Virus record (IMG/VR): IMGVR_UViG_3300033553_000478 | Location: 1-64,000 of that record | Source of the DNA: a virus | Length of the DNA: 64,000 nucleotides | Direction: 5' to 3' (one strand) | Shown: positions 1 through 64,000 of the stretch, in pieces | Numbering within the stretch: the stretch's first letter is position 1 | Layout: every line of letters starts with the position of its first letter | The notes under the pieces: generated by a model | What the model saw: the letters and a program-made list of their open reading frames with translations, nothing else | Databases searched by the model: none | What the model was told of the DNA's origin: nothing | Position numbers and translations under genes: made by a program

Positions 1-34
1 CAATCCAGAAACCTCAGCTGAGGTTTCTGGATTG
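1..34. repeat. Perfect 34-bp palindrome at the very start of the window
   Basis: Bases 1-17 are the exact reverse complement of bases 18-34, with the dyad centre in CAGCTG and no unpaired loop. It lies inside the partial ORF and keeps that frame open. A perfect palindrome starting exactly at base 1 may be a fold-back or contig-end artefact, or a true structure at a genome position. Confidence 0.9.
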
Positions 35-1074
35 ATAAGATTGATTTTAATCTTAGCCATTTTCCCGGTAGTTTCTCCGTAGTTACCACCTCTAAACCTG
101 ATATCTTCATTTTCAGGAAGAATATCAGCATAAAAAGAGGAAGGGGAAAATTCAGATACCTGTCCTTGCTCTGAAATGATGCGATAGATATACATCACCT
201 TCATAGCTTTTAGCTGTCCACCATTTAAGATAGCGGTTACCTCTGCCTGCAGCAGGATATTATTTAAGATCTGGTTAAACTCTTCCGGATTCCTATTTGA
301 AAGGGAAGTGTCTTTACGGTTCATCACCCTTCGGGGATTCACCGCATCAGAATAGTATACTCTTTTGTAAAATTCATTTTCCTCTACTCCCTCTGCAGTG
401 ATCTTTCCTTCCAGTGGCCAATTTTGTGCCCCGGTCCATATTCTTTGTCCGGAAAGAACGCCCTCATCATTTAAGGTGAAGCTAATGATCGTGTCGTAAT
501 ACACCAGGTTATTAATTGGAACTTCATTAAGATTGATGTTACACAATCCAAATTCAGCCACATTAACCCTCTCATCGTAATATTCCCCAAAGTCAACCGA
601 AGAACTTTCTGATACTACTTCAGAATAAGGAACCTGAAATTCCGTAGGATCCACTACAGGAGTTATAATGGTATATGTGCTTTCAATTATACTGGAGTTG
701 GCTAATATCACTCCAGGAGTATTTTCTATAATAAGTCCGGCTGTTACATCAGAAGTCAAAGCAGATCCTTCAGAAGAAATTATCTTCTCTGTAATTTCCT
801 GCTCTACACCTTCTCCTGCTCCGGCAGGTTTTCTGCATTTAGCAAATACGATCGCTTCATCTCTGAATGAAAAGAAGCCCAGGTATTTTACAATATCAGC
901 GTTCTGGTAAGCTAATTTACTTCCATCAATAGCGGTAAAAGAAAAAACTCCATTCTTGGAGTAGATTCTACCATTAAGACCTCTGGTGAATGTATTTTTC
1001 TTTTCTACATTCTCGGTAAGGTCCTTTGAATTCCCACCTTCAAAAGTATTTAAAGTAGTGAAATTGATACTCAT
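1..1074 (-). CDS. Structural-block protein of unknown function, C-terminus outside the window
   Basis: This ORF starts at ATG 1074 and stays open for 358 codons to base 1, so the C-terminal part lies beyond the window. It begins MSINFTTLNTFEGGNSKDL and is rich in beta-prone stretches, with no signal peptide or membrane segment. It sits just downstream of the 333-aa gene in the leftward late block, with a 2-bp gap. A large virion protein is the natural guess from position and size, but I recognise no family. Confidence 0.7.
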   Translation of the reverse strand, partial: MSINFTTLNTFEGGNSKDLTENVEKKNTFTRGLNGRIYSKNGVFSFTAIDGSKLAYQNADIVKYLGFFSFRDEAIVFAKCRKPAGAGEGVEQEITEKIISSEGSALTSDVTAGLIIENTPGVILANSSIIESTYTIITPVVDPTEFQVPYSEVVSESSSVDFGEYYDERVNVAEFGLCNINLNEVPINNLVYYDTIISFTLNDEGVLSGQRIWTGAQNWPLEGKITAEGVEENEFYKRVYYSDAVNPRRVMNRKDTSLSNRNPEEFNQILNNILLQAEVTAILNGGQLKAMKVMYIYRIISEQGQVSEFSPSSFYADILPENEDIRFRGGNYGETTGKMAKIKINLINPETSAEVSGL

Positions 1075-1076
1075 TC

Positions 1077-2078
1077 TTAGAAGTTTGAAACGATTGATAC
1101 TGTGTTGGCTGTTCCGGAAACTAAGGCCGGATCCTGATTGATACTTAAAAGCGTGACATCTATTTGACCTGTCTCGCTGGCATCATCTTTTACAATTTTA
1201 CTTGTAACTTTTACTTGAGCATACCCATTTTCATTTAAATTGGCTGCGGCATTAACTGTCCCATTAGCCACATTTAAATATTCAATTCCATTAACTTCAA
1301 TGCTAACTTCGCTTTGTTTATCTACAGAAGTTGATGTAAGAAAAGGAGCATTGATTACAAAGCTTAATTCTGCAGTACCTCCCTGATATCCTTTTTTGAT
1401 ATCAATTAAAGTTGTTTCATAAATAACAGGTAATTCTTCAATACCTCCTGCCCCATTATCAAATTGCTCGATAAAGGTTTCTGATGTTTGAGATATACTG
1501 ATCATTTCAGCTATAGATATAACATTGACTGTTAAAGTATATTCTACAGCTTCAGAAATATTATTTCTTCCGGCTTTATAAGTGATCACTGCATACGGAA
1601 AACCACCACCTTCAAGATTTGTTTCATAAATTGCTTCAAGCATTTCTTTTGGTTCCAGCCTTTGGCCTGGTGCCAAAAGAGAACCTTTATGAAATAAATT
1701 ATTTACTCCGGAGATTGATACTATTTCTATAAATTCCACAGCTCCATTAATTGGAAGTGTAGGAAGTAGGTTTACAGATTGATCATTCAACATTTCTAAA
1801 ATGATAACCCCGGAAGTCGGCAAGATGCCCAGATCGTTTTCTTTCCAAGTCAGATCTATTTGAGCTTCATTGCCGTACTTCTGAAGGGATTCATCATAGG
1901 CTTTAAATTTGACATTCTCAGAAACATAAAGACCGTCTAATGACGGTATTCTCTCAAACTTCAAATTGCTTTCCATTGCGATATCATAAAGCTGATTAAT
2001 CGCTAATGACATTAAACCAATTTTAGGAGTAACAGATGTGTCTGGTAAACGGGTAATTATGAAATGAGATATTGCCAT
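1077..2078 (-). CDS. Hypothetical structural protein, beta-rich, 333 aa
   Basis: The protein starts MAISHFIITRLPDTSVTP and is dominated by short beta-strand-like segments rich in V, I, T and S, typical of phage tail or fibre accessory proteins. Two internal stretches (about 135-215 and 215-333) look like consecutive Ig-like beta domains by residue pattern only. There is no membrane segment or recognisable catalytic motif. It lies between the lysis genes and the partial large ORF and is probably co-transcribed. Function unknown. Confidence 0.75.
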   Translation of the reverse strand: MAISHFIITRLPDTSVTPKIGLMSLAINQLYDIAMESNLKFERIPSLDGLYVSENVKFKAYDESLQKYGNEAQIDLTWKENDLGILPTSGVIILEMLNDQSVNLLPTLPINGAVEFIEIVSISGVNNLFHKGSLLAPGQRLEPKEMLEAIYETNLEGGGFPYAVITYKAGRNNISEAVEYTLTVNVISIAEMISISQTSETFIEQFDNGAGGIEELPVIYETTLIDIKKGYQGGTAELSFVINAPFLTSTSVDKQSEVSIEVNGIEYLNVANGTVNAAANLNENGYAQVKVTSKIVKDDASETGQIDVTLLSINQDPALVSGTANTVSIVSNF

Positions 2079-2084
2079 GGTATT

Positions 2085-2507
2085 TTATTCGTTTTCTACT
2101 GCGGTTGCTCCGGCTAATGTAGGTTTTAATAATCCTTTGATAGCGGTCTGAGCAGCTGCGAATAATGCTGATGCTGTAACTTCTGTAAAATCGGATTCTG
2201 TAATTGTTTCGAGTACCGGTTTGAGCATTGGAACAAAAGCCAGGATAAAGTACATCGCGATTGATAACACTACTGTTAACCCAAATGGTAAGGCATTACT
2301 TTTTAAAAATAGATTCCAATCCCAGTCAGGAGATTTCCAGTGCTTTTTCGCCTGAACGAAAAGCAACCCTATACCACTAAGTATGGCCGGGAGGAATAAT
2401 GATTTGACTGCGCTGAAGGAAGTGTCGAGTTCTATCTCTGCTGTTTCCTGGGAGAAGCCGAAGCTTACTGCGAATAATGCGATAAAAATGGTAAGGACTG
2501 TTTTCAT
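2085..2507 (-). CDS. Small membrane protein with signal peptide, holin-like candidate
   Basis: I place the start at ATG 2507 (MKTVLTIFIALFAVSFGFSQ) because the longer frame to 2600 overlaps the spanin-like gene and adds a non-protein-like N-terminus. The 140-aa product has an N-terminal hydrophobic signal ending near GFSQ, then two further hydrophobic spans (about 37-52 and 71-93) and a C-terminal helix rich in alanine. Its place beside an endolysin and a spanin-like gene suggests a role in lysis. Family not identified. Confidence 0.7.
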   Translation of the reverse strand: MKTVLTIFIALFAVSFGFSQETAEIELDTSFSAVKSLFLPAILSGIGLLFVQAKKHWKSPDWDWNLFLKSNALPFGLTVVLSIAMYFILAFVPMLKPVLETITESDFTEVTASALFAAAQTAIKGLLKPTLAGATAVENE

Positions 2508-2526
2508 ATTTATAATTATTAAGGGG

Positions 2527-3213
2527 TTAAAATTCTGTGAGTTTAAATCCGAAGAATGGACCAAAGTACCAACCGTGAACAGGGTTCCATCCACCACCAA
2601 GGGAAACTACCCAATGCTTCTTAGGCATTTCAATCACTTGGCCCTCTAAATTTTCGGTAACGATGAACGGATTTGAATTTGTTATCGTTGCGGTAGCCCT
2701 TCCTTTCACGTAACCGACTACCAGTCTTTGTTCGTTTGGAAATGAGGGCGAATTTAATTTTACTCCAAATTTGTTCACTTCTCCGCTGATCGAATACCAT
2801 GGGTGTTGTTTATTAAAGGTTCGTACAAAATCCATTTCTAAAGGCCCCTCTGCATAAGGGAAGAATACTGTATCAAATACAGTTCGGGTTTTCCACTTAA
2901 TTACCGCTACGGGGTTTTTAATTTTTTCGAGCAAAACTTTAATAGTATCATCCTTCATATAGATCTGCTGGCGAAGCTGTTTTTCTGTACTTACCAAAAT
3001 AGCTTTCTGAGTAGCCAGTTCTCCATTTTTCAAATTCAAATTGTACTGTTTGCTATTCATAGCCACCAGATTGTTTTCGTACGTTTTTTCAGCTTTAGCT
3101 CCATCTGTACAGCTTTCAACATATAAAAGCATAAAAACCACTAATAGAATTAATGGTAGAATCCGGAATATCGTTTGCTTGTAAGTATCCCAATAACTTT
3201 TTATTGTACTCAT
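2527..3213 (-). CDS. Spanin-like protein: N-terminal membrane anchor, coiled coil, beta-rich C-terminus
   Basis: Residues about 17-33 form one transmembrane segment (ILPLILLVVFMLLYVESC), followed by a Lys/Glu/Gln-rich region likely to be coiled coil (about 40-100) and then a beta-rich domain. The last residues (GWYFGPFFGFKLTEF) end in an aromatic residue like the final strand of an outer-membrane barrel. That topology fits an Rz-type inner spanin or a one-piece unimolecular spanin bridging inner and outer membranes. It lies next to the endolysin. Assignment rests on topology and context, not on sequence similarity. Confidence 0.6.
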   Translation of the reverse strand: MSTIKSYWDTYKQTIFRILPLILLVVFMLLYVESCTDGAKAEKTYENNLVAMNSKQYNLNLKNGELATQKAILVSTEKQLRQQIYMKDDTIKVLLEKIKNPVAVIKWKTRTVFDTVFFPYAEGPLEMDFVRTFNKQHPWYSISGEVNKFGVKLNSPSFPNEQRLVVGYVKGRATATITNSNPFIVTENLEGQVIEMPKKHWVVSLGGGWNPVHGWYFGPFFGFKLTEF

Positions 3214-3268
3214 TTGTTTGGTTTTTTAGGTTTCTGCCATCTGGCAGGAATATCTACTCTTGGCGCTG

Positions 3269-3940
3269 TCATTGTGCTGTAAGTATTTTATAAAACTTTT
3301 CAGTTTGTATAATTCTTTCTTTTAAGTGATTAGGTTTCCCTTTGGAATACGCATTTCCTAAATTCACTGCCCTGGAAACAGCAAGTATTGTAGAAGCGTT
3401 AACCCGGTCGCAATGCTTCCAGATGTTATTTGCATTGAAGAAAAACAAAGCGCTTTCAAAATAATATTTGGTAATGATCAAGTTTGGATTTTCTACAACA
3501 CAAGGATCATTTACAAATTCAGCAAAAGCTTCAAAGTTTCCTCTACCGGTTAAGTGCAATGGTCCGTGGCCACGAAATTTATAACCATCACCTGGTTCAG
3601 TATTTCCAAGATTTATTCTTCCCCATTCGCCACCATAAATAATATTTCCGATAGCTACCTGATCAGCTCTTTGCTTTGAAGTGCGGCCATATTTTACACA
3701 GTCAGCTTCACTTATCCTATGGCGACCGAAAGTCGCCATTAAACCCTCTACACTATAATTCAGGTTTTCTTTTGATTTGGTAAACTGAGAAGATTCGTGA
3801 GCACACTGTCCAACATAATGAGCTAAATGCTCCTTTTTAGGAATATTTAGGACCACCTTCATTTTATCTAAGGTGAACCGTCCAAGATCTCCATCAGGAC
3901 TCAAGCCATTTACTTTTTGAAAATCTATTAGCTTGCTCAT
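3269..3940 (-). CDS. Endolysin, GH19 chitinase/lysozyme-like
   Basis: The glycoside hydrolase family 19 signature is visible: CAHESSQFTKSKENLNY with the general-acid Glu of AHES (about residue 49), then IYGGEWGRINLGNTEPGDG, then GYKFRGHGPLHLTGRGNF. The N-terminal 25 residues (FQKVNGLSPDGDLGRFTLD) resemble a truncated peptidoglycan-binding repeat. Phage members cleave cell-wall glycan at the end of infection. The usual RGRGLIQLTGR motif is altered here to RGHGPLHLTGR. No signal peptide, so export depends on a holin. It sits between a holin candidate and the spanin-like gene. Confidence 0.88.
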   Translation of the reverse strand: MSKLIDFQKVNGLSPDGDLGRFTLDKMKVVLNIPKKEHLAHYVGQCAHESSQFTKSKENLNYSVEGLMATFGRHRISEADCVKYGRTSKQRADQVAIGNIIYGGEWGRINLGNTEPGDGYKFRGHGPLHLTGRGNFEAFAEFVNDPCVVENPNLIITKYYFESALFFFNANNIWKHCDRVNASTILAVSRAVNLGNAYSKGKPNHLKERIIQTEKFYKILTAQ

Positions 3941-3942
3941 TA

Positions 3943-4602
3943 TTACTGGGGATTTTTAGGATTATGTCCATCTGTAGGAGTAGTGTTTCCATACATCTTT
4001 AAAATCTTAGGCTCTACAATCCTTTCTATTATTCTGAAAATGGAAGCTTTTTGATTAAAAATATATTCTGAATTTTCTCCAATACTTTTGAATTCGTAGT
4101 ACCAGAATAAAAATATGGGGATCCTGATTAGTGATTCTGTACCAAAAGACAAAGCCAGAATAAACCATTCAGCTCCTGTAGGGTGATCACTGGTTAAAGC
4201 TTTTACTACTAACAGATAACTGAGAAATGCAAAAGATTTAAAGAATACGAAATACAGTTTCTTTATATCAAACTCATGAGCTTTCCAACGCATGGTGTTA
4301 AGTTTCCATTCTTTAGTATTTGGCTCATACTGCTGAGAACGACAAAAAAAGATATTTGCTTTCTTTTTGTTTTTCACTACTCCGGAAACAGCATTGGCGA
4401 ATAGTGTTAAGTGTACTAATAGTAAAACTAAGTAAGTTGTTCCGAACCAACTTTGATCAAGTAGAACTTGTGATATTACAGCAGTACCGCTTATAAATCC
4501 GGATGTAATTATTGCGGTGCCTCTATTATTCAGAGCTAATTCTATAAAATCCGTAGTCCAAGTCTTGAAGGCGCAGAAGATAAAGGTAGATTTGAAGTCC
4601 AT
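3943..4602 (-). CDS. Holin candidate, multi-span membrane protein
   Basis: The 219-aa protein has several hydrophobic stretches: about 30-50 (GTAIITSGFISGTAVISQVLL), 55-75, 115-135 and 145-165, with a charged hydrophilic C-terminus. It ends 2 bp upstream of the endolysin start, the usual holin position. It may be a large phage holin of the type found in Bacteroidota phages. The exact family was not recognised. Confidence 0.65.
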   Translation of the reverse strand: MDFKSTFIFCAFKTWTTDFIELALNNRGTAIITSGFISGTAVISQVLLDQSWFGTTYLVLLLVHLTLFANAVSGVVKNKKKANIFFCRSQQYEPNTKEWKLNTMRWKAHEFDIKKLYFVFFKSFAFLSYLLVVKALTSDHPTGAEWFILALSFGTESLIRIPIFLFWYYEFKSIGENSEYIFNQKASIFRIIERIVEPKILKMYGNTTPTDGHNPKNPQ

Positions 4603-4649
4603 TTAAGGAGTTGTTTTTAGGGGGTAAAACAATATTTTGGGCAAACAGA

Positions 4650-5264
4650 TTAAAGCCGCTTTTCCAGCGGCTTTTCATCTGCAAGTAATAAGAAGAATCT
4701 GGACCTTTGTTCCGGGTGTGTGCGGATCCTCTTAGCCAGTACTTCGTGTTTTTCGTCAAGATCCCAACAAGGACTCATTATTTCGTGGGAATGTTTATTG
4801 CCAGACTTTACAGTATATAGTTTTCCCATTTGCCTGAGAAACACTATCCGGGCAAGATTGGGATATTTGAGTAGTTCACTGTTAAGCCTGATCACGGATC
4901 CATCTTTGGAAACATCACCTAAGAAACCATAATTATCAGTATCTATAAAAATGACTTCCTTAAGCTTATTGAATTCGGGAGTATAATTTACTTTGTAATA
5001 AATAGCTCCGTCTTGGAATTCTTTAAGAAATGCTTTAAGGATTTCATCATTTATGTTGATGATATCGTTTTGGTTTCTGGTAAGAGCAGCTGGAAAAGTT
5101 CTGCCTGGGAGGTTTGATCCTTTAGCTCTTGCATAAGCAGCATAAGCATCTGCTTCAAGTTGAATTCTTTCTTCGTAGTCAATTTTGACCATTTTTTTAG
5201 AAGATTGAGCGAATGAGAGAGAGAAACAAAAAAGGGCGATGAGCAGGGTGAATTTTTTCATCAT
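4650..5264 (-). CDS. Secreted protein resembling a degenerate zincin metalloprotease
   Basis: A clear signal peptide (MMKKFTLLIALFCFSLSFAQ) precedes a 180-residue domain. The segment LARIVFLRQMGKLY followed by HSHEIMSPCW has the layout of a metzincin-like site (helix, then IMS Met-turn), but the expected HExxH is replaced by RQMGKLY. Bacteroidota phages and hosts often carry small putative zinc metallopeptidases with a HELGH...IM layout. If this belongs to that family, the zinc ligands are lost. It lies upstream of the holin candidate in the same transcript direction. Confidence 0.55.
   Translation of the reverse strand: MMKKFTLLIALFCFSLSFAQSSKKMVKIDYEERIQLEADAYAAYARAKGSNLPGRTFPAALTRNQNDIININDEILKAFLKEFQDGAIYYKVNYTPEFNKLKEVIFIDTDNYGFLGDVSKDGSVIRLNSELLKYPNLARIVFLRQMGKLYTVKSGNKHSHEIMSPCWDLDEKHEVLAKRIRTHPEQRSRFFLLLADEKPLEKRL
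4652..4674 (-). terminator. Hairpin at the 3' end of the degenerate-protease gene
   Basis: A 9-bp perfect stem (652-660 with 666-674, GC-rich core) with a 5-nt loop overlaps the last codons and stop of the preceding gene. Only a weak T-run follows on the minus strand, so partial termination or mRNA end protection is more likely than full termination. Confidence 0.45.
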
Positions 5265-5300
5265 TTCAGGGGGTGTTAAAATTGGTTAAAAATCTCTTAA

Positions 5301-5888
5301 TTAATACACAATAAAAGTAAACAAAAATATTAACGCTATCACAAAACTTATTTCTCCTTTGAATTCTTTCCACCATATTCTTGGGAATTTGTGATTTAAA
5401 ACAGTTAATATGCCGTCAACACTGATTTTTTCACAATGATTCATTTTCCTTCTTTTGAAAAGCCAACAATAAGGAGTATGCGGAAAAGAAGCTATTACCA
5501 GTAGTATAAACCTTACAGTTCGATGCCAACTGCCTTTATGCTGCCGATGCATTTCGTTTCTGAATAACTGATCAACTCTCCACCGATATGCAAGATTTCC
5601 GGCACAGTTATAATTGATATACAGATAATCGTGAAGCATTGCACACAATTCAAGTCTGCCGATATCCGGAAGATCCTCAGTCATTGTCGCACCATCAAAC
5701 TCAAGAGGGAAGTTTACAAAGTAGTCATAGGCTCCCAGATAGATTGAAACCTGTGCGGAGTTGTATCTCTTCATATTTGTGAGATACTGGCGTATGTGTT
5801 CACGGTTTACCTGAAGAACTTCACGGGGCTGATCAAAATAATTATTCTCGCTGTTGAACAGCTTCAGGAAGGGGAGTGATGTTGTCAT
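5301..5888 (-). CDS. DUF1353-like phage protein with C-terminal membrane segment
   Basis: The core around residues 68-110 (DLPDIGRLELCAMLHDYLYI, then a Tyr/Trp/Arg-rich helix) resembles DUF1353, a phage family with an aromatic AxLHDYLY helix. A hydrophobic segment at the extreme C-terminus (ISFVIALIFLFTFIVY) anchors it in the membrane. DUF1353 genes often lie near lysis or tail genes, as here. Molecular role unknown. Confidence 0.6.
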   Translation of the reverse strand: MTTSLPFLKLFNSENNYFDQPREVLQVNREHIRQYLTNMKRYNSAQVSIYLGAYDYFVNFPLEFDGATMTEDLPDIGRLELCAMLHDYLYINYNCAGNLAYRWRVDQLFRNEMHRQHKGSWHRTVRFILLVIASFPHTPYCWLFKRRKMNHCEKISVDGILTVLNHKFPRIWWKEFKGEISFVIALIFLFTFIVY

Positions 5889-5916
5889 AAAATGGGAGGA
5901 TCATAAAGGTTAGGTT

Positions 5917-6303
5917 TTATTCAATATTAATATCAGCTTCCCAGTCACCGGGAAGAGTGCCGTAATTTTGTCCTGTTTCCTGTTGCTGTTGTAATTCAAA
6001 AAATTCTTCTAAGCGTTGCATTACATTTTCATATAGGTTAGCAGAAGAAGCCAAAGGAGCAACCATTTGGTTGTTTTCTATCTGAATAATAACATCCCAC
6101 AACTGATAAGCTTTAGGGCCTATATCGCAAAGTTTTACAACCAACCCATTTTCATTTAAATAATAGTAATAACCTTTAGGAGTAATTCCATTTTTATCTA
6201 TCTCAATTTTATCTATAATAATACGGAGAATAATATCAACAGTTCCTCTCAAAGGAAGTTGAGCAGGTACTGTCTTGACTGTTTTGGTTCTTAGTTTTAG
6301 CAT
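5917..6303 (-). CDS. Hypothetical protein, 128 aa
   Basis: Small soluble protein with basic N-terminus (MLKLRTKTVKTVPAQLPLRG), a central beta-rich stretch containing KGYYYYLNENG, and an acidic C-terminus with a Gln-rich patch. It lies between the adhesin and the DUF1353-like gene. It could be a small tail or fibre assembly factor, by position only. Confidence 0.65.
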   Translation of the reverse strand: MLKLRTKTVKTVPAQLPLRGTVDIILRIIIDKIEIDKNGITPKGYYYYLNENGLVVKLCDIGPKAYQLWDVIIQIENNQMVAPLASSANLYENVMQRLEEFFELQQQQETGQNYGTLPGDWEADINIE

Positions 6304-6310
6304 AGTTATT

Positions 6311-7936
6311 TTATATTAAATGTTCTCCATTAATTAATTTGTTGTGTATCTCTAAAGCTTGATCATCTGTTAAATCTGTGGTTATTAACACGAATTCATC
6401 CAGATCACCCTTCGTTCTTGTGGTAGTTCCAGCACCTCTTACTCCACCTAATGTGTTTCCTGCAATTCCCGGATTTCCAAATGCGCCCATTGCTTTAGTG
6501 CTAACTAAAATTCCTTGGAAATAAACTTTATAATGTAAATTTTGGGTGACAGAAAGAATCAGTGTGAATTTATTAGTAAGAGTGTAACCCGTTACTAAAA
6601 CTTGATTTGAAGACGGACTCCAAATATCTATAACCATTCTGTTAGCTCCCCCTGAATTTGCTCTTACTGAAACATAGGGAAAACCTCCTGCGTTTAATTC
6701 TAAATTCCTATACTCCGCTAAAGTGTCTGTCATTTTTCCAACATAAGCCACAGCGAAATTTGTTGGATTATTAATTATGGTTTGCGGTAAAGCTACTGAT
6801 CCAGTTCCGGGAAAATTCAAGGATTTATTAACCAGTACATTGTTTACATAATTTAATCCTGAACCTTGAAAACTTGAGTTATCAAAATTTGAAAAACTAT
6901 CATTCAGATTGTCTTCAAGTTTAAGATACATCGCGATTTTACCTGTGGGGTATAATTCTGTTGAGGCTGTAGTAATTGAAACAGTTTGTAAATCAGATTT
7001 ACTTTCAAAAATATCAACTTTTTTACAAGTTATTTGATAGGTAGTATTTAATGTCAACCCTCCAATAAACCTATTAACTTTCACATCTGGTCTTGCTACT
7101 CCATCAACTTTAACTTCTGTAAATCTTACAATTGAATTAACACTACTATTATCATCAATTAATTGAATTGAAGTACCATAAATACTGCCAACATTTGAAA
7201 CTGAAAATTCATTAGGCGGGGTTATAAAATCAGGAATTACACCGCTATAATCAATATTCGCCAGCTTTGTAGAACGCGCATAAGCTAAATCCCCTTCCTC
7301 TGCTCCAGCGTTCGAGGTTTGCAGGAAAATATTAGCCCAAATATTTACTCCATTAGGGCAGTTACTAAAGTGGTTATTATTACCAGTTGTACCTCCAATT
7401 TCAATAGCCTCTGGAATAATAATATTTTTAGCACCTCCAAAAATTGGACTGGAGCTTCCTGCATTTGTGTGATATTTATATTTTGGTAAATAAATAAGTT
7501 CAGCATTGGTTCCTCCAAACGGATGGAAATTCTCCATATACTGAGAATTTCTAAATAAGGCTCTTTTTAATCCTGAATTCAAAAACATTGATTGTCTTAT
7601 TACAATATCATTTTGAAATTCAGCCCTTATAAAATTGGAAGCACCCCAGAAAATATGGGTTCCAGTACTTATACACTTGCCTTCTGAAGTTTCAATAAAA
7701 GAAGTAATACTTAAATCATCCTTAAAGGCATCATTTGGGATTGAATAATTCACATCAATCTTAGCTTCAATGTTAGTTCCTTCAATATTAAAATAAGAAA
7801 TGTTAGAACTTGAAATATTTAATTTCGCAGCTAAAGTCTCTTTATTAGGAATAGAAGTTGCCACACCTCCTATAAAGGTGTTTGGGGTAAGATTACCACG
7901 CTTTCTACCATATTCAAAAAACTGTATAGGATTCAT
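6311..7936 (-). CDS. Putative tail adhesin: BspA-type leucine-rich N-terminus, FN3-like middle, LamG-like C-terminus
   Basis: Residues about 60-230 carry repeated short motifs (LTSFIETS, FLNSGLKRALFRNSQYME, NIIIPEAIEI) of the BspA/LRR_5 kind. The middle, about 235-330, is fibronectin-III-like. From about 335 (GKIAMYLKLEDNLNDSFSN) to the end (GDLDEFVLITTDLTDDQALE) it matches a LamG/concanavalin A-like jelly roll. Such combinations bind surface glycans or proteins, so this is a good receptor-binding candidate. It starts 1 bp after the big appendage protein ends. Confidence 0.7.
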   Translation of the reverse strand: MNPIQFFEYGRKRGNLTPNTFIGGVATSIPNKETLAAKLNISSSNISYFNIEGTNIEAKIDVNYSIPNDAFKDDLSITSFIETSEGKCISTGTHIFWGASNFIRAEFQNDIVIRQSMFLNSGLKRALFRNSQYMENFHPFGGTNAELIYLPKYKYHTNAGSSSPIFGGAKNIIIPEAIEIGGTTGNNNHFSNCPNGVNIWANIFLQTSNAGAEEGDLAYARSTKLANIDYSGVIPDFITPPNEFSVSNVGSIYGTSIQLIDDNSSVNSIVRFTEVKVDGVARPDVKVNRFIGGLTLNTTYQITCKKVDIFESKSDLQTVSITTASTELYPTGKIAMYLKLEDNLNDSFSNFDNSSFQGSGLNYVNNVLVNKSLNFPGTGSVALPQTIINNPTNFAVAYVGKMTDTLAEYRNLELNAGGFPYVSVRANSGGANRMVIDIWSPSSNQVLVTGYTLTNKFTLILSVTQNLHYKVYFQGILVSTKAMGAFGNPGIAGNTLGGVRGAGTTTRTKGDLDEFVLITTDLTDDQALEIHNKLINGEHLI

Positions 7937-7937
7937 A

Positions 7938-10900
7938 TTATACCGCGTTTGAAATTCTTAATGAAACTACATTACCTACAACAGAAACAGTGGCGGTACT
8001 GCCTACTGCCCCATTTAAAACTGCCGTTGCATCAACAGCTCTTATCGTCTTTCCTGAACTTGCTAAAAATGTAATCGCTCCTGTTCCCTCCTTTTGATAA
8101 CTCGCCACAAAATTTGCGGTGGCTCCTACTGTGATATTAATTGCATTTGTACTGTTGGCTATAAGCACGTTCTTTCCATTCTGTGAATATCCTCCATCGC
8201 TTAATGTTTCAGAAGTAAAAGAAGTAGTAGTGGTCTTGGTTACTTGTGTTGGTTCTGCTACTGTAGCTGAGGGGGTATCAATCCATTCTATTGCACCACC
8301 AGCTAAAGTGCGTGGCATCTTTCCTGCTGTAGTAGGAGTAACCCACTTTGTTAAATGATTAAGAACATTCTGCCCGTTGGTTGTTACCCAAGTTGAAGCG
8401 TTGTCATACGCTGTTTTTAATGCTGTGGTGAAAATAGCTGTGATGCTATCCAACTTATCTTTATAAGCTGTAGTAAATTCTTCAGTTCCAGCATTACTTA
8501 AATACTTTGTACGAATGCTTTCTGCTGTTTCTCCGGCAATAGTTCCTGTAGAAGAAACCCATCCTTCCTGGGCATCCCATATATATCTCTTAGCTGGTAC
8601 TCCTGCTCCTGCATCAACATCAGCATACCAACCCGCTTGACCAGATGGCCACGCAGTATTTAAAGCTGTAGTGTTTAAAAAGGTTCCTTTGAATTTGGTA
8701 CCTTCCATCGTAGCCAGCTTGTCTTTTTCAGCCTGGGTATAGTTAGTATCTGAAAGACCTTTTCCAGCCACCTTATCTACCTTCGTATCAAGTCCAGACT
8801 GCAATTGGGCTGGTGTCACATAATTACCTGTAGGTTGTGGAGCTGCTACGCCTCCGGATAATTTTATATTGTCCAGATAAAAACCATAACCGTTTTTAGT
8901 AGGAGCAAAAGTTAAGAACCTGATCTTAGTAACATTCACAATTAGTGAAGCTGGAATCTTGGCAATTAAATTTTGATAGGTACTGGTGTTCGCTAAATCA
9001 AACGTAGGATCATCCTGTAGATAAATAAATTGAAAAGAGCCCTGAGCATCTGTACCATGGAATTGAATTCTATGAGTAGGGTTTTTCATTCCTCCATAGC
9101 TTCCAGGCTTTTGCCTGAAATCATAAAGCATTCTTTCGTAATTGGCTATAGGGAATGGTGCGGCTGGTATAAATTCTACAGCATCGTATAATTGAAGGTT
9201 TGTACCTTCAATTACTTTAGTGCCTAAAGAAGGAATAGTTTGAGCAGCCAGATTAAATCTGGTACTTGATGCCGGATAATTTGAAGTATTAAATTCTCCG
9301 CCGGCTACCTGAGTATTTTCATTATAGACTAAAGCAGAAGTTACTCCCGAAGGTTGAGTAGTAGCAGCTTCTATAATTATAAAAGTACCTTCAATTTGAG
9401 TGGTAGGATCTATCGCTGCCTTAATCGGGTTTGCTGCTGGTCCTTCCGTAAGAGCCAAAATATCTCCAGTATCGGTTAAAGCATATACAATGATCGTATC
9501 ATTAGTAGCATCAGCCGGACCGTGATTAAACCTCTTTTTTAAAGTAAATGTATTTCCATTTATAATCCAGGAAGCTGTAACATCATATTCGTGGTTTTGA
9601 ACGTGAGCTACATCAATACTAAAAACTTTGTTTTCAAGTGATGTATTACCACCTCCCAATAAAGCTACATTTAAAAATGGACGCAGATCAGTACCTATTG
9701 TAAGTGCGTTATTTGGATCCCAGGAAACCTGACTATCACCTTTAATATTTACAATATCATCATCACCAGTAATGTGATAAACTTTATTGAACATATATGA
9801 TTCAACAAATCTGTTCGCTCCAAAATATCCTTTGGCAGTTACTATTCTTGGATTCTGAAGGAAATAACTTAAAGTAGCCGGATCATATTCATAGGTTTCA
9901 TAATATGCTCCATGATCCCAGAAAATATAATCTATCAATCCTGTAAAGACGATATCTGAAAAGTAAGCATCCTGTTGAGATTTTGCAGCAAAAGCTACTT
10001 TACTTGCTACTTTAAAATCCTGAAGCGTAGGATAATCATCAAGATTTACATTAAGGATTGTATTGTTATCTAAAATTTCACTTCCAAATTGACTTGTTTT
10101 GATTACATAATTATTGAAAGTTCTTACAATAGATACTCTTGTTGGACCATTAGTGTTCCATCCTCCTGCAGATCCTGGAGCAATTGGAGCAAGTGGAGTT
10201 GCATCTATAATTACCTCTTCAGTCATTTGACTAAAGTTTCTTACCAAGGCATAATTATACTTTCCTTGACCAGATAATGTAGCCATTGTTCTAACTACCG
10301 AAAGAGTATGCTCATAACCGGTAACAGGATCTACCCAAAAACCGATAACAAGTGCCATCCAATCATCATCACTGTTTGGAGAACTGAATGTGGCTTCAAA
10401 AGTATAATTAGAAAATTCCCTTGGAGAAAGGAAACCTGTATAAGGATCGTAATTCTTAGATAAGAATATACGATCGTTTACAGAGTCATAACCCCAAGCT
10501 GTTCTATTGTAAAATTCATCTGCAGTAAGTAACTGAGAAGGAATATTGATATCGGTGTTTAAAGCCGGGAAATATGGTGGAGATACATATTGTGATGGAG
10601 CGTGTTTACCATTATGGTGAGAAAACATTTGCCAGCTTTTAAATACTTCTTCAAGATTTACAGCTGCAGTAGAAGCTACTACATATTCTTTTTCAGTTTG
10701 AACGATAACACCTCTACGCATCATCCAATCTGGAACAACTTCATTGGTTCCCTCTTCAGTAATATAATAGATCTGATCTTTCCTTCCAGGAGGAAGAATC
10801 TGTCCAAGTGAGGGGAGATTTATTAAGTCATTATAATTATTTGTAATTGCTACTTTTGACAGATTCAATATCAAAGTATCTCCCTGAAACAGATCTACGG

Positions 10901-11948
10901 AACCATCAGGATTAACTACGGCAGAATTTTGATATTGTGCAAAGCTTACTTCGTGAACAGTATTATCTGTTTCAACCAGGAATAAAATATTTGGATCCAC
11001 AAGATCCCAATAGAAATCATCAATATTTATATCGGTATCTGCAGGAAGTAATGGAGTAAGGTTCAAGGAAACTTCCTGAACGATACCAGCTTCATTTTGG
11101 TACTTCCAGATTATAGTGTTTGGATTGACAGGATCTATTACAGGCTGTACTAAAGCTGTAAGTGTTTCAAATATCTGCTGAGCGTTTACCGCAGCAATAG
11201 CTTTCCTGTTAGGGTAAGTGTTGAGGTCTTCTACATTTACTACAGCTTCAGCTGCTACTTCCCAACTTTGAGTAAGTTCAATATTATCTGACCTTCTTAT
11301 TACAGCTGTCCGTGTAGTTCCTACCGTTGAAACTGTAAATCCAGAAATATATACATCACCTGCTTCTGGGGCCGGGGCTGCAGTAGTAAGAATATAATTT
11401 GGTTTCAGGTTTACATTCTCCCATGGAAGAAGTGAAAATATAGCTTCATTACTTTCAAGTCCGGACTGAGTAGAAGTAACTGTAAATTTAAACTGCAGAT
11501 CTTCTTCTCTTATTCCTGTTCCGTGAATAGCTATAAGATCGCTGAGGTTATTGGGATCCAGAAAAACTAAAACTCCTTGCCAGTTATCAATAAGCCTTCT
11601 TCCAAGGGCAAGCTGTTCTGCTATAATAGCATCAATGCTTTGAGTGAATTCGTAAAGTACGCCATTGTGGATGGCGTACTTATCTTCGAGAACTATCCCT
11701 ACATTTTGAGCTGTGATCGCATTGAAAGTATCTCCAATGTTTAAAAGAATTTCACCTCCCTGCAGCAGTGGCAAATAAGGAAGACTTATTAATTTCACTA
11801 ATCCCGGGTTTCCTTTCATAGGATCCACGAACATATTAGTGAACGAGTCAGAATTAAACTGGAAAACTTGAGTGTTTAACAGTTTTGAATTTCCTTTTAC
11901 TGAAGGTCTGTATATACTACCCTGCGATATCGCGTTTAATTTTGCCAT
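7938..11948 (-). CDS. Large tail appendage or fibre protein, 1336 aa
   Basis: The largest complete gene in the late block. The N-terminal 100 residues (FQFNSDSFTNMFVDPMKG) may be the attachment domain. The middle (about 450-960) contains jelly-roll-like carbohydrate-binding segments. The stretch near 1080-1200 (NYTQAEKDKLATMEG, WDAQEGWVSSTG, TAYKDKLDSI) is typical of Bacteroidota phage fibre shaft or tip connectors, and the C-terminus is small-residue-rich beta structure. No enzyme motif was recognised. It precedes the LamG adhesin, likely as a fibre-tip pair. Confidence 0.75.
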   Translation of the reverse strand: MAKLNAISQGSIYRPSVKGNSKLLNTQVFQFNSDSFTNMFVDPMKGNPGLVKLISLPYLPLLQGGEILLNIGDTFNAITAQNVGIVLEDKYAIHNGVLYEFTQSIDAIIAEQLALGRRLIDNWQGVLVFLDPNNLSDLIAIHGTGIREEDLQFKFTVTSTQSGLESNEAIFSLLPWENVNLKPNYILTTAAPAPEAGDVYISGFTVSTVGTTRTAVIRRSDNIELTQSWEVAAEAVVNVEDLNTYPNRKAIAAVNAQQIFETLTALVQPVIDPVNPNTIIWKYQNEAGIVQEVSLNLTPLLPADTDINIDDFYWDLVDPNILFLVETDNTVHEVSFAQYQNSAVVNPDGSVDLFQGDTLILNLSKVAITNNYNDLINLPSLGQILPPGRKDQIYYITEEGTNEVVPDWMMRRGVIVQTEKEYVVASTAAVNLEEVFKSWQMFSHHNGKHAPSQYVSPPYFPALNTDINIPSQLLTADEFYNRTAWGYDSVNDRIFLSKNYDPYTGFLSPREFSNYTFEATFSSPNSDDDWMALVIGFWVDPVTGYEHTLSVVRTMATLSGQGKYNYALVRNFSQMTEEVIIDATPLAPIAPGSAGGWNTNGPTRVSIVRTFNNYVIKTSQFGSEILDNNTILNVNLDDYPTLQDFKVASKVAFAAKSQQDAYFSDIVFTGLIDYIFWDHGAYYETYEYDPATLSYFLQNPRIVTAKGYFGANRFVESYMFNKVYHITGDDDIVNIKGDSQVSWDPNNALTIGTDLRPFLNVALLGGGNTSLENKVFSIDVAHVQNHEYDVTASWIINGNTFTLKKRFNHGPADATNDTIIVYALTDTGDILALTEGPAANPIKAAIDPTTQIEGTFIIIEAATTQPSGVTSALVYNENTQVAGGEFNTSNYPASSTRFNLAAQTIPSLGTKVIEGTNLQLYDAVEFIPAAPFPIANYERMLYDFRQKPGSYGGMKNPTHRIQFHGTDAQGSFQFIYLQDDPTFDLANTSTYQNLIAKIPASLIVNVTKIRFLTFAPTKNGYGFYLDNIKLSGGVAAPQPTGNYVTPAQLQSGLDTKVDKVAGKGLSDTNYTQAEKDKLATMEGTKFKGTFLNTTALNTAWPSGQAGWYADVDAGAGVPAKRYIWDAQEGWVSSTGTIAGETAESIRTKYLSNAGTEEFTTAYKDKLDSITAIFTTALKTAYDNASTWVTTNGQNVLNHLTKWVTPTTAGKMPRTLAGGAIEWIDTPSATVAEPTQVTKTTTTSFTSETLSDGGYSQNGKNVLIANSTNAINITVGATANFVASYQKEGTGAITFLASSGKTIRAVDATAVLNGAVGSTATVSVVGNVVSLRISNAV

Positions 11949-11949
11949 T

Positions 11950-13146
11950 TTAATTTACCCAATTACCGTTAACAGAATCCCTTACTGAGAAGTACAATAC
12001 ATCGTGATTGAAGTCGCTCTCATTCCAGGCTATATGAATTAATTCTCCAGCATCGAAATTTGCTTTGAATAGAATTTCTCCGAATTCAAGTTCGATGCCC
12101 ACTTCTTTCCCTTGATAGAACCATTTCCCTTTATTATCGAATTTCAATCCATCCAATCTCACTGCATCCATAAGATCATTCTCAGTATCGTTGTAAGGTG
12201 CCGGAGCTCCTTCAACAAACATTGCCCAAGTGATAGGAGTAGTGAATCCAGATGTAGTGTAGAAAGTGATATCGTCGATTGTTGGGGGTTGATTAACTGG
12301 TTCAGTTGGATCTGTAGGATCAGTTGGCTCATTAGGATCAACTACGATAGGTGGTTCGTAAGAACCATTACCATCTGTACCTCCGCCACCATCACCAGAA
12401 CCACCTCCACCGGGTGCGCCTGTAGCTGGTCCTGTATATCCTCCGCCACCGCCAGTAGTTCCTCCAGGATCTACCACAGAAGTAAGAATGCTTTCAGGGA
12501 CTTCACAGAAACATCTTTCTGTTTCAGAATAAAGTAAAGTGTCTCTGGAAGACCAACGAAGCATTGAAGCAGCTCTGGACCATTCCTCTATTGTAGATGG
12601 CCAGAAATCATCACCACGAGCTTCACCTATTCGATCATGGTAATACTCTTCCATATCTTTATAAGTGGCTCGGCTTCCTTTGTCGTTGAACCTCTTTGCT
12701 CGATATAAATACATAGATACTCCTGAGGCGACAGCCTCGAAGTGGTTTTCCGTGGTAACCGGGTTTCCTTCTCCATCAGTCAGTAGGGTGTAATAAAGCA
12801 GTGAAAAACCAGTAATTTTATGACCTTTGCAAAAGAACATCCAGTTTCCTTGTATACGGTAATCTCCGGGGCAGACCTGATCCTCTTGGCACATTCCTAT
12901 TGCTTCAAGGTGGACCACATCATTTGGAAGTTTTAATTTGTATTGATAGCCATCAAAAAGAATTGTTCCGGCTTCTACTGAATATTTAACCCGGCGAAGT
13001 AATACACTTCCACCGTACCCTATCTCGTGCTCAACTCTATAGATCAGTCGGCGAATTTTGGGGAGTAAATTTCTAAGGCTGGTTATTCCGGTATCGTCTT
13101 TAATTCGTTCCAGAATATTTTCAAAAGGCACTATGTTAGAGTACAT
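11950..13146 (-). CDS. Neck or tail-stabilisation protein with Gly/Pro linker and C-terminal Ig-like domain
   Basis: Residues 1-215 look like a podovirus head-tail adaptor or ring component (helical start, beta-rich centre, then ATYKDMEEYYHDRIGEARGD). A very flexible Gly-rich linker follows (about 228-262), then a Pro/Thr/Asp repeat (PTDPTDPTEP), and a C-terminal beta domain of about 110 residues. The linker-tethered domain probably projects from the neck. It overlaps the upstream 180-aa gene by 16 bp. Confidence 0.65.
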   Translation of the reverse strand: MYSNIVPFENILERIKDDTGITSLRNLLPKIRRLIYRVEHEIGYGGSVLLRRVKYSVEAGTILFDGYQYKLKLPNDVVHLEAIGMCQEDQVCPGDYRIQGNWMFFCKGHKITGFSLLYYTLLTDGEGNPVTTENHFEAVASGVSMYLYRAKRFNDKGSRATYKDMEEYYHDRIGEARGDDFWPSTIEEWSRAASMLRWSSRDTLLYSETERCFCEVPESILTSVVDPGGTTGGGGGYTGPATGAPGGGGSGDGGGGTDGNGSYEPPIVVDPNEPTDPTDPTEPVNQPPTIDDITFYTTSGFTTPITWAMFVEGAPAPYNDTENDLMDAVRLDGLKFDNKGKWFYQGKEVGIELEFGEILFKANFDAGELIHIAWNESDFNHDVLYFSVRDSVNGNWVN

Positions 13147-13673
13147 AAATAGAGGGTTTTATTATCCTTCGCCTTCCTAAGTTCCTGGTTAAAGATAGGT
13201 AAAAGATCCTTGTTAAAATTATTAACATAAACTTTTTCGATATCAGGTATTCTATTGGACGAACCGGTTAATTTTTTGATTGAAACGAGATAGTACATTT
13301 TCATACTTGGCCTAACAAACCAGAAGAGTCCGAGAGCATTATTACCTCCGGAAATTCTCTTTTCAGATTTTCCTTTGGCCATAAATCTTACCCATTTTGG
13401 ATATGTTACTTTTTTCATAAAACCACCCAAAGGAAAGTATATTGGAAATGGCTTCATATAGAAATCCCAGAAGTACAATTTCAGATACTCCAGGACAATT
13501 TTTTTATATAGGGAAAGTGAAACAGGTTTAGGCCTTTTGCGTTTGGTCTTTTCCCCAACGCAAAAAAGAGAAGGGGCGTACCTTCTCTTTTCGTGCTCGA
13601 ATTTTTCATACAAAGCTCCGATGTTGATTACCTCAACTTCAGAACTCCTGGCTTGTATCTTGTGCCTTCGCAT
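13131..13673 (-). CDS. Conserved-looking neck-region protein of unknown function, 180 aa
   Basis: Basic, aromatic-rich protein with segments YFPLGGFMKKVTYPKW and NALGLFWFVRPSMKMYYLVS. No membrane segment. The gene overlaps both neighbours (35 bp upstream, 16 bp downstream), which argues that it is real and translationally coupled. Genomic position between neck proteins suggests a virion assembly role. Confidence 0.65.
   Translation of the reverse strand: MRRHKIQARSSEVEVINIGALYEKFEHEKRRYAPSLFCVGEKTKRKRPKPVSLSLYKKIVLEYLKLYFWDFYMKPFPIYFPLGGFMKKVTYPKWVRFMAKGKSEKRISGGNNALGLFWFVRPSMKMYYLVSIKKLTGSSNRIPDIEKVYVNNFNKDLLPIFNQELRKAKDNKTLYLCTLT
13562..13591 (-). terminator. Intragenic terminator-like hairpin in the 180-aa gene
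   Basis: An 11-bp perfect stem (13564-13574 with 13581-13591) and 6-nt loop is followed on the minus strand by six T residues. It lies within coding sequence, so it may attenuate downstream neck and tail expression or be chance in an AAG/GAG-rich segment. Confidence 0.4.
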
Positions 13674-14349
13674 CGTTTCTTAGATCTGCTGTTTCATCAG
13701 ATTTTACTCTAAGAAACAAGTTAAACTCTCTGGCATTCACAGAATTTATCAAGTCCTCTACTAATTCGTCTGGGAGGGGGTAGGGGGAGCTGGTAAAATC
13801 ATAACCTGGTTCATCATCCGGATCTACTAAAACTGCCTGAACATTTATAGGGATTGTAGATTCAATGGCTACATTTCCTAAAAGGTTCACTACAGTATTC
13901 AATTCAGATCCTTCAAAATTATCAAGTTGGTTCGGTTGGTTTAACCCGGGGGAAAGTACCATATGATTATTTATAAATTTAATCAATGGGTGATGGCGGT
14001 TAAACCTATCTTTTCTGGCATTACGCCAAGATTCAGAATTTACTACAGAAACAGGGTAGCCTTGAATATCTACCATAAATCCAAAGTTATCTCTGAACCG
14101 GTGTGTTTTTGGTAACATAGGAGATAGAAACTCCCCTTCAGCTTTAGCAGTAAAGGGAATGGCACCCAAGTACTGGAAAACCTCATCAGGGAGTTCTGCT
14201 CCTTCAGTATATGATCTAAATAGCAATTTCCCTCGGTGTATCCGAAGGAATGCTCTAAGTAATCTTTCATTTGCCGGATCGTCCTGGTTGAATTCTCCAC
14301 CGCGAACTATATCCCAGATGCTATAAATGATATCTTCTTCCGTTCTCAT
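13639..14349 (-). CDS. Putative head-tail connector or ring protein, 236 aa
   Basis: Starts MRTEEDIIYSIWDIVRGGEF, a helical opening common in podovirus neck proteins, then a mixed beta domain. Start codon overlaps the stop of the 215-aa gene by one base. Located between capsid genes and the appendage protein, where crAss-like phages carry ring and adaptor proteins. Assignment is by synteny. Confidence 0.6.
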   Translation of the reverse strand: MRTEEDIIYSIWDIVRGGEFNQDDPANERLLRAFLRIHRGKLLFRSYTEGAELPDEVFQYLGAIPFTAKAEGEFLSPMLPKTHRFRDNFGFMVDIQGYPVSVVNSESWRNARKDRFNRHHPLIKFINNHMVLSPGLNQPNQLDNFEGSELNTVVNLLGNVAIESTIPINVQAVLVDPDDEPGYDFTSSPYPLPDELVEDLINSVNAREFNLFLRVKSDETADLRNDAKAQDTSQEF

Positions 14350-14996
14350 TATTTGCTAAATTTTCTAAAAGCTTCCTGCAGCTGATAGTTGGATTGTGTT
14401 CTTTGATCTCCAGTGCTGTTAAACAATCTGGTAACAACGCTCAGCATAATCTTTTCAATAGCTTCGTCCGGAAGGTTTACGACTCTCACTTCTTTATTGG
14501 CCACAGTTGCAAAACTTGGCTTTTTACAATAAGTGATCTTTAAAAATTCAGGAATGTTACCTGTCCCGGAGTCTATCTGGAACAGGTTGTTTTCCTGCAA
14601 AATAATTGGGTAGTGTTTAGTTGGCCTTTTATTGGGATTTAATACAGCCGCACTATATTCACCGTGTCTAAGTAGGTCAGCTCTCCTGCAGCGAGTGTTA
14701 TCGTCATAAAGGACATCATAGCTCACTAATCGGAAATACTTCAAAGGAAGGGCTGCAATCCATCGTGTGGCATCATTAGGATCCTTAGCGATAGGCAGCT
14801 TCCCATTCGTAATAAGTGGCCGAATATCATCGACCACCTCTTGCGTTTTTTCAATTTCTTTCACTCTCTCTGCTACAAAGTCCAGAGTACAAGTATGAAA
14901 GTAGTTCAATAAAACCGGCAACGGGAAATAGTCGGAACCCATTTTGTCGGTAAATTGCTTTAATTTACGATCGACTTCTGATAGCTTATAGTCCAT
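14349..14996 (-). CDS. Putative head-tail connector or ring protein, 215 aa
   Basis: Opens with a helical segment (KLSEVDRKLKQFTDKMGSDY) and a mixed beta region. It contains LPLKYFRLVSYDVLYDD and a C-terminal helix (LPDEAIEKIMLSVVTRLF), a layout seen in phage adaptor proteins that dock on the portal. Translationally coupled to the following 236-aa gene. No enzyme motif. Confidence 0.6.
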   Translation of the reverse strand: MDYKLSEVDRKLKQFTDKMGSDYFPLPVLLNYFHTCTLDFVAERVKEIEKTQEVVDDIRPLITNGKLPIAKDPNDATRWIAALPLKYFRLVSYDVLYDDNTRCRRADLLRHGEYSAAVLNPNKRPTKHYPIILQENNLFQIDSGTGNIPEFLKITYCKKPSFATVANKEVRVVNLPDEAIEKIMLSVVTRLFNSTGDQRTQSNYQLQEAFRKFSK

Positions 14997-15026
14997 TGCC
15001 GGAGTATTAGGGGGATAGGGGGTTTA

Positions 15027-15854
15027 TTAAATTTCAGATTTCAGTTTCTTATACAGCTGGCTGGATAGCTCAGCATAAAATTCTGGATCATTTTTAAAGA
15101 AACCTATAATGCTATCAAAAGAAATTCCAAGGCCATTTCCATTGTAACGGTACATACCATCACTTACAGAAACAATACCTGTTCTAACCATTTCTTTGAT
15201 CTCATAAGTGTACTTGGCATTCTCGATATTATCAAGGATCCTGTTCACTTCTTTAGCATTATCGTAAGAAGATCTTACGTGGTTTTTCAACTTACTACGA
15301 AGCTTGGAAATTTCAATCTCCGGCTTAGTGATCAGTCTTTCATCACGGTAATCTAAATGCAATGCAGATAATATGAATCTCAGCTTTTCAAGGCTGAAAG
15401 CTCCTTTACCTGAATCGTCAGCAATCTTACCGATTAATTTATCGATGTAGTCTTCTTCTACAAGATCTACAACACTTTGATGGTCTAAATTCACAAGGGT
15501 AATCCTTGGGTTTTTGTCCTTACGTTCAAAATATCTGCTATCAGCTTTTGTTTGTTCCTGTAGAACTCCAACCAGTGGATGCCCTACAAGGAAATCTATG
15601 ATAAGCCTGTGAGAAGGATTTCTGGAGTCAAGATTGGTTACTTGCTTTTCGATCATATAACCGGCAAGTCTTTGACCATTCACGTTAACCAGGCATCGTT
15701 CTTTTAATGTGATTGCATCGGGATAATCACCTAACATACGGCCGCTGAAACCTTCAACGCCTAAGTCATTAACCAATGTGTACTTTAATTGCCAAATACC
15801 ATCAATGAGCCCTTCCGCTTTCATTACTGGTACATACTTTTCTGTTGTTTCCAT
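15027..15854 (-). CDS. Hypothetical virion-associated protein, 275 aa
   Basis: Soluble, mixed alpha/beta protein without membrane or signal segments. A segment near 180-215 (EIEISKLRSKLKNHVRSSYD) is probably a long helix. It is the first gene after the strong terminator that follows the major capsid gene, so it needs read-through or its own promoter. A head accessory or neck function is plausible; not recognised. Confidence 0.65.
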   Translation of the reverse strand: METTEKYVPVMKAEGLIDGIWQLKYTLVNDLGVEGFSGRMLGDYPDAITLKERCLVNVNGQRLAGYMIEKQVTNLDSRNPSHRLIIDFLVGHPLVGVLQEQTKADSRYFERKDKNPRITLVNLDHQSVVDLVEEDYIDKLIGKIADDSGKGAFSLEKLRFILSALHLDYRDERLITKPEIEISKLRSKLKNHVRSSYDNAKEVNRILDNIENAKYTYEIKEMVRTGIVSVSDGMYRYNGNGLGISFDSIIGFFKNDPEFYAELSSQLYKKLKSEI

Positions 15855-15871
15855 ATACTGATTTGAATAAT

Positions 15872-15901
15872 AAAAAGGCTACCCGCGTAGTGCGGGTAGC
15901 C
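15872..15901 (-). terminator. Intrinsic terminator after the major capsid gene
   Basis: Perfect 10-bp GC-rich stem (15877-15886 with 15892-15901), 5-nt loop, then five T residues on the minus strand. It lies 10 bp beyond the capsid stop codon. A textbook Rho-independent terminator. Confidence 0.88.
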
Positions 15902-15911
15902 TAAATTTAAC

Positions 15912-17585
15912 TTAGAAAGTGAATGATGTTGCTTTTTGAGTAGCAAGTGTATGACCTACAAGGTCTCCACCAGCCCAAGCTGCAGACGCTTTCAAGATAC
16001 CACAAGAGCGAGTATCGTAAAGAACTGCCATAAGCTCAGAAAGCATATGGATAGAACATCCATCAAAACCAGAAGAGGCAGAGTTACCATTCTCATTAGC
16101 TGGGTTGAAAGAAGTCATACCGTCTACAAACTTACGTTTGAAGCCTCTGTCTTGACGAGAGAATACTTCAAAGTTTGGCACACCATCCACAGGAGTAGTG
16201 TTCAAGATGTAGATGTTTCCAGTACCTACCAATCCACCATTTGTTGGGTATAACCCTGGGTGGTTGAATAGTTCGTCTTCGATAAGTACAAACTTGTTTC
16301 CAAGGTACTCATAGGTAGTCACTTCGAAACCAAGAGTCATGTTCTGACCAGTAGTAACGTTGTAAACAATGTTAGACGCTCCACCAGCGGTAGAGTCATA
16401 CTGCATCAACTTTTTCATACCGGCATCAAAAGCAGTACGGCCGATACGGTCAGTAATTGCTAAAAATGTGTTTCCGGAAGAACCTTCAGGAGATCTTACC
16501 GCCAATGTGTTGGTGATAGCCTCGATCATTGTATGAGCCAAACCGTTGTTTGGGTTATAATCGAAAGTGGCGTTATCCTGAATTTCAGGAATCCAACCGT
16601 TTCCGATTACCGGCGCAGCAATACCAGACTCTTGTTGGAATCCATCAAGAGTAAGTTTGTTGGTACCGTAATTCTCATACCAAGCGTGAGAGCTTGGATC
16701 CATAGAAGAACGAGAGAATCTAAGAGCCTGCTCATTCAACATTCTGAAGATACGCTCACCTCTTAAAACTTCAGCGAATTCCCAAGCAGAGTTGGACTGA
16801 TCACCACCGTTGTAGATGTTAGCGATTTTCTGCTTCTGAGCAGAACCTGTCATTGTAAGGGTGTAACGAGTAATGAAAGAGTAGTTAATTCTCCATTTGT
16901 TTCTCGCAGTCCTTTGGTAACCTTTCAAAGATCCCTCTCCGAAAGCAGAACCACCTTCACCGAAAACTACACCATTGGCGAAGTCTGTTTCAGCAAAAAG
17001 GGCCTTGTTACCGATAGTCTTACCATCGTACACGAAGTGATCTCCAGTACTGGCTTTTCTACCTGGACGGGTGATGATCACGTTCAAACCAAGACCGTTT
17101 CCTAATGGAATCTTGTCGTTAGGGTTGTACTTATCACCGAAAATACCATTCACTGGATCGTGCTGAACAGAAACAGATATCAAAGTATCAGTCTCAATAG
17201 TCAACGCTGTTTTCCCATTTGCATAGGTAACTCCAGCTAAGGCCGTCATGTTAGGAGTCGGGTTTGCTCCGTCGTGCCATCCACCTACAACCGCTTTACC
17301 AAAAGAGTATGCCGGTAGGATATCCATACCTTCATAAGAAATTCGGTAAGCATTGTCGTTGATAGAAGTGTCGGAATTCGACTTCTTCATTTTTCCTTTT
17401 CTTACTCCCTGGTTCACACGTCCAGTGTAATACATCCAAGATTGGAACTTGTTGTATTTTTTGAAAAGGTCGAAAGACTTTCTTTCGATTTCGAAGTGTT
17501 TCTTCATCAACGTGGTCAATGAATTAGCTTCAGTGTGGATTTGAGGGTTGAAACGCTCTTCAGCGCCTCTTAATAGTAATCCCAT
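15912..17585 (-). CDS. Major capsid protein
   Basis: The 557-aa product directly follows the scaffold and portal genes. An N-terminal helical arm (about 10-70) leads into a long beta/alpha body, and the end (FEVFSRQDRGFKRKFVDGM, FDGCSIHMLSELMAVLYD) is of the style seen in HK97-fold capsid proteins of crAss-like phages. Soluble, no membrane segment. It has its own candidate promoter, a 5' inverted repeat and a strong terminator, consistent with very high late expression. Identification is by position and size; the fold is inferred. Confidence 0.8.
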   Translation of the reverse strand: MGLLLRGAEERFNPQIHTEANSLTTLMKKHFEIERKSFDLFKKYNKFQSWMYYTGRVNQGVRKGKMKKSNSDTSINDNAYRISYEGMDILPAYSFGKAVVGGWHDGANPTPNMTALAGVTYANGKTALTIETDTLISVSVQHDPVNGIFGDKYNPNDKIPLGNGLGLNVIITRPGRKASTGDHFVYDGKTIGNKALFAETDFANGVVFGEGGSAFGEGSLKGYQRTARNKWRINYSFITRYTLTMTGSAQKQKIANIYNGGDQSNSAWEFAEVLRGERIFRMLNEQALRFSRSSMDPSSHAWYENYGTNKLTLDGFQQESGIAAPVIGNGWIPEIQDNATFDYNPNNGLAHTMIEAITNTLAVRSPEGSSGNTFLAITDRIGRTAFDAGMKKLMQYDSTAGGASNIVYNVTTGQNMTLGFEVTTYEYLGNKFVLIEDELFNHPGLYPTNGGLVGTGNIYILNTTPVDGVPNFEVFSRQDRGFKRKFVDGMTSFNPANENGNSASSGFDGCSIHMLSELMAVLYDTRSCGILKASAAWAGGDLVGHTLATQKATSFTF

Positions 17586-17588
17586 TTT

Positions 17589-17631
17589 TTAAAGATTTTT
17601 TGTTGTTAAATTGTTTTTCAAAAATCTTTAA
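17589..17631 (-). promoter_or_regulatory. Inverted repeat in the leader of the major capsid gene
   Basis: A perfect 12-bp inverted repeat (17589-17600 with 17620-17631, core AAAGATTTTT) begins 3 bp upstream of the capsid start codon with a 19-nt loop. In the mRNA it would form an A/U-rich hairpin abutting the AUG and could control ribosome access or mRNA stability. Confidence 0.55.
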
Positions 17632-17714
17632 CCTCATTACCATTGGGCTGTTCAGTTAAAGGGGGGCAATATGACTTTGGCTTCTGTGTCGTTGGCTCTT
17701 CCACCATTATCGGG

Positions 17715-17722
17715 CAAACTTA
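17715..17722 (-). promoter_or_regulatory. Candidate promoter -7 element for the major capsid gene
   Basis: The minus strand reads TAAGTTTG, matching the Bacteroidota -7 consensus TAnnTTTG. It overlaps the scaffold stop codon and would give a leader of about 125 nt. No clear -33 TTTG is present at the standard spacing. Confidence 0.4.
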
Positions 17723-18754
17723 TTTTCCTGGTTCTTTATCTGACAATAAAGATCCAAGTAATCCTTTGGAACCATCTGAGCCCCCAGACGTGCCTCTTTT
17801 TTGGGCCTTAGTCATGGGCGAACCAGAATCTTTACTCTTAGAGTCGAAATCTTCGGTGGCCGCTTTTAATCCATCACTAAATGTTAATCCGGTTGCTTTT
17901 TTGTAAACCTGAGGTTTATATGCCAGCAACACAGCTAACTCTGCTTGAGCTTTTTTATCAGATCCAAGTTTCCTTAGGAACTCACCAGAACTTACATCTT
18001 TGTAAACCTGAGAAAGTACTTTCTTTTCGGTTTTTACACCGAAGTAATCTTTTTGAAATATTTCAGCCAGGGTAGATTCAAGAACCTCCCTGTCTGTTTT
18101 TTCAGCTGCAGCTTTCGCCTCAGCTCTTTGATTGTCAATAGAAGTCTTTTTGTTAAGGGCCGGAGAGATCAACTTATTGTTGATCTCATCCCTTAAATTT
18201 TTCGCGTGAAGAGATATTGTTCTGGAATCGATAAGGTCCTGAACCTGATCTTCGATCTCAGCGGCAACTTCCTCATCATTGATATCCTTACCTTTTTGAA
18301 TGGCAATAGTTTCAAACTGCCTGCGCATTAAAGGTTCATCATCAAGTTTTACAATGGCCGTAAACTGATCAACAGTATCTGAAGCAGTTTGATATTCATC
18401 TTCTTCAGCTTTGGCATCTTTTGGATCAACAGCATCTTTCTTCAAAAAGTCTTTCAGTTCCTGAGCTGTTTTGAAATCGGTATCGAGTTTTTTATTGAAA
18501 CTTTTCAGTTCCTCATCGGTTATTTCATCTTCTTCCTCTTCCTCTTCACCAAATTTCAAAGTTTCCGCTTTTTCTTCTTCCTCTTCATTTTCTTCTTCCT
18601 CTTCAGCGTCTTCAGTATCTTCGGAACCTTCTGAATCACCCCGGAATAACTTCTGGGCTAAATCATCATCAGCTTCCTGCTCATCATTAAGATTAGAACT
18701 AAAAAGTTCATTCTCATCAATTCTGTTTTCGTCTTCTTGTGTTTCTGTTGCCAT
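17720..18754 (-). CDS. Scaffolding protein candidate, extremely acidic
   Basis: The 344-aa protein lies between portal and major capsid genes, the usual scaffold position. The first 110 residues are almost all Glu/Asp with runs such as EEEEENEEEEEKAE. The remainder is helical and coiled-coil-like, ending in a basic Lys/Gly/Ser tail (about 310-344) suited to binding the capsid protein. No protease motif was seen. Low-complexity sequence limits family assignment. Confidence 0.75.
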   Translation of the reverse strand: MATETQEDENRIDENELFSSNLNDEQEADDDLAQKLFRGDSEGSEDTEDAEEEEENEEEEEKAETLKFGEEEEEEDEITDEELKSFNKKLDTDFKTAQELKDFLKKDAVDPKDAKAEEDEYQTASDTVDQFTAIVKLDDEPLMRRQFETIAIQKGKDINDEEVAAEIEDQVQDLIDSRTISLHAKNLRDEINNKLISPALNKKTSIDNQRAEAKAAAEKTDREVLESTLAEIFQKDYFGVKTEKKVLSQVYKDVSSGEFLRKLGSDKKAQAELAVLLAYKPQVYKKATGLTFSDGLKAATEDFDSKSKDSGSPMTKAQKRGTSGGSDGSKGLLGSLLSDKEPGK

Positions 18755-18775
18755 TTATGTAAAAATTATGTTAAA

Positions 18776-18783
18776 CAAATCTA
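18776..18783 (-). promoter_or_regulatory. Candidate promoter -7 element for the scaffold gene
   Basis: Minus strand TAGATTTG (TAnnTTTG type) in the portal-scaffold gap, with the scaffold ATG about 22 bp downstream. Supports a separate scaffold/capsid transcript. No obvious -33 element. Confidence 0.4.
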
Positions 18784-18798
18784 TATAAAAAATTCTTA

Positions 18799-21036
18799 TC
18801 ATTCTGATGCTGAGGTCTGTTTTTGTGCGGCAACCTCTAATTCAGCTGCTTTTATCTTCTCTGCGGAGGTTACTTTTAATCCCTCTGTCAGGGCCTTATT
18901 GTTAGCGTAAATAGTGGCTACAACTTTTTCAGTTTCATTGCCTTCTCTGGCCTTCAACATATCCTGATCTCTCAATTCTTTCTCTGCAGCGGCTTGTGCT
19001 TCAGCTTGCTTAGCAGCATTTTCAGCAGCTTCAGCACGAAGTTTCTCTAAAGCATTAAGCATTCTCTGGAATACAGCTTTTTTCTCAGAAGCAGATTCTC
19101 CCTCAAAAACTTCAATCAATCCCATTATCATATCTGGGGCAGATTGTCCGGCATTACCCAGGGCAACTTCAGCTGCGGCATCAATACGATCAGAGGCCTC
19201 TTTATCTTTCCTACCATCGGAAAGATAAAGTCCGTAATCAGAATCAAAGAATTCCTTGAACATCTTCATGAACTTGGTCTTCATTTCTCCGAAAACGAAT
19301 TGAATCAATTCACCTTCTTCATAATCATATTTGCCTTTCATTATCACAGCTTCGCACAGAGCCTGTACAAAATCATCGAAAGGACCATAGATTATTTCTG
19401 TTCTGGCAGTACTTCCGCGGATAGCTTTATCTGTACCGGTAGCAGTTTGATACTGCCCGATCTGTCCTTCCCTCTCCGGAGAAATACCAACAAACTTTGC
19501 AGCAAGATCTTCTATAATGGCAAGTCCATTAAACAAATCCTGAATAGATCCCTTTTGAGATAAGTCAAGGGAAGTAAATTGGTTAAAGGTGTGCTTATTG
19601 GATTTTTTCTCTGCAGAGTTAATGATCATCAACTTATCTTTTTTGATGTGATGCATTACCCTGTTCAATCCATTTTCATAGGATCCTTTTGAAAATGCTT
19701 TCGGAGTCTGGGCAGCATCGTACACGAGTACCCGGCTATTTCCCGCAGACTTTAAAGCAAGACGTATTTCAAAAAGAACCTCCGAAGCAATTTCCTGCAG
19801 TTGATATAATTTAGCAGCTACAGATTTTATGTGAGAAGTACCGGTAGTATTATCCCTGATAATTGATATTACAGGAAGTTTACACTCATACGGATTTAGT
19901 TTGGTAGAATATCTGTGAGGCATTAACCCCCAATCCAGGCAAATATCTGGACCAATCATAATACAGAAACGTGGCATTTCGCCATCGATATGTTTTACGG
20001 TATCTGTCTTGCGGATCTCCTTTTCACTTTTCAGTTTTCGGTAAACCTTTTCTCCAGTTTTTTTGTTCTCGGCAATTTTAATGGAAACTCTTTTTCTGGA
20101 CTTCCACATTGCGTTAACCACTCTGATACGGCCAACCTTATTTGAAGTCTGGAACCATCCATTAGCTTTAGAAGTAACTCCCAGAGCTGAAGAGTCCATA
20201 TCTCCCTCGGTAGGAGTAGATAAGGTTTCAAAGTGTTTTTTTATTTTAGCTTTTTTATCTGCATCTAAAGTGAAGCTGTTGTAAACTTCATTTTCAGTAA
20301 GCCAATAATTCTCAAAGAAATATTCGTGATTCGCCTGTACAACACTGTAAGGATCTATATCGTAATCGGCATCTAAAGGATGCACGTTACGAGCTGTAGT
20401 GTAACCGTGCTTTTTGTCAAGGATCGCGTGGCATCTATCAGTAATACAGTAATTGATAAAAAGCTGAGGTAGCTTTTGCTTTTCCTTGCGAACGTCCAGG
20501 AATAATGAAAGCAGATTGTCCGCTACTTCCTCACCCAACATTTTGAAGTCTTTTTCAAAGAATTCTTCAATGTCTTTTGGTAATGGAACTTCAGGGTTTT
20601 CAGTTTCCGGAGTATACCCAAGATCTGCCTGCATCTTTTTGGTAAGATCCCGCATAATTTCTTCGCTGATCAGCTTTAGCTTTTCCTCGAATTTTGCGTT
20701 CATAGACTTCTTATCCACTACATAAGCCTTTCTCCGGATTGGACGTAACAGATATTCCCCAACGATCTGTTCCACCTTATTCTGAATAAGTGGGTAAACT
20801 ACATACTCAATCCCAAGGTCAGTACCATTAGGACAGGTAATAGCTTTTATTTTTGCCTGTTCCTCAGGACTCAACTCGCAGTTGTAGGCCCTGTAGTACT
20901 TGAGCATATTTGCTTTCTCGCTGTTATAATCTTGTGATAAAGAGAATTGAGCATACTGCAGCGGGTGTAACATATGCCATACTTCATCCTTTTCTGTTTC
21001 AGGAATGGTTTGATCGGGGAGAGAAAGAAGACTCAT
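18799..21036 (-). CDS. Portal protein
   Basis: The 745-aa protein follows TerL in the packaging cluster. The pattern is that of a phage portal: N-terminal helices, a mixed wing and clip region around 180-420 (LNPYECKLPVISIIRDNTTG), a stem and crown part with long helices (LYQLQEIASEVLFEIRLALK), and an Ala/Glu-rich coiled-coil C-terminus (about 660-745). The length is in the range of portals of large podoviruses. It forms the dodecameric DNA entry ring. Identification rests on synteny and architecture. Confidence 0.82.
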   Translation of the reverse strand: MSLLSLPDQTIPETEKDEVWHMLHPLQYAQFSLSQDYNSEKANMLKYYRAYNCELSPEEQAKIKAITCPNGTDLGIEYVVYPLIQNKVEQIVGEYLLRPIRRKAYVVDKKSMNAKFEEKLKLISEEIMRDLTKKMQADLGYTPETENPEVPLPKDIEEFFEKDFKMLGEEVADNLLSLFLDVRKEKQKLPQLFINYCITDRCHAILDKKHGYTTARNVHPLDADYDIDPYSVVQANHEYFFENYWLTENEVYNSFTLDADKKAKIKKHFETLSTPTEGDMDSSALGVTSKANGWFQTSNKVGRIRVVNAMWKSRKRVSIKIAENKKTGEKVYRKLKSEKEIRKTDTVKHIDGEMPRFCIMIGPDICLDWGLMPHRYSTKLNPYECKLPVISIIRDNTTGTSHIKSVAAKLYQLQEIASEVLFEIRLALKSAGNSRVLVYDAAQTPKAFSKGSYENGLNRVMHHIKKDKLMIINSAEKKSNKHTFNQFTSLDLSQKGSIQDLFNGLAIIEDLAAKFVGISPEREGQIGQYQTATGTDKAIRGSTARTEIIYGPFDDFVQALCEAVIMKGKYDYEEGELIQFVFGEMKTKFMKMFKEFFDSDYGLYLSDGRKDKEASDRIDAAAEVALGNAGQSAPDMIMGLIEVFEGESASEKKAVFQRMLNALEKLRAEAAENAAKQAEAQAAAEKELRDQDMLKAREGNETEKVVATIYANNKALTEGLKVTSAEKIKAAELEVAAQKQTSASE

Positions 21037-21062
21037 TTTGTGATAATTTTAAGTTAAAAGTA

Positions 21063-23249
21063 TTAATTAATATTCATATTCCGCTTATGCTCTTCCAGAA
21101 TGAATGCGAAAGTATCATTCCCATACTTGGCCATTATCTCATCACGTTCCTCTTTTACTTTCTGTACAGCACTATTTTTAGATTCCTGGTATTGGCGTTT
21201 TTCATCACCTTCCAGATCATATTCCGGATCAAATATTGATCTCGACTCATTGTAATCATAAGGGTTATTATCCCGGTAATCTTCAGCGTAACTTTTAAAT
21301 TTATATTCTCCATTCTCAATTACCCAAGTTCCCATATCATCGATAATATCTCCATCTCTGGAGTCTTCATCAATACCATCGGAAATTTCACCAAACATTT
21401 CCAACTTATAGAACATACACATTGCATAAGCAGAACCTAAATCCGAGTTCTTATCACCGAAATCAATAAGGTGGTCTAAGATCTCTTCAAACCAAATATT
21501 GTTGAAGTTCTGGTTCACCTCTTTTTTCATTAGCCTGGTGGCAAAATTGAAAGCATACTGGTTCGGCATTTTTAAACCATACTGGTTTACAGCTCTGGAA
21601 TTATAACCGTGCTCCCCAAGATCTGGCCGAGCTTTCAAATGCTTCTCTCCATTGATATCAAGGAAATAATTTTTTATGGAAATTTTGGTATGCTCCAGTA
21701 ACATTTCAGAATCGTAGTAGACAGATAGCCTGAAAGTATTTGAGTAAAATTCATCGTCATTATCTGAGCTTCCCCTATCAAGGATATATGCTACTGGTAA
21801 ATCAAATTCTTTATTTGGACCACTGAATAATCGATATACAATAGTTGCCCCCAGCGATCCTGTTCCTTCGATCACATCATCATCATAACTATCACAACCA
21901 ATAATATCCGGATTGAATGGTAATCTTGAGTGGTCGATAGGATCCAGGATTTTTTTAATAGTTCCAAACTTCTCATTCTCCATAAATTTTATTGAAGAAC
22001 CTCTGTTGAAATGTATCTTATCAATTTCCTTTAAATCTTTTGCCCTGGAAACAAGCATTTTTGTTTGACTATCCTTAGGTACCCATTCCAAAGTTCCGGT
22101 TACGATTGGATAAGGACAATTTTCTAAATTGTTCTTTTGAGCATTAAGCTTTTTACGGTTTAATAAACCTCCGGAGTTTTTAATGAAGATATCAGACTCT
22201 TTCAGCGGATAGGATTGAATGTGTTTTACATATCCTTCCGCTCCCTCTTTTTCAGCACGTTCTTTTAGAATGTGCTTCAAAGCAGCCTCTTTGTTTGTAC
22301 GTCCGGTTTTGAAATCAAAGAATGAAATCTTCTTTCCGGTTTTTTCATCAGCAACACCATCCCCAGGATAGAAATCTGTAGAAGAAACGAATATCTTCTT
22401 CAGGTTATATTTCTCCGGGTTATCCCACATAATTTTATAACCCTTGGATCCTTTTTCAATTTCTCCACCGGTACCATAAATAAGCGGAGTTCCAAACTGA
22501 TCAGCTCCGTTTCTAAAACAAGGTTCAGTCGATTTGTAGGCAGCAATGATATCATCGAACAAACCGGCTTCCTCAAATACAGCCATTGAAAGAGTCTTAC
22601 CCTCGAATCCTGTTGGCTTGGCATACATCGTCTTCATATACATTGAAGACATAAGGCCACCCTCTTTCTGCTGTTTGTTCTCGGTATACCAGTAGCTTAA
22701 ACGAATTTCATCTTTGTTTTTTACACTGGTAGCTGCGCGATATTCTTCGCGAACATTGTCAAGGATATACCGAACTTTCTCATAGAAATCCTGAGCTTTA
22801 TCATCCTGTCCGGCAGCTACTCCAATCCTGTTGCCTTTGTAAAAAAGCAATTCGTATGCGCAAGCAGAGGATCCGAACCAGGACAATCCCACTCGACGTG
22901 GCTTACCTATGATCAGTCCATACATTCCACGCTTGGCATCATCCAGCGCATTGTACAAAACCCTGTCAAGTTCCCTGTAAAAAGGAGAACCCATAGTTTT
23001 CCGAGTTGCCCCGGGTTCCATGAGTTCTATATTACAGTTATTCAGGTAAAAATAATGCACCCCTGTTATCGACGGCATAAATGGCTTAGGCCGATATCCA
23101 GTAATACATCTGAGATCTTGTAAATCCCAGAAATCATCGTATGCTATAGTCCCTGGATTATAGTCAGGAATCTCCATATGAACCAATGGTTTATAGAGAT
23201 TACTGTCAAATTTATTCCAGTCAATGTTAACTTGCATATTGGGGGGCAT
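21063..23249 (-). CDS. terL: Terminase large subunit
   Basis: The 728-aa packaging ATPase-nuclease has a Walker A-like GKPRRVGLSW near residue 112, a Walker B-like MAVFEEAGLF near 221 and a coupling motif region (IFVSSTDFYPGDG). The RNase H-like nuclease half starts near 440 with the metal-binding Asp in DIIGCDSYDDD. It powers DNA translocation through the adjacent portal and cuts the concatemer. The start at 23249 (MPPNM) could alternatively be Met5. A terminator-like hairpin lies just upstream. Confidence 0.92.
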   Translation of the reverse strand: MPPNMQVNIDWNKFDSNLYKPLVHMEIPDYNPGTIAYDDFWDLQDLRCITGYRPKPFMPSITGVHYFYLNNCNIELMEPGATRKTMGSPFYRELDRVLYNALDDAKRGMYGLIIGKPRRVGLSWFGSSACAYELLFYKGNRIGVAAGQDDKAQDFYEKVRYILDNVREEYRAATSVKNKDEIRLSYWYTENKQQKEGGLMSSMYMKTMYAKPTGFEGKTLSMAVFEEAGLFDDIIAAYKSTEPCFRNGADQFGTPLIYGTGGEIEKGSKGYKIMWDNPEKYNLKKIFVSSTDFYPGDGVADEKTGKKISFFDFKTGRTNKEAALKHILKERAEKEGAEGYVKHIQSYPLKESDIFIKNSGGLLNRKKLNAQKNNLENCPYPIVTGTLEWVPKDSQTKMLVSRAKDLKEIDKIHFNRGSSIKFMENEKFGTIKKILDPIDHSRLPFNPDIIGCDSYDDDVIEGTGSLGATIVYRLFSGPNKEFDLPVAYILDRGSSDNDDEFYSNTFRLSVYYDSEMLLEHTKISIKNYFLDINGEKHLKARPDLGEHGYNSRAVNQYGLKMPNQYAFNFATRLMKKEVNQNFNNIWFEEILDHLIDFGDKNSDLGSAYAMCMFYKLEMFGEISDGIDEDSRDGDIIDDMGTWVIENGEYKFKSYAEDYRDNNPYDYNESRSIFDPEYDLEGDEKRQYQESKNSAVQKVKEERDEIMAKYGNDTFAFILEEHKRNMNIN

Positions 23250-23250
23250 T

Positions 23251-23288
23251 TAAAAAGGTAAAGACACCGGCTCTTTCGAACCGATGCC
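23251..23288 (-). terminator. GAAA-loop hairpin upstream of terL
   Basis: On the minus strand an 11-bp stem including three G-U pairs encloses a GAAA tetraloop (23263-23288), followed by a T-rich stretch. It separates the 207-aa gene from terL by 2 bp and could act as an attenuator or processing site. Confidence 0.5.
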
Positions 23289-23318
23289 TCTACAGGAAAC
23301 AAAGAAGGATCGTAATCA

Positions 23319-23942
23319 TCATCGTTTTTCCTTATAAAATGAGTTTTTCTTCTCTATTTTCTGCTCAAGCCTGGATAGCTTATATCCATTTCTCACAGGA
23401 GATTTTTCATAAACATCTTTACCTTGAATTATTTTTTCATATTCTTTGATATCATTGTTTACATCTCGGAGACTGGCAGCTACATTTTTCGGATTTTCAA
23501 AAAGGATTTCTTTTCCATTTTCATCCTTAATCCCTTTATTATATTTTTCTTCAGCTTCTCTAAGCCGCTCCATCATAGTGACTTTTCGCTGGTAATGGAT
23601 TTTTCCTTCTTCTAAAGTAGGATCATACTGCAGTTCATCATATCGTTTTAGAGCAATCTGTATTGGATCGTAAGGCCAATTAAAAGCTTCACGTTTCCCG
23701 GTAACTTCTTCCATGGCAGCTTTAGGTCTATCCTTCTCACTATAAAACCTGACCACTGAAAGGTTATCTACCACAAGTGCAATAGCAGTCATACAATGAA
23801 TTCCGGGGTATTCTTCTTTAGAATCAAACCTTAATGACTCATCCATAAGCACATCACGAAAAGCTTTGACGGCAAAAATACCGTCATACTCTCCTTCGTA
23901 ATAAAGAAGTCCTGTTTTCTTGTTAATTTCTGTTAAATACAT
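23319..23942 (-). CDS. Hypothetical protein upstream of terL, 207 aa
   Basis: The N-terminal half is a mixed fold containing YPGIHCMTAIALVVDNLSVVRFY. The C-terminal half is highly charged and helical (about 110-207), ending in a Lys-rich tail. The position immediately before TerL makes a packaging partner possible, but no small-terminase HTH is visible. A terminator and -7 promoter element lie directly upstream, so this gene opens a new transcription unit with an almost leaderless start. Confidence 0.65.
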   Translation of the reverse strand: MYLTEINKKTGLLYYEGEYDGIFAVKAFRDVLMDESLRFDSKEEYPGIHCMTAIALVVDNLSVVRFYSEKDRPKAAMEEVTGKREAFNWPYDPIQIALKRYDELQYDPTLEEGKIHYQRKVTMMERLREAEEKYNKGIKDENGKEILFENPKNVAASLRDVNNDIKEYEKIIQGKDVYEKSPVRNGYKLSRLEQKIEKKNSFYKEKR

Positions 23943-23947
23943 CTTAA

Positions 23948-23955
23948 CAAATGTA
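23948..23955 (-). promoter_or_regulatory. Candidate -7 promoter element before the packaging unit
   Basis: Minus strand TACATTTG (TAnnTTTG). It lies 5 bp upstream of the ATG at 23942, so the mRNA would be leaderless or nearly so, directly after an upstream terminator. Confidence 0.4.
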
Positions 23956-23988
23956 AAAAAAAAGAGATAGCGTTAACTATCTCTTTTT
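23955..23988 (-). terminator. Intrinsic terminator, likely bidirectional
   Basis: An 11-bp stem (23960-23970 with 23977-23987), 6-nt loop, flanked by A and T runs on both sides. It ends the unit containing the 100-aa and 131-aa genes. Confidence 0.75.
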
Positions 23989-24002
23989 CAATTCTTATGA
24001 AA

Positions 24003-24305
24003 TTAATTTTCAAGGAACTTTTTTACGTGCCTTTCGATCTGTCTACGGCTCAGAAATATGAGGTATCTTTTCTCAAGTATTTCATATATCTCTTGCCGGG
24101 TTTTATTGGGGTAAAGTTTTTTTAGGAATTCTGTGAGAAACCCAATTCGATAAGTCTGTTTACCCTCTATTCTTTCCGGAATTCTGAATTGAAGTTTCAT
24201 TTCTTCTTCAAGATCAATGAGGACTTCTAAATGTTCAGGCCGTAAATCACCAAGTTCAGGCTTATCAAATCGTAATGTTATTTCTCCTTTCTCTCCGAAT
24301 ATCAT
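24003..24305 (-). CDS. Small protein with HTH-like C-terminus, small-terminase candidate
   Basis: The 100-aa product has an acidic N-terminal half (LRPEHLEVLIDLEEEMKLQF) and a C-terminal helical part (KTRQEIYEILEKRYLIFLSRRQIERHVKKF) whose spacing suggests a DNA-binding helix-turn-helix. It overlaps the 131-aa gene by 4 bp. Located two genes upstream of TerL, it could be the small terminase subunit. This is an inference from size, place and helix pattern. Confidence 0.5.
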   Translation of the reverse strand: MIFGEKGEITLRFDKPELGDLRPEHLEVLIDLEEEMKLQFRIPERIEGKQTYRIGFLTEFLKKLYPNKTRQEIYEILEKRYLIFLSRRQIERHVKKFLEN

Positions 24306-24697
24306 ACCCTTTTTTCCTTTGAACGTTTGTTCAATTTCATAACTTTCTTTTCCTCCTTAGGCGTTAGAGGTTCTTTCTCTTTAGGAGCATGCTCAACTTT
24401 TTCATTTTCAAAAGCTGTCACCAAAGAAAGCATAACCTTAGGAGTGGTACCGCCAAAATCTCTTTCAATTCTACCGAAGATCTCTTTATCAAGCTCATCT
24501 ACAATTTCATTGTTCTTAGTGATTTTACCTCTCAGATTCATTTCAAGTCGAGATTTATAACTCAAACTCACTTTACCTTCCTGGTAAGCTTTTTCTACGG
24601 ATCCAAAGAAACCGTGCATTTGCTCACTACCCATTTGAATAATCTGCTGAGCAGATATCAGTAATGTAGTTGGCTGATCTTTTAGTTGTTTTCCCAT
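24302..24697 (-). CDS. Hypothetical protein, 131 aa
   Basis: Helical protein with Lys/Glu-rich C-terminus (KEKEPLTPKEEKKVMKLNKR). It overlaps both neighbours by one to four bases, so it is translated in a chain with the KTSC gene and the HTH-like gene. Unknown role; a nucleic-acid-associated packaging factor is possible from the basic tail. Confidence 0.6.
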   Translation of the reverse strand: MGKQLKDQPTTLLISAQQIIQMGSEQMHGFFGSVEKAYQEGKVSLSYKSRLEMNLRGKITKNNEIVDELDKEIFGRIERDFGGTTPKVMLSLVTAFENEKVEHAPKEKEPLTPKEEKKVMKLNKRSKEKRV

Positions 24698-24948
24698 TAG
24701 ATAGATTTGTATTTAATTTTCTTATTTCCTTTAATGTGCTTGACAAAGTACCCGCTTGAGCTGGGTGCATCGTACATAGTTTTCCATTGTCCTGCAGATA
24801 CAGGAATATAACTGTAAACACTATCATTCGTTTTGAAATGAACATATAATGTTTGTGCTGCAGGGTTGTAAACTACCTCTTCAATAAGAGAGCTTTCAGG
24901 TGTCTTTTTACGTGGCCAGTCAGGGTTCACGGGTACTTTATGGTCCAT
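24697..24948 (-). CDS. KTSC domain protein
   Basis: The 83-aa protein matches the KTSC domain pattern: SSLIEEVVYNPAAQTLYVHF near the N-terminus, a Tyr-x-Tyr strand (VYSYIPVSAGQW), then SSSGYFVKHIKG, with the Lys, Thr/Ser and Cys-site region at the end. KTSC proteins are small beta domains, sometimes next to nucleic-acid enzymes; function unknown. Start codon overlaps the GroEL stop. Confidence 0.75.
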   Translation of the reverse strand: MDHKVPVNPDWPRKKTPESSLIEEVVYNPAAQTLYVHFKTNDSVYSYIPVSAGQWKTMYDAPSSSGYFVKHIKGNKKIKYKSI

Positions 24949-26597
24949 TAATAACCAGGGGGATTTTGAAATTTCTTATATACTTCAGGATCTACGATAA
25001 CACATTCCGTAGTAAGTAGCATTCCGGCTATAGAGGCAGCACTTTCCAGCGCAACTCTTGTAACCTTTACAGGATCCATAATGCCGGAAGCGATCATATC
25101 ATCGCAAACTTTCCCGGTTCTGGCATCATAACCAGCACTGAAATTATCTGCAATTTTCCTGAAATCCATTTCCTCTAAATCTACTCCAACATTTTCAATG
25201 ATCATTCCGAAAGGTTCGCGTATAGCTCTAAGAACAATATTTGCTCCATACATTTTACTGGCATTTCTTTCTTTGGTGTCAAACTCAATAGTCGAAAGAG
25301 TTAATAATGCAGCTCCACCTCCAGGAATAATCCCTTCTTCATTTGCGGACTTTACCGCGTACAAAGCATCCTGAATCCTTCCTTGTTTCTCGATATATTC
25401 AGAATCGGAACGAGCGCCTATATTGATATAAGCAATTCCGTCTGATATCCTGGAGATACGAGTCTGCAATTGTGACTTCTCAAACTGCTGAGTAGTATTT
25501 TTCAAAACTTCCCGTAAATGATCAGCACGATCGGCCATTCTTTTCTGAATAACCTCATCCTCTTCATCGGAAACTCCAAAGGCACCTTTGATAGAAGTTA
25601 CCTGTTCCTGAACAGTAACTTCTTCAGACTGGGGAAGGTAATTGAAAATCTCTGCCGTAGGAAGATCTTCAAACTGTGTTCCTTCATTTTCAATGAAAGG
25701 ATCCTTACCCAATACAGCTCCTAAATCCCGAAGTAATTCCTCAGTTTCATTTCCGAAACCTGGGGCCCTTACTACACAACATTTGAAACCAGCTCTGGTA
25801 ACATTGTAGATAAGCATATCCTGAATGAGATCGTCAATGCCTGGGCAAATGATCAGTAAAGCTTTTTGAGTTCTACCACATTCCATTATCAGATGTTCCA
25901 AATTTGGCTCCATTTTGGAAAGCTTCTTATTGGTCATAAACACATAAGGCTCTTCCAAAATACAAGTTTCCTCTTTGTGGTTGTTTATGTAATATCTGGA
26001 ACGGTACCCGGTAGGTAAGGTCATACCTTCGATACTTGTCATATGCGTGACATAATCATTCGACCGCTTAATGTTTACAATTCCTTGTCTTCCTGCTACC
26101 TTAAAAGCTCTGGTCACAATATCTGCAGCTTCCTCATCATTGTTGGAAGCAACCAGGGCAACCTTTTTGAGCATTTCCAAATCATTCTCAACCGGCTTTG
26201 CTTTTTCAAGAAGCTGTTGAACGATTAATTCTACCGCTTCGTCGATACCCTTCTTAATATCGAGTAGGTTCAGTTCCTCAGGGAAATTTAATCCCTGTTG
26301 CAATATAGCTTCAGCAATAACAGTGGCGGTGGTAGTTCCATCTCCGGCTTTATTGTCGGTATTGTTGGCGATATCCTGCAGCGACTCAATGGCCACCATC
26401 TCAATAGGATCATCAGACCAAACCTGTCCGGCAACCGTTACTCCATCCTTGGTTGAGAATGGGCGGCTTTCCTGTCCGTTTCTAATTAAAACATTACGGC
26501 CAGATGGTCCTAATGTTACTTTTACTGCTCGGGCTATTTTATTGGCGCCCGCCAATAGGTTTTGGCGGGCCTCCAATGAATACATTGTTTTTTTCAT
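24948..26597 (-). CDS. groL: Phage-encoded GroEL chaperonin (HSP60)
   Basis: A near full-length group I chaperonin of 549 aa. Hallmarks: VKVTLGPSGRNVLI at 26-39, KDGVTVA near 50, GDGTTTAT at 85-92 containing the catalytic Asp, the APGFGN motif in the apical domain, EEGIIPGGGAAL around 418-428, and GIMDPVKVTRVALESAAS near the end. It lacks the usual C-terminal GGM repeat, ending instead in KKFQNPPGY. It should fold phage proteins such as the capsid. It is followed by KTSC and packaging genes; a GroES-like gene lies 0.9 kb upstream in the same transcript. Confidence 0.95.
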   Translation of the reverse strand: MKKTMYSLEARQNLLAGANKIARAVKVTLGPSGRNVLIRNGQESRPFSTKDGVTVAGQVWSDDPIEMVAIESLQDIANNTDNKAGDGTTTATVIAEAILQQGLNFPEELNLLDIKKGIDEAVELIVQQLLEKAKPVENDLEMLKKVALVASNNDEEAADIVTRAFKVAGRQGIVNIKRSNDYVTHMTSIEGMTLPTGYRSRYYINNHKEETCILEEPYVFMTNKKLSKMEPNLEHLIMECGRTQKALLIICPGIDDLIQDMLIYNVTRAGFKCCVVRAPGFGNETEELLRDLGAVLGKDPFIENEGTQFEDLPTAEIFNYLPQSEEVTVQEQVTSIKGAFGVSDEEDEVIQKRMADRADHLREVLKNTTQQFEKSQLQTRISRISDGIAYINIGARSDSEYIEKQGRIQDALYAVKSANEEGIIPGGGAALLTLSTIEFDTKERNASKMYGANIVLRAIREPFGMIIENVGVDLEEMDFRKIADNFSAGYDARTGKVCDDMIASGIMDPVKVTRVALESAASIAGMLLTTECVIVDPEVYKKFQNPPGY

Positions 26598-26598
26598 A

Positions 26599-27486
26599 TT
26601 ATACTTTCTGGGCTCCTAAGATTACTCCAAGGTGGAATTTTGCCTGTTGTGCGTGCACATAGGCCTGGGTTCTACAAATGGCTGCATTTCTGGAATTGTA
26701 ACCAAGATCGAAATAGTTCAAATCTACAGAGTCGATCCAATCAATGATTTTATCAAGATCTTTTCTCAGCTGAATAGTAGCTTTGAAAGTATCAACCAGG
26801 TTAAAGCGATTAAGCTCTGCCTTGAAGTGATTGCTATCATCGTGATCTGCAGTAGCAGGAATTTCATTTCTTCCCTGAATTTTATCCTCTCCGGAGTAAG
26901 GGTTCTCAGAACCAAATGCTGCAAGGAGTTTACCCAACCAGGCTTTAGCTAAGAAAATATCTGTTTCCGGAGTGGCATTAATCCTGTGATGCGCCTGAAG
27001 GAAATGAAATAATTTGTCAAGATCCAGCCTATAGCCTTTTATCTCAGCAATCATTTCCTGCTTAGCTTCTTCATTTGCCTGGTCAATCGCAGCCTGCTCT
27101 TCCTCAGTAATCTCTTCATCATTTACCTGAAGCTGCTGCTGATCTGCAACCACATTAGGATTGGCGAATTTTGATTCGTCGTCCTCGGTACCAGGATTAG
27201 CATCTTTGATATCCTGAATACGTTTGTCGATCATTTCAAATGCACCTTTACGGTGATCATCACGAAGTTCAATCTCACGAAGCTGCTCAAGTTGAGCTAT
27301 ATCATTGATATCATCTACTTCTTTTTGAAACTCCGGAAGGAAATTATCTTGAATCTCTTCAAGATCTTTCTTCTCTGGCTGCTCATCGCCCGCAAGGACT
27401 TTAGCATCACTTGATGGTTGAACTTCTTTAGTAGCTTCTACCTTTGCGGGAGCTGGGGTTGTGGTTTTCTTAGTGGCTTTGGCCAT
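26599..27486 (-). CDS. Hypothetical acidic protein between GroES-like and GroEL genes, 295 aa
   Basis: The N-terminal 170 residues are low-complexity and acidic, opening with an Ala/Pro/Lys segment (TKKTTTPAPAKVEATKE) and containing Glu/Gln-rich coiled coil. The C-terminal 110 residues look globular and helical (LFHFLQAHHRINATPETDIF, YNSRNAAICRTQAYVHAQQA), and that part could be a phage assembly helper. The gene ends 1 bp before GroEL starts, so the two are tightly co-expressed. Not recognised. Confidence 0.65.
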   Translation of the reverse strand: MAKATKKTTTPAPAKVEATKEVQPSSDAKVLAGDEQPEKKDLEEIQDNFLPEFQKEVDDINDIAQLEQLREIELRDDHRKGAFEMIDKRIQDIKDANPGTEDDESKFANPNVVADQQQLQVNDEEITEEEQAAIDQANEEAKQEMIAEIKGYRLDLDKLFHFLQAHHRINATPETDIFLAKAWLGKLLAAFGSENPYSGEDKIQGRNEIPATADHDDSNHFKAELNRFNLVDTFKATIQLRKDLDKIIDWIDSVDLNYFDLGYNSRNAAICRTQAYVHAQQAKFHLGVILGAQKV

Positions 27487-27504
27487 CGTTTTTGAATTTA
27501 AAGA

Positions 27505-27804
27505 TTAATGATTGTTTTTATCCTGGTCCATACGCACCAGATATTTGTAGGCATCAGCAACCAATTCATATTTGCCAATGCCTTTAATCTCAATTTTATC
27601 GGAAAGATCAGTCTTGTAGTAAATGATCTTTCCTTCCCTGTCCTGGGGCAGATCTTCACCTACTTTTTCGATAATTCCAACGTGAACCGGCATAGTTTCA
27701 AGTATACGGGTTGAAAATTCTCCTTCCGGAACAGCGAAATAGTCCTTCAGGCGAGTAACTAAGTACTCTTTTGGGTTGATAACAATTTGCGAAACGTCTG
27801 GCAT
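27505..27804 (-). CDS. GroES/gp31-like co-chaperonin candidate
   Basis: Start chosen at ATG 27804 (MPDVSQIVINPKEYLV), giving 99 aa, the GroES length; the longer frame would overlap the upstream gene. The sequence shows the co-chaperonin order: N-terminal strand, a mobile-loop-like stretch at 26-39 (PEGEFSTRILETMP) with hydrophobic IL, then VHVGIIEKVGEDLPQDREGK like the GroES strand GxVxxVGxG, and a C-terminal YELVADAYKYLVRM strand. It precedes a GroEL gene in one operon. Similarity is weak, so structure prediction would decide. Confidence 0.6.
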   Translation of the reverse strand: MPDVSQIVINPKEYLVTRLKDYFAVPEGEFSTRILETMPVHVGIIEKVGEDLPQDREGKIIYYKTDLSDKIEIKGIGKYELVADAYKYLVRMDQDKNNH

Positions 27805-27814
27805 TAATTTAAGT

Positions 27815-28273
27815 TTATTGGTTATAATTAAATTCAATAATAGTCCAATCATCAGCAATCATATCTGTCTGAGAAGCCAGCCAACCATTTACTATGGTGT
27901 TATCTGCAGCTTTCATGCAGATATAAGCTGTAACCTTTACCTCTGTTTCCTCGCTTCCGTGAACGAAAAACTCTTTCACTTTCCTTGGAATAGAAACAGC
28001 TCTTTCAACTATTGACATTGGAAGAGTATCTTCTGGCCGAATAAACAGGAACATATTTTTCCCATTCCATCCAGATCTTTTAACCATACAGCCATCTTTT
28101 AAAGCTGCAATAGCTTCACCGAAATTACCCCGGCCAAGGTGTAATGATCCGTAAGGACCAGGAGAAGCTTGAGAGTCTAAATGATCAATAGCTTCTTGAA
28201 CTAAATCAAGGGCGTTACCTCCATCGCCCGGAGATCTTAATGCGTGTCGAATGTCTAACAGTCTTTGTTTCAT
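27815..28273 (-). CDS. DUF2829/Tad2-like protein, candidate Thoeris antagonist
   Basis: Residues 49-150 match the DUF2829 (Thoeris anti-defence 2) pattern: NFGEAIAALKDGCMVKRSGW then NGKNMFLFI, and a C-terminal NGWLASQTDMIADDW. Characterised Tad2 proteins form tetramers that sequester the gcADPR signal made by Thoeris. Many DUF2829 phage proteins are untested, so activity is inference. It has an extra helical N-terminus of about 45 residues (MKQRLLDIRHALRSPGDGG). It overlaps the exoribonuclease gene by 4 bp. Confidence 0.75.
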   Translation of the reverse strand: MKQRLLDIRHALRSPGDGGNALDLVQEAIDHLDSQASPGPYGSLHLGRGNFGEAIAALKDGCMVKRSGWNGKNMFLFIRPEDTLPMSIVERAVSIPRKVKEFFVHGSEETEVKVTAYICMKAADNTIVNGWLASQTDMIADDWTIIEFNYNQ

Positions 28274-29070
28274 AATGTTGAAAATTGAAGTTTATTTAAA
28301 AATTTATGTAAAGCTTTATTCCACCTGGCATCAGCCAGCGCGTTATGTTCATCTTTTTGTTGGGGATAATCAGGTAATGTTTTTACCCATTTATGGTGAT
28401 CCTCCCGGGATATTGGAAAAGTTCCATTTTCGTGCATTCTCGCTCTTTCTGGCATTTCAATATGCCACATAGTAGCTTGAAGGGTAATTTCATCTTGCAG
28501 CTGCTTCAAGTCCAAGCAATACATAGGAAAACCCTTAGGCAGATCCATCATTGTACCGAATAACTGGCAGAAAACAACCCAATCATAATCGGCATAATAC
28601 GCCCAGAACTCAGGTTCAGCAGGTATCTTAATCTCTTCCGGTGGATTCACAAACATCAACACTTCTGTAGCAATTTTCTTATTGCTTTTCCCGTAAAAAT
28701 TGATCAATAATTTCAGGTGATATTTAGTAAAACCTGCACCAGCTGTACCAAAATACCTTCTAACAAAATTTTGATCGTGAATTGATTCTGCTTTAAACTC
28801 CCGAAATATTGGAAGCAGTACATTCTTCCGGATCCATTTGTTTTTCCAGGCGTGGTCCAGATTAAAATCTTTGGAAACAGCATAATACTCTCTGGAAGAT
28901 TTATACTTATCAGAAGTATGTCCCTCCCGGGTACTAAACAGAGGCGCTTCCTCTGAAACAATCCCTATACTTATCAGATCAATAGTTGGTTTGGTCTTGC
29001 CATAAGTGTAACCAAAAAACTTTTTAGGTTGGGGCCCCTCAATAAATTCAGTGTCTAAATAATATCTCAT
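28270..29070 (-). CDS. DEDD-family 3'-5' exoribonuclease (Rv2179c-like)
   Basis: The 266-aa protein has the exonuclease motifs: DTEF at 6-9 (Asp and Glu metal ligands), YADYDW near 160 (second Asp), and DEHNALADARW near 243 (His and Asp of the DEDDh type). The opening YLDTEFIE followed by IDLISIGIV is characteristic of the Rv2179c-like exoribonuclease family. It may degrade host RNA or trim tRNA. An insertion of about 60 residues follows the first motif. Coupled to the Tad2-like gene. Confidence 0.8.
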   Translation of the reverse strand: MRYYLDTEFIEGPQPKKFFGYTYGKTKPTIDLISIGIVSEEAPLFSTREGHTSDKYKSSREYYAVSKDFNLDHAWKNKWIRKNVLLPIFREFKAESIHDQNFVRRYFGTAGAGFTKYHLKLLINFYGKSNKKIATEVLMFVNPPEEIKIPAEPEFWAYYADYDWVVFCQLFGTMMDLPKGFPMYCLDLKQLQDEITLQATMWHIEMPERARMHENGTFPISREDHHKWVKTLPDYPQQKDEHNALADARWNKALHKFLNKLQFSTL

Positions 29071-29082
29071 TTTTCTTCTTTG

Positions 29083-29238
29083 TTACGCAAACCAAATCAC
29101 TACCAGTCCTACACCGATAGCACATATAATTACAAAATACAAGTAAGTAATCCTCTCAAGATTGCGACGCCAGAATTTCTCCCAATTCATTTTCATTACA
29201 TCATCTATCTTAAGTTCCACTTCTTTACTTCTTCTCAT
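29083..29238 (-). CDS. Small single-span membrane protein, 51 aa
   Basis: Reading from ATG 29238: a charged N-terminus (MRRSKEVELKIDDVMKMNW) and a C-terminal transmembrane helix (ITYLYFVIICAIGVGLVVIW). It lies in the gap between the exoribonuclease and the 80-aa gene, with 3 bp to the upstream gene. Unknown role; a holin-like or anti-superinfection peptide is possible. Confidence 0.6.
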   Translation of the reverse strand: MRRSKEVELKIDDVMKMNWEKFWRRNLERITYLYFVIICAIGVGLVVIWFA

Positions 29239-29241
29239 TCT

Positions 29242-29484
29242 TTACTTTTTTTCCTTCCCCACAAAAGAGTTGAATAGATTTGATGTTATCTGTGGGTACT
29301 GGTACTCTAAAAACTCTACCTCTGGGGTAGAGTTTAAGAGGATAATACCTTGGGTTTTCCAGCGTTTCATAAATTCATCCACGTCGAAGTCTTCTGGTAT
29401 TTGAGCTACAGGATAAACCAATATACTTGCATCCTCAAAGGTTAGATACTGCAGTCCTAAAATCGGGTGATAGTGAAAGAACAT
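29242..29484 (-). CDS. Hypothetical protein, 80 aa
   Basis: Small soluble protein (MFFHYHPILGLQYLTFEDAS). Start overlaps the stop of the 95-aa gene by one base, supporting translation. No known domain. Confidence 0.6.
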   Translation of the reverse strand: MFFHYHPILGLQYLTFEDASILVYPVAQIPEDFDVDEFMKRWKTQGIILLNSTPEVEFLEYQYPQITSNLFNSFVGKEKK

Positions 29485-29771
29485 TAATGCCTCGGCTTAA
29501 TTAAAATGGATCCCTCGTGATTTTTATTTGTGATAAATCCGCGATGCTCAGCCAAAAGCCTACGAATAATCGTATCTCTTAAGTGGTCTTGACAGTGATT
29601 TCCGTATTCTGCGTCAGGATCAATAAATACTTGGTCTTTTTTGAAGCCATATACTTTTGCTTCATTATTTCTATCCAAATGTGGCACTATAATTAGCCCT
29701 TTATTCTCAGGCTTGAAAATAGCTTGAATAGCTTCATCTACTGTTCTGGTAGTTTTTCCGTCTCTGCGCAT
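29484..29771 (-). CDS. Hypothetical protein, 95 aa
   Basis: Mixed-charge protein containing KGLIIVPHLDRNNEAKVYGF and a helical C-terminal half (DHLRDTIIRRLLAEHRGF). Overlaps the downstream gene start by one base, and its ATG abuts the stop of the 41-aa gene upstream. No family recognised. Confidence 0.6.
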   Translation of the reverse strand: MRRDGKTTRTVDEAIQAIFKPENKGLIIVPHLDRNNEAKVYGFKKDQVFIDPDAEYGNHCQDHLRDTIIRRLLAEHRGFITNKNHEGSILIKPRH

Positions 29772-29897
29772 TTATTTAAGTTTGTATTGGTTGATTTTCT
29801 TACGCATATCTGAAGCCACACCCAGCTTCAATCTCCAATCCTTAGATAGTTTCACCCCCAGTTTAAACTTGCTGAGCAGCTTTTTAAACTTTCTCAT
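29772..29897 (-). CDS. Small basic protein, 41 aa
   Basis: From ATG 29897: MRKFKKLLSKFKLGVKLSKD, then a further basic helix. Strongly cationic and amphipathic. It overlaps the 65-aa gene by 14 bp and its stop abuts the ATG of the 95-aa gene. It might bind nucleic acid or membrane. Short length keeps confidence moderate. Confidence 0.5.
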   Translation of the reverse strand: MRKFKKLLSKFKLGVKLSKDWRLKLGVASDMRKKINQYKLK

Positions 29898-30081
29898 TGT
29901 CCAGACAGTATACTAATTTGTTAATACAGTTTTGCACAGACTTCAGATCATCTACAGAAACTTCTTTGTTTCTGAAAGCAATATCGAATCTTAATTGATT
30001 CTTATCGTAAAATAGAACCGCATTGCCATGATCAAATCTATAGAGGCCAACACCTCTTTCCAATGAATTGTCCTCAGCCAT
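29884..30081 (-). CDS. Hypothetical protein, 65 aa
   Basis: Compact acidic/aromatic protein (GVGLYRFDHGNAVLFYDKNQ). Its start codon shares one base with the stop of the 49-aa gene. Second gene of the leftward block; unknown function. Confidence 0.6.
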   Translation of the reverse strand: MAEDNSLERGVGLYRFDHGNAVLFYDKNQLRFDIAFRNKEVSVDDLKSVQNCINKLVYCLDNEKV

Positions 30082-30230
30082 TACTTACGCTTCTTTTTCT
30101 TAGGAGTAGTATTTGAACCGCGGCGATACTTCCCGTATTTAGCATCATTAGATTCCTTTTCGACTTCATTTTTGTAATCTTCTTCTTCTGTAAAGATCTC
30201 AGGATTATTATAGCCTCTATTTGTATTCAT
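30081..30230 (-). CDS. Small protein with acidic centre and Lys-rich tail, 49 aa, first gene of the leftward block
   Basis: From ATG 30230: MNTNRGYNNPEIFTEEEDYK, ending SNTTPKKKKRK. The Lys/Arg C-terminus suggests nucleic-acid contact. Nearest gene to the divergent control region. Confidence 0.55.
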   Translation of the reverse strand: MNTNRGYNNPEIFTEEEDYKNEVEKESNDAKYGKYRRGSNTTPKKKKRK

Positions 30231-30300
30231 AACTTAACAATGTTTTGGCTAATGTAGTTAAAAACGTCATAATGTCGCAAGGGCAAGTGTAAAAATTTCA

Positions 30301-30333
30301 AAAAAAAATGCCCGTAGCAATAACTACAGGCAT
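30301..30333 (-). terminator. Intrinsic terminator after the tRNA-like gene
   Basis: A 10-bp stem with one C/A mismatch (30308-30317 with 30324-30333), 6-nt loop, followed on the minus strand by a run of eight T. Ends transcription of the tRNA before the first protein gene of the leftward block. Confidence 0.75.
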
Positions 30334-30335
30334 TG

Positions 30336-30440
30336 TGCAGAGGGCAGGGATCGAACCTACACGATAAATTTGTCTATTGCTACCTATCAAGCCAACCGTT
30401 GCGACCGGTACACTGCGGCTTCCACTTTCGCCACCTCTGC
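30336..30440 (-). tRNA. Atypical class II-like tRNA (Leu-type D arm), oversized
   Basis: On the minus strand the acceptor stem is perfect (GCAGAGG with CCTCTGC, discriminator A), the T arm is GTAGG-TTCGATC-CCTGC, and the D arm (GGTGGCGAAAGTGGAAGCCGC) closely resembles bacterial tRNA-Leu. The part between them is 53 nt, longer than anticodon plus variable arm usually need. The best anticodon stem is ACCG-GTCGCAA-CGGT, which would give anticodon CGC, unexpected with a Leu-type body. A GATA/TATC pair may close the long variable arm. CCA is not encoded. It may be an unusual tRNA, a tRNA with an insert, or a pseudo-tRNA. Confidence 0.6.
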
Positions 30441-30693
30441 CATATATCGTTTTAACCCTTTAGCTTCGATCGAATTCGATTTCGTGAGCTAAGGTACTCT
30501 GCGACAGATTGACGCGCAAGAAAAATCTCGAAAAATTTCAAAAAAAATTTCCAGAATTTGTACGGGCGAGTGGTTAATAGTGAATTATCCCCCACCCTTC
30601 TTTCGTTTTTGGGGTGCCCCCGGCTTCGCCGGAAACTCAAAAAAGAGAGTCCGATAGGGTATCGGGCGATATAATCTCATAAACATAAATCAA
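30441..30693. promoter_or_regulatory. Divergent control region between late and early blocks
   Basis: This 253-bp gap lies between the leftward tRNA and the first rightward gene. It holds a perfect 12-bp palindrome (30469-30480, ATCGAATTCGAT), A-rich tracts at 30517-30550, and two hairpins in the likely early leader: CCGGC-TTC-GCCGG (30620-30632) and CCGATA-GGG-TATCGG (30651-30665). No clear TAnnTTTG element was seen, so promoters here may use a different recognition sequence. No convincing gene. Confidence 0.55.
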
Positions 30694-30963
30694 ATGAGAA
30701 ATCCATTCACTTCCAGCGCCATTAGGCGCAACACTGCAACTGTAATCTCTACGGTTGCCAAGCACTCACACTTCATAGTTCAGTCTTCAGCTGATGCTAT
30801 TGCACACACTGAGGGCTACCTCAACAGCAAGCTCACAGCTATCAACGCTGAGCAATCTGTCAACCATCGCAGGTTATCTACCAAGATCACCCAAGCAGCC
30901 ATCCAACAGAGGGCAGCTAAATTGACTAATAACCTTACCTCACGCTTCACAGCAGCTGAGTAA
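30694..30963 (+). CDS. Small early protein, paralogue of the 104-aa protein at 34127
   Basis: The first rightward gene, 89 aa. It starts MRNPF and contains VISTVAKHSHFIVQSSADAI and a KLTA segment that align with the 104-aa protein further on (VISHVMGDFHFLFKTSADIT, KLTG). Helical and Ser/Thr/Ala-rich, no membrane segment. It is followed by a small membrane protein, as is its paralogue. Likely an immediate-early host-interaction protein; no known family. Confidence 0.7.
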   Translation: MRNPFTSSAIRRNTATVISTVAKHSHFIVQSSADAIAHTEGYLNSKLTAINAEQSVNHRRLSTKITQAAIQQRAAKLTNNLTSRFTAAE

Positions 30964-30994
30964 ACTCAATAACAAATCACTTAAATCATTTATT

Positions 30995-31144
30995 ATGACA
31001 ACTATCTATCAAGTATTGAAAGCATTCGCCCTATTAACATTCGTATTCATCTGTCTATGGACAGGATACCTGTATGTTCCACTCATCGTAATGATGTGCC
31101 TTGGCATCTGGGCAATAGTATTAACCTTCAAAACTTCCAAGTAA
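30995..31144 (+). CDS. Small membrane protein, 49 aa
   Basis: Two closely spaced hydrophobic helices (VLKAFALLTFVFICLW and VPLIVMMCLGIWAIVLTF) with a short TSK tail. Its stop overlaps the next start (TAATG). Too short to name. Confidence 0.6.
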   Translation: MTTIYQVLKAFALLTFVFICLWTGYLYVPLIVMMCLGIWAIVLTFKTSK

Positions 31145-31287
31145 TGGACCAACATCTATTCTCCGCACCAAGCTATCCTGAAAGGATCATCACCACTGTT
31201 CGAGCTGTTCACAAGTTCGACACACGTGAAGAGGCAATTGCGTGGCTCGCAAGCAAACCAGCCGATAAAACTCAAGAAGAGGCATAG
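31144..31287 (+). CDS. Hypothetical protein, 47 aa
   Basis: Start set at ATG 31144, which overlaps the previous stop; a longer frame back to 31057 is shadowed by the membrane gene. Sequence MDQHLFSAPSYPERIITTVR, then FDTREEAIAWLASKP. No family recognised. Confidence 0.55.
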   Translation: MDQHLFSAPSYPERIITTVRAVHKFDTREEAIAWLASKPADKTQEEA

Positions 31288-31331
31288 CCTCATTAATAAA
31301 CTCAAGAATAATAACTATTAAATTCAAGATT

Positions 31332-31754
31332 ATGAAAACTTCAAGACCGCGTATCAATCGTTATGACCACATCAACGTACTTCACGAAGATGCACCCATC
31401 TACATTCTGGACAACACCAAGCGCAAGCGCAGGATCCCAGCTGTAGTAGTAGCATCACTACGTGATAACCAACGTATGCCATCATACACCAAGGCCTGCA
31501 ATGATCTATTCCCATATCGCAAGATATCTGCAATGATCATCAGAGCCATCAACAAAGGCAAAGCCTTCACCTATCGTAATGATAACCTCAGCGATGAGGT
31601 AGCACTCGATACCACTCCTGTTCACAGAACAGCAAACATCACCCAGGAGTTCATCGAGCGGCAACGCGAGAGCATCAAGAACTACGGCAAGCGACTTCCC
31701 AAGAATGAAGAAAGCCAGGCATCAGCCCAGCTTCCTATTCTTCAAGTTGCGTAA
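31332..31754 (+). CDS. Hypothetical basic protein, 140 aa
   Basis: Lys/Arg-rich protein (LDNTKRKRRIPAVVVASLRD) without membrane segments. The middle (FPYRKISAMIIRAINKGKAF) may be a nucleic-acid-binding helix. It is the last rightward gene before the reversed winged-helix gene. Unknown. Confidence 0.65.
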   Translation: MKTSRPRINRYDHINVLHEDAPIYILDNTKRKRRIPAVVVASLRDNQRMPSYTKACNDLFPYRKISAMIIRAINKGKAFTYRNDNLSDEVALDTTPVHRTANITQEFIERQRESIKNYGKRLPKNEESQASAQLPILQVA

Positions 31755-31829
31755 CCAGCGCCAGAAAATCAGATGTCGAAGACAATGAATTAAACAGGAA
31801 CCAGTAAAGAAGAGCAACAAATATAATGA

Positions 31830-32228
31830 TTATTTATAATCAAGCTGGCCCATATTAACAGGTTTTTCACGCTTTAGCTTAAACAATCTGTGCAAATAAT
31901 CCAGCTGCCTTCTACTGGTGTATCTAATCCGCAACGGACTAACATAATGGTCCTTGCCCTGATACACTATGAAGCCTGTATCTACAAGCTCCTTCCTATA
32001 CTTAGAGAAATGCTGAGATCTTTCGAAGCCAAAATCACTGTAATCACCTGTAACTATCAGGTCTTGCACATCAAGGCCAGCTCCAATACGCTGTATAATA
32101 TCCATTAGGAGCTTACGAGCAGCCTTGCTGAGGTTCGCATAAGCCTCAAGGCTATCAGCACATAACTCAAAAGTTCTCTTGCGGTTTATTAAGTCTGAGG
32201 TAACTCTGTTCTTAATCATATCGACCAT
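31830..32228 (-). CDS. Winged-helix DNA-binding protein, replication initiator- or repressor-like
   Basis: The only clear minus-strand gene in the rightward block. The region 33-105 (LSKAARKLLMDIIQRIGAG ... SQHFSKYRKELVDTGFIVYQ) has the pattern of a winged helix seen in plasmid RepL-like and RepA-type initiators, followed by YVSPLRIRYTSRRQ as the wing. Its start faces a 590-bp region with three 20-bp palindromes and phased repeats. It is therefore a good candidate for a regulator or initiator that binds those sites. Family assignment is by pattern only. Confidence 0.6.
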   Translation of the reverse strand: MVDMIKNRVTSDLINRKRTFELCADSLEAYANLSKAARKLLMDIIQRIGAGLDVQDLIVTGDYSDFGFERSQHFSKYRKELVDTGFIVYQGKDHYVSPLRIRYTSRRQLDYLHRLFKLKREKPVNMGQLDYK

Positions 32229-32366
32229 AATTTAGCGGGGGAGGAAATTTCCTATTTAATTATTAATATTCATTTGTCTTCATTTCAATTAATCTTCATC
32301 TTGTCTGATTACGCAGTAGCAAATATAGAATTATTTAATTCATATCTGCAAATCAATTAAAAAAAA

Positions 32367-32455
32367 GTTACACAAATCTATGTAACTATTGCAAAAAAAA
32401 AGTTACACACATCTGTGTAAGTCCTGAATATAAAAGTTACACACATCTGTGTAAC
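32367..32455. repeat. Three 20-bp palindromic sites, candidate operators or iterons
   Basis: Sites at 32367-32386, 32402-32421 and 32436-32455 share GTTACACA-NATC-TGTGTAAC. The third is a perfect 8-bp dyad with a 4-bp centre; the others have one mismatch. They are spaced 35 and 34 bp apart and each is preceded by an A-run. This layout suits a dimeric DNA-binding protein. Confidence 0.85.
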
Positions 32456-32652
32456 CGATATCGCCGCAATCGACTGACAATCAATACATTCTAAAAATAA
32501 ATTTGAACGTATTACTATATATGTCTGTCAAGGACAGGATAAATCTTGTACACACAAGCTCAAATCAATCTCAATAAATACATCTTGAGAATATCTGTAG
32601 AATGTCTGTAAACAAACGGTAAGCGCTACACGCTTTTCTCTTGGGGAATTCT

Positions 32653-32695
32653 CTTGAGAAACACCTTGAGAAGTATCTTGAGATAACTCTTAAGA
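32653..32695. repeat. Four CTTGAGA-type repeats at exact 12-bp spacing
   Basis: CTTGAGA at 32653, 32665 and 32677, then CTTAAGA at 32689, all starting 12 bp apart. An additional CTTGAGA lies at 32584. The phasing recalls iterons bound on one face of the helix. Confidence 0.75.
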
Positions 32696-32816
32696 ACATC
32701 GGTTGCAACATCTATCAAGCATCTATCGAAATATCTATGATAATTCGGTAATCAATCTCGTATGGCTATAGTAGTCATACGCTCAAAAATTGTTGAATCA
32801 TTTAAGTTAAAACGTT

Positions 32817-33278
32817 ATGAACAATTCAGTAAGCATCCACGAAGTAGTAATTGGTTACAAGGTTACATCTGTAAACTTTGCTAAGCAAGTCTGTAATGTC
32901 ACTGTCTTCGTAGACAGGGATAAGTCTGGTACTGGTAAGGAGCAGAACTTTAAGAAAGTGAAGCTATCAAGTCTATTGGCTTGGAGGCTTCAACACCAAG
33001 AAGATCGTTACACGATCGGGAAATGGTATTGTGGTTACAATACCTCTGAGAACAGGAAAGAGAATCCTTTCCAAATAATTAAATATACTGATAAGGTCAC
33101 CTTTGAAGAATGTTTAATGATCGCTCCTGTGGAACAAAGGAGCAAATACACTCCTGTCAGCTATGATGCCTTTGGCAACAAGATGGTAGGAGATATTAAG
33201 TACAGATTTCATAAACGAGAGTTTTATACTCGATGGAGAAATTTAGTACGAACAAATAAAAAGTTTGAGAAAGCTTAA
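32817..33278 (+). CDS. Hypothetical early protein, 153 aa
   Basis: Basic, beta-rich protein (VVIGYKVTSVNFAKQVCNVT) with a C-terminal Arg/Lys-rich segment (RFHKREFYTRWRNLVRTNKK). It is directly downstream of the repeat-rich control region and is closed by its own terminator, so it forms a monocistronic unit. Possibly a regulator; not recognised. Confidence 0.7.
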   Translation: MNNSVSIHEVVIGYKVTSVNFAKQVCNVTVFVDRDKSGTGKEQNFKKVKLSSLLAWRLQHQEDRYTIGKWYCGYNTSENRKENPFQIIKYTDKVTFEECLMIAPVEQRSKYTPVSYDAFGNKMVGDIKYRFHKREFYTRWRNLVRTNKKFEKA

Positions 33279-33290
33279 ATAAATAACAAT

Positions 33291-33326
33291 GCCCTTCACC
33301 CCTTACGGGGGTGAGGGCTTTTGTTT
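33291..33326 (+). terminator. Intrinsic terminator
   Basis: Stem of 11 bp with one bulged T (33291-33302 with 33308-33318) and T-rich tail (TTTTGTTTT). Ends the 153-aa gene. Confidence 0.85.
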
Positions 33327-33439
33327 TACTTCCCTTTAATAAACTCATAAACACCTATCCTCTGTGACATATCGCAGTGGATCCTATTACCAATCAATAA
33401 TTATTCTATAAGCTGGCGAGCATAGTACGCCTCAAGATT

Positions 33440-34099
33440 ATGAAAACTACAATCCTTGTATCCGCTAAATTCATTGAAGTAACAATCTCTGGTATCACTA
33501 TCGTGATCAATCCAAAGAATCTATTCAAAGATCTGCAAACTCTCAAAGCATTCTGGAATAACATTATTCCGGAAGAGCGCAAAGAGAGTGTAGCTGGTTT
33601 TGGCTTCGATGAGTTCCTTGAGAACATCGAGAAATACAAACCATTTGTTGAGACCTTTATGGAATGCTTCACATTCCAGGACGGGGCCAAATCAACAATG
33701 ATCATAAATGAAGATGGCACAGTTAATATGCATAGCACTGCTCAGTCAGCCACATTCAACTTCAAAAAATACATCCAGCTGCTATCTGATATCAGTAAGC
33801 TGCAGGAGGAATCATTCAAAGCTAAATACGAAGCTGAGGAATCCGAAGAAGAAGAGCACAGGTACTGGTTCCAAGTGGAATCTTGTACTCAACCTGTAAC
33901 AGCTCATAACCTTGCTGAAGCATTAGAGTTTGACGTAGATCAAATCCTCGAAGCTGTAACAGAATTCGCTGATGAGAATGTACATCCTCACGAGCATTTA
34001 ACCAGAACTAAAATACATATGTTCTCTGAAGCATTCAGATGGAAATGCATTATACAACGTGATGGTGAGGTAACAATCATTAACACCTCAGCTGAATAA
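33440..34099 (+). CDS. Hypothetical protein, 219 aa
   Basis: N-terminal beta-rich part (TILVSAKFIEVTISGITIVI), a middle helical region, an acidic run (EAEESEEEEHRYWF) near 135-150, and a C-terminal part with DVDQILEAVTEFADENVHPH. No membrane segment. Unknown. Confidence 0.65.
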   Translation: MKTTILVSAKFIEVTISGITIVINPKNLFKDLQTLKAFWNNIIPEERKESVAGFGFDEFLENIEKYKPFVETFMECFTFQDGAKSTMIINEDGTVNMHSTAQSATFNFKKYIQLLSDISKLQEESFKAKYEAEESEEEEHRYWFQVESCTQPVTAHNLAEALEFDVDQILEAVTEFADENVHPHEHLTRTKIHMFSEAFRWKCIIQRDGEVTIINTSAE

Positions 34100-34126
34100 T
34101 AACTATTAATCCTTAATTCAATTCAA

Positions 34127-34441
34127 ATGAAAAATCCATTTAAAAAAGGCACTAAGCTTGCCACCGTTACCAGTAAAGTTATATCTCACGTAATGGGAGA
34201 TTTTCACTTCTTATTCAAAACCTCAGCTGACATAACAGCCAGGGCTGAATCAAAGATCGTGAACAAACTTACCGGACGTGCACCTTCCTCAGTCATTGAG
34301 GACAGGCACAATCGTACTGAGGCCACTCAGACGATGATCATTGACAAGTCTAAACAACTTGGCAAAACCCTCACCTCATTCTTCCACGCAGTGGATGATG
34401 CAGCTGTGGACGCAGTTCAACAAACTGAATTCAATAACTAA
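34127..34441 (+). CDS. Small protein, paralogue of the 89-aa protein at 30694
   Basis: 104 aa, begins MKNPF. VISHVMGDFHFLFKTSADIT and KIVNKLTG align with the 30694 protein. It has a longer C-terminal tail (FHAVDDAAVDAVQQTEF). Its stop overlaps the start of a membrane protein. The duplicated pair suggests dosage or diversification of a host-interaction factor. Confidence 0.68.
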   Translation: MKNPFKKGTKLATVTSKVISHVMGDFHFLFKTSADITARAESKIVNKLTGRAPSSVIEDRHNRTEATQTMIIDKSKQLGKTLTSFFHAVDDAAVDAVQQTEFNN

Positions 34442-34797
34442 TGAAGAAGTCAACTAAAGGTGGCCTGATGTTCCTTGGAATAATCGTGGCTGCCTTTATG
34501 ATTGGCGACTATATCCTATCAGCAACATTCTTTGGAATCGTTATGCTGGTAGGCTTAGTCGTCCTCGTAGAATCAATGAGCCCATTAAAATGGTTCGTAA
34601 GAAAAACATCAAAAATAATTGATGTATTAATCTTCGGAGTAACCGCAATATCAATGGCCTCTTTCGGACTCAATATGACCGCCGCTCTAACAATAGCAGG
34701 GGTGGGATATACTTTAGTCTATGCACCCTACTTGCGTGAGCAATCACCTAAGAAACAGCCAAGAGCTGATTACAGTCAAAACTTCAATCGTAAATAA
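34441..34797 (+). CDS. Membrane protein with about four spans, 118 aa
   Basis: Hydrophobic segments at about 8-24 (LMFLGIIVAAFMIGDYIL), 30-46, 60-76 and 80-96, and a basic hydrophilic tail (REQSPKKQPRADYSQNFN). Coupled to the paralogue gene upstream. Possible superinfection-exclusion or membrane-modifying protein, by analogy only. Confidence 0.65.
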   Translation: MKKSTKGGLMFLGIIVAAFMIGDYILSATFFGIVMLVGLVVLVESMSPLKWFVRKTSKIIDVLIFGVTAISMASFGLNMTAALTIAGVGYTLVYAPYLREQSPKKQPRADYSQNFNRK

Positions 34798-34799
34798 TT

Positions 34800-35039
34800 A
34801 TGTATACAGACAGTAGCACAACTGACCAATTTCCTAAAACACTGCTTATTCATAACACCAAGGGTGGAGCAGTATGGCAAGTGTATCACGTTCAAGCTGA
34901 ACACGAAGCTGAAAAACTATCCAGCAATGCTGATAAGAATGGCTTTCAGTACAGGGAACTTGTAGACCATACCAACGAAGAAGAAACATTTCCTGACTGG
35001 AGAGAAACACCAGGAGGGAAAGAAATAATTCAACCGTAA
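34800..35039 (+). CDS. Hypothetical protein, 79 aa
   Basis: Small acidic soluble protein (AVWQVYHVQAEHEAEKLSSN), starting 2 bp after the membrane gene. Unknown function. Confidence 0.6.
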   Translation: MYTDSSTTDQFPKTLLIHNTKGGAVWQVYHVQAEHEAEKLSSNADKNGFQYRELVDHTNEEETFPDWRETPGGKEIIQP

Positions 35040-35044
35040 ATAAA

Positions 35045-35206
35045 ATGGGAGATAGAATTCAAGTCCAGTTTAACAATGATAAACTGATCAAGAAAACAGG
35101 ATATATAGATGGTTACATCTTCATTCCTTTCAAAGGTATTCACGCTCTTGTAATATCTGAAAATCTAATCGTCGAAGTCCATATCGACGCAATAATAGTT
35201 TACTAA
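35045..35206 (+). CDS. Small beta-rich protein, 53 aa
   Basis: ATG 35045: MGDRIQVQFNNDKLIKKTGY then a beta-rich second half. The pattern suggests a small SH3-like or Sm-like barrel. Sits between two tightly packed genes. Unknown. Confidence 0.55.
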   Translation: MGDRIQVQFNNDKLIKKTGYIDGYIFIPFKGIHALVISENLIVEVHIDAIIVY

Positions 35207-35208
35207 TT

Positions 35209-35484
35209 ATGGCAAATGAAGATAACAAGAAGCCTCTGAATATATCAGTGGCTTACATCACAAAGGAGCTCAAGAAAGACAACAGGATCTATCGCGGAGT
35301 TATGTATTACGGCGAAGATAATCGCCCCAAATATATGCGAGCAGTAGAATTCAAGACCGATGGCTACGGCCAATTCGTAAAGCATTGCTTCGATGAAGCA
35401 TTCAGGTTTGTAGGTGGAGAAGATAAATACTATCTCGGAACCTCAGACTTTCACAACATTGAAACCTTTAATCCCGGAACATAA
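35209..35484 (+). CDS. Hypothetical protein, 91 aa
   Basis: Soluble protein (NISVAYITKELKKDNRIYRG). Stop overlaps the start of the RadC-like gene (TAATGA). Unknown. Confidence 0.6.
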   Translation: MANEDNKKPLNISVAYITKELKKDNRIYRGVMYYGEDNRPKYMRAVEFKTDGYGQFVKHCFDEAFRFVGGEDKYYLGTSDFHNIETFNPGT

Positions 35485-35936
35485 TGATCACTTACCAAAC
35501 ACCTTGTTACAAATTCAGGATTATAAAAGAGCCTAATATGAAAGCTGCAAGATGCAAAATACAAAGCTCTTCCTGCATTTCAGAATATATGAAGGCATAT
35601 CATTATGCCGATGATATCTCAGTATATGAATCCTTCTGGATCATACTTCTGAATAACGCGAATAATACAATGGGATCCCATTTAATCTCAAGCGGTTCAA
35701 TAACAGGATGCCTGGTGGATATAAGACTTATAGCGAAATATGCGCTGGAAGTTCTGGCCACCTCAATCATTCTGGTGCACAATCACCCAAGTGGTAATTT
35801 GCACCCCAGTGAAGCTGACAAGCAAATCACCAAGAAAATAATGACTGGTCTCGAAAATTTAGACATAAAAGTTCTGGACCACATCATTGTAACTGATGAA
35901 AGCTATTTCAGCTTTGCAGATGAAGGCTTACTTTAG
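35484..35936 (+). CDS. RadC/JAB-domain metalloprotease-like protein
   Basis: 150 aa. The JAMM signature is clear: HNHPSGNLHPSEAD with metal-binding His99 and His101 and Asp112, and a likely catalytic Glu49 (YESFWIILLN). RadC-type JAB domains occur on phages, plasmids and islands; their substrate is unknown. JAB proteins of the deubiquitinase superfamily also accompany ubiquitin-like systems, and one lies about 7 kb downstream (42.8-47.7 kb). The N-terminal HhH part of full RadC is missing. Confidence 0.82.
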   Translation: MITYQTPCYKFRIIKEPNMKAARCKIQSSSCISEYMKAYHYADDISVYESFWIILLNNANNTMGSHLISSGSITGCLVDIRLIAKYALEVLATSIILVHNHPSGNLHPSEADKQITKKIMTGLENLDIKVLDHIIVTDESYFSFADEGLL

Positions 35937-35940
35937 CAGA

Positions 35941-36012
35941 ATGAAAAGAGAAGATGTAATCTTTGTGGCTGCCATCTACATAGGTTTGTGGATACTGAAC
36001 TTAATGTGTTAA
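35941..36012 (+). CDS. Tiny hydrophobic peptide, 23 aa
   Basis: MKREDVIFVAAIYIGLWILN then LMC. A single hydrophobic helix with a charged start, 4 bp after the RadC-like gene. Its size makes this tentative. Confidence 0.35.
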   Translation: MKREDVIFVAAIYIGLWILNLMC

Positions 36013-36021
36013 ATATTTCTA

Positions 36022-36029
36022 TATATTTG
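36022..36029 (+). promoter_or_regulatory. Candidate -7 promoter element TATATTTG
   Basis: Matches TAnnTTTG and lies 36 bp before the ATG at 36066. The same TATATTTG octamer precedes the genes at 42511 and 49590. No clear -33 at standard spacing. Confidence 0.5.
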
Positions 36030-36065
36030 TTACTCATTGAATTCAATAACTCAAATCTATTAATT

Positions 36066-36422
36066 ATGGGAGCCTCTCCAAGAAAAGATTACGGCGCTGC
36101 TGCAGTAGTGCCGTTATCAAATCCAACCGTTAAGCGTGTAATGACGCAAAACGCCCCCTTCTCAATTCAGGCAACAGGTCACGATCTTGTACCAGGGAAA
36201 CATATTCCCCTGACAAGCGAGAATCTTGACGCCTTGGTAACAGGTACGCGAGTACTTGATGTACCTCAAGAGAAGTATGTCAAAGCTGTAACCTCAAACT
36301 TAGGGGTGTTAACCTCTGCAGATATTGGGCACAGAAATGACAAAGGTGAAGAAGTCGTAAAGACTTATACCAAAGCAGAATTATTAGCATCTACGACAAT
36401 ATTTTTGGCGAAGGTTATATAA
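36066..36422 (+). CDS. Hypothetical protein, 118 aa
   Basis: Start set at ATG 36066 (MGASPRKDYGAAAVVPLSNP) because the extension to the GTG at 35988 runs over the promoter element. Mixed fold with HDLVPGKHIPLTSENLDALV, no membrane segment. It forms a monocistronic unit with its own promoter and terminator, suggesting strong independent expression. Not recognised. Confidence 0.65.
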   Translation: MGASPRKDYGAAAVVPLSNPTVKRVMTQNAPFSIQATGHDLVPGKHIPLTSENLDALVTGTRVLDVPQEKYVKAVTSNLGVLTSADIGHRNDKGEEVVKTYTKAELLASTTIFLAKVI

Positions 36423-36442
36423 TTCTTAAATCAATTATTCAA

Positions 36443-36470
36443 GGGAGCTGTATCAACAGCTCCCTTTTAA
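36443..36470 (+). terminator. Intrinsic terminator
   Basis: Perfect 9-bp stem (36443-36451 with 36456-36464), 4-nt loop ATCA, then TTTT. Closes the 118-aa gene unit. Confidence 0.88.
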
Positions 36471-36483
36471 TTTAATTAAAACT

Positions 36484-36918
36484 ATGACTACAATTCAAGT
36501 TGCACCAACAAAATTCAATAGCAGAATCCTACACCTATACTCACAGGGATTACCATATCACAAGATCCAGAAAATTCTCAAAGTAGAATTCGATGAAGAT
36601 CTTGATGCGAAATGCCTGGGAGAAATAATGGGAGAGATCAAAAAAGAAATGGGATGCGCTACGCAATTCCAGATGGGTTGGCAGTATGCCCACCAGACAA
36701 TACAGGGAATCTTCGAAAGTATGAAAGAAGATCATGCACGGAAGCTTCAAGAGGAAGTGCAAGAAAGCTATCTTAGAGGAACTACATTCGGAAGAGATCA
36801 GGCTTTAATAATGCTCTCAGGTAGAGACCTCAACAAAGGAGTAATTGCTGGCCTTGTGGCAGCAACATTCTTTTGGGTAGTAATGATCATTGCATACTAC
36901 TACGTTTACCTGACCTAA
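36484..36918 (+). CDS. HTH-like protein with C-terminal transmembrane anchor
   Basis: The N-terminus (SRILHLYSQGLPYHKIQKIL) resembles a helix-turn-helix of the Hin/resolvase type. A central coiled-coil-like helix follows (about 65-105), and residues 118-142 form one transmembrane helix (GLVAATFFWVVMIIAYYYV). A tail-anchored DNA-binding protein could tether DNA to the membrane. Function unknown. Confidence 0.6.
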   Translation: MTTIQVAPTKFNSRILHLYSQGLPYHKIQKILKVEFDEDLDAKCLGEIMGEIKKEMGCATQFQMGWQYAHQTIQGIFESMKEDHARKLQEEVQESYLRGTTFGRDQALIMLSGRDLNKGVIAGLVAATFFWVVMIIAYYYVYLT

Positions 36919-37033
36919 AATAAGCCGCTCTAAGCGACGATCTCCCCTTCCCACTACATAGGAGTAGGGAAACCCAAGAACATCAAGATTTCAATAACGT
37001 CTGAGTCAGCTCAGGCATAAATTCAAGTTGCAA

Positions 37034-37375
37034 ATGGTTTACCAATTCACAGTACACGGCAATCTACCAAAAGGTAGTGCGTGTCCTCAGCACGAAATGT
37101 TCACTCTTTACGGAAAGCTGTTAAAGGGTGACAAGATATCCAGTCACGATAAGCAATATATAGCTGATCACCTCTGGGGAACCTTTGGCGCAAACTCCAG
37201 TACATATAGACTCGGTGGTTTCGCAGCACATTTTTCCGAAGTTCTTCCAAGGATCCTTGTAAAACAACATGGAGATTGGAGAGAATATGTAGCTCCAAAT
37301 AAATCAACATTAAGAAATGCCCTATATGGCCACATCGATGAGATGCACTATGTAGGCAAAATCCAAGCAGTATGA
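37034..37375 (+). CDS. Hypothetical protein, 113 aa
   Basis: ATG 37034 is preferred over the upstream TTG. Soluble basic protein with His/Tyr-rich segments (HDKQYIADHLWGTFG). Overlaps the next gene by 4 bp (ATGA). Unknown. Confidence 0.6.
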   Translation: MVYQFTVHGNLPKGSACPQHEMFTLYGKLLKGDKISSHDKQYIADHLWGTFGANSSTYRLGGFAAHFSEVLPRILVKQHGDWREYVAPNKSTLRNALYGHIDEMHYVGKIQAV

Positions 37376-37782
37376 AATACTTACAAGATTATATGGACAA
37401 TAAACAATCAGCTTTGTTTCAGGAGTCCTCAGCGTTCTTTGCTTTTAGCAATGAACAATTAAAAGAAGGACTTCAAAAGTTCGATTTGAAAGACACGAAA
37501 GCCATTGTCTCAATGGGAGCTGGCTTATATGTCAAGCGTGAAAATGCAAAATCATTATCTGAAGGATTAGATAAAATCTGGAATGATGCTGTTGCACAGG
37601 ATATCGCTGATCACGGACTTGAAAGAATTATTCTTAGAGAGCTTGGCAATCACGAAGCCTGGTATACCGGTGACACCGAATCTACTTGGGATGCCCTTGA
37701 GGGATATCCCGGGATTAAGAGAGAGTACGTCGATAAATTACATCGTAACCGTAACTACAAAATCCCAACAGATGAGCAGTAA
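37372..37782 (+). CDS. Hypothetical protein, 136 aa
   Basis: Helical, acidic protein (FSNEQLKEGLQKFDLKDTKA). Contains LRELGNHEAWYTGDTEST. Overlaps neighbours on both sides. Unknown. Confidence 0.62.
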   Translation: MKYLQDYMDNKQSALFQESSAFFAFSNEQLKEGLQKFDLKDTKAIVSMGAGLYVKRENAKSLSEGLDKIWNDAVAQDIADHGLERIILRELGNHEAWYTGDTESTWDALEGYPGIKREYVDKLHRNRNYKIPTDEQ

Positions 37783-37924
37783 GCTTTATTATCGAGCCTA
37801 TAAGTTTCTTAAACTTCGGGCAAAAACGGAAGATCCGTTCAAAGCTATAACTGATTTGTCTTATACGAATCAAGGTAAAATCATTGATTTCCTGAAAAGG
37901 AACCATCAAGTTAAATTCCTGTAA
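37772..37924 (+). CDS. Small basic protein, 50 aa
   Basis: Start at ATG 37772 (MSSKLYYRAYKFLKLRAKTE), overlapping the preceding gene by 11 bp. Lys/Arg-rich. The longer frame back to 37583 is a shadow of that gene. Confidence 0.5.
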   Translation: MSSKLYYRAYKFLKLRAKTEDPFKAITDLSYTNQGKIIDFLKRNHQVKFL

Positions 37925-37926
37925 TT

Positions 37927-38316
37927 ATGAATAAAGGTGAATTAATGAAGCTTGTATATGGAAGCACATCAAATATAGATAGTGCTATCCCTTCAGCTTA
38001 CTGGAATAAACTTAATACCAGAATCCACGTAATGAATTACAGAGGCTTAGGACTCGGTGAAATTCAGAACCTTTATAAGCAGGCTATTAAAAAAGGCCTG
38101 CAGATAGATTACTCTGAAGAATATGCGAAATGCGTAGAATCTGACGAGTACTTCTACAACAATTATTGTTGGCAGGAAGGAATGGAATTCTATACTCCGG
38201 ATGTGTTTGAAAAATATATCACAGGCATCCGTGATATCCGGGACCAGGACTTCAAAGATCAAGCTGAGGATATGTTCAAAGCATATCCCATTAAACCACA
38301 AGACGCAAATGATTAG
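37927..38316 (+). CDS. Hypothetical protein, 129 aa
   Basis: Helical protein with aromatic-rich middle (DEYFYNNYCWQEGMEFYTPD). Starts 2 bp after the previous gene. Unknown. Confidence 0.6.
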   Translation: MNKGELMKLVYGSTSNIDSAIPSAYWNKLNTRIHVMNYRGLGLGEIQNLYKQAIKKGLQIDYSEEYAKCVESDEYFYNNYCWQEGMEFYTPDVFEKYITGIRDIRDQDFKDQAEDMFKAYPIKPQDAND

Positions 38317-38320
38317 ACTT

Positions 38321-38674
38321 ATGAAAAAGTACGATATAAAGTTCAAGAATTGGAAATGTAATATTGAGTACGGACAGTACGGAACGGGAGCCACAGCTTT
38401 AAGCTTAATCGACCACGTAGATGGTGAGCCAGTGGCCACCGCTTCGGTAAACCTTATGAAGGAAGATATTGATCCACGTATCAGAGTAGATGTTCAATCC
38501 TCTGCAGAACTTCCCAAAGACCACGTTTATATAAAAACCTGGTCTGAAAATGAGGGAATGGTAGAAGCATTAATTGAAGCCGGAATTGTTGTTAGTCAAC
38601 ATAAGGTTGTGCCGGTAGGCCCATATGGTTCACAAGCTGTTGAAGTAAAAATTCTCAATATGCCTCAGCAATAG
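38321..38674 (+). CDS. DUF4313-like protein
   Basis: 117 aa from ATG 38321 (ATG 38309 is also possible). The layout YGQYGTGATALSLIDHVDGE, ATASVNLM, then SENEGMVEALIEAGIV resembles DUF4313, a small family common in Bacteroidota mobile elements. Function unknown. It precedes the helicase-methyltransferase gene by 6 bp. Confidence 0.6.
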   Translation: MKKYDIKFKNWKCNIEYGQYGTGATALSLIDHVDGEPVATASVNLMKEDIDPRIRVDVQSSAELPKDHVYIKTWSENEGMVEALIEAGIVVSQHKVVPVGPYGSQAVEVKILNMPQQ

Positions 38675-38680
38675 ATAAAT

Positions 38681-41287
38681 ATGTCTAATATTGCTGAAAA
38701 AGTACAGCTTTTGTTTGATGTCGGAGAATTTGAGGTGAAACCCCCTAAGCCCGTAGTTCCTATTCCTAAGATGGAAATAGTAACCAGTGTTCCCTACATA
38801 GAGGTGGACATTGGTAACATCAGGCAAATGCTCCCAAAACTCTACGATCATCAGCAACAGGATGTGCTGAAAATAGAGAAACGATTTCAAGTAGGAAAAG
38901 GATATCTGTGTACCAACGGTACTGGTACAGGAAAAACATTCGTTGGACTCGGAACAGTTAAACGGTTCTGGGCAAAAGGATGTAGAAATATTCTTATTGT
39001 TACTCCTACTGAAACGAAGTGTGGTGACTGGATTGATGAAGGCAAGCACGTTAACCTGAAGCTTTATAAGCTGGAAGGTGTAAACGACAAAGGCCACAAT
39101 ATCCGCGTCACAACGTATGCTAACTATTATCAGAACGATGAGTTAGATACGGTTATATGGGATCTCGTAGTCTACGATGAATCTCATTACCTCAACCAAA
39201 ACTCCAAAGGAAATGAAACTGCTTATTTAACCAAGCATAAATTCATTACCAATCTGCCCTCTTCTGTAAAGAACAGAGCTGGAGATATTGTTGGTGATAA
39301 ACCCAAGTATGAACTTGGGAATGATTACGAACTATATCAATGGCAGCTCGATGCCTGGAGGAATCAAATGCGGACTTACATATTTGATACAGTCGGCAAG
39401 ACCAAAGTGTTATTCCTTTCAGCTACTCCATTCGCTTACCATAAATCAATCAAGTATGCGGATGGCTGTTTGTTCGATATCACAGAGTGTATAGAGGAAC
39501 AGGAAAACCCGAGATCTGGTTATTATAATGAACCATCTCCCTGGGAGAAGTTTATGATGGAGCATTTCGGTTACCGAATGAAACATAATAAGCTGACCAT
39601 TCCAGAAACAGGAGTAGATCAAAACCTTTTAGAACGTGCGTTCTTTGAGAACCACGTTCAAAAGGGTGTAATGTCAACCAAAATATTGGAATTGGATTAC
39701 GATTACTCCCGCGACTTCTTCCTTGTAGATAGTGAGCTTGGTCACTTCATAAACTCAGGAATTGAGATGTGGTGGAATAAGGATGTTTACGAGAAATATC
39801 CTCTTATGGCTAAAGTGGTACCGAAGAAATACCGGTACCTCTACATCAATCAACTTCTGGAAGCTATTAAAGCTAAGGAGATACTTGACAGGATCCAGCA
39901 ACATCTGGACCTTGGCCGCAAGGTTGTAATCTTTCATAGTTACAATCACGCTACCGTAGAGCATCCCTTCAGGTTCAATGAAGATAAGCTTACTACAGCA
40001 GACGAAGAATGGTGGAGATCTGACCTTCGGGATGAGATACAGAAATGGTATCAGCAATTCCCGCAGTATGCAAACCTCAGCTTAAAAGGATTGAATAACT
40101 GCAGGGCTACAATCCGTGAACGCTTTCCGGATGCATTAGAATTCAATGGTACCATATCCAAGAAAAAGAAGAAGCAAAATATTGAGCTCTTCAATGATGA
40201 TAACTCCGGATATGATATAATCATTGTTCAATCTAAGGCTGGCCGTGAGGGGATATCCCTTCACGACAATAAAGGTGGCAAGCCAAGGGTATTGATCAAT
40301 CAATCATTACCAGTGGCACCAACTGAAGCTATCCAAACTGAAGGTAGAATCTACCGAAGTGGTTTGCAGAGTAACGCGATGTTTGAATATCCTGTTATTC
40401 ACACAAGCTTTGAAATGGTAGCTTTCGCAACCACGATAGCATCAAGAGCCAAGACTGCAGAAAACCTGGCAATGGGCAATTACGCCCGAGATCTGGAAAC
40501 TGCATTCAAGGAAGGCTATATGAATGCGACAATTGAAGCTCCAAGCTTGGAGCAAGGAGTTGGCGGTAAAGAGAGTGATCGTAAGCTTCTGGAAATATCT
40601 GAGTTCGACAAAGCCAAAACATATTACTGGTCCAGAGCGAAAAAGAATTCCAAGAATAAGGCAGCTGAAGGAGTTGACTACTTCGCTACGCCTGAGCCGT
40701 TAGGTATGAAGATGGTAGAGTGGTTGGATCCACAACCAGACGAGCACGGTTTAGAACCTTCGGTTGGTCACGGAGCAATCGGAAGATGGTTCCCCGGATT
40801 TAGCAACAATGTATTCGTTGAGCCAAGTTTAAAGCTATTCGGAGAAATGGCAATAAACTGTACAGGCCGTCACGAGAATGTCACCTTTGAAGAATTTAAA
40901 ATAATAAACAAAGCTGACTTCATTGCAATGAATCCACCATTCGGACACCAGGGCAGGACTGCTATTGAGCATATTCAAAAAGCTCTGATACATATGAATC
41001 AGAGATCGATGAAAGGCGCAAGACTTCTGGCCATTATTCCTAATGGTCCAGCTATGGAAAAGAAACTTGATATCCTTATGGAGCATAAAATATTCAATAG
41101 CTTCAGGTATACAGGTGAGATCTTACTCCCAGAGGTTACTTTCAAGAGAGCCGGTACCGGTGTAATGTGTAGGATTATTAAAATCGAGCACGTCAACACA
41201 GGTAACGAGCAATTCAGGAGAATTGACTTATCACGTTGCTCAACTATCGAAGAGTTCTTCGACGAGATTGAGCATTTAAATTTCTAA
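38681..41287 (+). CDS. SF2 helicase fused to a DNA methyltransferase-like domain
   Basis: 868 aa. The N-terminal half is an SF2/SNF2-type motor: Walker A GTGTGKT at 80-86, DESH box near 165, LFLSATPF motif III, and QTEGRIYRSG motif VI near 552. The C-terminal third resembles an N6-adenine methyltransferase: FATPEPLGMKMVEWL, motif I EPSVGHGAIGRWF near 690, and NPPF motif IV near 750. Helicase-methylase fusions such as P1 DarB protect phage DNA from restriction. A target-recognition domain is not obvious, so modification is inferred. Confidence 0.82.
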   Translation: MSNIAEKVQLLFDVGEFEVKPPKPVVPIPKMEIVTSVPYIEVDIGNIRQMLPKLYDHQQQDVLKIEKRFQVGKGYLCTNGTGTGKTFVGLGTVKRFWAKGCRNILIVTPTETKCGDWIDEGKHVNLKLYKLEGVNDKGHNIRVTTYANYYQNDELDTVIWDLVVYDESHYLNQNSKGNETAYLTKHKFITNLPSSVKNRAGDIVGDKPKYELGNDYELYQWQLDAWRNQMRTYIFDTVGKTKVLFLSATPFAYHKSIKYADGCLFDITECIEEQENPRSGYYNEPSPWEKFMMEHFGYRMKHNKLTIPETGVDQNLLERAFFENHVQKGVMSTKILELDYDYSRDFFLVDSELGHFINSGIEMWWNKDVYEKYPLMAKVVPKKYRYLYINQLLEAIKAKEILDRIQQHLDLGRKVVIFHSYNHATVEHPFRFNEDKLTTADEEWWRSDLRDEIQKWYQQFPQYANLSLKGLNNCRATIRERFPDALEFNGTISKKKKKQNIELFNDDNSGYDIIIVQSKAGREGISLHDNKGGKPRVLINQSLPVAPTEAIQTEGRIYRSGLQSNAMFEYPVIHTSFEMVAFATTIASRAKTAENLAMGNYARDLETAFKEGYMNATIEAPSLEQGVGGKESDRKLLEISEFDKAKTYYWSRAKKNSKNKAAEGVDYFATPEPLGMKMVEWLDPQPDEHGLEPSVGHGAIGRWFPGFSNNVFVEPSLKLFGEMAINCTGRHENVTFEEFKIINKADFIAMNPPFGHQGRTAIEHIQKALIHMNQRSMKGARLLAIIPNGPAMEKKLDILMEHKIFNSFRYTGEILLPEVTFKRAGTGVMCRIIKIEHVNTGNEQFRRIDLSRCSTIEEFFDEIEHLNF

Positions 41288-41288
41288 A

Positions 41289-41576
41289 ATGAGAAATAGA
41301 GAAAAGGACAGCATCAACTGGTTAATGAATCAGGAAGATGCCAGAGCCCTTATTCAGGTAATTAATCCAAGGGATTTTACTATTATCGAAGCGGTAACAC
41401 TTCACGTTGGAGCCGTAGATCAAGAGGAAGTAATTTCCGAAACCAGTGAAATGGTTCAATGGAAAAGAGAAGAAGCCGAACAAAAGCTTCGTATCTGGAT
41501 CAATAAAGTGAATGATATTCACGGTCATAAAGTTGGAGAGAAATACATATACTTCCGATTTAAAAAATGGAACTAA
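41289..41576 (+). CDS. Hypothetical protein, 95 aa
   Basis: Charged helical protein (ETSEMVQWKREEAEQKLRIW). Its stop overlaps the start of the next gene. Unknown. Confidence 0.6.
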   Translation: MRNREKDSINWLMNQEDARALIQVINPRDFTIIEAVTLHVGAVDQEEVISETSEMVQWKREEAEQKLRIWINKVNDIHGHKVGEKYIYFRFKKWN

Positions 41577-41821
41577 TGAAAAAAATAATCTTAGTGCTAT
41601 TCATAGTAATTAGCTGTGCTTGGCAAACTCCGGATTTAAGTAAAGCCTGGCAATCAGGTTACATTGTTGGATGGTGTTACCACCAAGAGTATTGCATTGA
41701 GCCAATACCACCAGTGGCACCAATCCCGCGGATACAGGACACAACATATAAAATGATGTACAACCGCGGGTTTATAACAGGACTCAAAGCTTATGAAAAG
41801 CAAAGAACAGGTAGAAAATAA
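41576..41821 (+). CDS. Small exported lipoprotein candidate
   Basis: Start at ATG 41576 (MKKIILVLFIVISCAWQT), overlapping the preceding stop. The hydrophobic signal ends in ISC, a possible lipobox. The mature part is Pro/Tyr-rich (IEPIPPVAPIPRIQDTTYK). Could modify the host envelope early in infection. Confidence 0.55.
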   Translation: MKKIILVLFIVISCAWQTPDLSKAWQSGYIVGWCYHQEYCIEPIPPVAPIPRIQDTTYKMMYNRGFITGLKAYEKQRTGRK

Positions 41822-41966
41822 GATCGCCATTCTAAAATCAGAACTTGAAACCCTTGACGCTATTGCGGCCAAGGGTTTTTCATTTCCTGCAGACAGGAAA
41901 CATAATGTAGAGCAGCGCCAAGTTAGGCAAGCTCTTATTGTTGGACTTAAATGGGTATTAAAATGA
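41793..41966 (+). CDS. Small protein, 57 aa
   Basis: MKSKEQVENKIAILKSELET: helical and Lys/Glu-rich, likely coiled coil. Overlaps both neighbours. Unknown. Confidence 0.5.
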   Translation: MKSKEQVENKIAILKSELETLDAIAAKGFSFPADRKHNVEQRQVRQALIVGLKWVLK

Positions 41967-42193
41967 GCAATACAATTGAATGGCACGATGCCTACGACAA
42001 AAATTCCAAGGCTGAACAAGAACGCCTGGAGAGAGAGGAAAGAGATCGTAAGGAATACGATGAAAACCTCGATAGAGCAAAAGACGAAATGTGGGATGCT
42101 CTTGGAACAGATGATTTCAGAACTTCAGATTTTGATGATATCTGTTCAAATTACGGTATAGATCCTGACGATCTAATTGACGAATTAATTTAA
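41963..42193 (+). CDS. Acidic helical protein, 76 aa
   Basis: Start ATG 41963 (MSNTIEWHDAYDKNSKAEQE), overlapping the previous stop by 4 bp. Highly charged helix followed by an Asp-rich tail (DDFRTSDFDDICSNYGIDPD). A DNA-mimic role is conceivable from charge only. Confidence 0.55.
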   Translation: MSNTIEWHDAYDKNSKAEQERLEREERDRKEYDENLDRAKDEMWDALGTDDFRTSDFDDICSNYGIDPDDLIDELI

Positions 42194-42197
42194 AGCT

Positions 42198-42488
42198 ATG
42201 ATTAAATTTGAAGAGCTCCGACCGGAGCTGGTAGAAATCCTCAAAGAAAACAGTATTGAGGAAAAGGATCTGGAGAATAACTATTCAGATCTATACATTG
42301 GCTGCAGTTCTTTTGACCAGGCTGGAAAAATAAGATCTAAAATTCCGAAGCACGCAGCCCTAACAAGTACCTTCTTTCCGCAGGAAGGTAGCAGTATGGA
42401 CCACCACAAAATATGTGTAGAGGTGGCATTCGGCTATATGGATGGGTACTTTGATAAAAAATATGGAAAGCGCAATAAATCCACTTAG
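42198..42488 (+). CDS. Hypothetical protein, 96 aa
   Basis: Soluble mixed protein (SDLYIGCSSFDQAGKIRSKI). Contains SMDHHKICVEVAFGYMDGYF. No recognised family. Confidence 0.58.
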   Translation: MIKFEELRPELVEILKENSIEEKDLENNYSDLYIGCSSFDQAGKIRSKIPKHAALTSTFFPQEGSSMDHHKICVEVAFGYMDGYFDKKYGKRNKST

Positions 42489-42493
42489 AATGT

Positions 42494-42501
42494 TATATTT
42501 G
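42494..42501 (+). promoter_or_regulatory. Candidate -7 promoter element TATATTTG
   Basis: Lies 9 bp before the ATG at 42511, in the gap between two genes, so a nearly leaderless mRNA would start here and run into the PRTRC cassette. Confidence 0.5.
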
Positions 42502-42510
42502 TAACTTCTT

Positions 42511-42735
42511 ATGGAAGAAAATGAGAAGCCTACCAGAATTTATCTGGTAGATGGAAAACGAGTTGCGATAATCAAGTCAAACACACATACATATAATGTG
42601 CGCTTTGTCAAGTCTGGAATATTTATGGAAGTGTATAAAAAATATGTGATTAGTTGGTTTCCAAAACCCACTAAAAAATCTTCCACACCTATTCCCAAGA
42701 AACCAAAAAATTCACAAACCTCGCTGGACTTTTAG
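42511..42735 (+). CDS. Small basic protein with clamp-binding-like tail, 74 aa
   Basis: Beta-rich start (RIYLVDGKRVAIIKSNTHTY) and a basic Lys/Pro-rich C-terminus ending SQTSLDF. QTSLDF resembles the bacterial sliding-clamp-binding motif Q-x-x-L-x-F. It opens the transcription unit containing the PRTRC genes. Confidence 0.6.
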   Translation: MEENEKPTRIYLVDGKRVAIIKSNTHTYNVRFVKSGIFMEVYKKYVISWFPKPTKKSSTPIPKKPKNSQTSLDF

Positions 42736-42756
42736 TCCGGCATAATACAATTCAAT

Positions 42757-44709
42757 ATGGAACAAATGACCAAAGAGCAGTATATGGAAATGCTTAACTG
42801 GGATCAATCCCTTTACAAAATCATATCTGGTGAGGAAGCCGAACCTTTGTTAAAAATCGGTGGCCACCAGAATTATGTTTATGCTGTTTCGCCTAAAGGT
42901 GAGAAAGCATTTGGTAAAGGATCCAAGGTTGTCAAGATTGATTGGGCAGAAAAGCATTCAGCCCCAGCCGTAGAGCAAACTCCTGCTGCAGCAATTCCAC
43001 CGCCACCGGCAAACATACCACCCGCCCCGGCCGCTGCAAGCATACCACCTCCACCAGCTACGGAAGCTGCTATTCCACCGCCTCCGGCACAGGAAGAAAA
43101 GCCAGTAGAAGATAACTCCGTTTATGAATTGAGATTGGCGCAGCTGAAATCAATTGGATGGAATCAGGTAAGTGATAATGTCCTTGAACGTAAAGACGGT
43201 AAGAGGGTAAGTAATGATTACCTGAAGATGATGAATGATGATGCATTTATGGATCTTATGAAAGCTCCCCTGGAAACTCCTAAAGAGGAACCAGTGAAGG
43301 AAGAAGTTAAACAGGCTGAGCCTGCTTGGGAACCATACATAAAAACCCGAGTGGCTAATTTAATTAGCCAAGGCTGGAAAGCCGATCAGAACGGCAATTC
43401 CGTTGTTATTTCCCCTGAAGGGAAATACTACGGATTTATGGAGATAGGTGAGCTCAGCAATAAAGATTACACCGATCTTATCAAAAAGCCGGAAGTTCCT
43501 GCAGAGATCAAAGAGATCGCAGATGCCTCTCCGAATGTGCATATAGTTACTATGCCTAAGGATGATGAACCTACGGCTGAAGATATCGCGAAAGAGAAAG
43601 CTAATAAGCTTTTACAAATTCGCAGAATTGCACTTTCAGCACTTGGTTTTACCAATGCTCCTGGAGCTGCTATGTGGCAATCTGATATCAATCACAACGT
43701 GAGCGATAAAGAAGTGATCGCAATGGGAGAAGATGAATTCAAAGACTTCCTGAAACTTATGGATGGTAAAATAGTTACCGTCAAAGCTCAGAAAGCCAGT
43801 GAAGATCGTCAGGCCAAAAATGAAGAAATCCGGAAGCAGAAAGAAGCTGAACAGTCTAATCCTGATGTAGGAGTTGAAATAGCAAATGAAGCTGCTGAGG
43901 TTGCCGAGAAGTCAATAAATGAAATGGCAAATGAAACCGAAGGTATGTCAGCTGTAGAATTGGATGAACACGATGTTCGTAAACTTGCTATTGAGCAAGC
44001 TCAGAAACGTGATGATGCCGAGATCGATAAGTATGAGGCTGAGAAGAAAATGGATGAATTGATGGAGAAGCTTCAAAAAGAGAATGATGCTCACAAGGAG
44101 CAATTCGAGAAATGGAAGCAAGATCTCATTGCTGAAACTGAAGCGGAGAAAAAGAAAATCCGTGAAGAGTATCAGCAAAAAGAATCTCCAATGACCACCG
44201 GAGATGCTGGTGGCTTCTTCGGTTTGCTTGCAGAGCTGGGTTTTGGGCAGCTGAATTTATCAGTGACAAAGTTGGAAAGCAATAAGTTCAGCGTTATCGT
44301 GAAGCCTCAAAACTTCTCAGGCGATCCAGCGTTGGATGAAATTCGTCCAATGACTTTAAGCGGTTCTCCTGCAGAATTAGATGAAGGTTTCTTCGCTGCT
44401 ATCAGCCAGCCATTACAGAAAGTCCACGGTGTTATGAGTAACGCCCAGGCTGTGATCGCTGATCTGGAAGAGAAAGCCAAGAAAACCAAGGCTGCAGAGG
44501 AAGAGAAAAAGAAAGTCACCAAAGCTGTAGAAAAAGCTAAGAAGCATCATGATGATAAAGATTTTGATGCAAAAAGTGATGCCTCTCTGAAAACTGCAAA
44601 GAAGAATTGGGATGCTGTACTGGCATTGGATCCTGGTAATAAGGATGCAAAGGCCGGACTTGATAAGCTGGAGAAGCAAATCAAGGAGAATGCTGAAACT
44701 CTTCTTTAA
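42757..44709 (+). CDS. PRTRC system protein E, with long proline-rich and coiled-coil N-terminus
   Basis: 650 aa, far longer than a usual protein E. Residues about 484-590 carry the E domain: FFGLLAELGFGQLNLSVTKL, FSVIVKPQN, then MTLSGSPAELDEGFFAAISQ. Before it come a linker with IPPPP repeats (about 75-118), repeated small domains each near SIGWNQVSDNVLERKDGKRV, and a charged coiled coil (380-480). After it come a Lys/Glu helix and a TPR-like tail (ALDPGNKDAKAGLDKLEKQ). E is a core component of the ParB-related ThiF-related cassette; its biochemical role is unknown. Confidence 0.8.
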   Translation: MEQMTKEQYMEMLNWDQSLYKIISGEEAEPLLKIGGHQNYVYAVSPKGEKAFGKGSKVVKIDWAEKHSAPAVEQTPAAAIPPPPANIPPAPAAASIPPPPATEAAIPPPPAQEEKPVEDNSVYELRLAQLKSIGWNQVSDNVLERKDGKRVSNDYLKMMNDDAFMDLMKAPLETPKEEPVKEEVKQAEPAWEPYIKTRVANLISQGWKADQNGNSVVISPEGKYYGFMEIGELSNKDYTDLIKKPEVPAEIKEIADASPNVHIVTMPKDDEPTAEDIAKEKANKLLQIRRIALSALGFTNAPGAAMWQSDINHNVSDKEVIAMGEDEFKDFLKLMDGKIVTVKAQKASEDRQAKNEEIRKQKEAEQSNPDVGVEIANEAAEVAEKSINEMANETEGMSAVELDEHDVRKLAIEQAQKRDDAEIDKYEAEKKMDELMEKLQKENDAHKEQFEKWKQDLIAETEAEKKKIREEYQQKESPMTTGDAGGFFGLLAELGFGQLNLSVTKLESNKFSVIVKPQNFSGDPALDEIRPMTLSGSPAELDEGFFAAISQPLQKVHGVMSNAQAVIADLEEKAKKTKAAEEEKKKVTKAVEKAKKHHDDKDFDAKSDASLKTAKKNWDAVLALDPGNKDAKAGLDKLEKQIKENAETLL

Positions 44710-44873
44710 TGCTGGTATTAAAAGGCATTATCGTAGAGCAAAAGATCGAGTTCGGTAGGGGAGAGTCCAGAAACTTCTCCCCTGTCCTCGATACTTTAGA
44801 GAAAACTTATGAGCTGTCCGAAGAATTCAGACCGCACATTGGAAGAAAAATGACAATTATAATACAAGATTAA
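44709..44873 (+). CDS. Small protein inside the PRTRC cassette, 54 aa
   Basis: ATG 44709 overlaps the E stop codon (TAATG), and the stop is 1 bp before the protein C start. Sequence MLVLKGIIVEQKIEFGRGES then a C-terminal strand (KMTIIIQD). The beta-rich pattern suggests a small compact fold. I do not recognise it as a known PRTRC component. Confidence 0.55.
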   Translation: MLVLKGIIVEQKIEFGRGESRNFSPVLDTLEKTYELSEEFRPHIGRKMTIIIQD

Positions 44874-44874
44874 T

Positions 44875-45081
44875 ATGGCTTTAGAAACCGCAGAATTAAA
44901 GAGAGTATTCAAACACAAAGATGTTGAATTGGAAGATGTACCAGGTGCATCTTTGAAGGAAGTTTCAAAGATCTATTCAGGTGTATATCCTGAATTACTC
45001 AATACGATGCCTACATATAAGGATATCGTTGATGGAGTAGAGATTTATGAGTTCAATGCCAAAGTTGGCCTGAAAGGTTAA
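44875..45081 (+). CDS. PRTRC system protein C, ubiquitin-like
   Basis: 68 aa. The pattern matches PRTRC protein C: LKRVFKHKDVELEDVPGASL, EVSKIYSGVYPELLNTMP, then GVEIYEFNAKVGLKG. This family is classed in Pfam as a prokaryotic ubiquitin-like (Prok_Ub) domain. The protein ends in a free glycine, the residue an E1 enzyme would adenylate. It lies between protein E and the E2-like and E1-like genes. Conjugation activity has not been shown for PRTRC C and is inference. Confidence 0.85.
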   Translation: MALETAELKRVFKHKDVELEDVPGASLKEVSKIYSGVYPELLNTMPTYKDIVDGVEIYEFNAKVGLKG

Positions 45082-45083
45082 TT

Positions 45084-45278
45084 ATGTCATTTCTCAAAAA
45101 GTTCAGAGAATTATCAAAAGAGTCCGATTGGGGTAACCCCATCGGACTTTTAAATGATGAACAATCCAGAGAGTTATGCGAAGTAATAATAAGAAATCAG
45201 CAGAAAAAAGTCCAAAGCCAAAGCCGGCAGAAACGAGTAGATCCTACACAAATATCACGGAATATCTTTCTCACTTAG
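45084..45278 (+). CDS. Possible small protein overlapping the protein F start, 64 aa
   Basis: Starts 2 bp after protein C (MSFLKKFRELSKESDWGNPI). Its last third overlaps the protein F frame by 103 bp and becomes low in quality there. A strong hairpin lies inside it. Could be a real overlapping gene or a leader read-through frame. Confidence 0.4.
   Translation: MSFLKKFRELSKESDWGNPIGLLNDEQSRELCEVIIRNQQKKVQSQSRQKRVDPTQISRNIFLT
45118..45151 (+). terminator. Terminator or attenuator between PRTRC C and F
   Basis: Perfect 12-bp stem with one bulged T (45121-45133 with 45137-45148), 3-nt loop TAA, followed by TTTT. It would uncouple high expression of E and C from F, B and ThiF. Confidence 0.7.
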
Positions 45279-46339
45279 CGCCAATACATCATTATAGTAA
45301 GCTTGAGGTAATGGAGCAATTCGAGCCATTTAATTTCAATGGCATATCGAAAGAAGATTTTGAAAAGTTCCTCGAGAAGTTTGATGTAATGCTAAAGAAC
45401 AGTGGCTACGATCTGGATGATGATATAGAGAATATAGACTGCTTCAGTGACTTCTACAAATATCTTGGGCAATTCGCAAATAAGCTGAATTGTCATTATG
45501 ATATTGAGTATGAAGAATTGATGAGGTTCACTGGTGATTTACCTATTCAAGAAACAAACATTCAATCTATAAATACATATTGGGTTGAGAAGCTGATAGA
45601 TATTTTACCGCCAGACATAGCGCTGTATTTGGATTACACTTGTTTTGTAATCCTTCAGAGAGCTACCAAAGTTATGCATTATGATTACCACCTTGCGGAA
45701 GAACCTCTGGAGTATAAGTACGATGAAGAGGAAGAATATGCCGATCAAATACAGATGTGGCATAAGCTTAATAGTTACACTATTGTCCTGTACAAGAAGT
45801 TTATCAAGGACAAAAAAACCATAGTTTCACCTTGCCCGGTTATGAAAGGCAGGCCAGAGAAGGAGCAGCAAATAATTAAGATCTGCAAGTTCCTGGTGAA
45901 TCATAATGAATATATGGCACTTCAATTTATGCCGGTAAAATTCTACTTGCAGTGTTGCGGAGAGTCGCATGACGAAGATAGTGAGGAAATGAGCCATATA
46001 GCTACACAGCTTATTGATGGCGACGGAGAGTATGCCGTAGATGCATATTACAATGCTTATTACGTGCTGACTTATGATAACGGGAACAGCTCATTAATAG
46101 ATGATTATTGTGAGTTCCTGAACCAGGCATATCAAATGAATGAATGGTACCACGAAATGAGCAAGATTGTCAAGGTCAATCACAAGAATGAATTTATTCC
46201 TGTAAACAAGAAAGCCGCCAGAACAGTTGTAAAATATCACGACTCATTTGGCGATTTAAACGAACTTTTAAAAGCATATTACGATGAGAGAGTTGGTGCA
46301 AACAATGAAGCCTGTATCGCTGTTGACAGTGTACGATAG
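45176..46339 (+). CDS. PRTRC system protein F candidate
   Basis: 387 aa, helical, with a basic disordered start (MRSNNKKSAEKSPKPKPAET) and a folded body containing IDILPPDIALYLDYTCFVIL and a long acidic segment. Position between protein C and protein B, and the length, match PRTRC F. I could not verify individual signature residues, so the call leans on synteny. No membrane segment. Confidence 0.6.
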   Translation: MRSNNKKSAEKSPKPKPAETSRSYTNITEYLSHLAPIHHYSKLEVMEQFEPFNFNGISKEDFEKFLEKFDVMLKNSGYDLDDDIENIDCFSDFYKYLGQFANKLNCHYDIEYEELMRFTGDLPIQETNIQSINTYWVEKLIDILPPDIALYLDYTCFVILQRATKVMHYDYHLAEEPLEYKYDEEEEYADQIQMWHKLNSYTIVLYKKFIKDKKTIVSPCPVMKGRPEKEQQIIKICKFLVNHNEYMALQFMPVKFYLQCCGESHDEDSEEMSHIATQLIDGDGEYAVDAYYNAYYVLTYDNGNSSLIDDYCEFLNQAYQMNEWYHEMSKIVKVNHKNEFIPVNKKAARTVVKYHDSFGDLNELLKAYYDERVGANNEACIAVDSVR

Positions 46340-46907
46340 TGGCTATATAGATTACCGAGATGTATTGGAAGCGGGAAAGGTTTCAGCTTCCAGACCATTA
46401 TACCAGGAAACCATAAATGATATTTTCGCAAATCTGAGAGGTGATCATAACCTTAAAAGATTTGAAGGTGTCATTCCAAACAAAATGGTTTATGTGGATC
46501 CAATGAGAGATCTATTTGTCTGGACCAGAAAAGCGGAAGTCCGGGAACTTCTACATACAACAAAGAAACATTCCGGAAAATATGCTATTCCTACTCTTGT
46601 ATTTCGCATTGAGAAGGGCAGTGTGAGTGTTGTGGCCATAAAGAAATTGGCTATCAATTCTCCTGTATATATTCCCCCGTTTACAAACACAGCAAATGGC
46701 GATGTTTGTATGGGTTCCGCTTCTCTGAAAACCGAGACTTGCGACTGCATTGAAGATCTGGTTGAATATGCCGAAAACCAATTCTACAATTCCTATTTCA
46801 CTCATTCCCCGACTGAGTACCAGCTTTTGGGAAAAGGTAAATCTACCTTCCCCAAAAAGGAACTGAAGGCAATGGGTATTAACCTAAAGCAATTTATAAA
46901 TGGATAG
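46305..46907 (+). CDS. PRTRC system protein B, E2-like
   Basis: 200 aa from ATG 46305; ATG 46284 would add 7 residues, and both overlap protein F. The protein has PLYQETINDIFANLRGD, VDPMRDLFVWTRKAEVREL, and the conserved core PVYIPPFTNTANGDVCMGSA followed by FYNSYFTH. PRTRC B is the prokaryotic E2 family D (Prok-E2_D). Cys135 in DVCMGSA is the likely thioester cysteine and His167 in YFTH a conserved partner. It overlaps the E1-like gene by 8 bp. Confidence 0.83.
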   Translation: MKPVSLLTVYDSGYIDYRDVLEAGKVSASRPLYQETINDIFANLRGDHNLKRFEGVIPNKMVYVDPMRDLFVWTRKAEVRELLHTTKKHSGKYAIPTLVFRIEKGSVSVVAIKKLAINSPVYIPPFTNTANGDVCMGSASLKTETCDCIEDLVEYAENQFYNSYFTHSPTEYQLLGKGKSTFPKKELKAMGINLKQFING

Positions 46908-47682
46908 CTTGAAAGTTGATCCGTATTTAATAAACGGACAGCACAGAATAACTGTGCTCGTAGTGGGAGCTGGTGGAACTGGTGGAAAGGTACTTACCAA
47001 GCTTATAGCTTTACACGAAGCTTTGACAAGAATGGACCATCCTGGTCTATACGTTACAATGGTGGATCCTGACATAGTAGAGGATCACAATGTAGGCCGG
47101 CAATCAAATTTCAGTGCTGCAGATGTAGGCTACTACAAAGCTGATGCGCTGATTAGCAAAGTGAATGCCGCTTTCGGATATGATTGGGATTGTGAGAATG
47201 TACCATATAGCAATGCTCACGCTGCCAACATAGTATTTTCCTGTGTAGATAATGCTGAAGCCAGAGCCAAAATATTGGATGCATTTTTCAAAAGGCAGCA
47301 GATGTATGATACCAGGAAAGGCTTTTACATATTTGATTGCGGTAACGCCCGGGATTATGGCCAAGTCATTCTGACTGACCAGAAGCACACCCTGAAGCAT
47401 ATTGGTGATATTGTCCCGGATTGGGATAAGCAAGATACTGTAGAGCAGCAGGGAGAATCCTGTAGCTATGCTGAAAGCTTACGAAAGCAAGACCTATTCA
47501 TTAATGATTGGGTTGCTCTGTATGCAGTGAATCTCTTCAAAGAATTACTATTCAAAAAGGAGATTGATTACCAAGGAGTATTTTTCAATACTGCAGATTT
47601 TGATGCAGTTAAAATCAAGATTAACAATGGCAGTAAGAAACGGAGAAAGACTCGTAACAAATTGGTGGACCGAAAAAACTGA
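46900..47682 (+). CDS. PRTRC system ThiF-family protein, E1-like
   Basis: 260 aa. Rossmann ATP-binding loop VVGAGGTGG at 21-29, the E1 signature VDPDIVEDHNVGRQSNF with acidic and Arg adenylation residues near 55-71, CVDNAEAR near 113, and the PRTRC ThiF motif ESCSYAESLRKQDLFINDW with a candidate cysteine near 189. ThiF/MoeB/E1 enzymes adenylate the C-terminal glycine of ubiquitin-like proteins. A basic tail ends the protein. Overlaps protein B and the following small gene. Confidence 0.92.
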   Translation: MDSLKVDPYLINGQHRITVLVVGAGGTGGKVLTKLIALHEALTRMDHPGLYVTMVDPDIVEDHNVGRQSNFSAADVGYYKADALISKVNAAFGYDWDCENVPYSNAHAANIVFSCVDNAEARAKILDAFFKRQQMYDTRKGFYIFDCGNARDYGQVILTDQKHTLKHIGDIVPDWDKQDTVEQQGESCSYAESLRKQDLFINDWVALYAVNLFKELLFKKEIDYQGVFFNTADFDAVKIKINNGSKKRRKTRNKLVDRKN

Positions 47683-47833
47683 TTTGATCAATCCTGAAAT
47701 ATATGATAGGATTGATGGGAATGCAAGACGTAGAATTTATACAAGAATAGCCAAAGGAGAGTCCTTTGGAAATGAAACAGATGAAATCGATGGCTTTAAA
47801 TACGAATGCCATTGGTCTATTAGAAAATCGTAA
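47627..47833 (+). CDS. Small protein after ThiF, 68 aa
   Basis: ATG 47627 (MAVRNGERLVTNWWTEKTDL), overlapping the ThiF end by 56 bp. Mixed-charge soluble protein ending FKYECHWSIRKS. Unknown. Confidence 0.5.
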   Translation: MAVRNGERLVTNWWTEKTDLINPEIYDRIDGNARRRIYTRIAKGESFGNETDEIDGFKYECHWSIRKS

Positions 47834-47836
47834 ACA

Positions 47837-48091
47837 ATGGCTGAAACATTGGAAGATTTGAAGAAGCTTAAACAAGAATATGTTGAAGCTGAGGCTCAGA
47901 AGATCGTTGATTATATGGTCAAAAGAGAGCTGATTGAAACTCAGGAACAAACTTGTGATCATAGAAATTGGGATACGAAGAAACATACTCACTTCCCCGA
48001 GATAGCTGAAAGACTTAGGAAAGAATATGGGTTGCTGGTACTCAGCAAAGTTCGCCACGGCGTAACTGAATGGGATATAAGAATTAGATAA
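47837..48091 (+). CDS. Hypothetical protein, 84 aa
   Basis: Helical N-terminal half (LEDLKKLKQEYVEAEAQKIV) and a C-terminal part with KEYGLLVLSKVRHGVTEWDI. Its stop overlaps the dnaB start by one base, suggesting a helicase partner. Unknown. Confidence 0.6.
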   Translation: MAETLEDLKKLKQEYVEAEAQKIVDYMVKRELIETQEQTCDHRNWDTKKHTHFPEIAERLRKEYGLLVLSKVRHGVTEWDIRIR

Positions 48092-49545
48092 TGGATGCAG
48101 AAAATGAGGAATTTCAAATACCGCCACCACCGGTAGATATTCCTAAACCCCCACTTCCGGAAATAATATATCGGAAGGATCCTGAATATCCACCGCTTGA
48201 CAAAGGCAAAATACCGCCTCAAGCGGTAGACTTAGAGGAAGTGGTAATTGGAGCTCTTATGATTGACAAGCGGGCAGCGCCCGAGATAATGGGGTTTATG
48301 ACTCCAGATGTTTTCTATAAGAATGCACACCAAAATGCTTTTCAAGCCATACAGACCTTGTACGAGAAGGAATTACCCATCGACTTACTTACAGTCGTTG
48401 AGGAACTAAGACGTACAGGGAAGCTTGCTATTGTAGGTGGAGAGTATTATTTGATACAGCTTACTCAAAAGGTAAGTTCTGCAGCTCATATAGAATTTCA
48501 TTCTCGAATTATTTTACAGAAGTATGTACTTCGTAGAATGATACAGCTGGGAAATGTAGTCATTGAAGAAGCTTACAATCAAGATCCGGACATATTCGAT
48601 CTGATGGATAAGTTTGAAAATGATGTGCTGGATATTTCCAATACTGCCCAGAAAGGCAAAAAGGAATCCGGCCCTGCAGATCCTGGAGAGGAACTTCGAG
48701 AAAAGGTTAGACTTAAGAGAGAAGGAAAGACAATTGGATATCCTTCGGGAATTGAAGAGTTCGATAATTGGGCGGGTGGCTTCCTGAAAAGGTGGCTTTT
48801 CATATTGGGAGCCCGACCAGGTATGGGAAAGACTTCATTCATTGTTGCAGTCATATATCACTTAGCTTTCGAGAGAGGTGTAAAGGTTGCATTCTTTTCC
48901 CTTGAAATGGCAGCTATCGATATTAAGTATCGATTAGCTGCCAGGATCCTCGATATTCCATTCAGTAGAATAAATCTTGGAGAGCTCACAGATGAAGAAC
49001 TTGAAGAGGTAACTGAGATAGTATCAAAAATTGAGGACTATGGAATCAACATAATTGACAACGTAAGGAACCTCAGCAAGATTACTGTTGAAACCAAGAA
49101 GCTGAAAGAAGAAGGTTTTGAAATCTTCTTTTTGGATTATTTACAGCTGGTAGAGATATCCGGAACTTCCAAGGATTTAACTGGAGAGATGGTGATCATT
49201 ACCAGAACATTCAAATCACTTAAAAACGATTTAAACATTCCGTTCATTGCGCTATCACAGATTGACAGAATAGTGGATAAGCGGCCCGGTCATAGACCAT
49301 TAATTTCAGATCTTAAACAGGCAAGTTCTATAGAGCAGGATGCTGATATAGTAGCTTTCATTGTGAGGCCAGAGTATTATAATGAGAATAAAAGCAAGAT
49401 ACCTTTGCCACCAGGCAAACCGAATCCTGAATTTATTGCTCAGTTTATTATTGCAAAAGGAAGGAGTACCGGACTGAAAGATTTTGATATATATCTGGAT
49501 CTTTCAAAATTTATTTTGAAATCTGGTCATTCAGTACCTTTTTAA
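48091..49545 (+). CDS. dnaB: Replicative DNA helicase, DnaB-like
   Basis: 484 aa. A proline-rich start (FQIPPPPVDIPKPPLPE) precedes the DnaB N-terminal domain (EEVVIGALMIDKRAAPEIMG, GGEYYLIQLTQKVSSAAHIE) and the RecA-like motor with Walker A GARPGMGKTS near 240-249, SLEMAAIDIKYRLAAR (motif H1a), and the Walker B-like FFLDYLQLVE. Motif H4-like DLKQASSIEQDADIV follows. It forms a hexameric 5'-3' fork helicase. No primase gene was found beside it, so primase may be the host's. Confidence 0.93.
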   Translation: MDAENEEFQIPPPPVDIPKPPLPEIIYRKDPEYPPLDKGKIPPQAVDLEEVVIGALMIDKRAAPEIMGFMTPDVFYKNAHQNAFQAIQTLYEKELPIDLLTVVEELRRTGKLAIVGGEYYLIQLTQKVSSAAHIEFHSRIILQKYVLRRMIQLGNVVIEEAYNQDPDIFDLMDKFENDVLDISNTAQKGKKESGPADPGEELREKVRLKREGKTIGYPSGIEEFDNWAGGFLKRWLFILGARPGMGKTSFIVAVIYHLAFERGVKVAFFSLEMAAIDIKYRLAARILDIPFSRINLGELTDEELEEVTEIVSKIEDYGINIIDNVRNLSKITVETKKLKEEGFEIFFLDYLQLVEISGTSKDLTGEMVIITRTFKSLKNDLNIPFIALSQIDRIVDKRPGHRPLISDLKQASSIEQDADIVAFIVRPEYYNENKSKIPLPPGKPNPEFIAQFIIAKGRSTGLKDFDIYLDLSKFILKSGHSVPF

Positions 49546-49548
49546 TTT

Positions 49549-49556
49549 TATATTTG
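49549..49556 (+). promoter_or_regulatory. Candidate -7 promoter element TATATTTG
   Basis: TAnnTTTG match immediately after dnaB, 33 bp before the IHF-like start at 49590. Would give strong separate expression of the DNA-bending proteins and SSB. Confidence 0.5.
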
Positions 49557-49589
49557 TTAACGATAAATACATCTACAAAGTATAAAATT

Positions 49590-49877
49590 ATGGTCAAAAA
49601 ACAATTAGTATCTGAAGTCGCAAAGCAATCAGGTGTTAGTAAAAAGGACACTGCCCTGGTCATTGATACAATGATCGAAACAATTAAGAGGCAATTATTG
49701 ATTGGAGTGAATGTCAAAATAACTGACTTCATAGACTTCAAGAGAGAAATTTCCCCGGAGAGAAAAGGCTTCAACCCGAACACTAAGGAAGAAATAATCA
49801 TTCCTAAAAAGTGGAGGGTGAAGGTTACTCTTCCGAAAGCTTTCGTTGAAAAGATTAAGGCAAAACCTATTCACTAA
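49590..49877 (+). CDS. IHF/HU-family DNA-bending protein
   Basis: 95 aa from ATG 49590 (MVKKQLVSEVAKQSGVSKKD). Matches the HU/IHF fold: two N-terminal helices with SGVSKKDTALVIDTMIETIK, strand region VNVKITDFIDFKREISPERK, the beta-arm GFNPNTKEEIIIPKKWRVK and the terminal helix. Acts as a dimer that bends DNA in replication, packaging or transcription. Tandem IHF-like genes are known in crAss-like phages. Overlaps the next gene by one base. Confidence 0.88.
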   Translation: MVKKQLVSEVAKQSGVSKKDTALVIDTMIETIKRQLLIGVNVKITDFIDFKREISPERKGFNPNTKEEIIIPKKWRVKVTLPKAFVEKIKAKPIH

Positions 49878-50161
49878 TGAAAGCAGCAAGGAAGTACATA
49901 TTTAGAAATCCTCTTAAAAATATTTCAAGGGAGAGTATAGATCAGTACTTGCACACGAATGTATTCAGCACGCCTGAATTTGGCATTCACGTTAAACAAG
50001 TTGCGTTAAACCTCAGACTCGACGATCGTATTGTGAGGGATGTTCTCATAAGCTATTTCAGCAATGTGATGTACATTATCAATACCGTCAGGAAATTAAG
50101 AACCAAAATCAACATCTATGGTTTCTTTTCCATTATAGTGGAAAAGGGAGATAGGTACTAA
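49877..50161 (+). CDS. Divergent IHF/HU-like second subunit
   Basis: 94 aa. The order fits a degenerate HU/IHF subunit: helix with IHVKQVALNLRLDDRIVRDV, a second helix (LISYFSNVMYIINTVRKL) and a strand KINIYGFFSIIVEKGDRY that corresponds to the GFGxF strand; the DNA-binding arm is reduced. Gene overlap with the IHF-like gene supports a heterodimer. Similarity is weak. Confidence 0.55.
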   Translation: MKAARKYIFRNPLKNISRESIDQYLHTNVFSTPEFGIHVKQVALNLRLDDRIVRDVLISYFSNVMYIINTVRKLRTKINIYGFFSIIVEKGDRY

Positions 50162-50173
50162 TTCATTTTTATT

Positions 50174-51214
50174 ATGGAAAATTTTCAATTTACCGCCCCG
50201 GTTGGAGGCGACAGCAAGAGAATTGATGATGTTGCATTAATCCCTTCAGGGATGCGACTTTGTACGTTCTATGGACTTGCAGATCTTGGTACCCAAGACA
50301 GTAAAAACTTTGGGCCAAAACACAGATGCCAGCTGGCATTTGAATTCCCTCAAGAATTGAGGATATTTTATGAAGGTGATATTCATAAGCCTTCAGTGAT
50401 CTGGAGTGAGGAAACTTTCTCAATGGCACCAAAAGCCAATTTGAGAAAGCATTACGTTCACGGTATGCTTGGCCGTAATCTTAGTGATGAAGAAGCGGCG
50501 AAATTCAACATAGCTTCCCTATTAGGAAAGCCATTTGTTGCCACCATTTCTCATACTGCAGATGGTAAGTATGCGAACATCACTTCTATTACTCCATTGA
50601 GTGATCAGAACAGATTGATGTTTGGATTGCAGGATATGAATGTACCTGTGATCAATGATATCTTTGCATATCATATGAGCCAGGGCTTTATTAGTGAGAA
50701 CTTCAAGAAGCTTCCAAAATTCATTAGAGAAAAAATAAAAAACTCTGAGGAAGGTGAAGCTCACAAAAAGTCTGGAGGAACATTCCTTGAACCGGATCCA
50801 AGTGATTTCAAAAATGCTGGCAAAAAACTTAAGATGCTGCCTAATGCAGAGTTCACATACGAACAGTATAAAGCAGCAGAGTGGACTGACCAGATGTTGG
50901 TTGATAACGGTAAAGCAGTATGGGAAGCTCCCGTTGCTCCACCAGCTCCGGTAGGTGCACCAGCAGCTCCACAGGCACCAATCGCCCCAGCTGCTCCGGT
51001 TGCTCCACAAGCAATGCCAGCTGCACCGTCAGCAATACCACCTGCAATGCCAGCTGCTACACCGCCAGCTCCCGCATTGAATCCTCAGGACACCAATGGT
51101 AGAATTACCCTTGTACCTGAATGGAGAGGGAAGCAGTCTGTTGCTGAATGGTTAGCTTCAGGATGGACTGAGGAAGCAATGTTAGCCAAGGGCTACGCTG
51201 TTCCAGTAAAGTAG
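50174..51214 (+). CDS. SSB-like phage ssDNA-binding protein (zero-frame product)
   Basis: 346 aa. The N-terminal 150 residues (IPSGMRLCTFYGLADLGTQD, KHRCQLAFEFPQELRIFYEG, WSEETFSMAPKANLRKHYVH) form an OB-like phage domain often annotated as ssDNA-binding. A long Ala/Pro-rich linker (about 255-300) leads to a small C-terminal motif (EWRGKQSVAEWLASGWTEEA). The zero frame ends at TAG 51212, just after AAG. An acidic SSB-type tail lies in the -1 frame immediately downstream. Located with the IHF-like and helicase genes. Confidence 0.75.
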   Translation: MENFQFTAPVGGDSKRIDDVALIPSGMRLCTFYGLADLGTQDSKNFGPKHRCQLAFEFPQELRIFYEGDIHKPSVIWSEETFSMAPKANLRKHYVHGMLGRNLSDEEAAKFNIASLLGKPFVATISHTADGKYANITSITPLSDQNRLMFGLQDMNVPVINDIFAYHMSQGFISENFKKLPKFIREKIKNSEEGEAHKKSGGTFLEPDPSDFKNAGKKLKMLPNAEFTYEQYKAAEWTDQMLVDNGKAVWEAPVAPPAPVGAPAAPQAPIAPAAPVAPQAMPAAPSAIPPAMPAATPPAPALNPQDTNGRITLVPEWRGKQSVAEWLASGWTEEAMLAKGYAVPVK

Positions 51215-51348
51215 AAGGAGTAGGGGAATCAACTCAGCAGCCTACTGCTCCACCCGCACCAGCTGAGAAAATTGAAGATCAATTTCCTGCTAACTTCAGC
51301 GTGGCTCAAGACGAGCCAGATGAAGAGCACGATGATCTTCCATTCTAA
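51211..51348 (+). CDS. SSB-type acidic tail encoded in the -1 frame
   Basis: From 51211 the -1 frame reads 45 residues beginning VEGVGESTQQPTAPPAPAEK and ending DEPDEEHDDLPF, then TAA. DDLPF is the classic C-terminal tip of bacterial SSB that recruits partners. No start codon is present, so it must be joined to the upstream ORF. Its TAA overlaps the next ATG (TAATG), the standard junction in this operon. The shift point GTA-AAG-TAG allows tRNA-Lys to slip from AAG to AAA. A homopolymer sequencing error would look the same. Confidence 0.75.
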   Translation, partial: VEGVGESTQQPTAPPAPAEKIEDQFPANFSVAQDEPDEEHDDLPF

Positions 51349-51692
51349 TGCACCAGTTTATTTGTAAGGCGAAGTCCGGAGAGCCAATCCCGACTTCGCC
51401 TAATAAACTGGAACTTCTGAAAAAGCTTTTAGATCATTATGAGAAAACAAATATGTCTTTCAAGTTATCGATCGAACCTATTCAGAAGAATATAAATGAA
51501 CAGCAGGAATCTTTATACAAGGCGTTCATTTTAAAAGCAGCAAATCATTTTGGCAACACCTTCCCAGAAATGGAAAACATACTTCGAAATTTAATGCCGG
51601 AAGGTCCCAGAGAAAGGTGGAGCACTAATCAATTAGATGATTTTATAACCAAGTCCACTGCCTATTTAGGGCAGCACGGATTTCATTTTTAA
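51348..51692 (+). CDS. Hypothetical recombination-associated protein, 114 aa
   Basis: Helical protein containing NMSFKLSIEPIQKNINEQQE and a terminal motif (RWSTNQLDDFITKSTAYLGQ) faintly like NinB-type phage recombination proteins. Coupled to the SSB tail by TAATG. Weak assignment. Confidence 0.6.
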   Translation: MHQFICKAKSGEPIPTSPNKLELLKKLLDHYEKTNMSFKLSIEPIQKNINEQQESLYKAFILKAANHFGNTFPEMENILRNLMPEGPRERWSTNQLDDFITKSTAYLGQHGFHF

Positions 51693-51695
51693 TTT

Positions 51696-51887
51696 ATGAT
51701 ATACTTAATAATGGCGCAGATCTGTAGGATCGGAGTCGTATGGACAACGAGTATGGTTTTCCGAAAAATATTTCGGACAGCTGCTATTTCATTTGTCGGT
51801 ATGTACCTGGTTGAAAGAGTTCACCGTCAACAAAAAAGAGAGCAACAATATATAGATGGAGACAGCAGCAGACATAGACTTAACTAA
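51696..51887 (+). CDS. Uncertain small ORF, 63 aa
   Basis: MIYLIMAQICRIGVVWTTSM with one hydrophobic segment (TAAISFVGMYLVERV). It overlaps the helicase gene by 32 bp and has unusual codon use. A competing reading in another frame begins at ATG 51740 (MDNEYGFPKNISDSCYFICR) and would need a frame change near 51808 to reach the TAG at 51853-51855, one base before the helicase ATG. Which is real is unclear. Confidence 0.35.
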   Translation: MIYLIMAQICRIGVVWTTSMVFRKIFRTAAISFVGMYLVERVHRQQKREQQYIDGDSSRHRLN

Positions 51888-53217
51888 AAGTCAGGAACAG
51901 CTTTTACCAAAATTTAAAGCGTTCCTTGACGGTCCTGAGAAATTCTTTCTCTTGACCGGCAAGCCTGGTGTTGGAAAAACATTCATAACCAAATTACTTC
52001 TGAAAGCATACATAGATGCTGATAGGGAGAATGGAGGTCACGGAATGGATATTAACGTTGCAGGGATTTGTTTAGCACACCAAGCCAAGAATGTACTTGG
52101 TGTGCACATCCCGCGCGTTTTTACTTTCGCTAAGGCGTATGGATTGAAGGAGCATACCGATGATTATACTGGAAAAAGGACATTCGTTTACGATAAATTC
52201 CACGATGGAGTTATTATAGGCGACCAGCCAATACCGGTATTTGTTCACGATGAAGTTTCTCAATATACCGAAGAGATGCTGGAGATTGTGTTCTCACGAA
52301 CATCAATGTTTAGTAAGATCATATTTATTGGAGATAGGGCACAGCTCCCGCCAATCGATCCTGAAAATAAATTAGGAAAGGATGCGGACTCCCCAATATT
52401 TATGTATGATATACCAGATAACTGTAAGCACGAACTTACGGAGAGGGTAAGACAGGAGGAAGGAAATAAGATCCTGCAGCTTTCAGATGTAATCCGGGAA
52501 GAGATATTCGGACTCCAGAGAGTCGGTCTTGTGCGTGAAGCTATGGCTAAGCCTCAAATGGAGGGAGGAATGGGATATGATTGGGTAACCAAGAGTGAAC
52601 TGATGTTCGATTTAGAACGAAGGAATGTACTTGATACCAAAGTGATCGCTCATACAAATGATGCGGTTAACAGGCACAATCCTGATATAAGGAATTTCCT
52701 TATGCAGAATCCGGATAATTTCTTAGTTGAAGATGATATTGTAGCAATGACAGATAGCTTCTATAGTATGGATGAATTTGGATTTGTGAAGTATGTACTT
52801 TTTAATTCAGAGGTATTCAGAATAAAGGAGATCTACACTACTGTAATTCAGTATGAGGCATTCAGTAAAAAATATAAGATTGATGCTATGGTAGCCAATA
52901 TCGAGAATAAGGTAGGACAATTCATTATTCCTTCGGAGTATGGCTATGAATTACTGCAGGAGTATTTGAGAGAGATTGCAGATGCCTGTAAATCTCATAG
53001 GAACTGGGGGCCGTTCTGGGACTTCAGGAAGAAGTTCTGTGAATGGACTTACGGTTATGCCACAACTTGCTACAAAGCGCAGGGAGGCACGTATGAGACT
53101 GTTTATGTAGATGTGAATGATATATTCGGCTGTAGGCCATTATCACGTAAGAGGCAACTGCAGACAGTTTACACCGCTATTACCAGAGCGAAGAAAGATG
53201 TTTACTTTATAAAGTAA
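51856..53217 (+). CDS. SF1 DNA helicase, Dda/RecD-like
   Basis: 453 aa. Walker A GKPGVGKT at 35-42, Walker B VFVHDEVSQ near 130, motif III IFIGDRAQLPPID, and C-terminal motifs V/VI (YATTCYKAQGGTYETVYVD, VYTAITRAKKDVYFI). Resembles 5'-3' SF1B helicases such as T4 Dda. It could load on forks or remove proteins during replication and recombination. First Met is METAADID. Confidence 0.88.
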   Translation: METAADIDLTKSQEQLLPKFKAFLDGPEKFFLLTGKPGVGKTFITKLLLKAYIDADRENGGHGMDINVAGICLAHQAKNVLGVHIPRVFTFAKAYGLKEHTDDYTGKRTFVYDKFHDGVIIGDQPIPVFVHDEVSQYTEEMLEIVFSRTSMFSKIIFIGDRAQLPPIDPENKLGKDADSPIFMYDIPDNCKHELTERVRQEEGNKILQLSDVIREEIFGLQRVGLVREAMAKPQMEGGMGYDWVTKSELMFDLERRNVLDTKVIAHTNDAVNRHNPDIRNFLMQNPDNFLVEDDIVAMTDSFYSMDEFGFVKYVLFNSEVFRIKEIYTTVIQYEAFSKKYKIDAMVANIENKVGQFIIPSEYGYELLQEYLREIADACKSHRNWGPFWDFRKKFCEWTYGYATTCYKAQGGTYETVYVDVNDIFGCRPLSRKRQLQTVYTAITRAKKDVYFIK

Positions 53218-53221
53218 TATT

Positions 53222-53371
53222 ATGAGAGATAATATTTATTACCGATGGTTCAAAAAAAGTCTTAGGGATGATCAAGAAAAAGATTATCGAGAAATGAGTA
53301 TCAATCAACAAAAAGATTGGTATATCTCATATTTAGAAGAACATTTTGATGCCAAGAAAATAAAATCTTAA
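53222..53371 (+). CDS. Small protein, 49 aa
   Basis: MRDNIYYRWFKKSLRDDQEK: highly charged helical peptide beginning 4 bp after the helicase. Unknown. Confidence 0.5.
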   Translation: MRDNIYYRWFKKSLRDDQEKDYREMSINQQKDWYISYLEEHFDAKKIKS

Positions 53372-53373
53372 CT

Positions 53374-53595
53374 ATGGCATATTCAACTTCAGGTGAAACC
53401 TTCCACTTTATATGTAAAGTGGAAGACACCATTAACGATAATCGCATTGTGGCCAATCCATATTGTGATGTTAGAACCCGCAGGCAAGCGGAGATAGAAT
53501 TTCGGAGAATGCCCCAGGTAAAGAAATACCTTGGAAACCCGAGATACAGGATTTCCTTCAGGGAAAATTCAGTATTAATTCAAGACAAAGAGTAA
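53374..53595 (+). CDS. Hypothetical protein, 73 aa
   Basis: Basic beta-rich protein (GETFHFICKVEDTINDNRIV). Stop overlaps the exonuclease start. Unknown. Confidence 0.6.
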   Translation: MAYSTSGETFHFICKVEDTINDNRIVANPYCDVRTRRQAEIEFRRMPQVKKYLGNPRYRISFRENSVLIQDKE

Positions 53596-54452
53596 TGGAA
53601 ATAGTACCATTTATAGCGCCATCATATCACGATGAGCATTTCGCTACGAAACGCTTTCCGAATAAGGTTGCGCTAATCGACGCAGACCGTTACAAGCACG
53701 TTGTAACGTATAGAGTATTTCAAGAATTAGAAAAAGGAAGGGAGCACGGTAAGGAGCTGTTAGATGAATTGATCAGCGAGTACCTGCATACCGATATCTT
53801 TTCCAAGTTTGAGGCTAAAGCATACATATTCTGCTTTTCCTCACCTTCAAAAGATGTATTCCGGAACTTTATAACTCAGGAGAAAGAGTATAAGGGAAAC
53901 CGGAAAGGCCGTGATGATGCTTACTTCTACGAAGGGAAGTATCAGGATATGGCTTATGTTTTCAAATATTGTGAAAGCAGATATCCAACTTTGAACTTTT
54001 CAGATTTGGAAGCAGATGATATTTTATCGATGCTGCAGGATCCTGAAGATACATTCATTTTCTCTCACGATAAGGATTTGAAACAGGTGGTAGGATTTCA
54101 TTATAATATGAACCGCCATATGTTAGAGTATACCTCGGAAAGTGAAGGGTTCTGTATGTTACTGAACCAGATGCTCACCGGAGATAGCACAGACAACATA
54201 CCTGGTCTTGCTGGCTTCGGTCCTAAAGCTTTGGAGAAGTTTCAGGAGAAGTGTACCAATATGGGAGATATGGAGCGCCTGATTATGTGCATCAAGGAGT
54301 ATGTAGATAAAAAGGGTATCCTTCACGGAATGGATGTGTTTGCAGAAATGTGGACTCTTTTATCAATGAGATTGAATCGCGGAGAATATTGCCAGCTTAA
54401 ATATAAGAAGGGCTTTGATCTGGTGCGATCATTCATAGAAAGGGAAGAGTAA
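53595..54452 (+). CDS. 5'-3' exonuclease / flap endonuclease-like
   Basis: 285 aa. Metal-binding Asp residues in LIDADRY (29-33), DLEADDIL (near 138), SHDKDLKQV (near 158), and the helix-hairpin-helix GDSTDNIPGLAGFGPKA (near 195-211). This is the order of the FEN/RNase H family (T4 RNase H, T5 exonuclease). It removes RNA primers or resects DNA ends. No polymerase domain is attached. Confidence 0.88.
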   Translation: MEIVPFIAPSYHDEHFATKRFPNKVALIDADRYKHVVTYRVFQELEKGREHGKELLDELISEYLHTDIFSKFEAKAYIFCFSSPSKDVFRNFITQEKEYKGNRKGRDDAYFYEGKYQDMAYVFKYCESRYPTLNFSDLEADDILSMLQDPEDTFIFSHDKDLKQVVGFHYNMNRHMLEYTSESEGFCMLLNQMLTGDSTDNIPGLAGFGPKALEKFQEKCTNMGDMERLIMCIKEYVDKKGILHGMDVFAEMWTLLSMRLNRGEYCQLKYKKGFDLVRSFIEREE

Positions 54453-54712
54453 TGGAGCAAGCGGAATTCAGAATGTTAGATGCATACAAGATCTTTCCTT
54501 TCTATCCGGATAGAGTTTTACTCTCGCCTCTTTATGATGATTTCAGTGGCAAATATGCTATGATGATCAATGAGATGCTTCCGAGTGGTAGACCAGGACA
54601 AACATTATTCGCTACCACAAAAGCCGTATTTGATAATGAAGAACAGGCAGTATTTTCAACATCGAAAATGCTGAAAATGACAATGCAAGTTGTAAAAATA
54701 TCTATGAACTAA
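54452..54712 (+). CDS. Hypothetical protein, 86 aa
   Basis: Soluble protein (RVLLSPLYDDFSGKYAMMIN) overlapping both neighbours by one base. Unknown. Confidence 0.6.
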   Translation: MEQAEFRMLDAYKIFPFYPDRVLLSPLYDDFSGKYAMMINEMLPSGRPGQTLFATTKAVFDNEEQAVFSTSKMLKMTMQVVKISMN

Positions 54713-55623
54713 TGGAATTAGATTTTGAAAAATATGGACAGCAGTTAACCGTCCTGTCCTTTGGAGCAGGACAGGACAGTACCGCAATACTTGTGCGTAT
54801 AATTGAAGATGCTCGCTTTAAAAGAGATTATGTGGTAGGTCAACTTATAGTTGTATTTGCCGATACCAAGAATGAGCACGCTCATACCTATGCTTATATC
54901 AGCTACATAAAGATGATTTGCAAGGTGGCTAAAATACCATTCGTTGTGGTAGAGCCTGAGAAGTGGGCAGGAGGAAAATGGAAGCAAGGTCTGGTTGGGT
55001 TCTGGAAGCAAAATAAAGCTGTAGGATCCAAAGCCTTTCCAAAAACCTGTACTGATCAATTAAAGATTAGGCCAATTTATAAGTGGCTGGAAGAGTTCAT
55101 TCATATCACTTTTGAAACCAAGAGTGTTGGGAAGAAGAAAGCTTTTTACGAGTACTTCTATAAATATGGAAAAGTTCGCGTACTGATCGGTATAGCATCC
55201 GGAGAGGAAAGCAGAGCTTCAAATGAACCTACCGGAATGAAATGGTTCGATGAGTGTGTTGAGAAGATCTACCCACTTATAGAGCAGAAAATGGATAGGG
55301 AAGCTTGTCAGCAGACAATTAACGCGTATGGGTATGTAGTGCCGAAACCGTCAAATTGTATGTTCTGCCCATTCCTATCGCTTCAGGAGTTACTTTATTT
55401 ATCAATGAAGGATCCCGGAGCATTTTTAGAATGGGTTGAAATAGAAGCTGAGAAGCTGAAAAACAATGAGCATAAAGGAGAAAAGAATCTTACAGTCTGG
55501 GGAACCAGAAAGACTCTTCCTGAAATGCGTGAGATAGCAATGGAAAAATATGGCCATTGGACTATGGAACAATTAGAAGAATATAAAATGTCACATGGAC
55601 ATTGTGTAAAAAGTAAATACTAA
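54712..55623 (+). CDS. PAPS reductase-like PP-loop protein
   Basis: 303 aa. PP-loop motif VLSFGAGQDSTAIL at 14-27 binds ATP. The protein shares the adenine-nucleotide alpha hydrolase fold with CysH and DndC. Cysteines in PKTCTDQLKI and SNCMFCPFLS suggest a metal or Fe-S site or sulfur chemistry. Such phage proteins may thiolate or modify nucleic acids or counter defence; none of this is shown. A typical CysH C-terminal ECGIH is absent. Confidence 0.75.
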   Translation: MELDFEKYGQQLTVLSFGAGQDSTAILVRIIEDARFKRDYVVGQLIVVFADTKNEHAHTYAYISYIKMICKVAKIPFVVVEPEKWAGGKWKQGLVGFWKQNKAVGSKAFPKTCTDQLKIRPIYKWLEEFIHITFETKSVGKKKAFYEYFYKYGKVRVLIGIASGEESRASNEPTGMKWFDECVEKIYPLIEQKMDREACQQTINAYGYVVPKPSNCMFCPFLSLQELLYLSMKDPGAFLEWVEIEAEKLKNNEHKGEKNLTVWGTRKTLPEMREIAMEKYGHWTMEQLEEYKMSHGHCVKSKY

Positions 55624-55625
55624 TT

Positions 55626-55784
55626 ATGTCAAGATACAAAACCACAAAAGTCTTTAAAAAGACTGGTTACCGTAAAACCATTGAAACAGGACTCACTAAA
55701 GATGAGGCACAAAAAGCTGTAGACAAAGACCTTGAGAATAATCCCAAGGCTCTTAGATATATGCTTGTTTATGACGAACAATAA
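55626..55784 (+). CDS. Small basic protein, 52 aa
   Basis: MSRYKTTKVFKKTGYRKTIE then TKDEAQKAVDKDLENNP. Lys-rich, possibly nucleic-acid binding. Starts 2 bp after the PP-loop gene. Confidence 0.55.
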   Translation: MSRYKTTKVFKKTGYRKTIETGLTKDEAQKAVDKDLENNPKALRYMLVYDEQ

Positions 55785-55793
55785 TTAACACTT

Positions 55794-56030
55794 ATGGAAG
55801 TAATATTGAATATACTTTGGTTTGGCTCAATAGGATTACTCTTTTTGGGTGGATTGAGATTGGTTTTAATTGCCTTGGCCAAAGCATCATATAAAGGATC
55901 CAGAGAAGAAATGTTTCATTTAATGCAAGGGAAACGTCGGAATTTTATAAAGTCGACTTCCAATTCTTTATGGATGATCGCTGTAGGAGGTTTAGTGCTT
56001 TTGGCATTTGCTATTTCTAATGGGTTTTGA
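55794..56030 (+). CDS. Membrane protein with two spans, 78 aa
   Basis: Hydrophobic segments ILNILWFGSIGLLFLGGLRL and LWMIAVGGLVLLAFAI separated by a basic loop. Unknown. Confidence 0.6.
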   Translation: MEVILNILWFGSIGLLFLGGLRLVLIALAKASYKGSREEMFHLMQGKRRNFIKSTSNSLWMIAVGGLVLLAFAISNGF

Positions 56031-56487
56031 ATTACCAGATAAAGTATTCTATTTCGCTATAAAAGCTCACTCTAAATATAGAGCGCTTCCGCCGGATGAA
56101 TTTTATCTATGGGAAGATGCAAACCCTGAAAGGTTTTTTCGCTGGATGTGGTACTTTAAATATAGAGCTGCATTACTCACTGTGAAATATCCAAGAGGAA
56201 CCATTATCGTAGACCAGGGAAGTAGACAGCCTAAATGCGAAGAAGAAGTGAACTTTATTGCAATCACTAAGCTCAGAAATAGAGTGAGAGCGAAGAAAGG
56301 GAAAATTACAGAGTACCGGAATAAGATAAAGCAATTTGAAGAAGGCTGGAAGGAAAGGTACCCGATAGCCGGATTGGTCCCTATCGATAACGATGAGGGA
56401 TATAATAATGCCAGAGAAAAAGTATTTCGCCTGCAGGGAGAATTACTATCGATGGAGCACGAACTTAAAATTTTAGAAGATGAGTGA
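56020..56487 (+). CDS. Coiled-coil protein, 155 aa
   Basis: ATG 56020 (MGFELPDKVFYFAIKAHSKY), overlapping the membrane gene by 11 bp. The C-terminal half is a long charged helix (LRNRVRAKKGKITEYRNKIK). Unknown. Confidence 0.6.
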   Translation: MGFELPDKVFYFAIKAHSKYRALPPDEFYLWEDANPERFFRWMWYFKYRAALLTVKYPRGTIIVDQGSRQPKCEEEVNFIAITKLRNRVRAKKGKITEYRNKIKQFEEGWKERYPIAGLVPIDNDEGYNNAREKVFRLQGELLSMEHELKILEDE

Positions 56488-56914
56488 TCAAAAATATGTG
56501 TTTTTCAAAAGTCGCGAAGGAGGTAAATCTGAGCGAATTGAAAAAACTGAAGATGAATTAACCAAGGAGGAAAAGGATCTGATTTATGGTAATCTGATCA
56601 ATACTTGGAATAATTGTCCTAAAGAAATTCAAATGAAATTTATGCAGGAATGTATAAGCATTGCTGGAGAAGATTTTGAATTACGTTTCCAAAGTACCAG
56701 AAATGCTTTTGAAGAAAGGATTGAGCTTGATGCTCGTATCACAGATATGGTGAATGAATGGCGCAAGGACAGATCTGGAACAGAATTATTTCATACAATG
56801 ATGAAGGTGTTACATAAAAACTATTCATATGTAGAGATAACCACTGTTGGTGGACCTTTTAAACAACCAACCCTGTACGTGAAAATTCACGATGGATTAC
56901 AAACTTTTAATTAA
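56480..56914 (+). CDS. Hypothetical protein, 144 aa
   Basis: Acidic helical protein (TEDELTKEEKDLIYGNLINT) with a C-terminal beta stretch. Overlaps the previous gene by 8 bp. Unknown. Confidence 0.6.
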   Translation: MSDQKYVFFKSREGGKSERIEKTEDELTKEEKDLIYGNLINTWNNCPKEIQMKFMQECISIAGEDFELRFQSTRNAFEERIELDARITDMVNEWRKDRSGTELFHTMMKVLHKNYSYVEITTVGGPFKQPTLYVKIHDGLQTFN

Positions 56915-56931
56915 CCCTTAATTATAAATCA

Positions 56932-58044
56932 ATGTCAAACAAAGAAGAACAAATCGAAGAAGTAGAAATCGTAATCATTACCGATGAGCAAGTTGATGCT
57001 CTTCCTCAAAAAGCTGTAGCTACGGTAAGGAGTCTTAAAGGATCCTTACCTCACGCTCAGCTGCAAATTTTTATACCGGTAGTTCAAAAATATATTGAGC
57101 TTCGGGAAATGGCTTCCAAATTGAAATTGGAGCGTGATGAAAATGGAGAGATAAAAAAGGAATGTATCGAATCCTATAAAGAAGTAAAAAAATCTATTGG
57201 CTCTTTCAATGGTGATTTGAAACGTGAAATCAAGAAAATTAAGGATCCTTTGAATTCTATTAAATCAGATGTAATTTCTGTGGAAAATACATTTAAGGAA
57301 GAGTCTGACGAAATAAAAGAAGCTGTTCTGGAAGAGTTTAAGGAATATGAAGATGCTGAAACCAAGAGAAAAGAGGAAGCCAAAAAGAAAAAAGATGCGG
57401 CCCTGTTAGCTCAGATTGAAGAAGCTAATGAGGAAACTGAAGCTTTGAAACTGCAGCAGGATAAAATGAATATCTATAATGAGATCCGGGTAAACAGAAT
57501 TACCAAGGATATTACAGATGCTACTGCAGATGCTCTGGATGAAATGAATGAACTATCCCTGGAAAGATTGAAAGCTGGTATTGCCCAAAAGACTTGGGAA
57601 ACGATCACAGCTAATCAAAAGGTGGAACTTCTGGATGAGGATGTTCAGTCCGAGCTTATCACTGCTTTTGATAAAGCCAAGCAAAGAGCAATCGCTTCTA
57701 TTGATGATAAGCTTCAAAAATATGAGGATGAGAGAGAGAAGGAAGTTACCGAGAGAGTTGAGAAAACTTCAATTCCACCGGCACCAAGCTCCAATCATAT
57801 TGGAGGCTTTGGAGGTCCAAGCATTCCACCGCCACCTTCTCCGGAAGAAGAACAGCACATTCAGACTGTGGCCACCAACGTTGTGGAAATTCACAAGAGA
57901 TCTGAGCCCGATTTCATTAAGTATATCGTGGATAAGATTGCAGCCTATGAAATGGCCGTTGATATTAAAGTTCAACAGGATGGGGCAACGCCTGGTCTTG
58001 TTACTTTGAAGAATAGATTTGTCAAATTTAACTCTGAACTGTAA
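56932..58044 (+). CDS. Coiled-coil protein with IPPPP linker, 370 aa
   Basis: Long Lys/Glu-rich coiled coil (about 55-280) with a globular N-terminus (DALPQKAVATVRSLKGSLPH). A linker near 285-310 contains SIPPAPSSNHIGGFGG and SIPPPPSPEEE, and the last 55 residues are a small domain. Could be a recombination or replication scaffold; the overall plan resembles phage DUF1351-type proteins weakly. Overlaps the following gene by one base. Confidence 0.62.
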   Translation: MSNKEEQIEEVEIVIITDEQVDALPQKAVATVRSLKGSLPHAQLQIFIPVVQKYIELREMASKLKLERDENGEIKKECIESYKEVKKSIGSFNGDLKREIKKIKDPLNSIKSDVISVENTFKEESDEIKEAVLEEFKEYEDAETKRKEEAKKKKDAALLAQIEEANEETEALKLQQDKMNIYNEIRVNRITKDITDATADALDEMNELSLERLKAGIAQKTWETITANQKVELLDEDVQSELITAFDKAKQRAIASIDDKLQKYEDEREKEVTERVEKTSIPPAPSSNHIGGFGGPSIPPPPSPEEEQHIQTVATNVVEIHKRSEPDFIKYIVDKIAAYEMAVDIKVQQDGATPGLVTLKNRFVKFNSEL

Positions 58045-58889
58045 TGCTGAAAGACGTTAAGTTAACTCTGAAATTTCCGAAGCTTGATAAAGCTTTGGCG
58101 AAAGACAAGGATATGAGAGCCGATGATCCCCGCAAGGGTATCATCGTGCTCAATAATAATGCGATTGTAATGAATTACAATTTCTGTATTGTTATTGACC
58201 TTATGGATTATTTTACGATCGACTGTGGTATCGACGATGATCAGGAGATTGCCGAATTAAAGAAGATCTTGTTTTATATGGATGAGAAGGTTTTCAATAA
58301 GGAATATTGGGGAGAGCTCACCAATGGAGCAAATATGAAAATGAATGGTGACTCCCTGTTTATTGAAACCCCGAAGTACTCCAAGGATCTTCATTACAAA
58401 CATCTGGAGGTAGATTTACTTGAGCCGTTGGAAAACATCAAAGCTGTATCTGAATCTGATCAGAATCTTGTAAGTACTATCGCTTTGCCGTTTGCCGCAA
58501 TCAGTCAGATATACAATGTGCTATCTGCAGACTTCAAAGGTGATTATATCATATTTGAATTTGCGGACCAGACAAGGCCTGTGAAGTTTACTTTCAGGAA
58601 TCGTAAGCACGTATACGGGTACATATATCCGCATTATGATGCAGCTCAGGAAGGTTTCAAGTTTGAAACTATGAAGGAGTTCATAAGGGATGAGTATGTG
58701 CGTGATGTTCTTTCTGAACTTCAGGAGAAAAAGAAAAAGTCTTTAGCTCCACCGCCACCACCGCCAACGGAATTGATTGAGATCCCTGCAGACGAGAACC
58801 AGACAGATATGTTTGGAGGTGATATCCTTTCAGGAAAGTCCTGGCAGAGAGTTAATATGACTGTTGTAAAACCAGATGATAATGACTAA
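58044..58889 (+). CDS. Hypothetical replication-associated protein, clamp-like features, 281 aa
   Basis: Alpha/beta protein whose later part (FKGDYIIFEFADQTRPVKFT, KHVYGYIYPHYD) faintly recalls the last domain of beta-type sliding clamps. A PPPPPP linker (near 240) precedes a tail with NQTDMFGGD, similar to clamp-binding motifs. Size is below a full clamp (about 370 aa). Function uncertain. Confidence 0.5.
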   Translation: MLKDVKLTLKFPKLDKALAKDKDMRADDPRKGIIVLNNNAIVMNYNFCIVIDLMDYFTIDCGIDDDQEIAELKKILFYMDEKVFNKEYWGELTNGANMKMNGDSLFIETPKYSKDLHYKHLEVDLLEPLENIKAVSESDQNLVSTIALPFAAISQIYNVLSADFKGDYIIFEFADQTRPVKFTFRNRKHVYGYIYPHYDAAQEGFKFETMKEFIRDEYVRDVLSELQEKKKKSLAPPPPPPTELIEIPADENQTDMFGGDILSGKSWQRVNMTVVKPDDND

Positions 58890-59601
58890 TATTTCTGCCA
58901 ATACAAATAGCACGAAAGAAAATCCGGATGAACTATATTTCACCTGGTACTTAGATGAATTAATGCATTATGGTTTCCTGAAAAATTATGACAGGGAGCC
59001 AGAAACATTAATTGTACTCCCTGCCTATGAGCATTTAAGGCAGAAGCATTTTCAGACAAAGGCAAATGAGAATGAGAACTTTAATTTGACTCAGCCTTTG
59101 ACATATACTTATGATTTCAGATTGATCTGGGAGGAAGCTGCTATTCATATTTTCACTGAAGCATTCAGGAAGGGTTTACCCTTTAAATATGGAGAACCTA
59201 CATTCGTTTCGCATTACATAAAACTGCATGGCGGAGTAGAGCTGGTATCTTTTGTAGATGTAAAGCCACACGTTTCAGCTGCTAATTTTGGTGGAGGTAA
59301 ATTATCTACATATTACACTTTTCCATTAATTCAGAAATTCTTAATGGCCACAAGGAACCTTTATATAAATAAGGTTATTCCGAAGAACCAAGGGAAACAC
59401 GGAATCAATACTTGTCTATTTGCCAAGACGTTCACGCCGAACCGGTATGAGTATACAGATGAAGCTAGAACCTTCAGGAAAATTCCCTGGAAGAAAACTT
59501 CAATAACTTCTTATGTAAATAAACAGAGGAATGTTCTTGATATGTTGGAGGCACAGGAAAATAAAAAGAACGCTAAAAATAATCAGCAAACTTTATTGTA
59601 A
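58876..59601 (+). CDS. PD-(D/E)XK-like phage nuclease, DUF1064-like
   Basis: 241 aa. The region YTYDFRLIWEEAAIHIFTEA supplies a D-containing first motif, and VELVSFVDVKPHVSAANFGG contains D-V-K as the (D/E)xK motif. The layout is like Holliday-junction or replication-intermediate nucleases of phages. The protein ends QQTLL, possibly a clamp-binding tail. Second Met at 58882 is an alternative start. Confidence 0.6.
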   Translation: MIMTNISANTNSTKENPDELYFTWYLDELMHYGFLKNYDREPETLIVLPAYEHLRQKHFQTKANENENFNLTQPLTYTYDFRLIWEEAAIHIFTEAFRKGLPFKYGEPTFVSHYIKLHGGVELVSFVDVKPHVSAANFGGGKLSTYYTFPLIQKFLMATRNLYINKVIPKNQGKHGINTCLFAKTFTPNRYEYTDEARTFRKIPWKKTSITSYVNKQRNVLDMLEAQENKKNAKNNQQTLL

Positions 59602-59828
59602 TGAAGATAGTCCACAATGCTCGGCCGAGAATTGCCGGAATGACAAGGGCAGCAGTTATGAGTGTAGCATTAACGTTGTATGGTACCAACCGTACAGCGT
59701 TAATTATCACTAAAGGAGATCCTTTCCTTTACCTTAGATTGCTCAAAGAGTATGGAGTTCAGGCGAAAGCTATTCCAATTCGTAGAGATCAAAGATTAAT
59801 CGGTTATAAATTCAAAAACGTATCATAA
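59601..59828 (+). CDS. Small basic protein, 75 aa
   Basis: MKIVHNARPRIAGMTRAAVM, mixed fold, overlapping both neighbours by one base. Unknown. Confidence 0.58.
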   Translation: MKIVHNARPRIAGMTRAAVMSVALTLYGTNRTALIITKGDPFLYLRLLKEYGVQAKAIPIRRDQRLIGYKFKNVS

Positions 59829-60250
59829 TGAAAAACAAATTTTCCTCCGCATTGTATATTCCTTCAGGATTGATTGTAGGATATATAATATTATTTCTAT
59901 TCTTATTTCTTTCCTGTTCAGTTAATGATCATCCACCTGAAAATAAACATAGCGTGATTATTGACCTGGACAATCTTGAAACATATCAATTCGCAGATCT
60001 TAATGAAACTGATTTTGACGATATGATCAAAGAGAATGGAGCAAAATTATTCAATGGCCATAGTTACAGCTATACCATTGAAGGAGATCGTATCACTTTA
60101 GAAACTGGATTGAGGCCCCTTGAAATAAGGTTGTTTACAAATGCCATTACTCCAGAGTATAGATTGTTAGAAATAAGTGATAATAACACTGTCACTTACA
60201 GGCGCACATTGTATGAATATGTTGTGCCTGTTTATCCCTGGAGTAATTAA
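59828..60250 (+). CDS. Putative lipoprotein, 140 aa
   Basis: N-terminal hydrophobic signal (YIPSGLIVGYIILFLFLFLS) ending in a lipobox-like LSC, then an Asn/Asp-rich mature part. Likely exported to the host envelope. A role in superinfection exclusion is possible by analogy. Confidence 0.6.
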   Translation: MKNKFSSALYIPSGLIVGYIILFLFLFLSCSVNDHPPENKHSVIIDLDNLETYQFADLNETDFDDMIKENGAKLFNGHSYSYTIEGDRITLETGLRPLEIRLFTNAITPEYRLLEISDNNTVTYRRTLYEYVVPVYPWSN

Positions 60251-60261
60251 AAATTATAAAA

Positions 60262-60894
60262 ATGAAAAAACAAAAACCGCCTATAGGATTGTTCCCTCGA
60301 AAACTTCACGAAGAAGATAGGTACAAAAAAGTATCTGATGCTATTTTAAGACGTATTTCAGCTGGATTGGAAGTATCTGAAGATTGGCTACAGGAATACA
60401 ACGAGCTTGTAGTGAAAATGGAATTTAAGGAAGAAGAAGATGGAGAATTGATAATTCACGATCATCCCTTGAAGCCATCTGAATCAGCTAAGTTGAATCG
60501 TGGAGAATCTTTAAATGAAGAATCTGAATGGACTCCTAAGAAACATCGAGAAAATTTGTTGTTTGCTATTAGGAACGATTTTGGCCCCGGGTGCGAAGCA
60601 ATCTGTAAAGAACGCGCCAGACAGAAAGAGGTGAAAAATTTTCACGTTCATAGGGATGAGCAGCTTTATAAAAATGAACAGCTTGCTCAGGCAGCAGTAT
60701 CATATGCATTGCATCCAAATCATTTGTATTTGGAAGAAAATCATACTGATAGAATGAGTCAATTTTGGCCTTGGGATCAAAAATATTGGAAGCCTACTCC
60801 TGAAGATCGCTATACAGAATTTAAAAAAGCCGGCGCTTTATTGGCTGCGCAAATTGATGTAACCATAGCTCAGAAAAGTGAAGGCCGTAATTAA
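60262..60894 (+). CDS. Phage protein with conserved ERxRQ-type C-terminal domain, 210 aa
   Basis: The C-terminal half (AICKERARQKEVKNFHVHRD, LAQAAVSYALHPN, QFWPWDQKYWKPTPEDRYTE, KAGALLAAQIDVTIA) matches a domain widespread in phages and prophages, with unknown enzymatic role (sometimes annotated with nucleotide hydrolases). N-terminus is basic and charged. Confidence 0.7.
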   Translation: MKKQKPPIGLFPRKLHEEDRYKKVSDAILRRISAGLEVSEDWLQEYNELVVKMEFKEEEDGELIIHDHPLKPSESAKLNRGESLNEESEWTPKKHRENLLFAIRNDFGPGCEAICKERARQKEVKNFHVHRDEQLYKNEQLAQAAVSYALHPNHLYLEENHTDRMSQFWPWDQKYWKPTPEDRYTEFKKAGALLAAQIDVTIAQKSEGRN

Positions 60895-61021
60895 TCCGGA
60901 AACAGGAATCTTAGAGATTACTCCGGAGAATAAAGCAGAAAAATATTTATTAAATGGGTGGCATTCTGAGAACAAATCAAATCTCTTAAGTCACCACGTA
61001 ACTATAATTGATAAGAAATGA
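60878..61021 (+). CDS. Small protein with GTG start, 47 aa
   Basis: GTG 60878 gives KAVINPETGILEITPENKAE then LLNGWHSENKSNLL. It overlaps the preceding stop region and ends on the ATGA junction of the MazG-like gene, which supports a real coupled ORF. Confidence 0.5.
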   Translation: MKAVINPETGILEITPENKAEKYLLNGWHSENKSNLLSHHVTIIDKK

Positions 61022-61419
61022 ATAAAGATAAATCACAATTGCATTCAGAAGTTTTAGCTTCTCAAGGAATAAAAGAATTAATGGAAATCTGTCACTTAGC
61101 TTCCCGAAATGGAGGTTGGTGGCACGATCTCAAAACAGGTGAGAAGCTTCAGCGAAATAAAGGTGAAATGCTTTGCCTTATTCATAGCGAGATATCCGAA
61201 GCTATGGAGGGAGAGCGCAAGGGCCTTATGGATGATAAACTTACCCACCGCCCAATGGCTGAGGTAGAACTTGCTGATGCTGTAATCAGAATTATGGATT
61301 ATGCTGCAGGGTTTAATTATGATCTGGCCGGAGCAATCATTGAAAAAATAGAATTCAATGCTCACAGAGCTGATCATAAACCTGAGAACAGATCAAAGGA
61401 AGGAGGTAAGAAGTTCTAA
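61018..61419 (+). CDS. MazG-like all-alpha NTP pyrophosphohydrolase
   Basis: 133 aa. Conserved HLASRNGGWWHDLKTGE, then LCLIHSEISEAMEGERKGLM and MAEVELADAVIRIMDYA, giving the E-x-x-E and E-x-x-D metal sites of phage MazG-like enzymes. Hydrolyses nucleotides to monophosphates and may adjust pools or (p)ppGpp-type signals. Ends in a GGKKF tail. Confidence 0.85.
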   Translation: MNKDKSQLHSEVLASQGIKELMEICHLASRNGGWWHDLKTGEKLQRNKGEMLCLIHSEISEAMEGERKGLMDDKLTHRPMAEVELADAVIRIMDYAAGFNYDLAGAIIEKIEFNAHRADHKPENRSKEGGKKF

Positions 61420-61562
61420 TGAAAAGAGTAAAACTAACTCACGGGACAGCTCGGGTATCTGAGGATTGTCCTGATGAGGTAATTGATATGCTGGACAAAT
61501 TGTCCAGATTAGTCTATATGAAAAATATAGAAACCGTAGAATTTGATAATAAAAAAGAATGA
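61419..61562 (+). CDS. Small protein, 47 aa
   Basis: MKRVKLTHGTARVSEDCPDE and a helical C-terminal part. Junctions on both sides overlap. Unknown. Confidence 0.55.
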   Translation: MKRVKLTHGTARVSEDCPDEVIDMLDKLSRLVYMKNIETVEFDNKKE

Positions 61563-61915
61563 CTACAGGAGAAAAAAGATTGGTACTGGAGAATATAATC
61601 AGTGCCACCCACACACTTCATAAAATTCAAGAGCTGCAAATTTTACCCCCTTGGCAGAAACAAATGAAGAATTATGGAAATTTATTTCTTAAAGAACTTC
61701 TTAGAGTTGAAGGATATTTTAATCAACTTGATAATGAAACTCCGGAAGCTGTAGAACTTTATGAAGATTACTTTGATGTAATGAAGATTATTTCCAGAGT
61801 AAATATCCATCGTATGGATGATCTGCTGAAAGTGCTTCAGGCCTTTGAGAAAGAGCCCGCAATACTCACAGGAATTTGCCACAACATAATTGAGGAAAAA
61901 CCTGAAGAGTCTTAA
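61559..61915 (+). CDS. Hypothetical protein, 118 aa, last rightward gene
   Basis: Helical protein (LVLENIISATHTLHKIQELQ). Last gene of the early block before the convergent region. Unknown. Confidence 0.6.
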   Translation: MTTGEKRLVLENIISATHTLHKIQELQILPPWQKQMKNYGNLFLKELLRVEGYFNQLDNETPEAVELYEDYFDVMKIISRVNIHRMDDLLKVLQAFEKEPAILTGICHNIIEEKPEES

Positions 61916-61955
61916 ATGTTTGTTAAGTCATTGATAATTATATAATTAGATGAAT

Positions 61956-61963
61956 TAAATTTG
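61956..61963 (+). promoter_or_regulatory. Candidate promoter for the convergent-region RNA
   Basis: TAAATTTG matches TAnnTTTG, with a TTG about 22 bp upstream (61931-61933) as a partial -33. It directly precedes the structured RNA. Confidence 0.5.
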
Positions 61964-62088
61964 ACCACGTTGAAGGTTGCTGGGGGGCATACCAAGACGT
62001 GGTTTCTACCCTTCGGATCTTATACATAAATAAGCTTCCGAAGGTTTTAGAAAGGAAAAACCCGCTGCGTAGGGGTCAGCGGGTTTTT
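61964..62088 (+). ncRNA. Candidate structured small RNA
   Basis: About 125 nt with three hairpins. Stem 1: ACCACGT (61964-61970) with ACGTGGT (61997-62003), enclosing GGTTGC/GCA-ACC with loop TGGGGG. Stem 2: CCTTCGGA (62010-62017) with TCCGAAGG (62037-62044), continued by CTTAT/ATAAG. Stem 3 is a terminator. No ORF of note fits. Promoter, structure and terminator together suggest a free-standing RNA, not recognised as a known class. Confidence 0.65.
62056..62088 (+). terminator. Strong, probably bidirectional terminator between convergent blocks
   Basis: Stem AAACCCGCTG (62058-62067) with CAGCGGGTTT (62077-62086), 9-nt loop, flanked by A and T runs so it can serve both strands. Confidence 0.9.
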
Positions 62089-62130
62089 ATTAATGTCTAT
62101 TTAAACTTAGCCTTGCGAATATAACAAAAT

Positions 62131-64000
62131 TTAAAAGATACTTCCAAGTAAATTATTGGTTGTTTGTATCGCAGGCGCAACCATCTTATTCTCTAACTTT
62201 TCCAAATTCATATAATAATTTGAATCCCAAAACAAGTCGTTCGCCGTATCGCTGGCTAAACTGGCGCCAGCTAATCCAATTATTGTTGTCATTGCCATTC
62301 CTTTCAGACCGCTATCAAGGCGTGCTCTTTGATCTGGTGACAAACTCTTTCTGTACTCAACGAATCCCTGTGGATCATTCATTACGTGACGGACCATTTT
62401 ACCGACGGAGCGCAAGCTACCAATGTGCTGCTTTCCGTAGATATTGATATCCTCTTTTGAGAATCGATCGTGTACCATTGTTGGCAGAAACTTACTAAAC
62501 TGCAGCATCATATTACCCCAGGAGTACATTTGTGCTACTCTCTGGTCAGTAGGCTGATAGCCTCTACCATGGGAAGCTTTTACTTTATCTTCAAGTTCGA
62601 TGAGTCTGTGATTATCTATTGGCCATTCGCCTTCGTGATAGTTTCCATTCTCGTCGAATTTATTTAATTCTTCTTCAGTCAGCAGTCCTATCATATGCAC
62701 TTGCTGAATCCACTTTTCTGAATAGATCATTGGTGATAGAGCCAGATCAGAAAATACCGCATCTAAGCCGTTTTTCTTTTCCATATTTACCTCATCATAT
62801 ACATTGATCTCCATAAAGTTCAGACTCTTCATTATCCCGGCCATTCTTCGCTTCCTTGCGAGTACACCATTCAGGCCACCTTCCAAACCTTTATCCAATC
62901 CCCAGAATCTCTTTTCGCCTTCAATCCATTTTTTACCACCAAGATCTTTGATGTTGTGGTATTTCCCAACCAGTATGTTACCAATGGAATACAATCCGTA
63001 GGTGTTTTTGTTAGCCTGGTAACCCAGAGCATAAAATAAATTGAACCTCGTTAGAGCATTCAGTATTTTATCTCCATCCTTTCCTAAAGCAGACTCTTGC
63101 CTTTCCCCTTTCGTGAAATAATCTTTCCAGACTTTCTGAACGTGGATATTCATATTAGGCAAGTTGTTCTCCCTATTAAATGCAAGTACACCATCGATGT
63201 AACCTTGCAACTTTTCCATTCCTTTAAAATTCTTATTCCCGTTGACAAACAGCGTAGAATGTATGTAATCCCCAAGGGCCTTATTCAAGTCCATTGTGGG
63301 AAGCTCCGTAGCTTTTACAGATCTGTTATTGACAAATCTGTTTATTGCTCCGAATCCTAAAGCTGTTTCCATTCCAACAGTACCGTGAATGATCTTGGAT
63401 CCATCTTCATTCTTTCCAGTTTTCAAAAGCTGTAAAGCTTTTTTCTTCATTTTACGGTATTCCATAATCCTGTTAATGTCATTTTTCCTATGAACATCTG
63501 CAGAATCTCTCTTGAATATATCTTCAATATGTTTGAAGTTCATCAATTTAGTTTCTCCGGAACGTGGATCCTTGTAATTCATTTTCACATCGTAGATAGC
63601 TTCATCATCTCCCCTGGAGTTTACCATTAGTCCCAGAAGTCCTCTTGCTGAGAAAGCTTCAAGCTTGCTCATTGCCGTATGAGGGATGTAATCTTCTTTT
63701 CGCTTCTTAGCCGCTTTAGGCGGCATAAGCTCATTGGTAGTTTTCCTGAAGAAATCATAAAAATCTTTTTCTGTTGCAGAAATATAACCTGCTTTAAATT
63801 CCCTCTCCATTTCATCCTGAGGACGTAATTTGAAATTATAGGTTAGATTGCCCTGCTTGTCTAAAACTTCCTCTCTGGTCACCAAATTGCCATACAGCCT
63901 ATCATAAATCTCAGATTGTCCTATAGTGAACATATCTCGGATCCTTCTGATAGTTCCCATAAAAGTACGCTTGGAGCCATAGCCCAATTTCTCTTTATAG
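62131..64000 (-). CDS. C-terminal part of a large phage protein, runs off the window
   Basis: The frame is open from the window end at 64000 (YKEKLGYGSKRTFMG...) to a stop at 62131, giving at least 622 residues; no convincing start lies inside. Sequence is helical, Lys/Asn-rich (HVQKVWKDYFTKGE) with a hydrophobic segment near the end (GMAMTTIIGLAGASL). It is probably the tail of a giant virion protein; crAss-like phages encode giant virion RNA polymerases or structural polyproteins here, but no polymerase motif is in view. Confidence 0.7.
   Translation of the reverse strand, partial: YKEKLGYGSKRTFMGTIRRIRDMFTIGQSEIYDRLYGNLVTREEVLDKQGNLTYNFKLRPQDEMEREFKAGYISATEKDFYDFFRKTTNELMPPKAAKKRKEDYIPHTAMSKLEAFSARGLLGLMVNSRGDDEAIYDVKMNYKDPRSGETKLMNFKHIEDIFKRDSADVHRKNDINRIMEYRKMKKKALQLLKTGKNEDGSKIIHGTVGMETALGFGAINRFVNNRSVKATELPTMDLNKALGDYIHSTLFVNGNKNFKGMEKLQGYIDGVLAFNRENNLPNMNIHVQKVWKDYFTKGERQESALGKDGDKILNALTRFNLFYALGYQANKNTYGLYSIGNILVGKYHNIKDLGGKKWIEGEKRFWGLDKGLEGGLNGVLARKRRMAGIMKSLNFMEINVYDEVNMEKKNGLDAVFSDLALSPMIYSEKWIQQVHMIGLLTEEELNKFDENGNYHEGEWPIDNHRLIELEDKVKASHGRGYQPTDQRVAQMYSWGNMMLQFSKFLPTMVHDRFSKEDINIYGKQHIGSLRSVGKMVRHVMNDPQGFVEYRKSLSPDQRARLDSGLKGMAMTTIIGLAGASLASDTANDLFWDSNYYMNLEKLENKMVAPAIQTTNNLLGSIF

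Follow-up and report, generated by a model that had tools for sequence, protein, structure and literature searches.

In phage T7, gene 10A/10B has a −1 shift close to its end, and a small share of the protein is thereby extended at the C-terminus. Frameshifting in bacterial dnaX (tau/gamma) yields two forms of a replication protein that differ in the C-terminal region, and reversed dnaX cases are known in which the zero-frame stop directly follows the slip site (PMC5009743). The −1 frameshifting of IS3-family transposons uses Z_ZZN tetramers, with a 5-nt spacer in the tested IS3 construct and a downstream stem-loop or pseudoknot (PMC4066793). With the IS3 pseudoknot 5 nt downstream, the three best tetramers in E. 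coli ranked A_AAG > U_UUC > U_UUU, and six active tetramers gave 0.26–5.6% frameshifting (PMC4066793). Recruitment mediated by the tip of SSB proteins is well studied. Neither frameshifting in SSB genes nor natural control of the number of tip-carrying subunits was found described in the open-access literature that was searched.

The locus analyzed here very probably carries a tetramer-type signal for programmed −1 ribosomal frameshifting, from which tailless and tailed forms of an SSB-like protein would be made in a set ratio. The window is the whole stretch of 64,000 nt that was analyzed, taken from an 82.8-kb virus record (IMGVR_UViG_3300033553_000478). The capsid, portal, and terminase proteins match phage families, and the capsid protein weakly matches that of Azobacteroides phage ProJPt-Bp1. 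The phage is presumably crAss-like, an assumption drawn in part from these matches. Upstream of the SSB-like gene are DnaB and then two small genes, one of which has a DNA-binding-protein match. Downstream, the order is a 114-aa protein, a short ORF, an SF1 (Dda-like) helicase, and a putative nuclease ORF that is read as a FEN1-type nuclease. The gene order around the SSB-like gene is conserved in the relatives described below. The DnaB-like helicase (48091–49545, + strand) ends in ...KSGHSVPF, a PF ending that resembles the SSB tip. Elsewhere in the window are a phage-encoded GroEL-like chaperonin of 549 aa (24948–26597, − strand; NCBIfam GroEL, E 1e-127) and two genes with PRTRC system matches (46284–47682, + strand), PRTRC ThiF above the cut-off (E 1e-55) and PRTRC B below it (E 3e-15). 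The features of the SSB-like gene and its junction are as follows.

50174..51214, + strand: zero-frame ORF from the ORF list, 346 aa, SSB-like/NGO0469-family replication protein without the acidic tail; NF046043 match (E 6e-29) above the cut-off
50174..50803, + strand: predicted N-terminal OB-like domain, residues 1–210; AlphaFold2 model with pLDDT 86.5
50850..50925, + strand: first small W..L..G.A module (YEQYKAAEWTDQMLVDNGKAVW), from the translation; similar in relatives
50926..51090, + strand: Pro/Ala-rich linker, from the translation
51140..51202, + strand: second W..L..G.A module (VAEWLASGWTEEAMLAKGYAV), the last conserved part 5' of the shift site
51208..51211, + strand: slip tetramer A_AAG, on which the zero-frame AAG would re-pair on AAA; the top tetramer in E. 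coli (PMC4066793)
51212..51214, + strand: zero-frame TAG stop, the first three bases of the 5-nt spacer (51212–51216)
51211..51348, + strand: −1 tail of 45 codons plus TAA, ending in DEEHDDLPF; homologous to the L053 tail
51217..51251, + strand: predicted stem-loop GGAGUAGGGG...CCUACUGCUCC, 5 nt 3' of the slip codon; 1.0% of random positions in the window reach its stem score
51233..51238, + strand: CUCAGC, the loop side of a candidate pseudoknot stem 2 with 6 bp (P 0.004 against shuffles)
51262..51267, + strand: 3' half of candidate pseudoknot stem 2, GCUGAG, pairing with 51233..51238
51331..51345, + strand: acidic tip DDLPF, with synonymous-only changes across lineages
51348..51692, + strand: next gene, 114 aa, MHQFIC...; its ATG overlaps the −1 stop, and it adjoins the SSB-like gene in all six lineages
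Predicted junction peptide of the shifted product: PVKVEGVGESTQQ

The zero frame at 51200–51214 reads GTT CCA GTA AAG TAG. Slippage from AAG (51209–51211) to AAA (51208–51210) opens the −1 frame, which reads from 51208 as K-VEGVGESTQQ...DEEHDDLPF* over 45 codons. The −1 stop TAA (51346–51348) shares a base with the next ATG at 51348 (TAATG). An earlier sequence-only reading had described the TAG directly after AAG, the 45-residue −1 tail to DDLPF, and the TAA/ATG overlap, and all of these coordinates hold. A second assembly of the window junction was searched for and not found. Decoding of the TAG as an amino acid was ruled out because the tail sits in the −1 frame and 11 of the 79 surveyed window ORFs end in TAG.

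The zero-frame product is included in NCBIfam NF046043 ("phage replication initiation protein, NGO0469 family") with 100.7–102.5 bits against a curated cut-off of 75, and all 13 aligned sequences (the window protein and 12 homologues) match this family. The family name traces to a gonococcal prophage gene that was annotated via weak similarities (PMC1931599). Pfam assigns no family to the protein, and the Pfam SSB family (PF00436) matches neither this protein nor anything else within the record. A profile search of the SSB-like protein against the sequences of solved structures gave no match. The nearest PDB neighbors of the model of residues 1–210 are PrgE and other OB-fold ssDNA-binding proteins, as weak matches (Foldseek E 4e-3, VIA Z ≤ 6.0). 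The predicted fold and the tail suggest a ssDNA-binding protein despite the NGO0469 family name, and this putative OB-fold ssDNA-binding protein probably coats single-stranded DNA. Where the sequence-only reading had spoken of an SSB-like protein and of two SSB forms, the OB-like predicted fold and the gene context make the label "SSB-like" a reasonable one, but Pfam SSB is unmatched and the protein falls in NF046043 instead.

Relatives were reached via the capsid protein and via an alignment of the SSB-like protein. When the SSB-like protein or DnaB was searched singly against viral contigs, no relatives turned up, nor did one bacterial-genome scan find any. The ingroup comprises six lineages, and the tail lies in the −1 frame in four of them (the window, L012, L051, and L053). 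The proteins of L012, L051, and L053 are 42–50% identical to the window protein, and the layout common to all four lineages is a zero-frame stop, a −1 tail ending in DDLPF or DPPF, and a TAATG junction. The junctions read GCG ACT TTT CAA TAG in L012 (−1 tail DEDDLPF), GCT GTT TTT CAG TAA in L051 (DPPF), and GCG TTT TTC TTA CAG GAA TAG in L053 (EDDLPF). The L051-type junction is identical in four metagenome assemblies (L067, L068, L069, and L070).

The zero-frame end of L052 is GDGLAF. The closest lineage, L063/L065, has no acidic tail, and its zero-frame stop runs straight into the next ATG (L063 2921–2925, L065 4029–4033); the tail is therefore not universal and is dispensable in that lineage. 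Outside the ingroup, zero-frame acidic ends appear in L055, L056, L057, L058, and L059, and two homologues in annotated phage records end in zero-frame xPF tips. Among 69 distant homologues, one ran off its contig and the 68 that are readable to the stop all end in xxPF in the zero frame, and therefore the tail belongs to the family. A more distant homologue, L054 (1393–2496), ends in ...EYVEGAL, with no zero-frame acidic tip and no long −1 or +1 extension. The concatenated tree (IQ-TREE) has the topology ((window,L065),(((L051,L012),L052),L053)), with one weak node (50%), and the shifted lineages fall on both sides of the ingroup root. The simplest reading of this tree would be one origin of the shift and two later changes.

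The acidic −1 tails span 41–70 residues. The DDLPF codons of three lineages are GAT GAT CTT CCA TTC, GAT GAT TTA CCG TTC, and GAT GAC TTG CCT TTT, and all of the differences are synonymous. The segment QFPANF is common to the window and L053 tails, with two synonymous differences. In each of the four shifted lineages, no stop interrupts the −1 frame across the junction. The −1 extension thus appears, from the pattern of codon changes, to be conserved under selection in four of the six ingroup lineages.

As slip tetramers, the window has A_AAG, L012 and L051 have U_UUU, and L053 has U_UUC, each in the correct frame before the zero-frame stop. No heptamer of the form X_XXY_YYZ was found in the junction sequences of the four shift sites. 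A stem-loop of 32–35 nt is predicted to start 5 nt past the slip codon in all four phages (6 nt for the main helix of L051), within the range of about 5–9 nt expected of a 3' stimulatory structure, and the stem-loops have no sequence in common. The anchored stem scores are matched by 0.5–1.2% of 3000 random window positions per lineage (Fisher P about 8e-6), and by 0.07–0.9% of random positions when downstream pairing is added; the spacers and loop limits were picked after the sequences had been inspected, so that these P values are somewhat optimistic. With downstream pairing included, this anchored test gives a score of zero where the genes of L063, L065, and L052 end. Shuffle z-scores of the stem-loops are −5.1 for L053, −2.8 for L012, −2.4 for L051, and −1.0 for the window (range −1.0 to −1.4), and the window stem-loop alone is not significant against shuffles (8.8% of shuffles).

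The 6-bp match between the loop and downstream sequence in the window has a counterpart in L053 (CAGUCU/AGACUG, P 0.009) with nearly the same spacing. For stem 2, L012 gives a weak signal (P 0.15) and L051 gives no support (P 0.49). A pseudoknot can therefore be proposed for two, perhaps three, of the four lineages. L051 also has a further GC hairpin of very high stability (about −23 kcal/mol per 40 nt) at about 2575–2625, 50–95 nt past the slip site. Comparison with related phages had been suggested in the sequence-only reading as a check on its proposal of programmed −1 frameshifting. That check backs the proposal, since a −1 tail, an efficient slip tetramer, and a predicted stem-loop 5–6 nt downstream are all retained in four diverged lineages. 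The downstream stem-loop and candidate pseudoknot are features absent from that reading.

A base missing near the slip site, with the true gene a single ORF, would suit a stop that follows a short A run in a phage known from a single assembly. Such a sequencing or assembly error is extremely unlikely because the −1 layout is repeated in three other lineages, in one of them across four metagenome assemblies; the sites moreover lie at runs of A3, T4, and T5, each with a stem-loop at the same position. The T5 runs in L051 and L053 could instead allow the shifted message to be made by slippage during transcription. The window, however, has only three A before G and L012 has four T, which is short for polymerase slippage, and a stem-loop 5–6 nt past the slip codon fits ribosomal frameshifting; a transcriptional origin is accordingly given very little weight. 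Two further possibilities, that the tail is translated on its own as a small peptide or that it is a remnant that outlasted the appearance of the stop codon, are also very improbable. The L063/L065 lineage and L054 live without an acidic tail, as either case would allow, but no ATG, GTG, or TTG occurs before codon 31 of the window −1 tail and none at all in that of L053, which argues against separate initiation. The conservation of tail residues with synonymous changes and the open −1 frame across all four junctions stand against both possibilities.

The shift might instead serve mainly to regulate the downstream gene, in which case only shifted ribosomes would restart at TAATG, the ratio of the SSB-like protein to the 114-aa protein would be set in this way, and the tail would be secondary. 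Every one of the four shifted lineages has its −1 stop overlapping the following ATG; L052 and L063/L065, which have no shift, instead place the zero-frame stop there (TAATG; TAGTAGATG), so that coupling is kept either way. Regulation of the downstream gene leaves unexplained, however, why DDLPF is kept through synonymous changes in the −1 peptide and why distant homologues have in-frame tails of the same kind. As the main role of the shift it is rather unlikely, and it can operate alongside a dosing of the tail.

Programmed −1 ribosomal frameshifting would proceed as follows. While decoding AAG (51209–51211), the ribosome would pause, both because the adjacent codon is a stop and because a predicted stem-loop or pseudoknot lies 5 nt further on. 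Some of the ribosomes would then slip, with the Lys-tRNA (Phe-tRNA in the other lineages) re-pairing with AAA, one base upstream. The remaining ribosomes would release the putative OB-fold, SSB-like protein of 346 residues without a tail, and the slipped ones would add 45 residues ending in DDLPF, for a total of 391, and terminate directly on the ATG that starts the next gene. Since only shifted ribosomes would stop at the next ATG, the shift may set downstream expression, and it possibly also couples translation to the next gene. The tailless form would coat DNA, and the probably minor tailed form would recruit replication partners through its tip, which is similar to the one that binds partners in bacterial SSBs. 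Given the 0.26–5.6% frameshifting of such tetramers in E. coli, tailed protein may be scarce. That these phages use the shift to dose the partner-recruiting tail is moderately probable. The coats would then be mostly tailless with few tailed subunits, the same event would set expression of the next replication gene, and neighboring lineages would have moved the tip to the zero frame or lost it. If this is correct, these phages would let one ask, in a natural setting, how large a share of tailed subunits replication requires. They also form a series for comparison: slip motif, spacer, and structure were retained while the sequence turned over.

The SSB-like protein resembles bacterial SSB (E. 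coli type) and phage SSBs in its predicted OB-like fold, its acidic tip ending in PF, and a gene near DnaB and an SF1 helicase. It differs from bacterial SSB in the lack of a Pfam SSB sequence match, in two extra W..L..G.A modules, and in a tail that lies in another frame. PrgE of plasmid pCF10 is the best neighbor among solved structures (VIA Z 6.0, Foldseek probability 0.97–0.99), although the match is weak, with 8–14% identity and an rmsd >5 Å. The slip tetramers, the 5-nt spacer of the tested IS3 construct, and the predicted downstream structure are shared with the IS3 family, but the IS product joins a DNA-binding protein to a transposase, whereas here a replication protein would gain only an acidic tail of 41–70 residues. 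As in dnaX, two forms of a replication protein would differ at the C-terminus; the proteins are unrelated, and the shift in E. coli dnaX yields the short form whereas here it would yield the long form. The product of T7 gene 10A/10B is a capsid protein, and here a replication protein would be extended. The frameshift mechanism is a known one, and its use for adding the tip of a ssDNA-coating protein appears to be new within the searchable literature.
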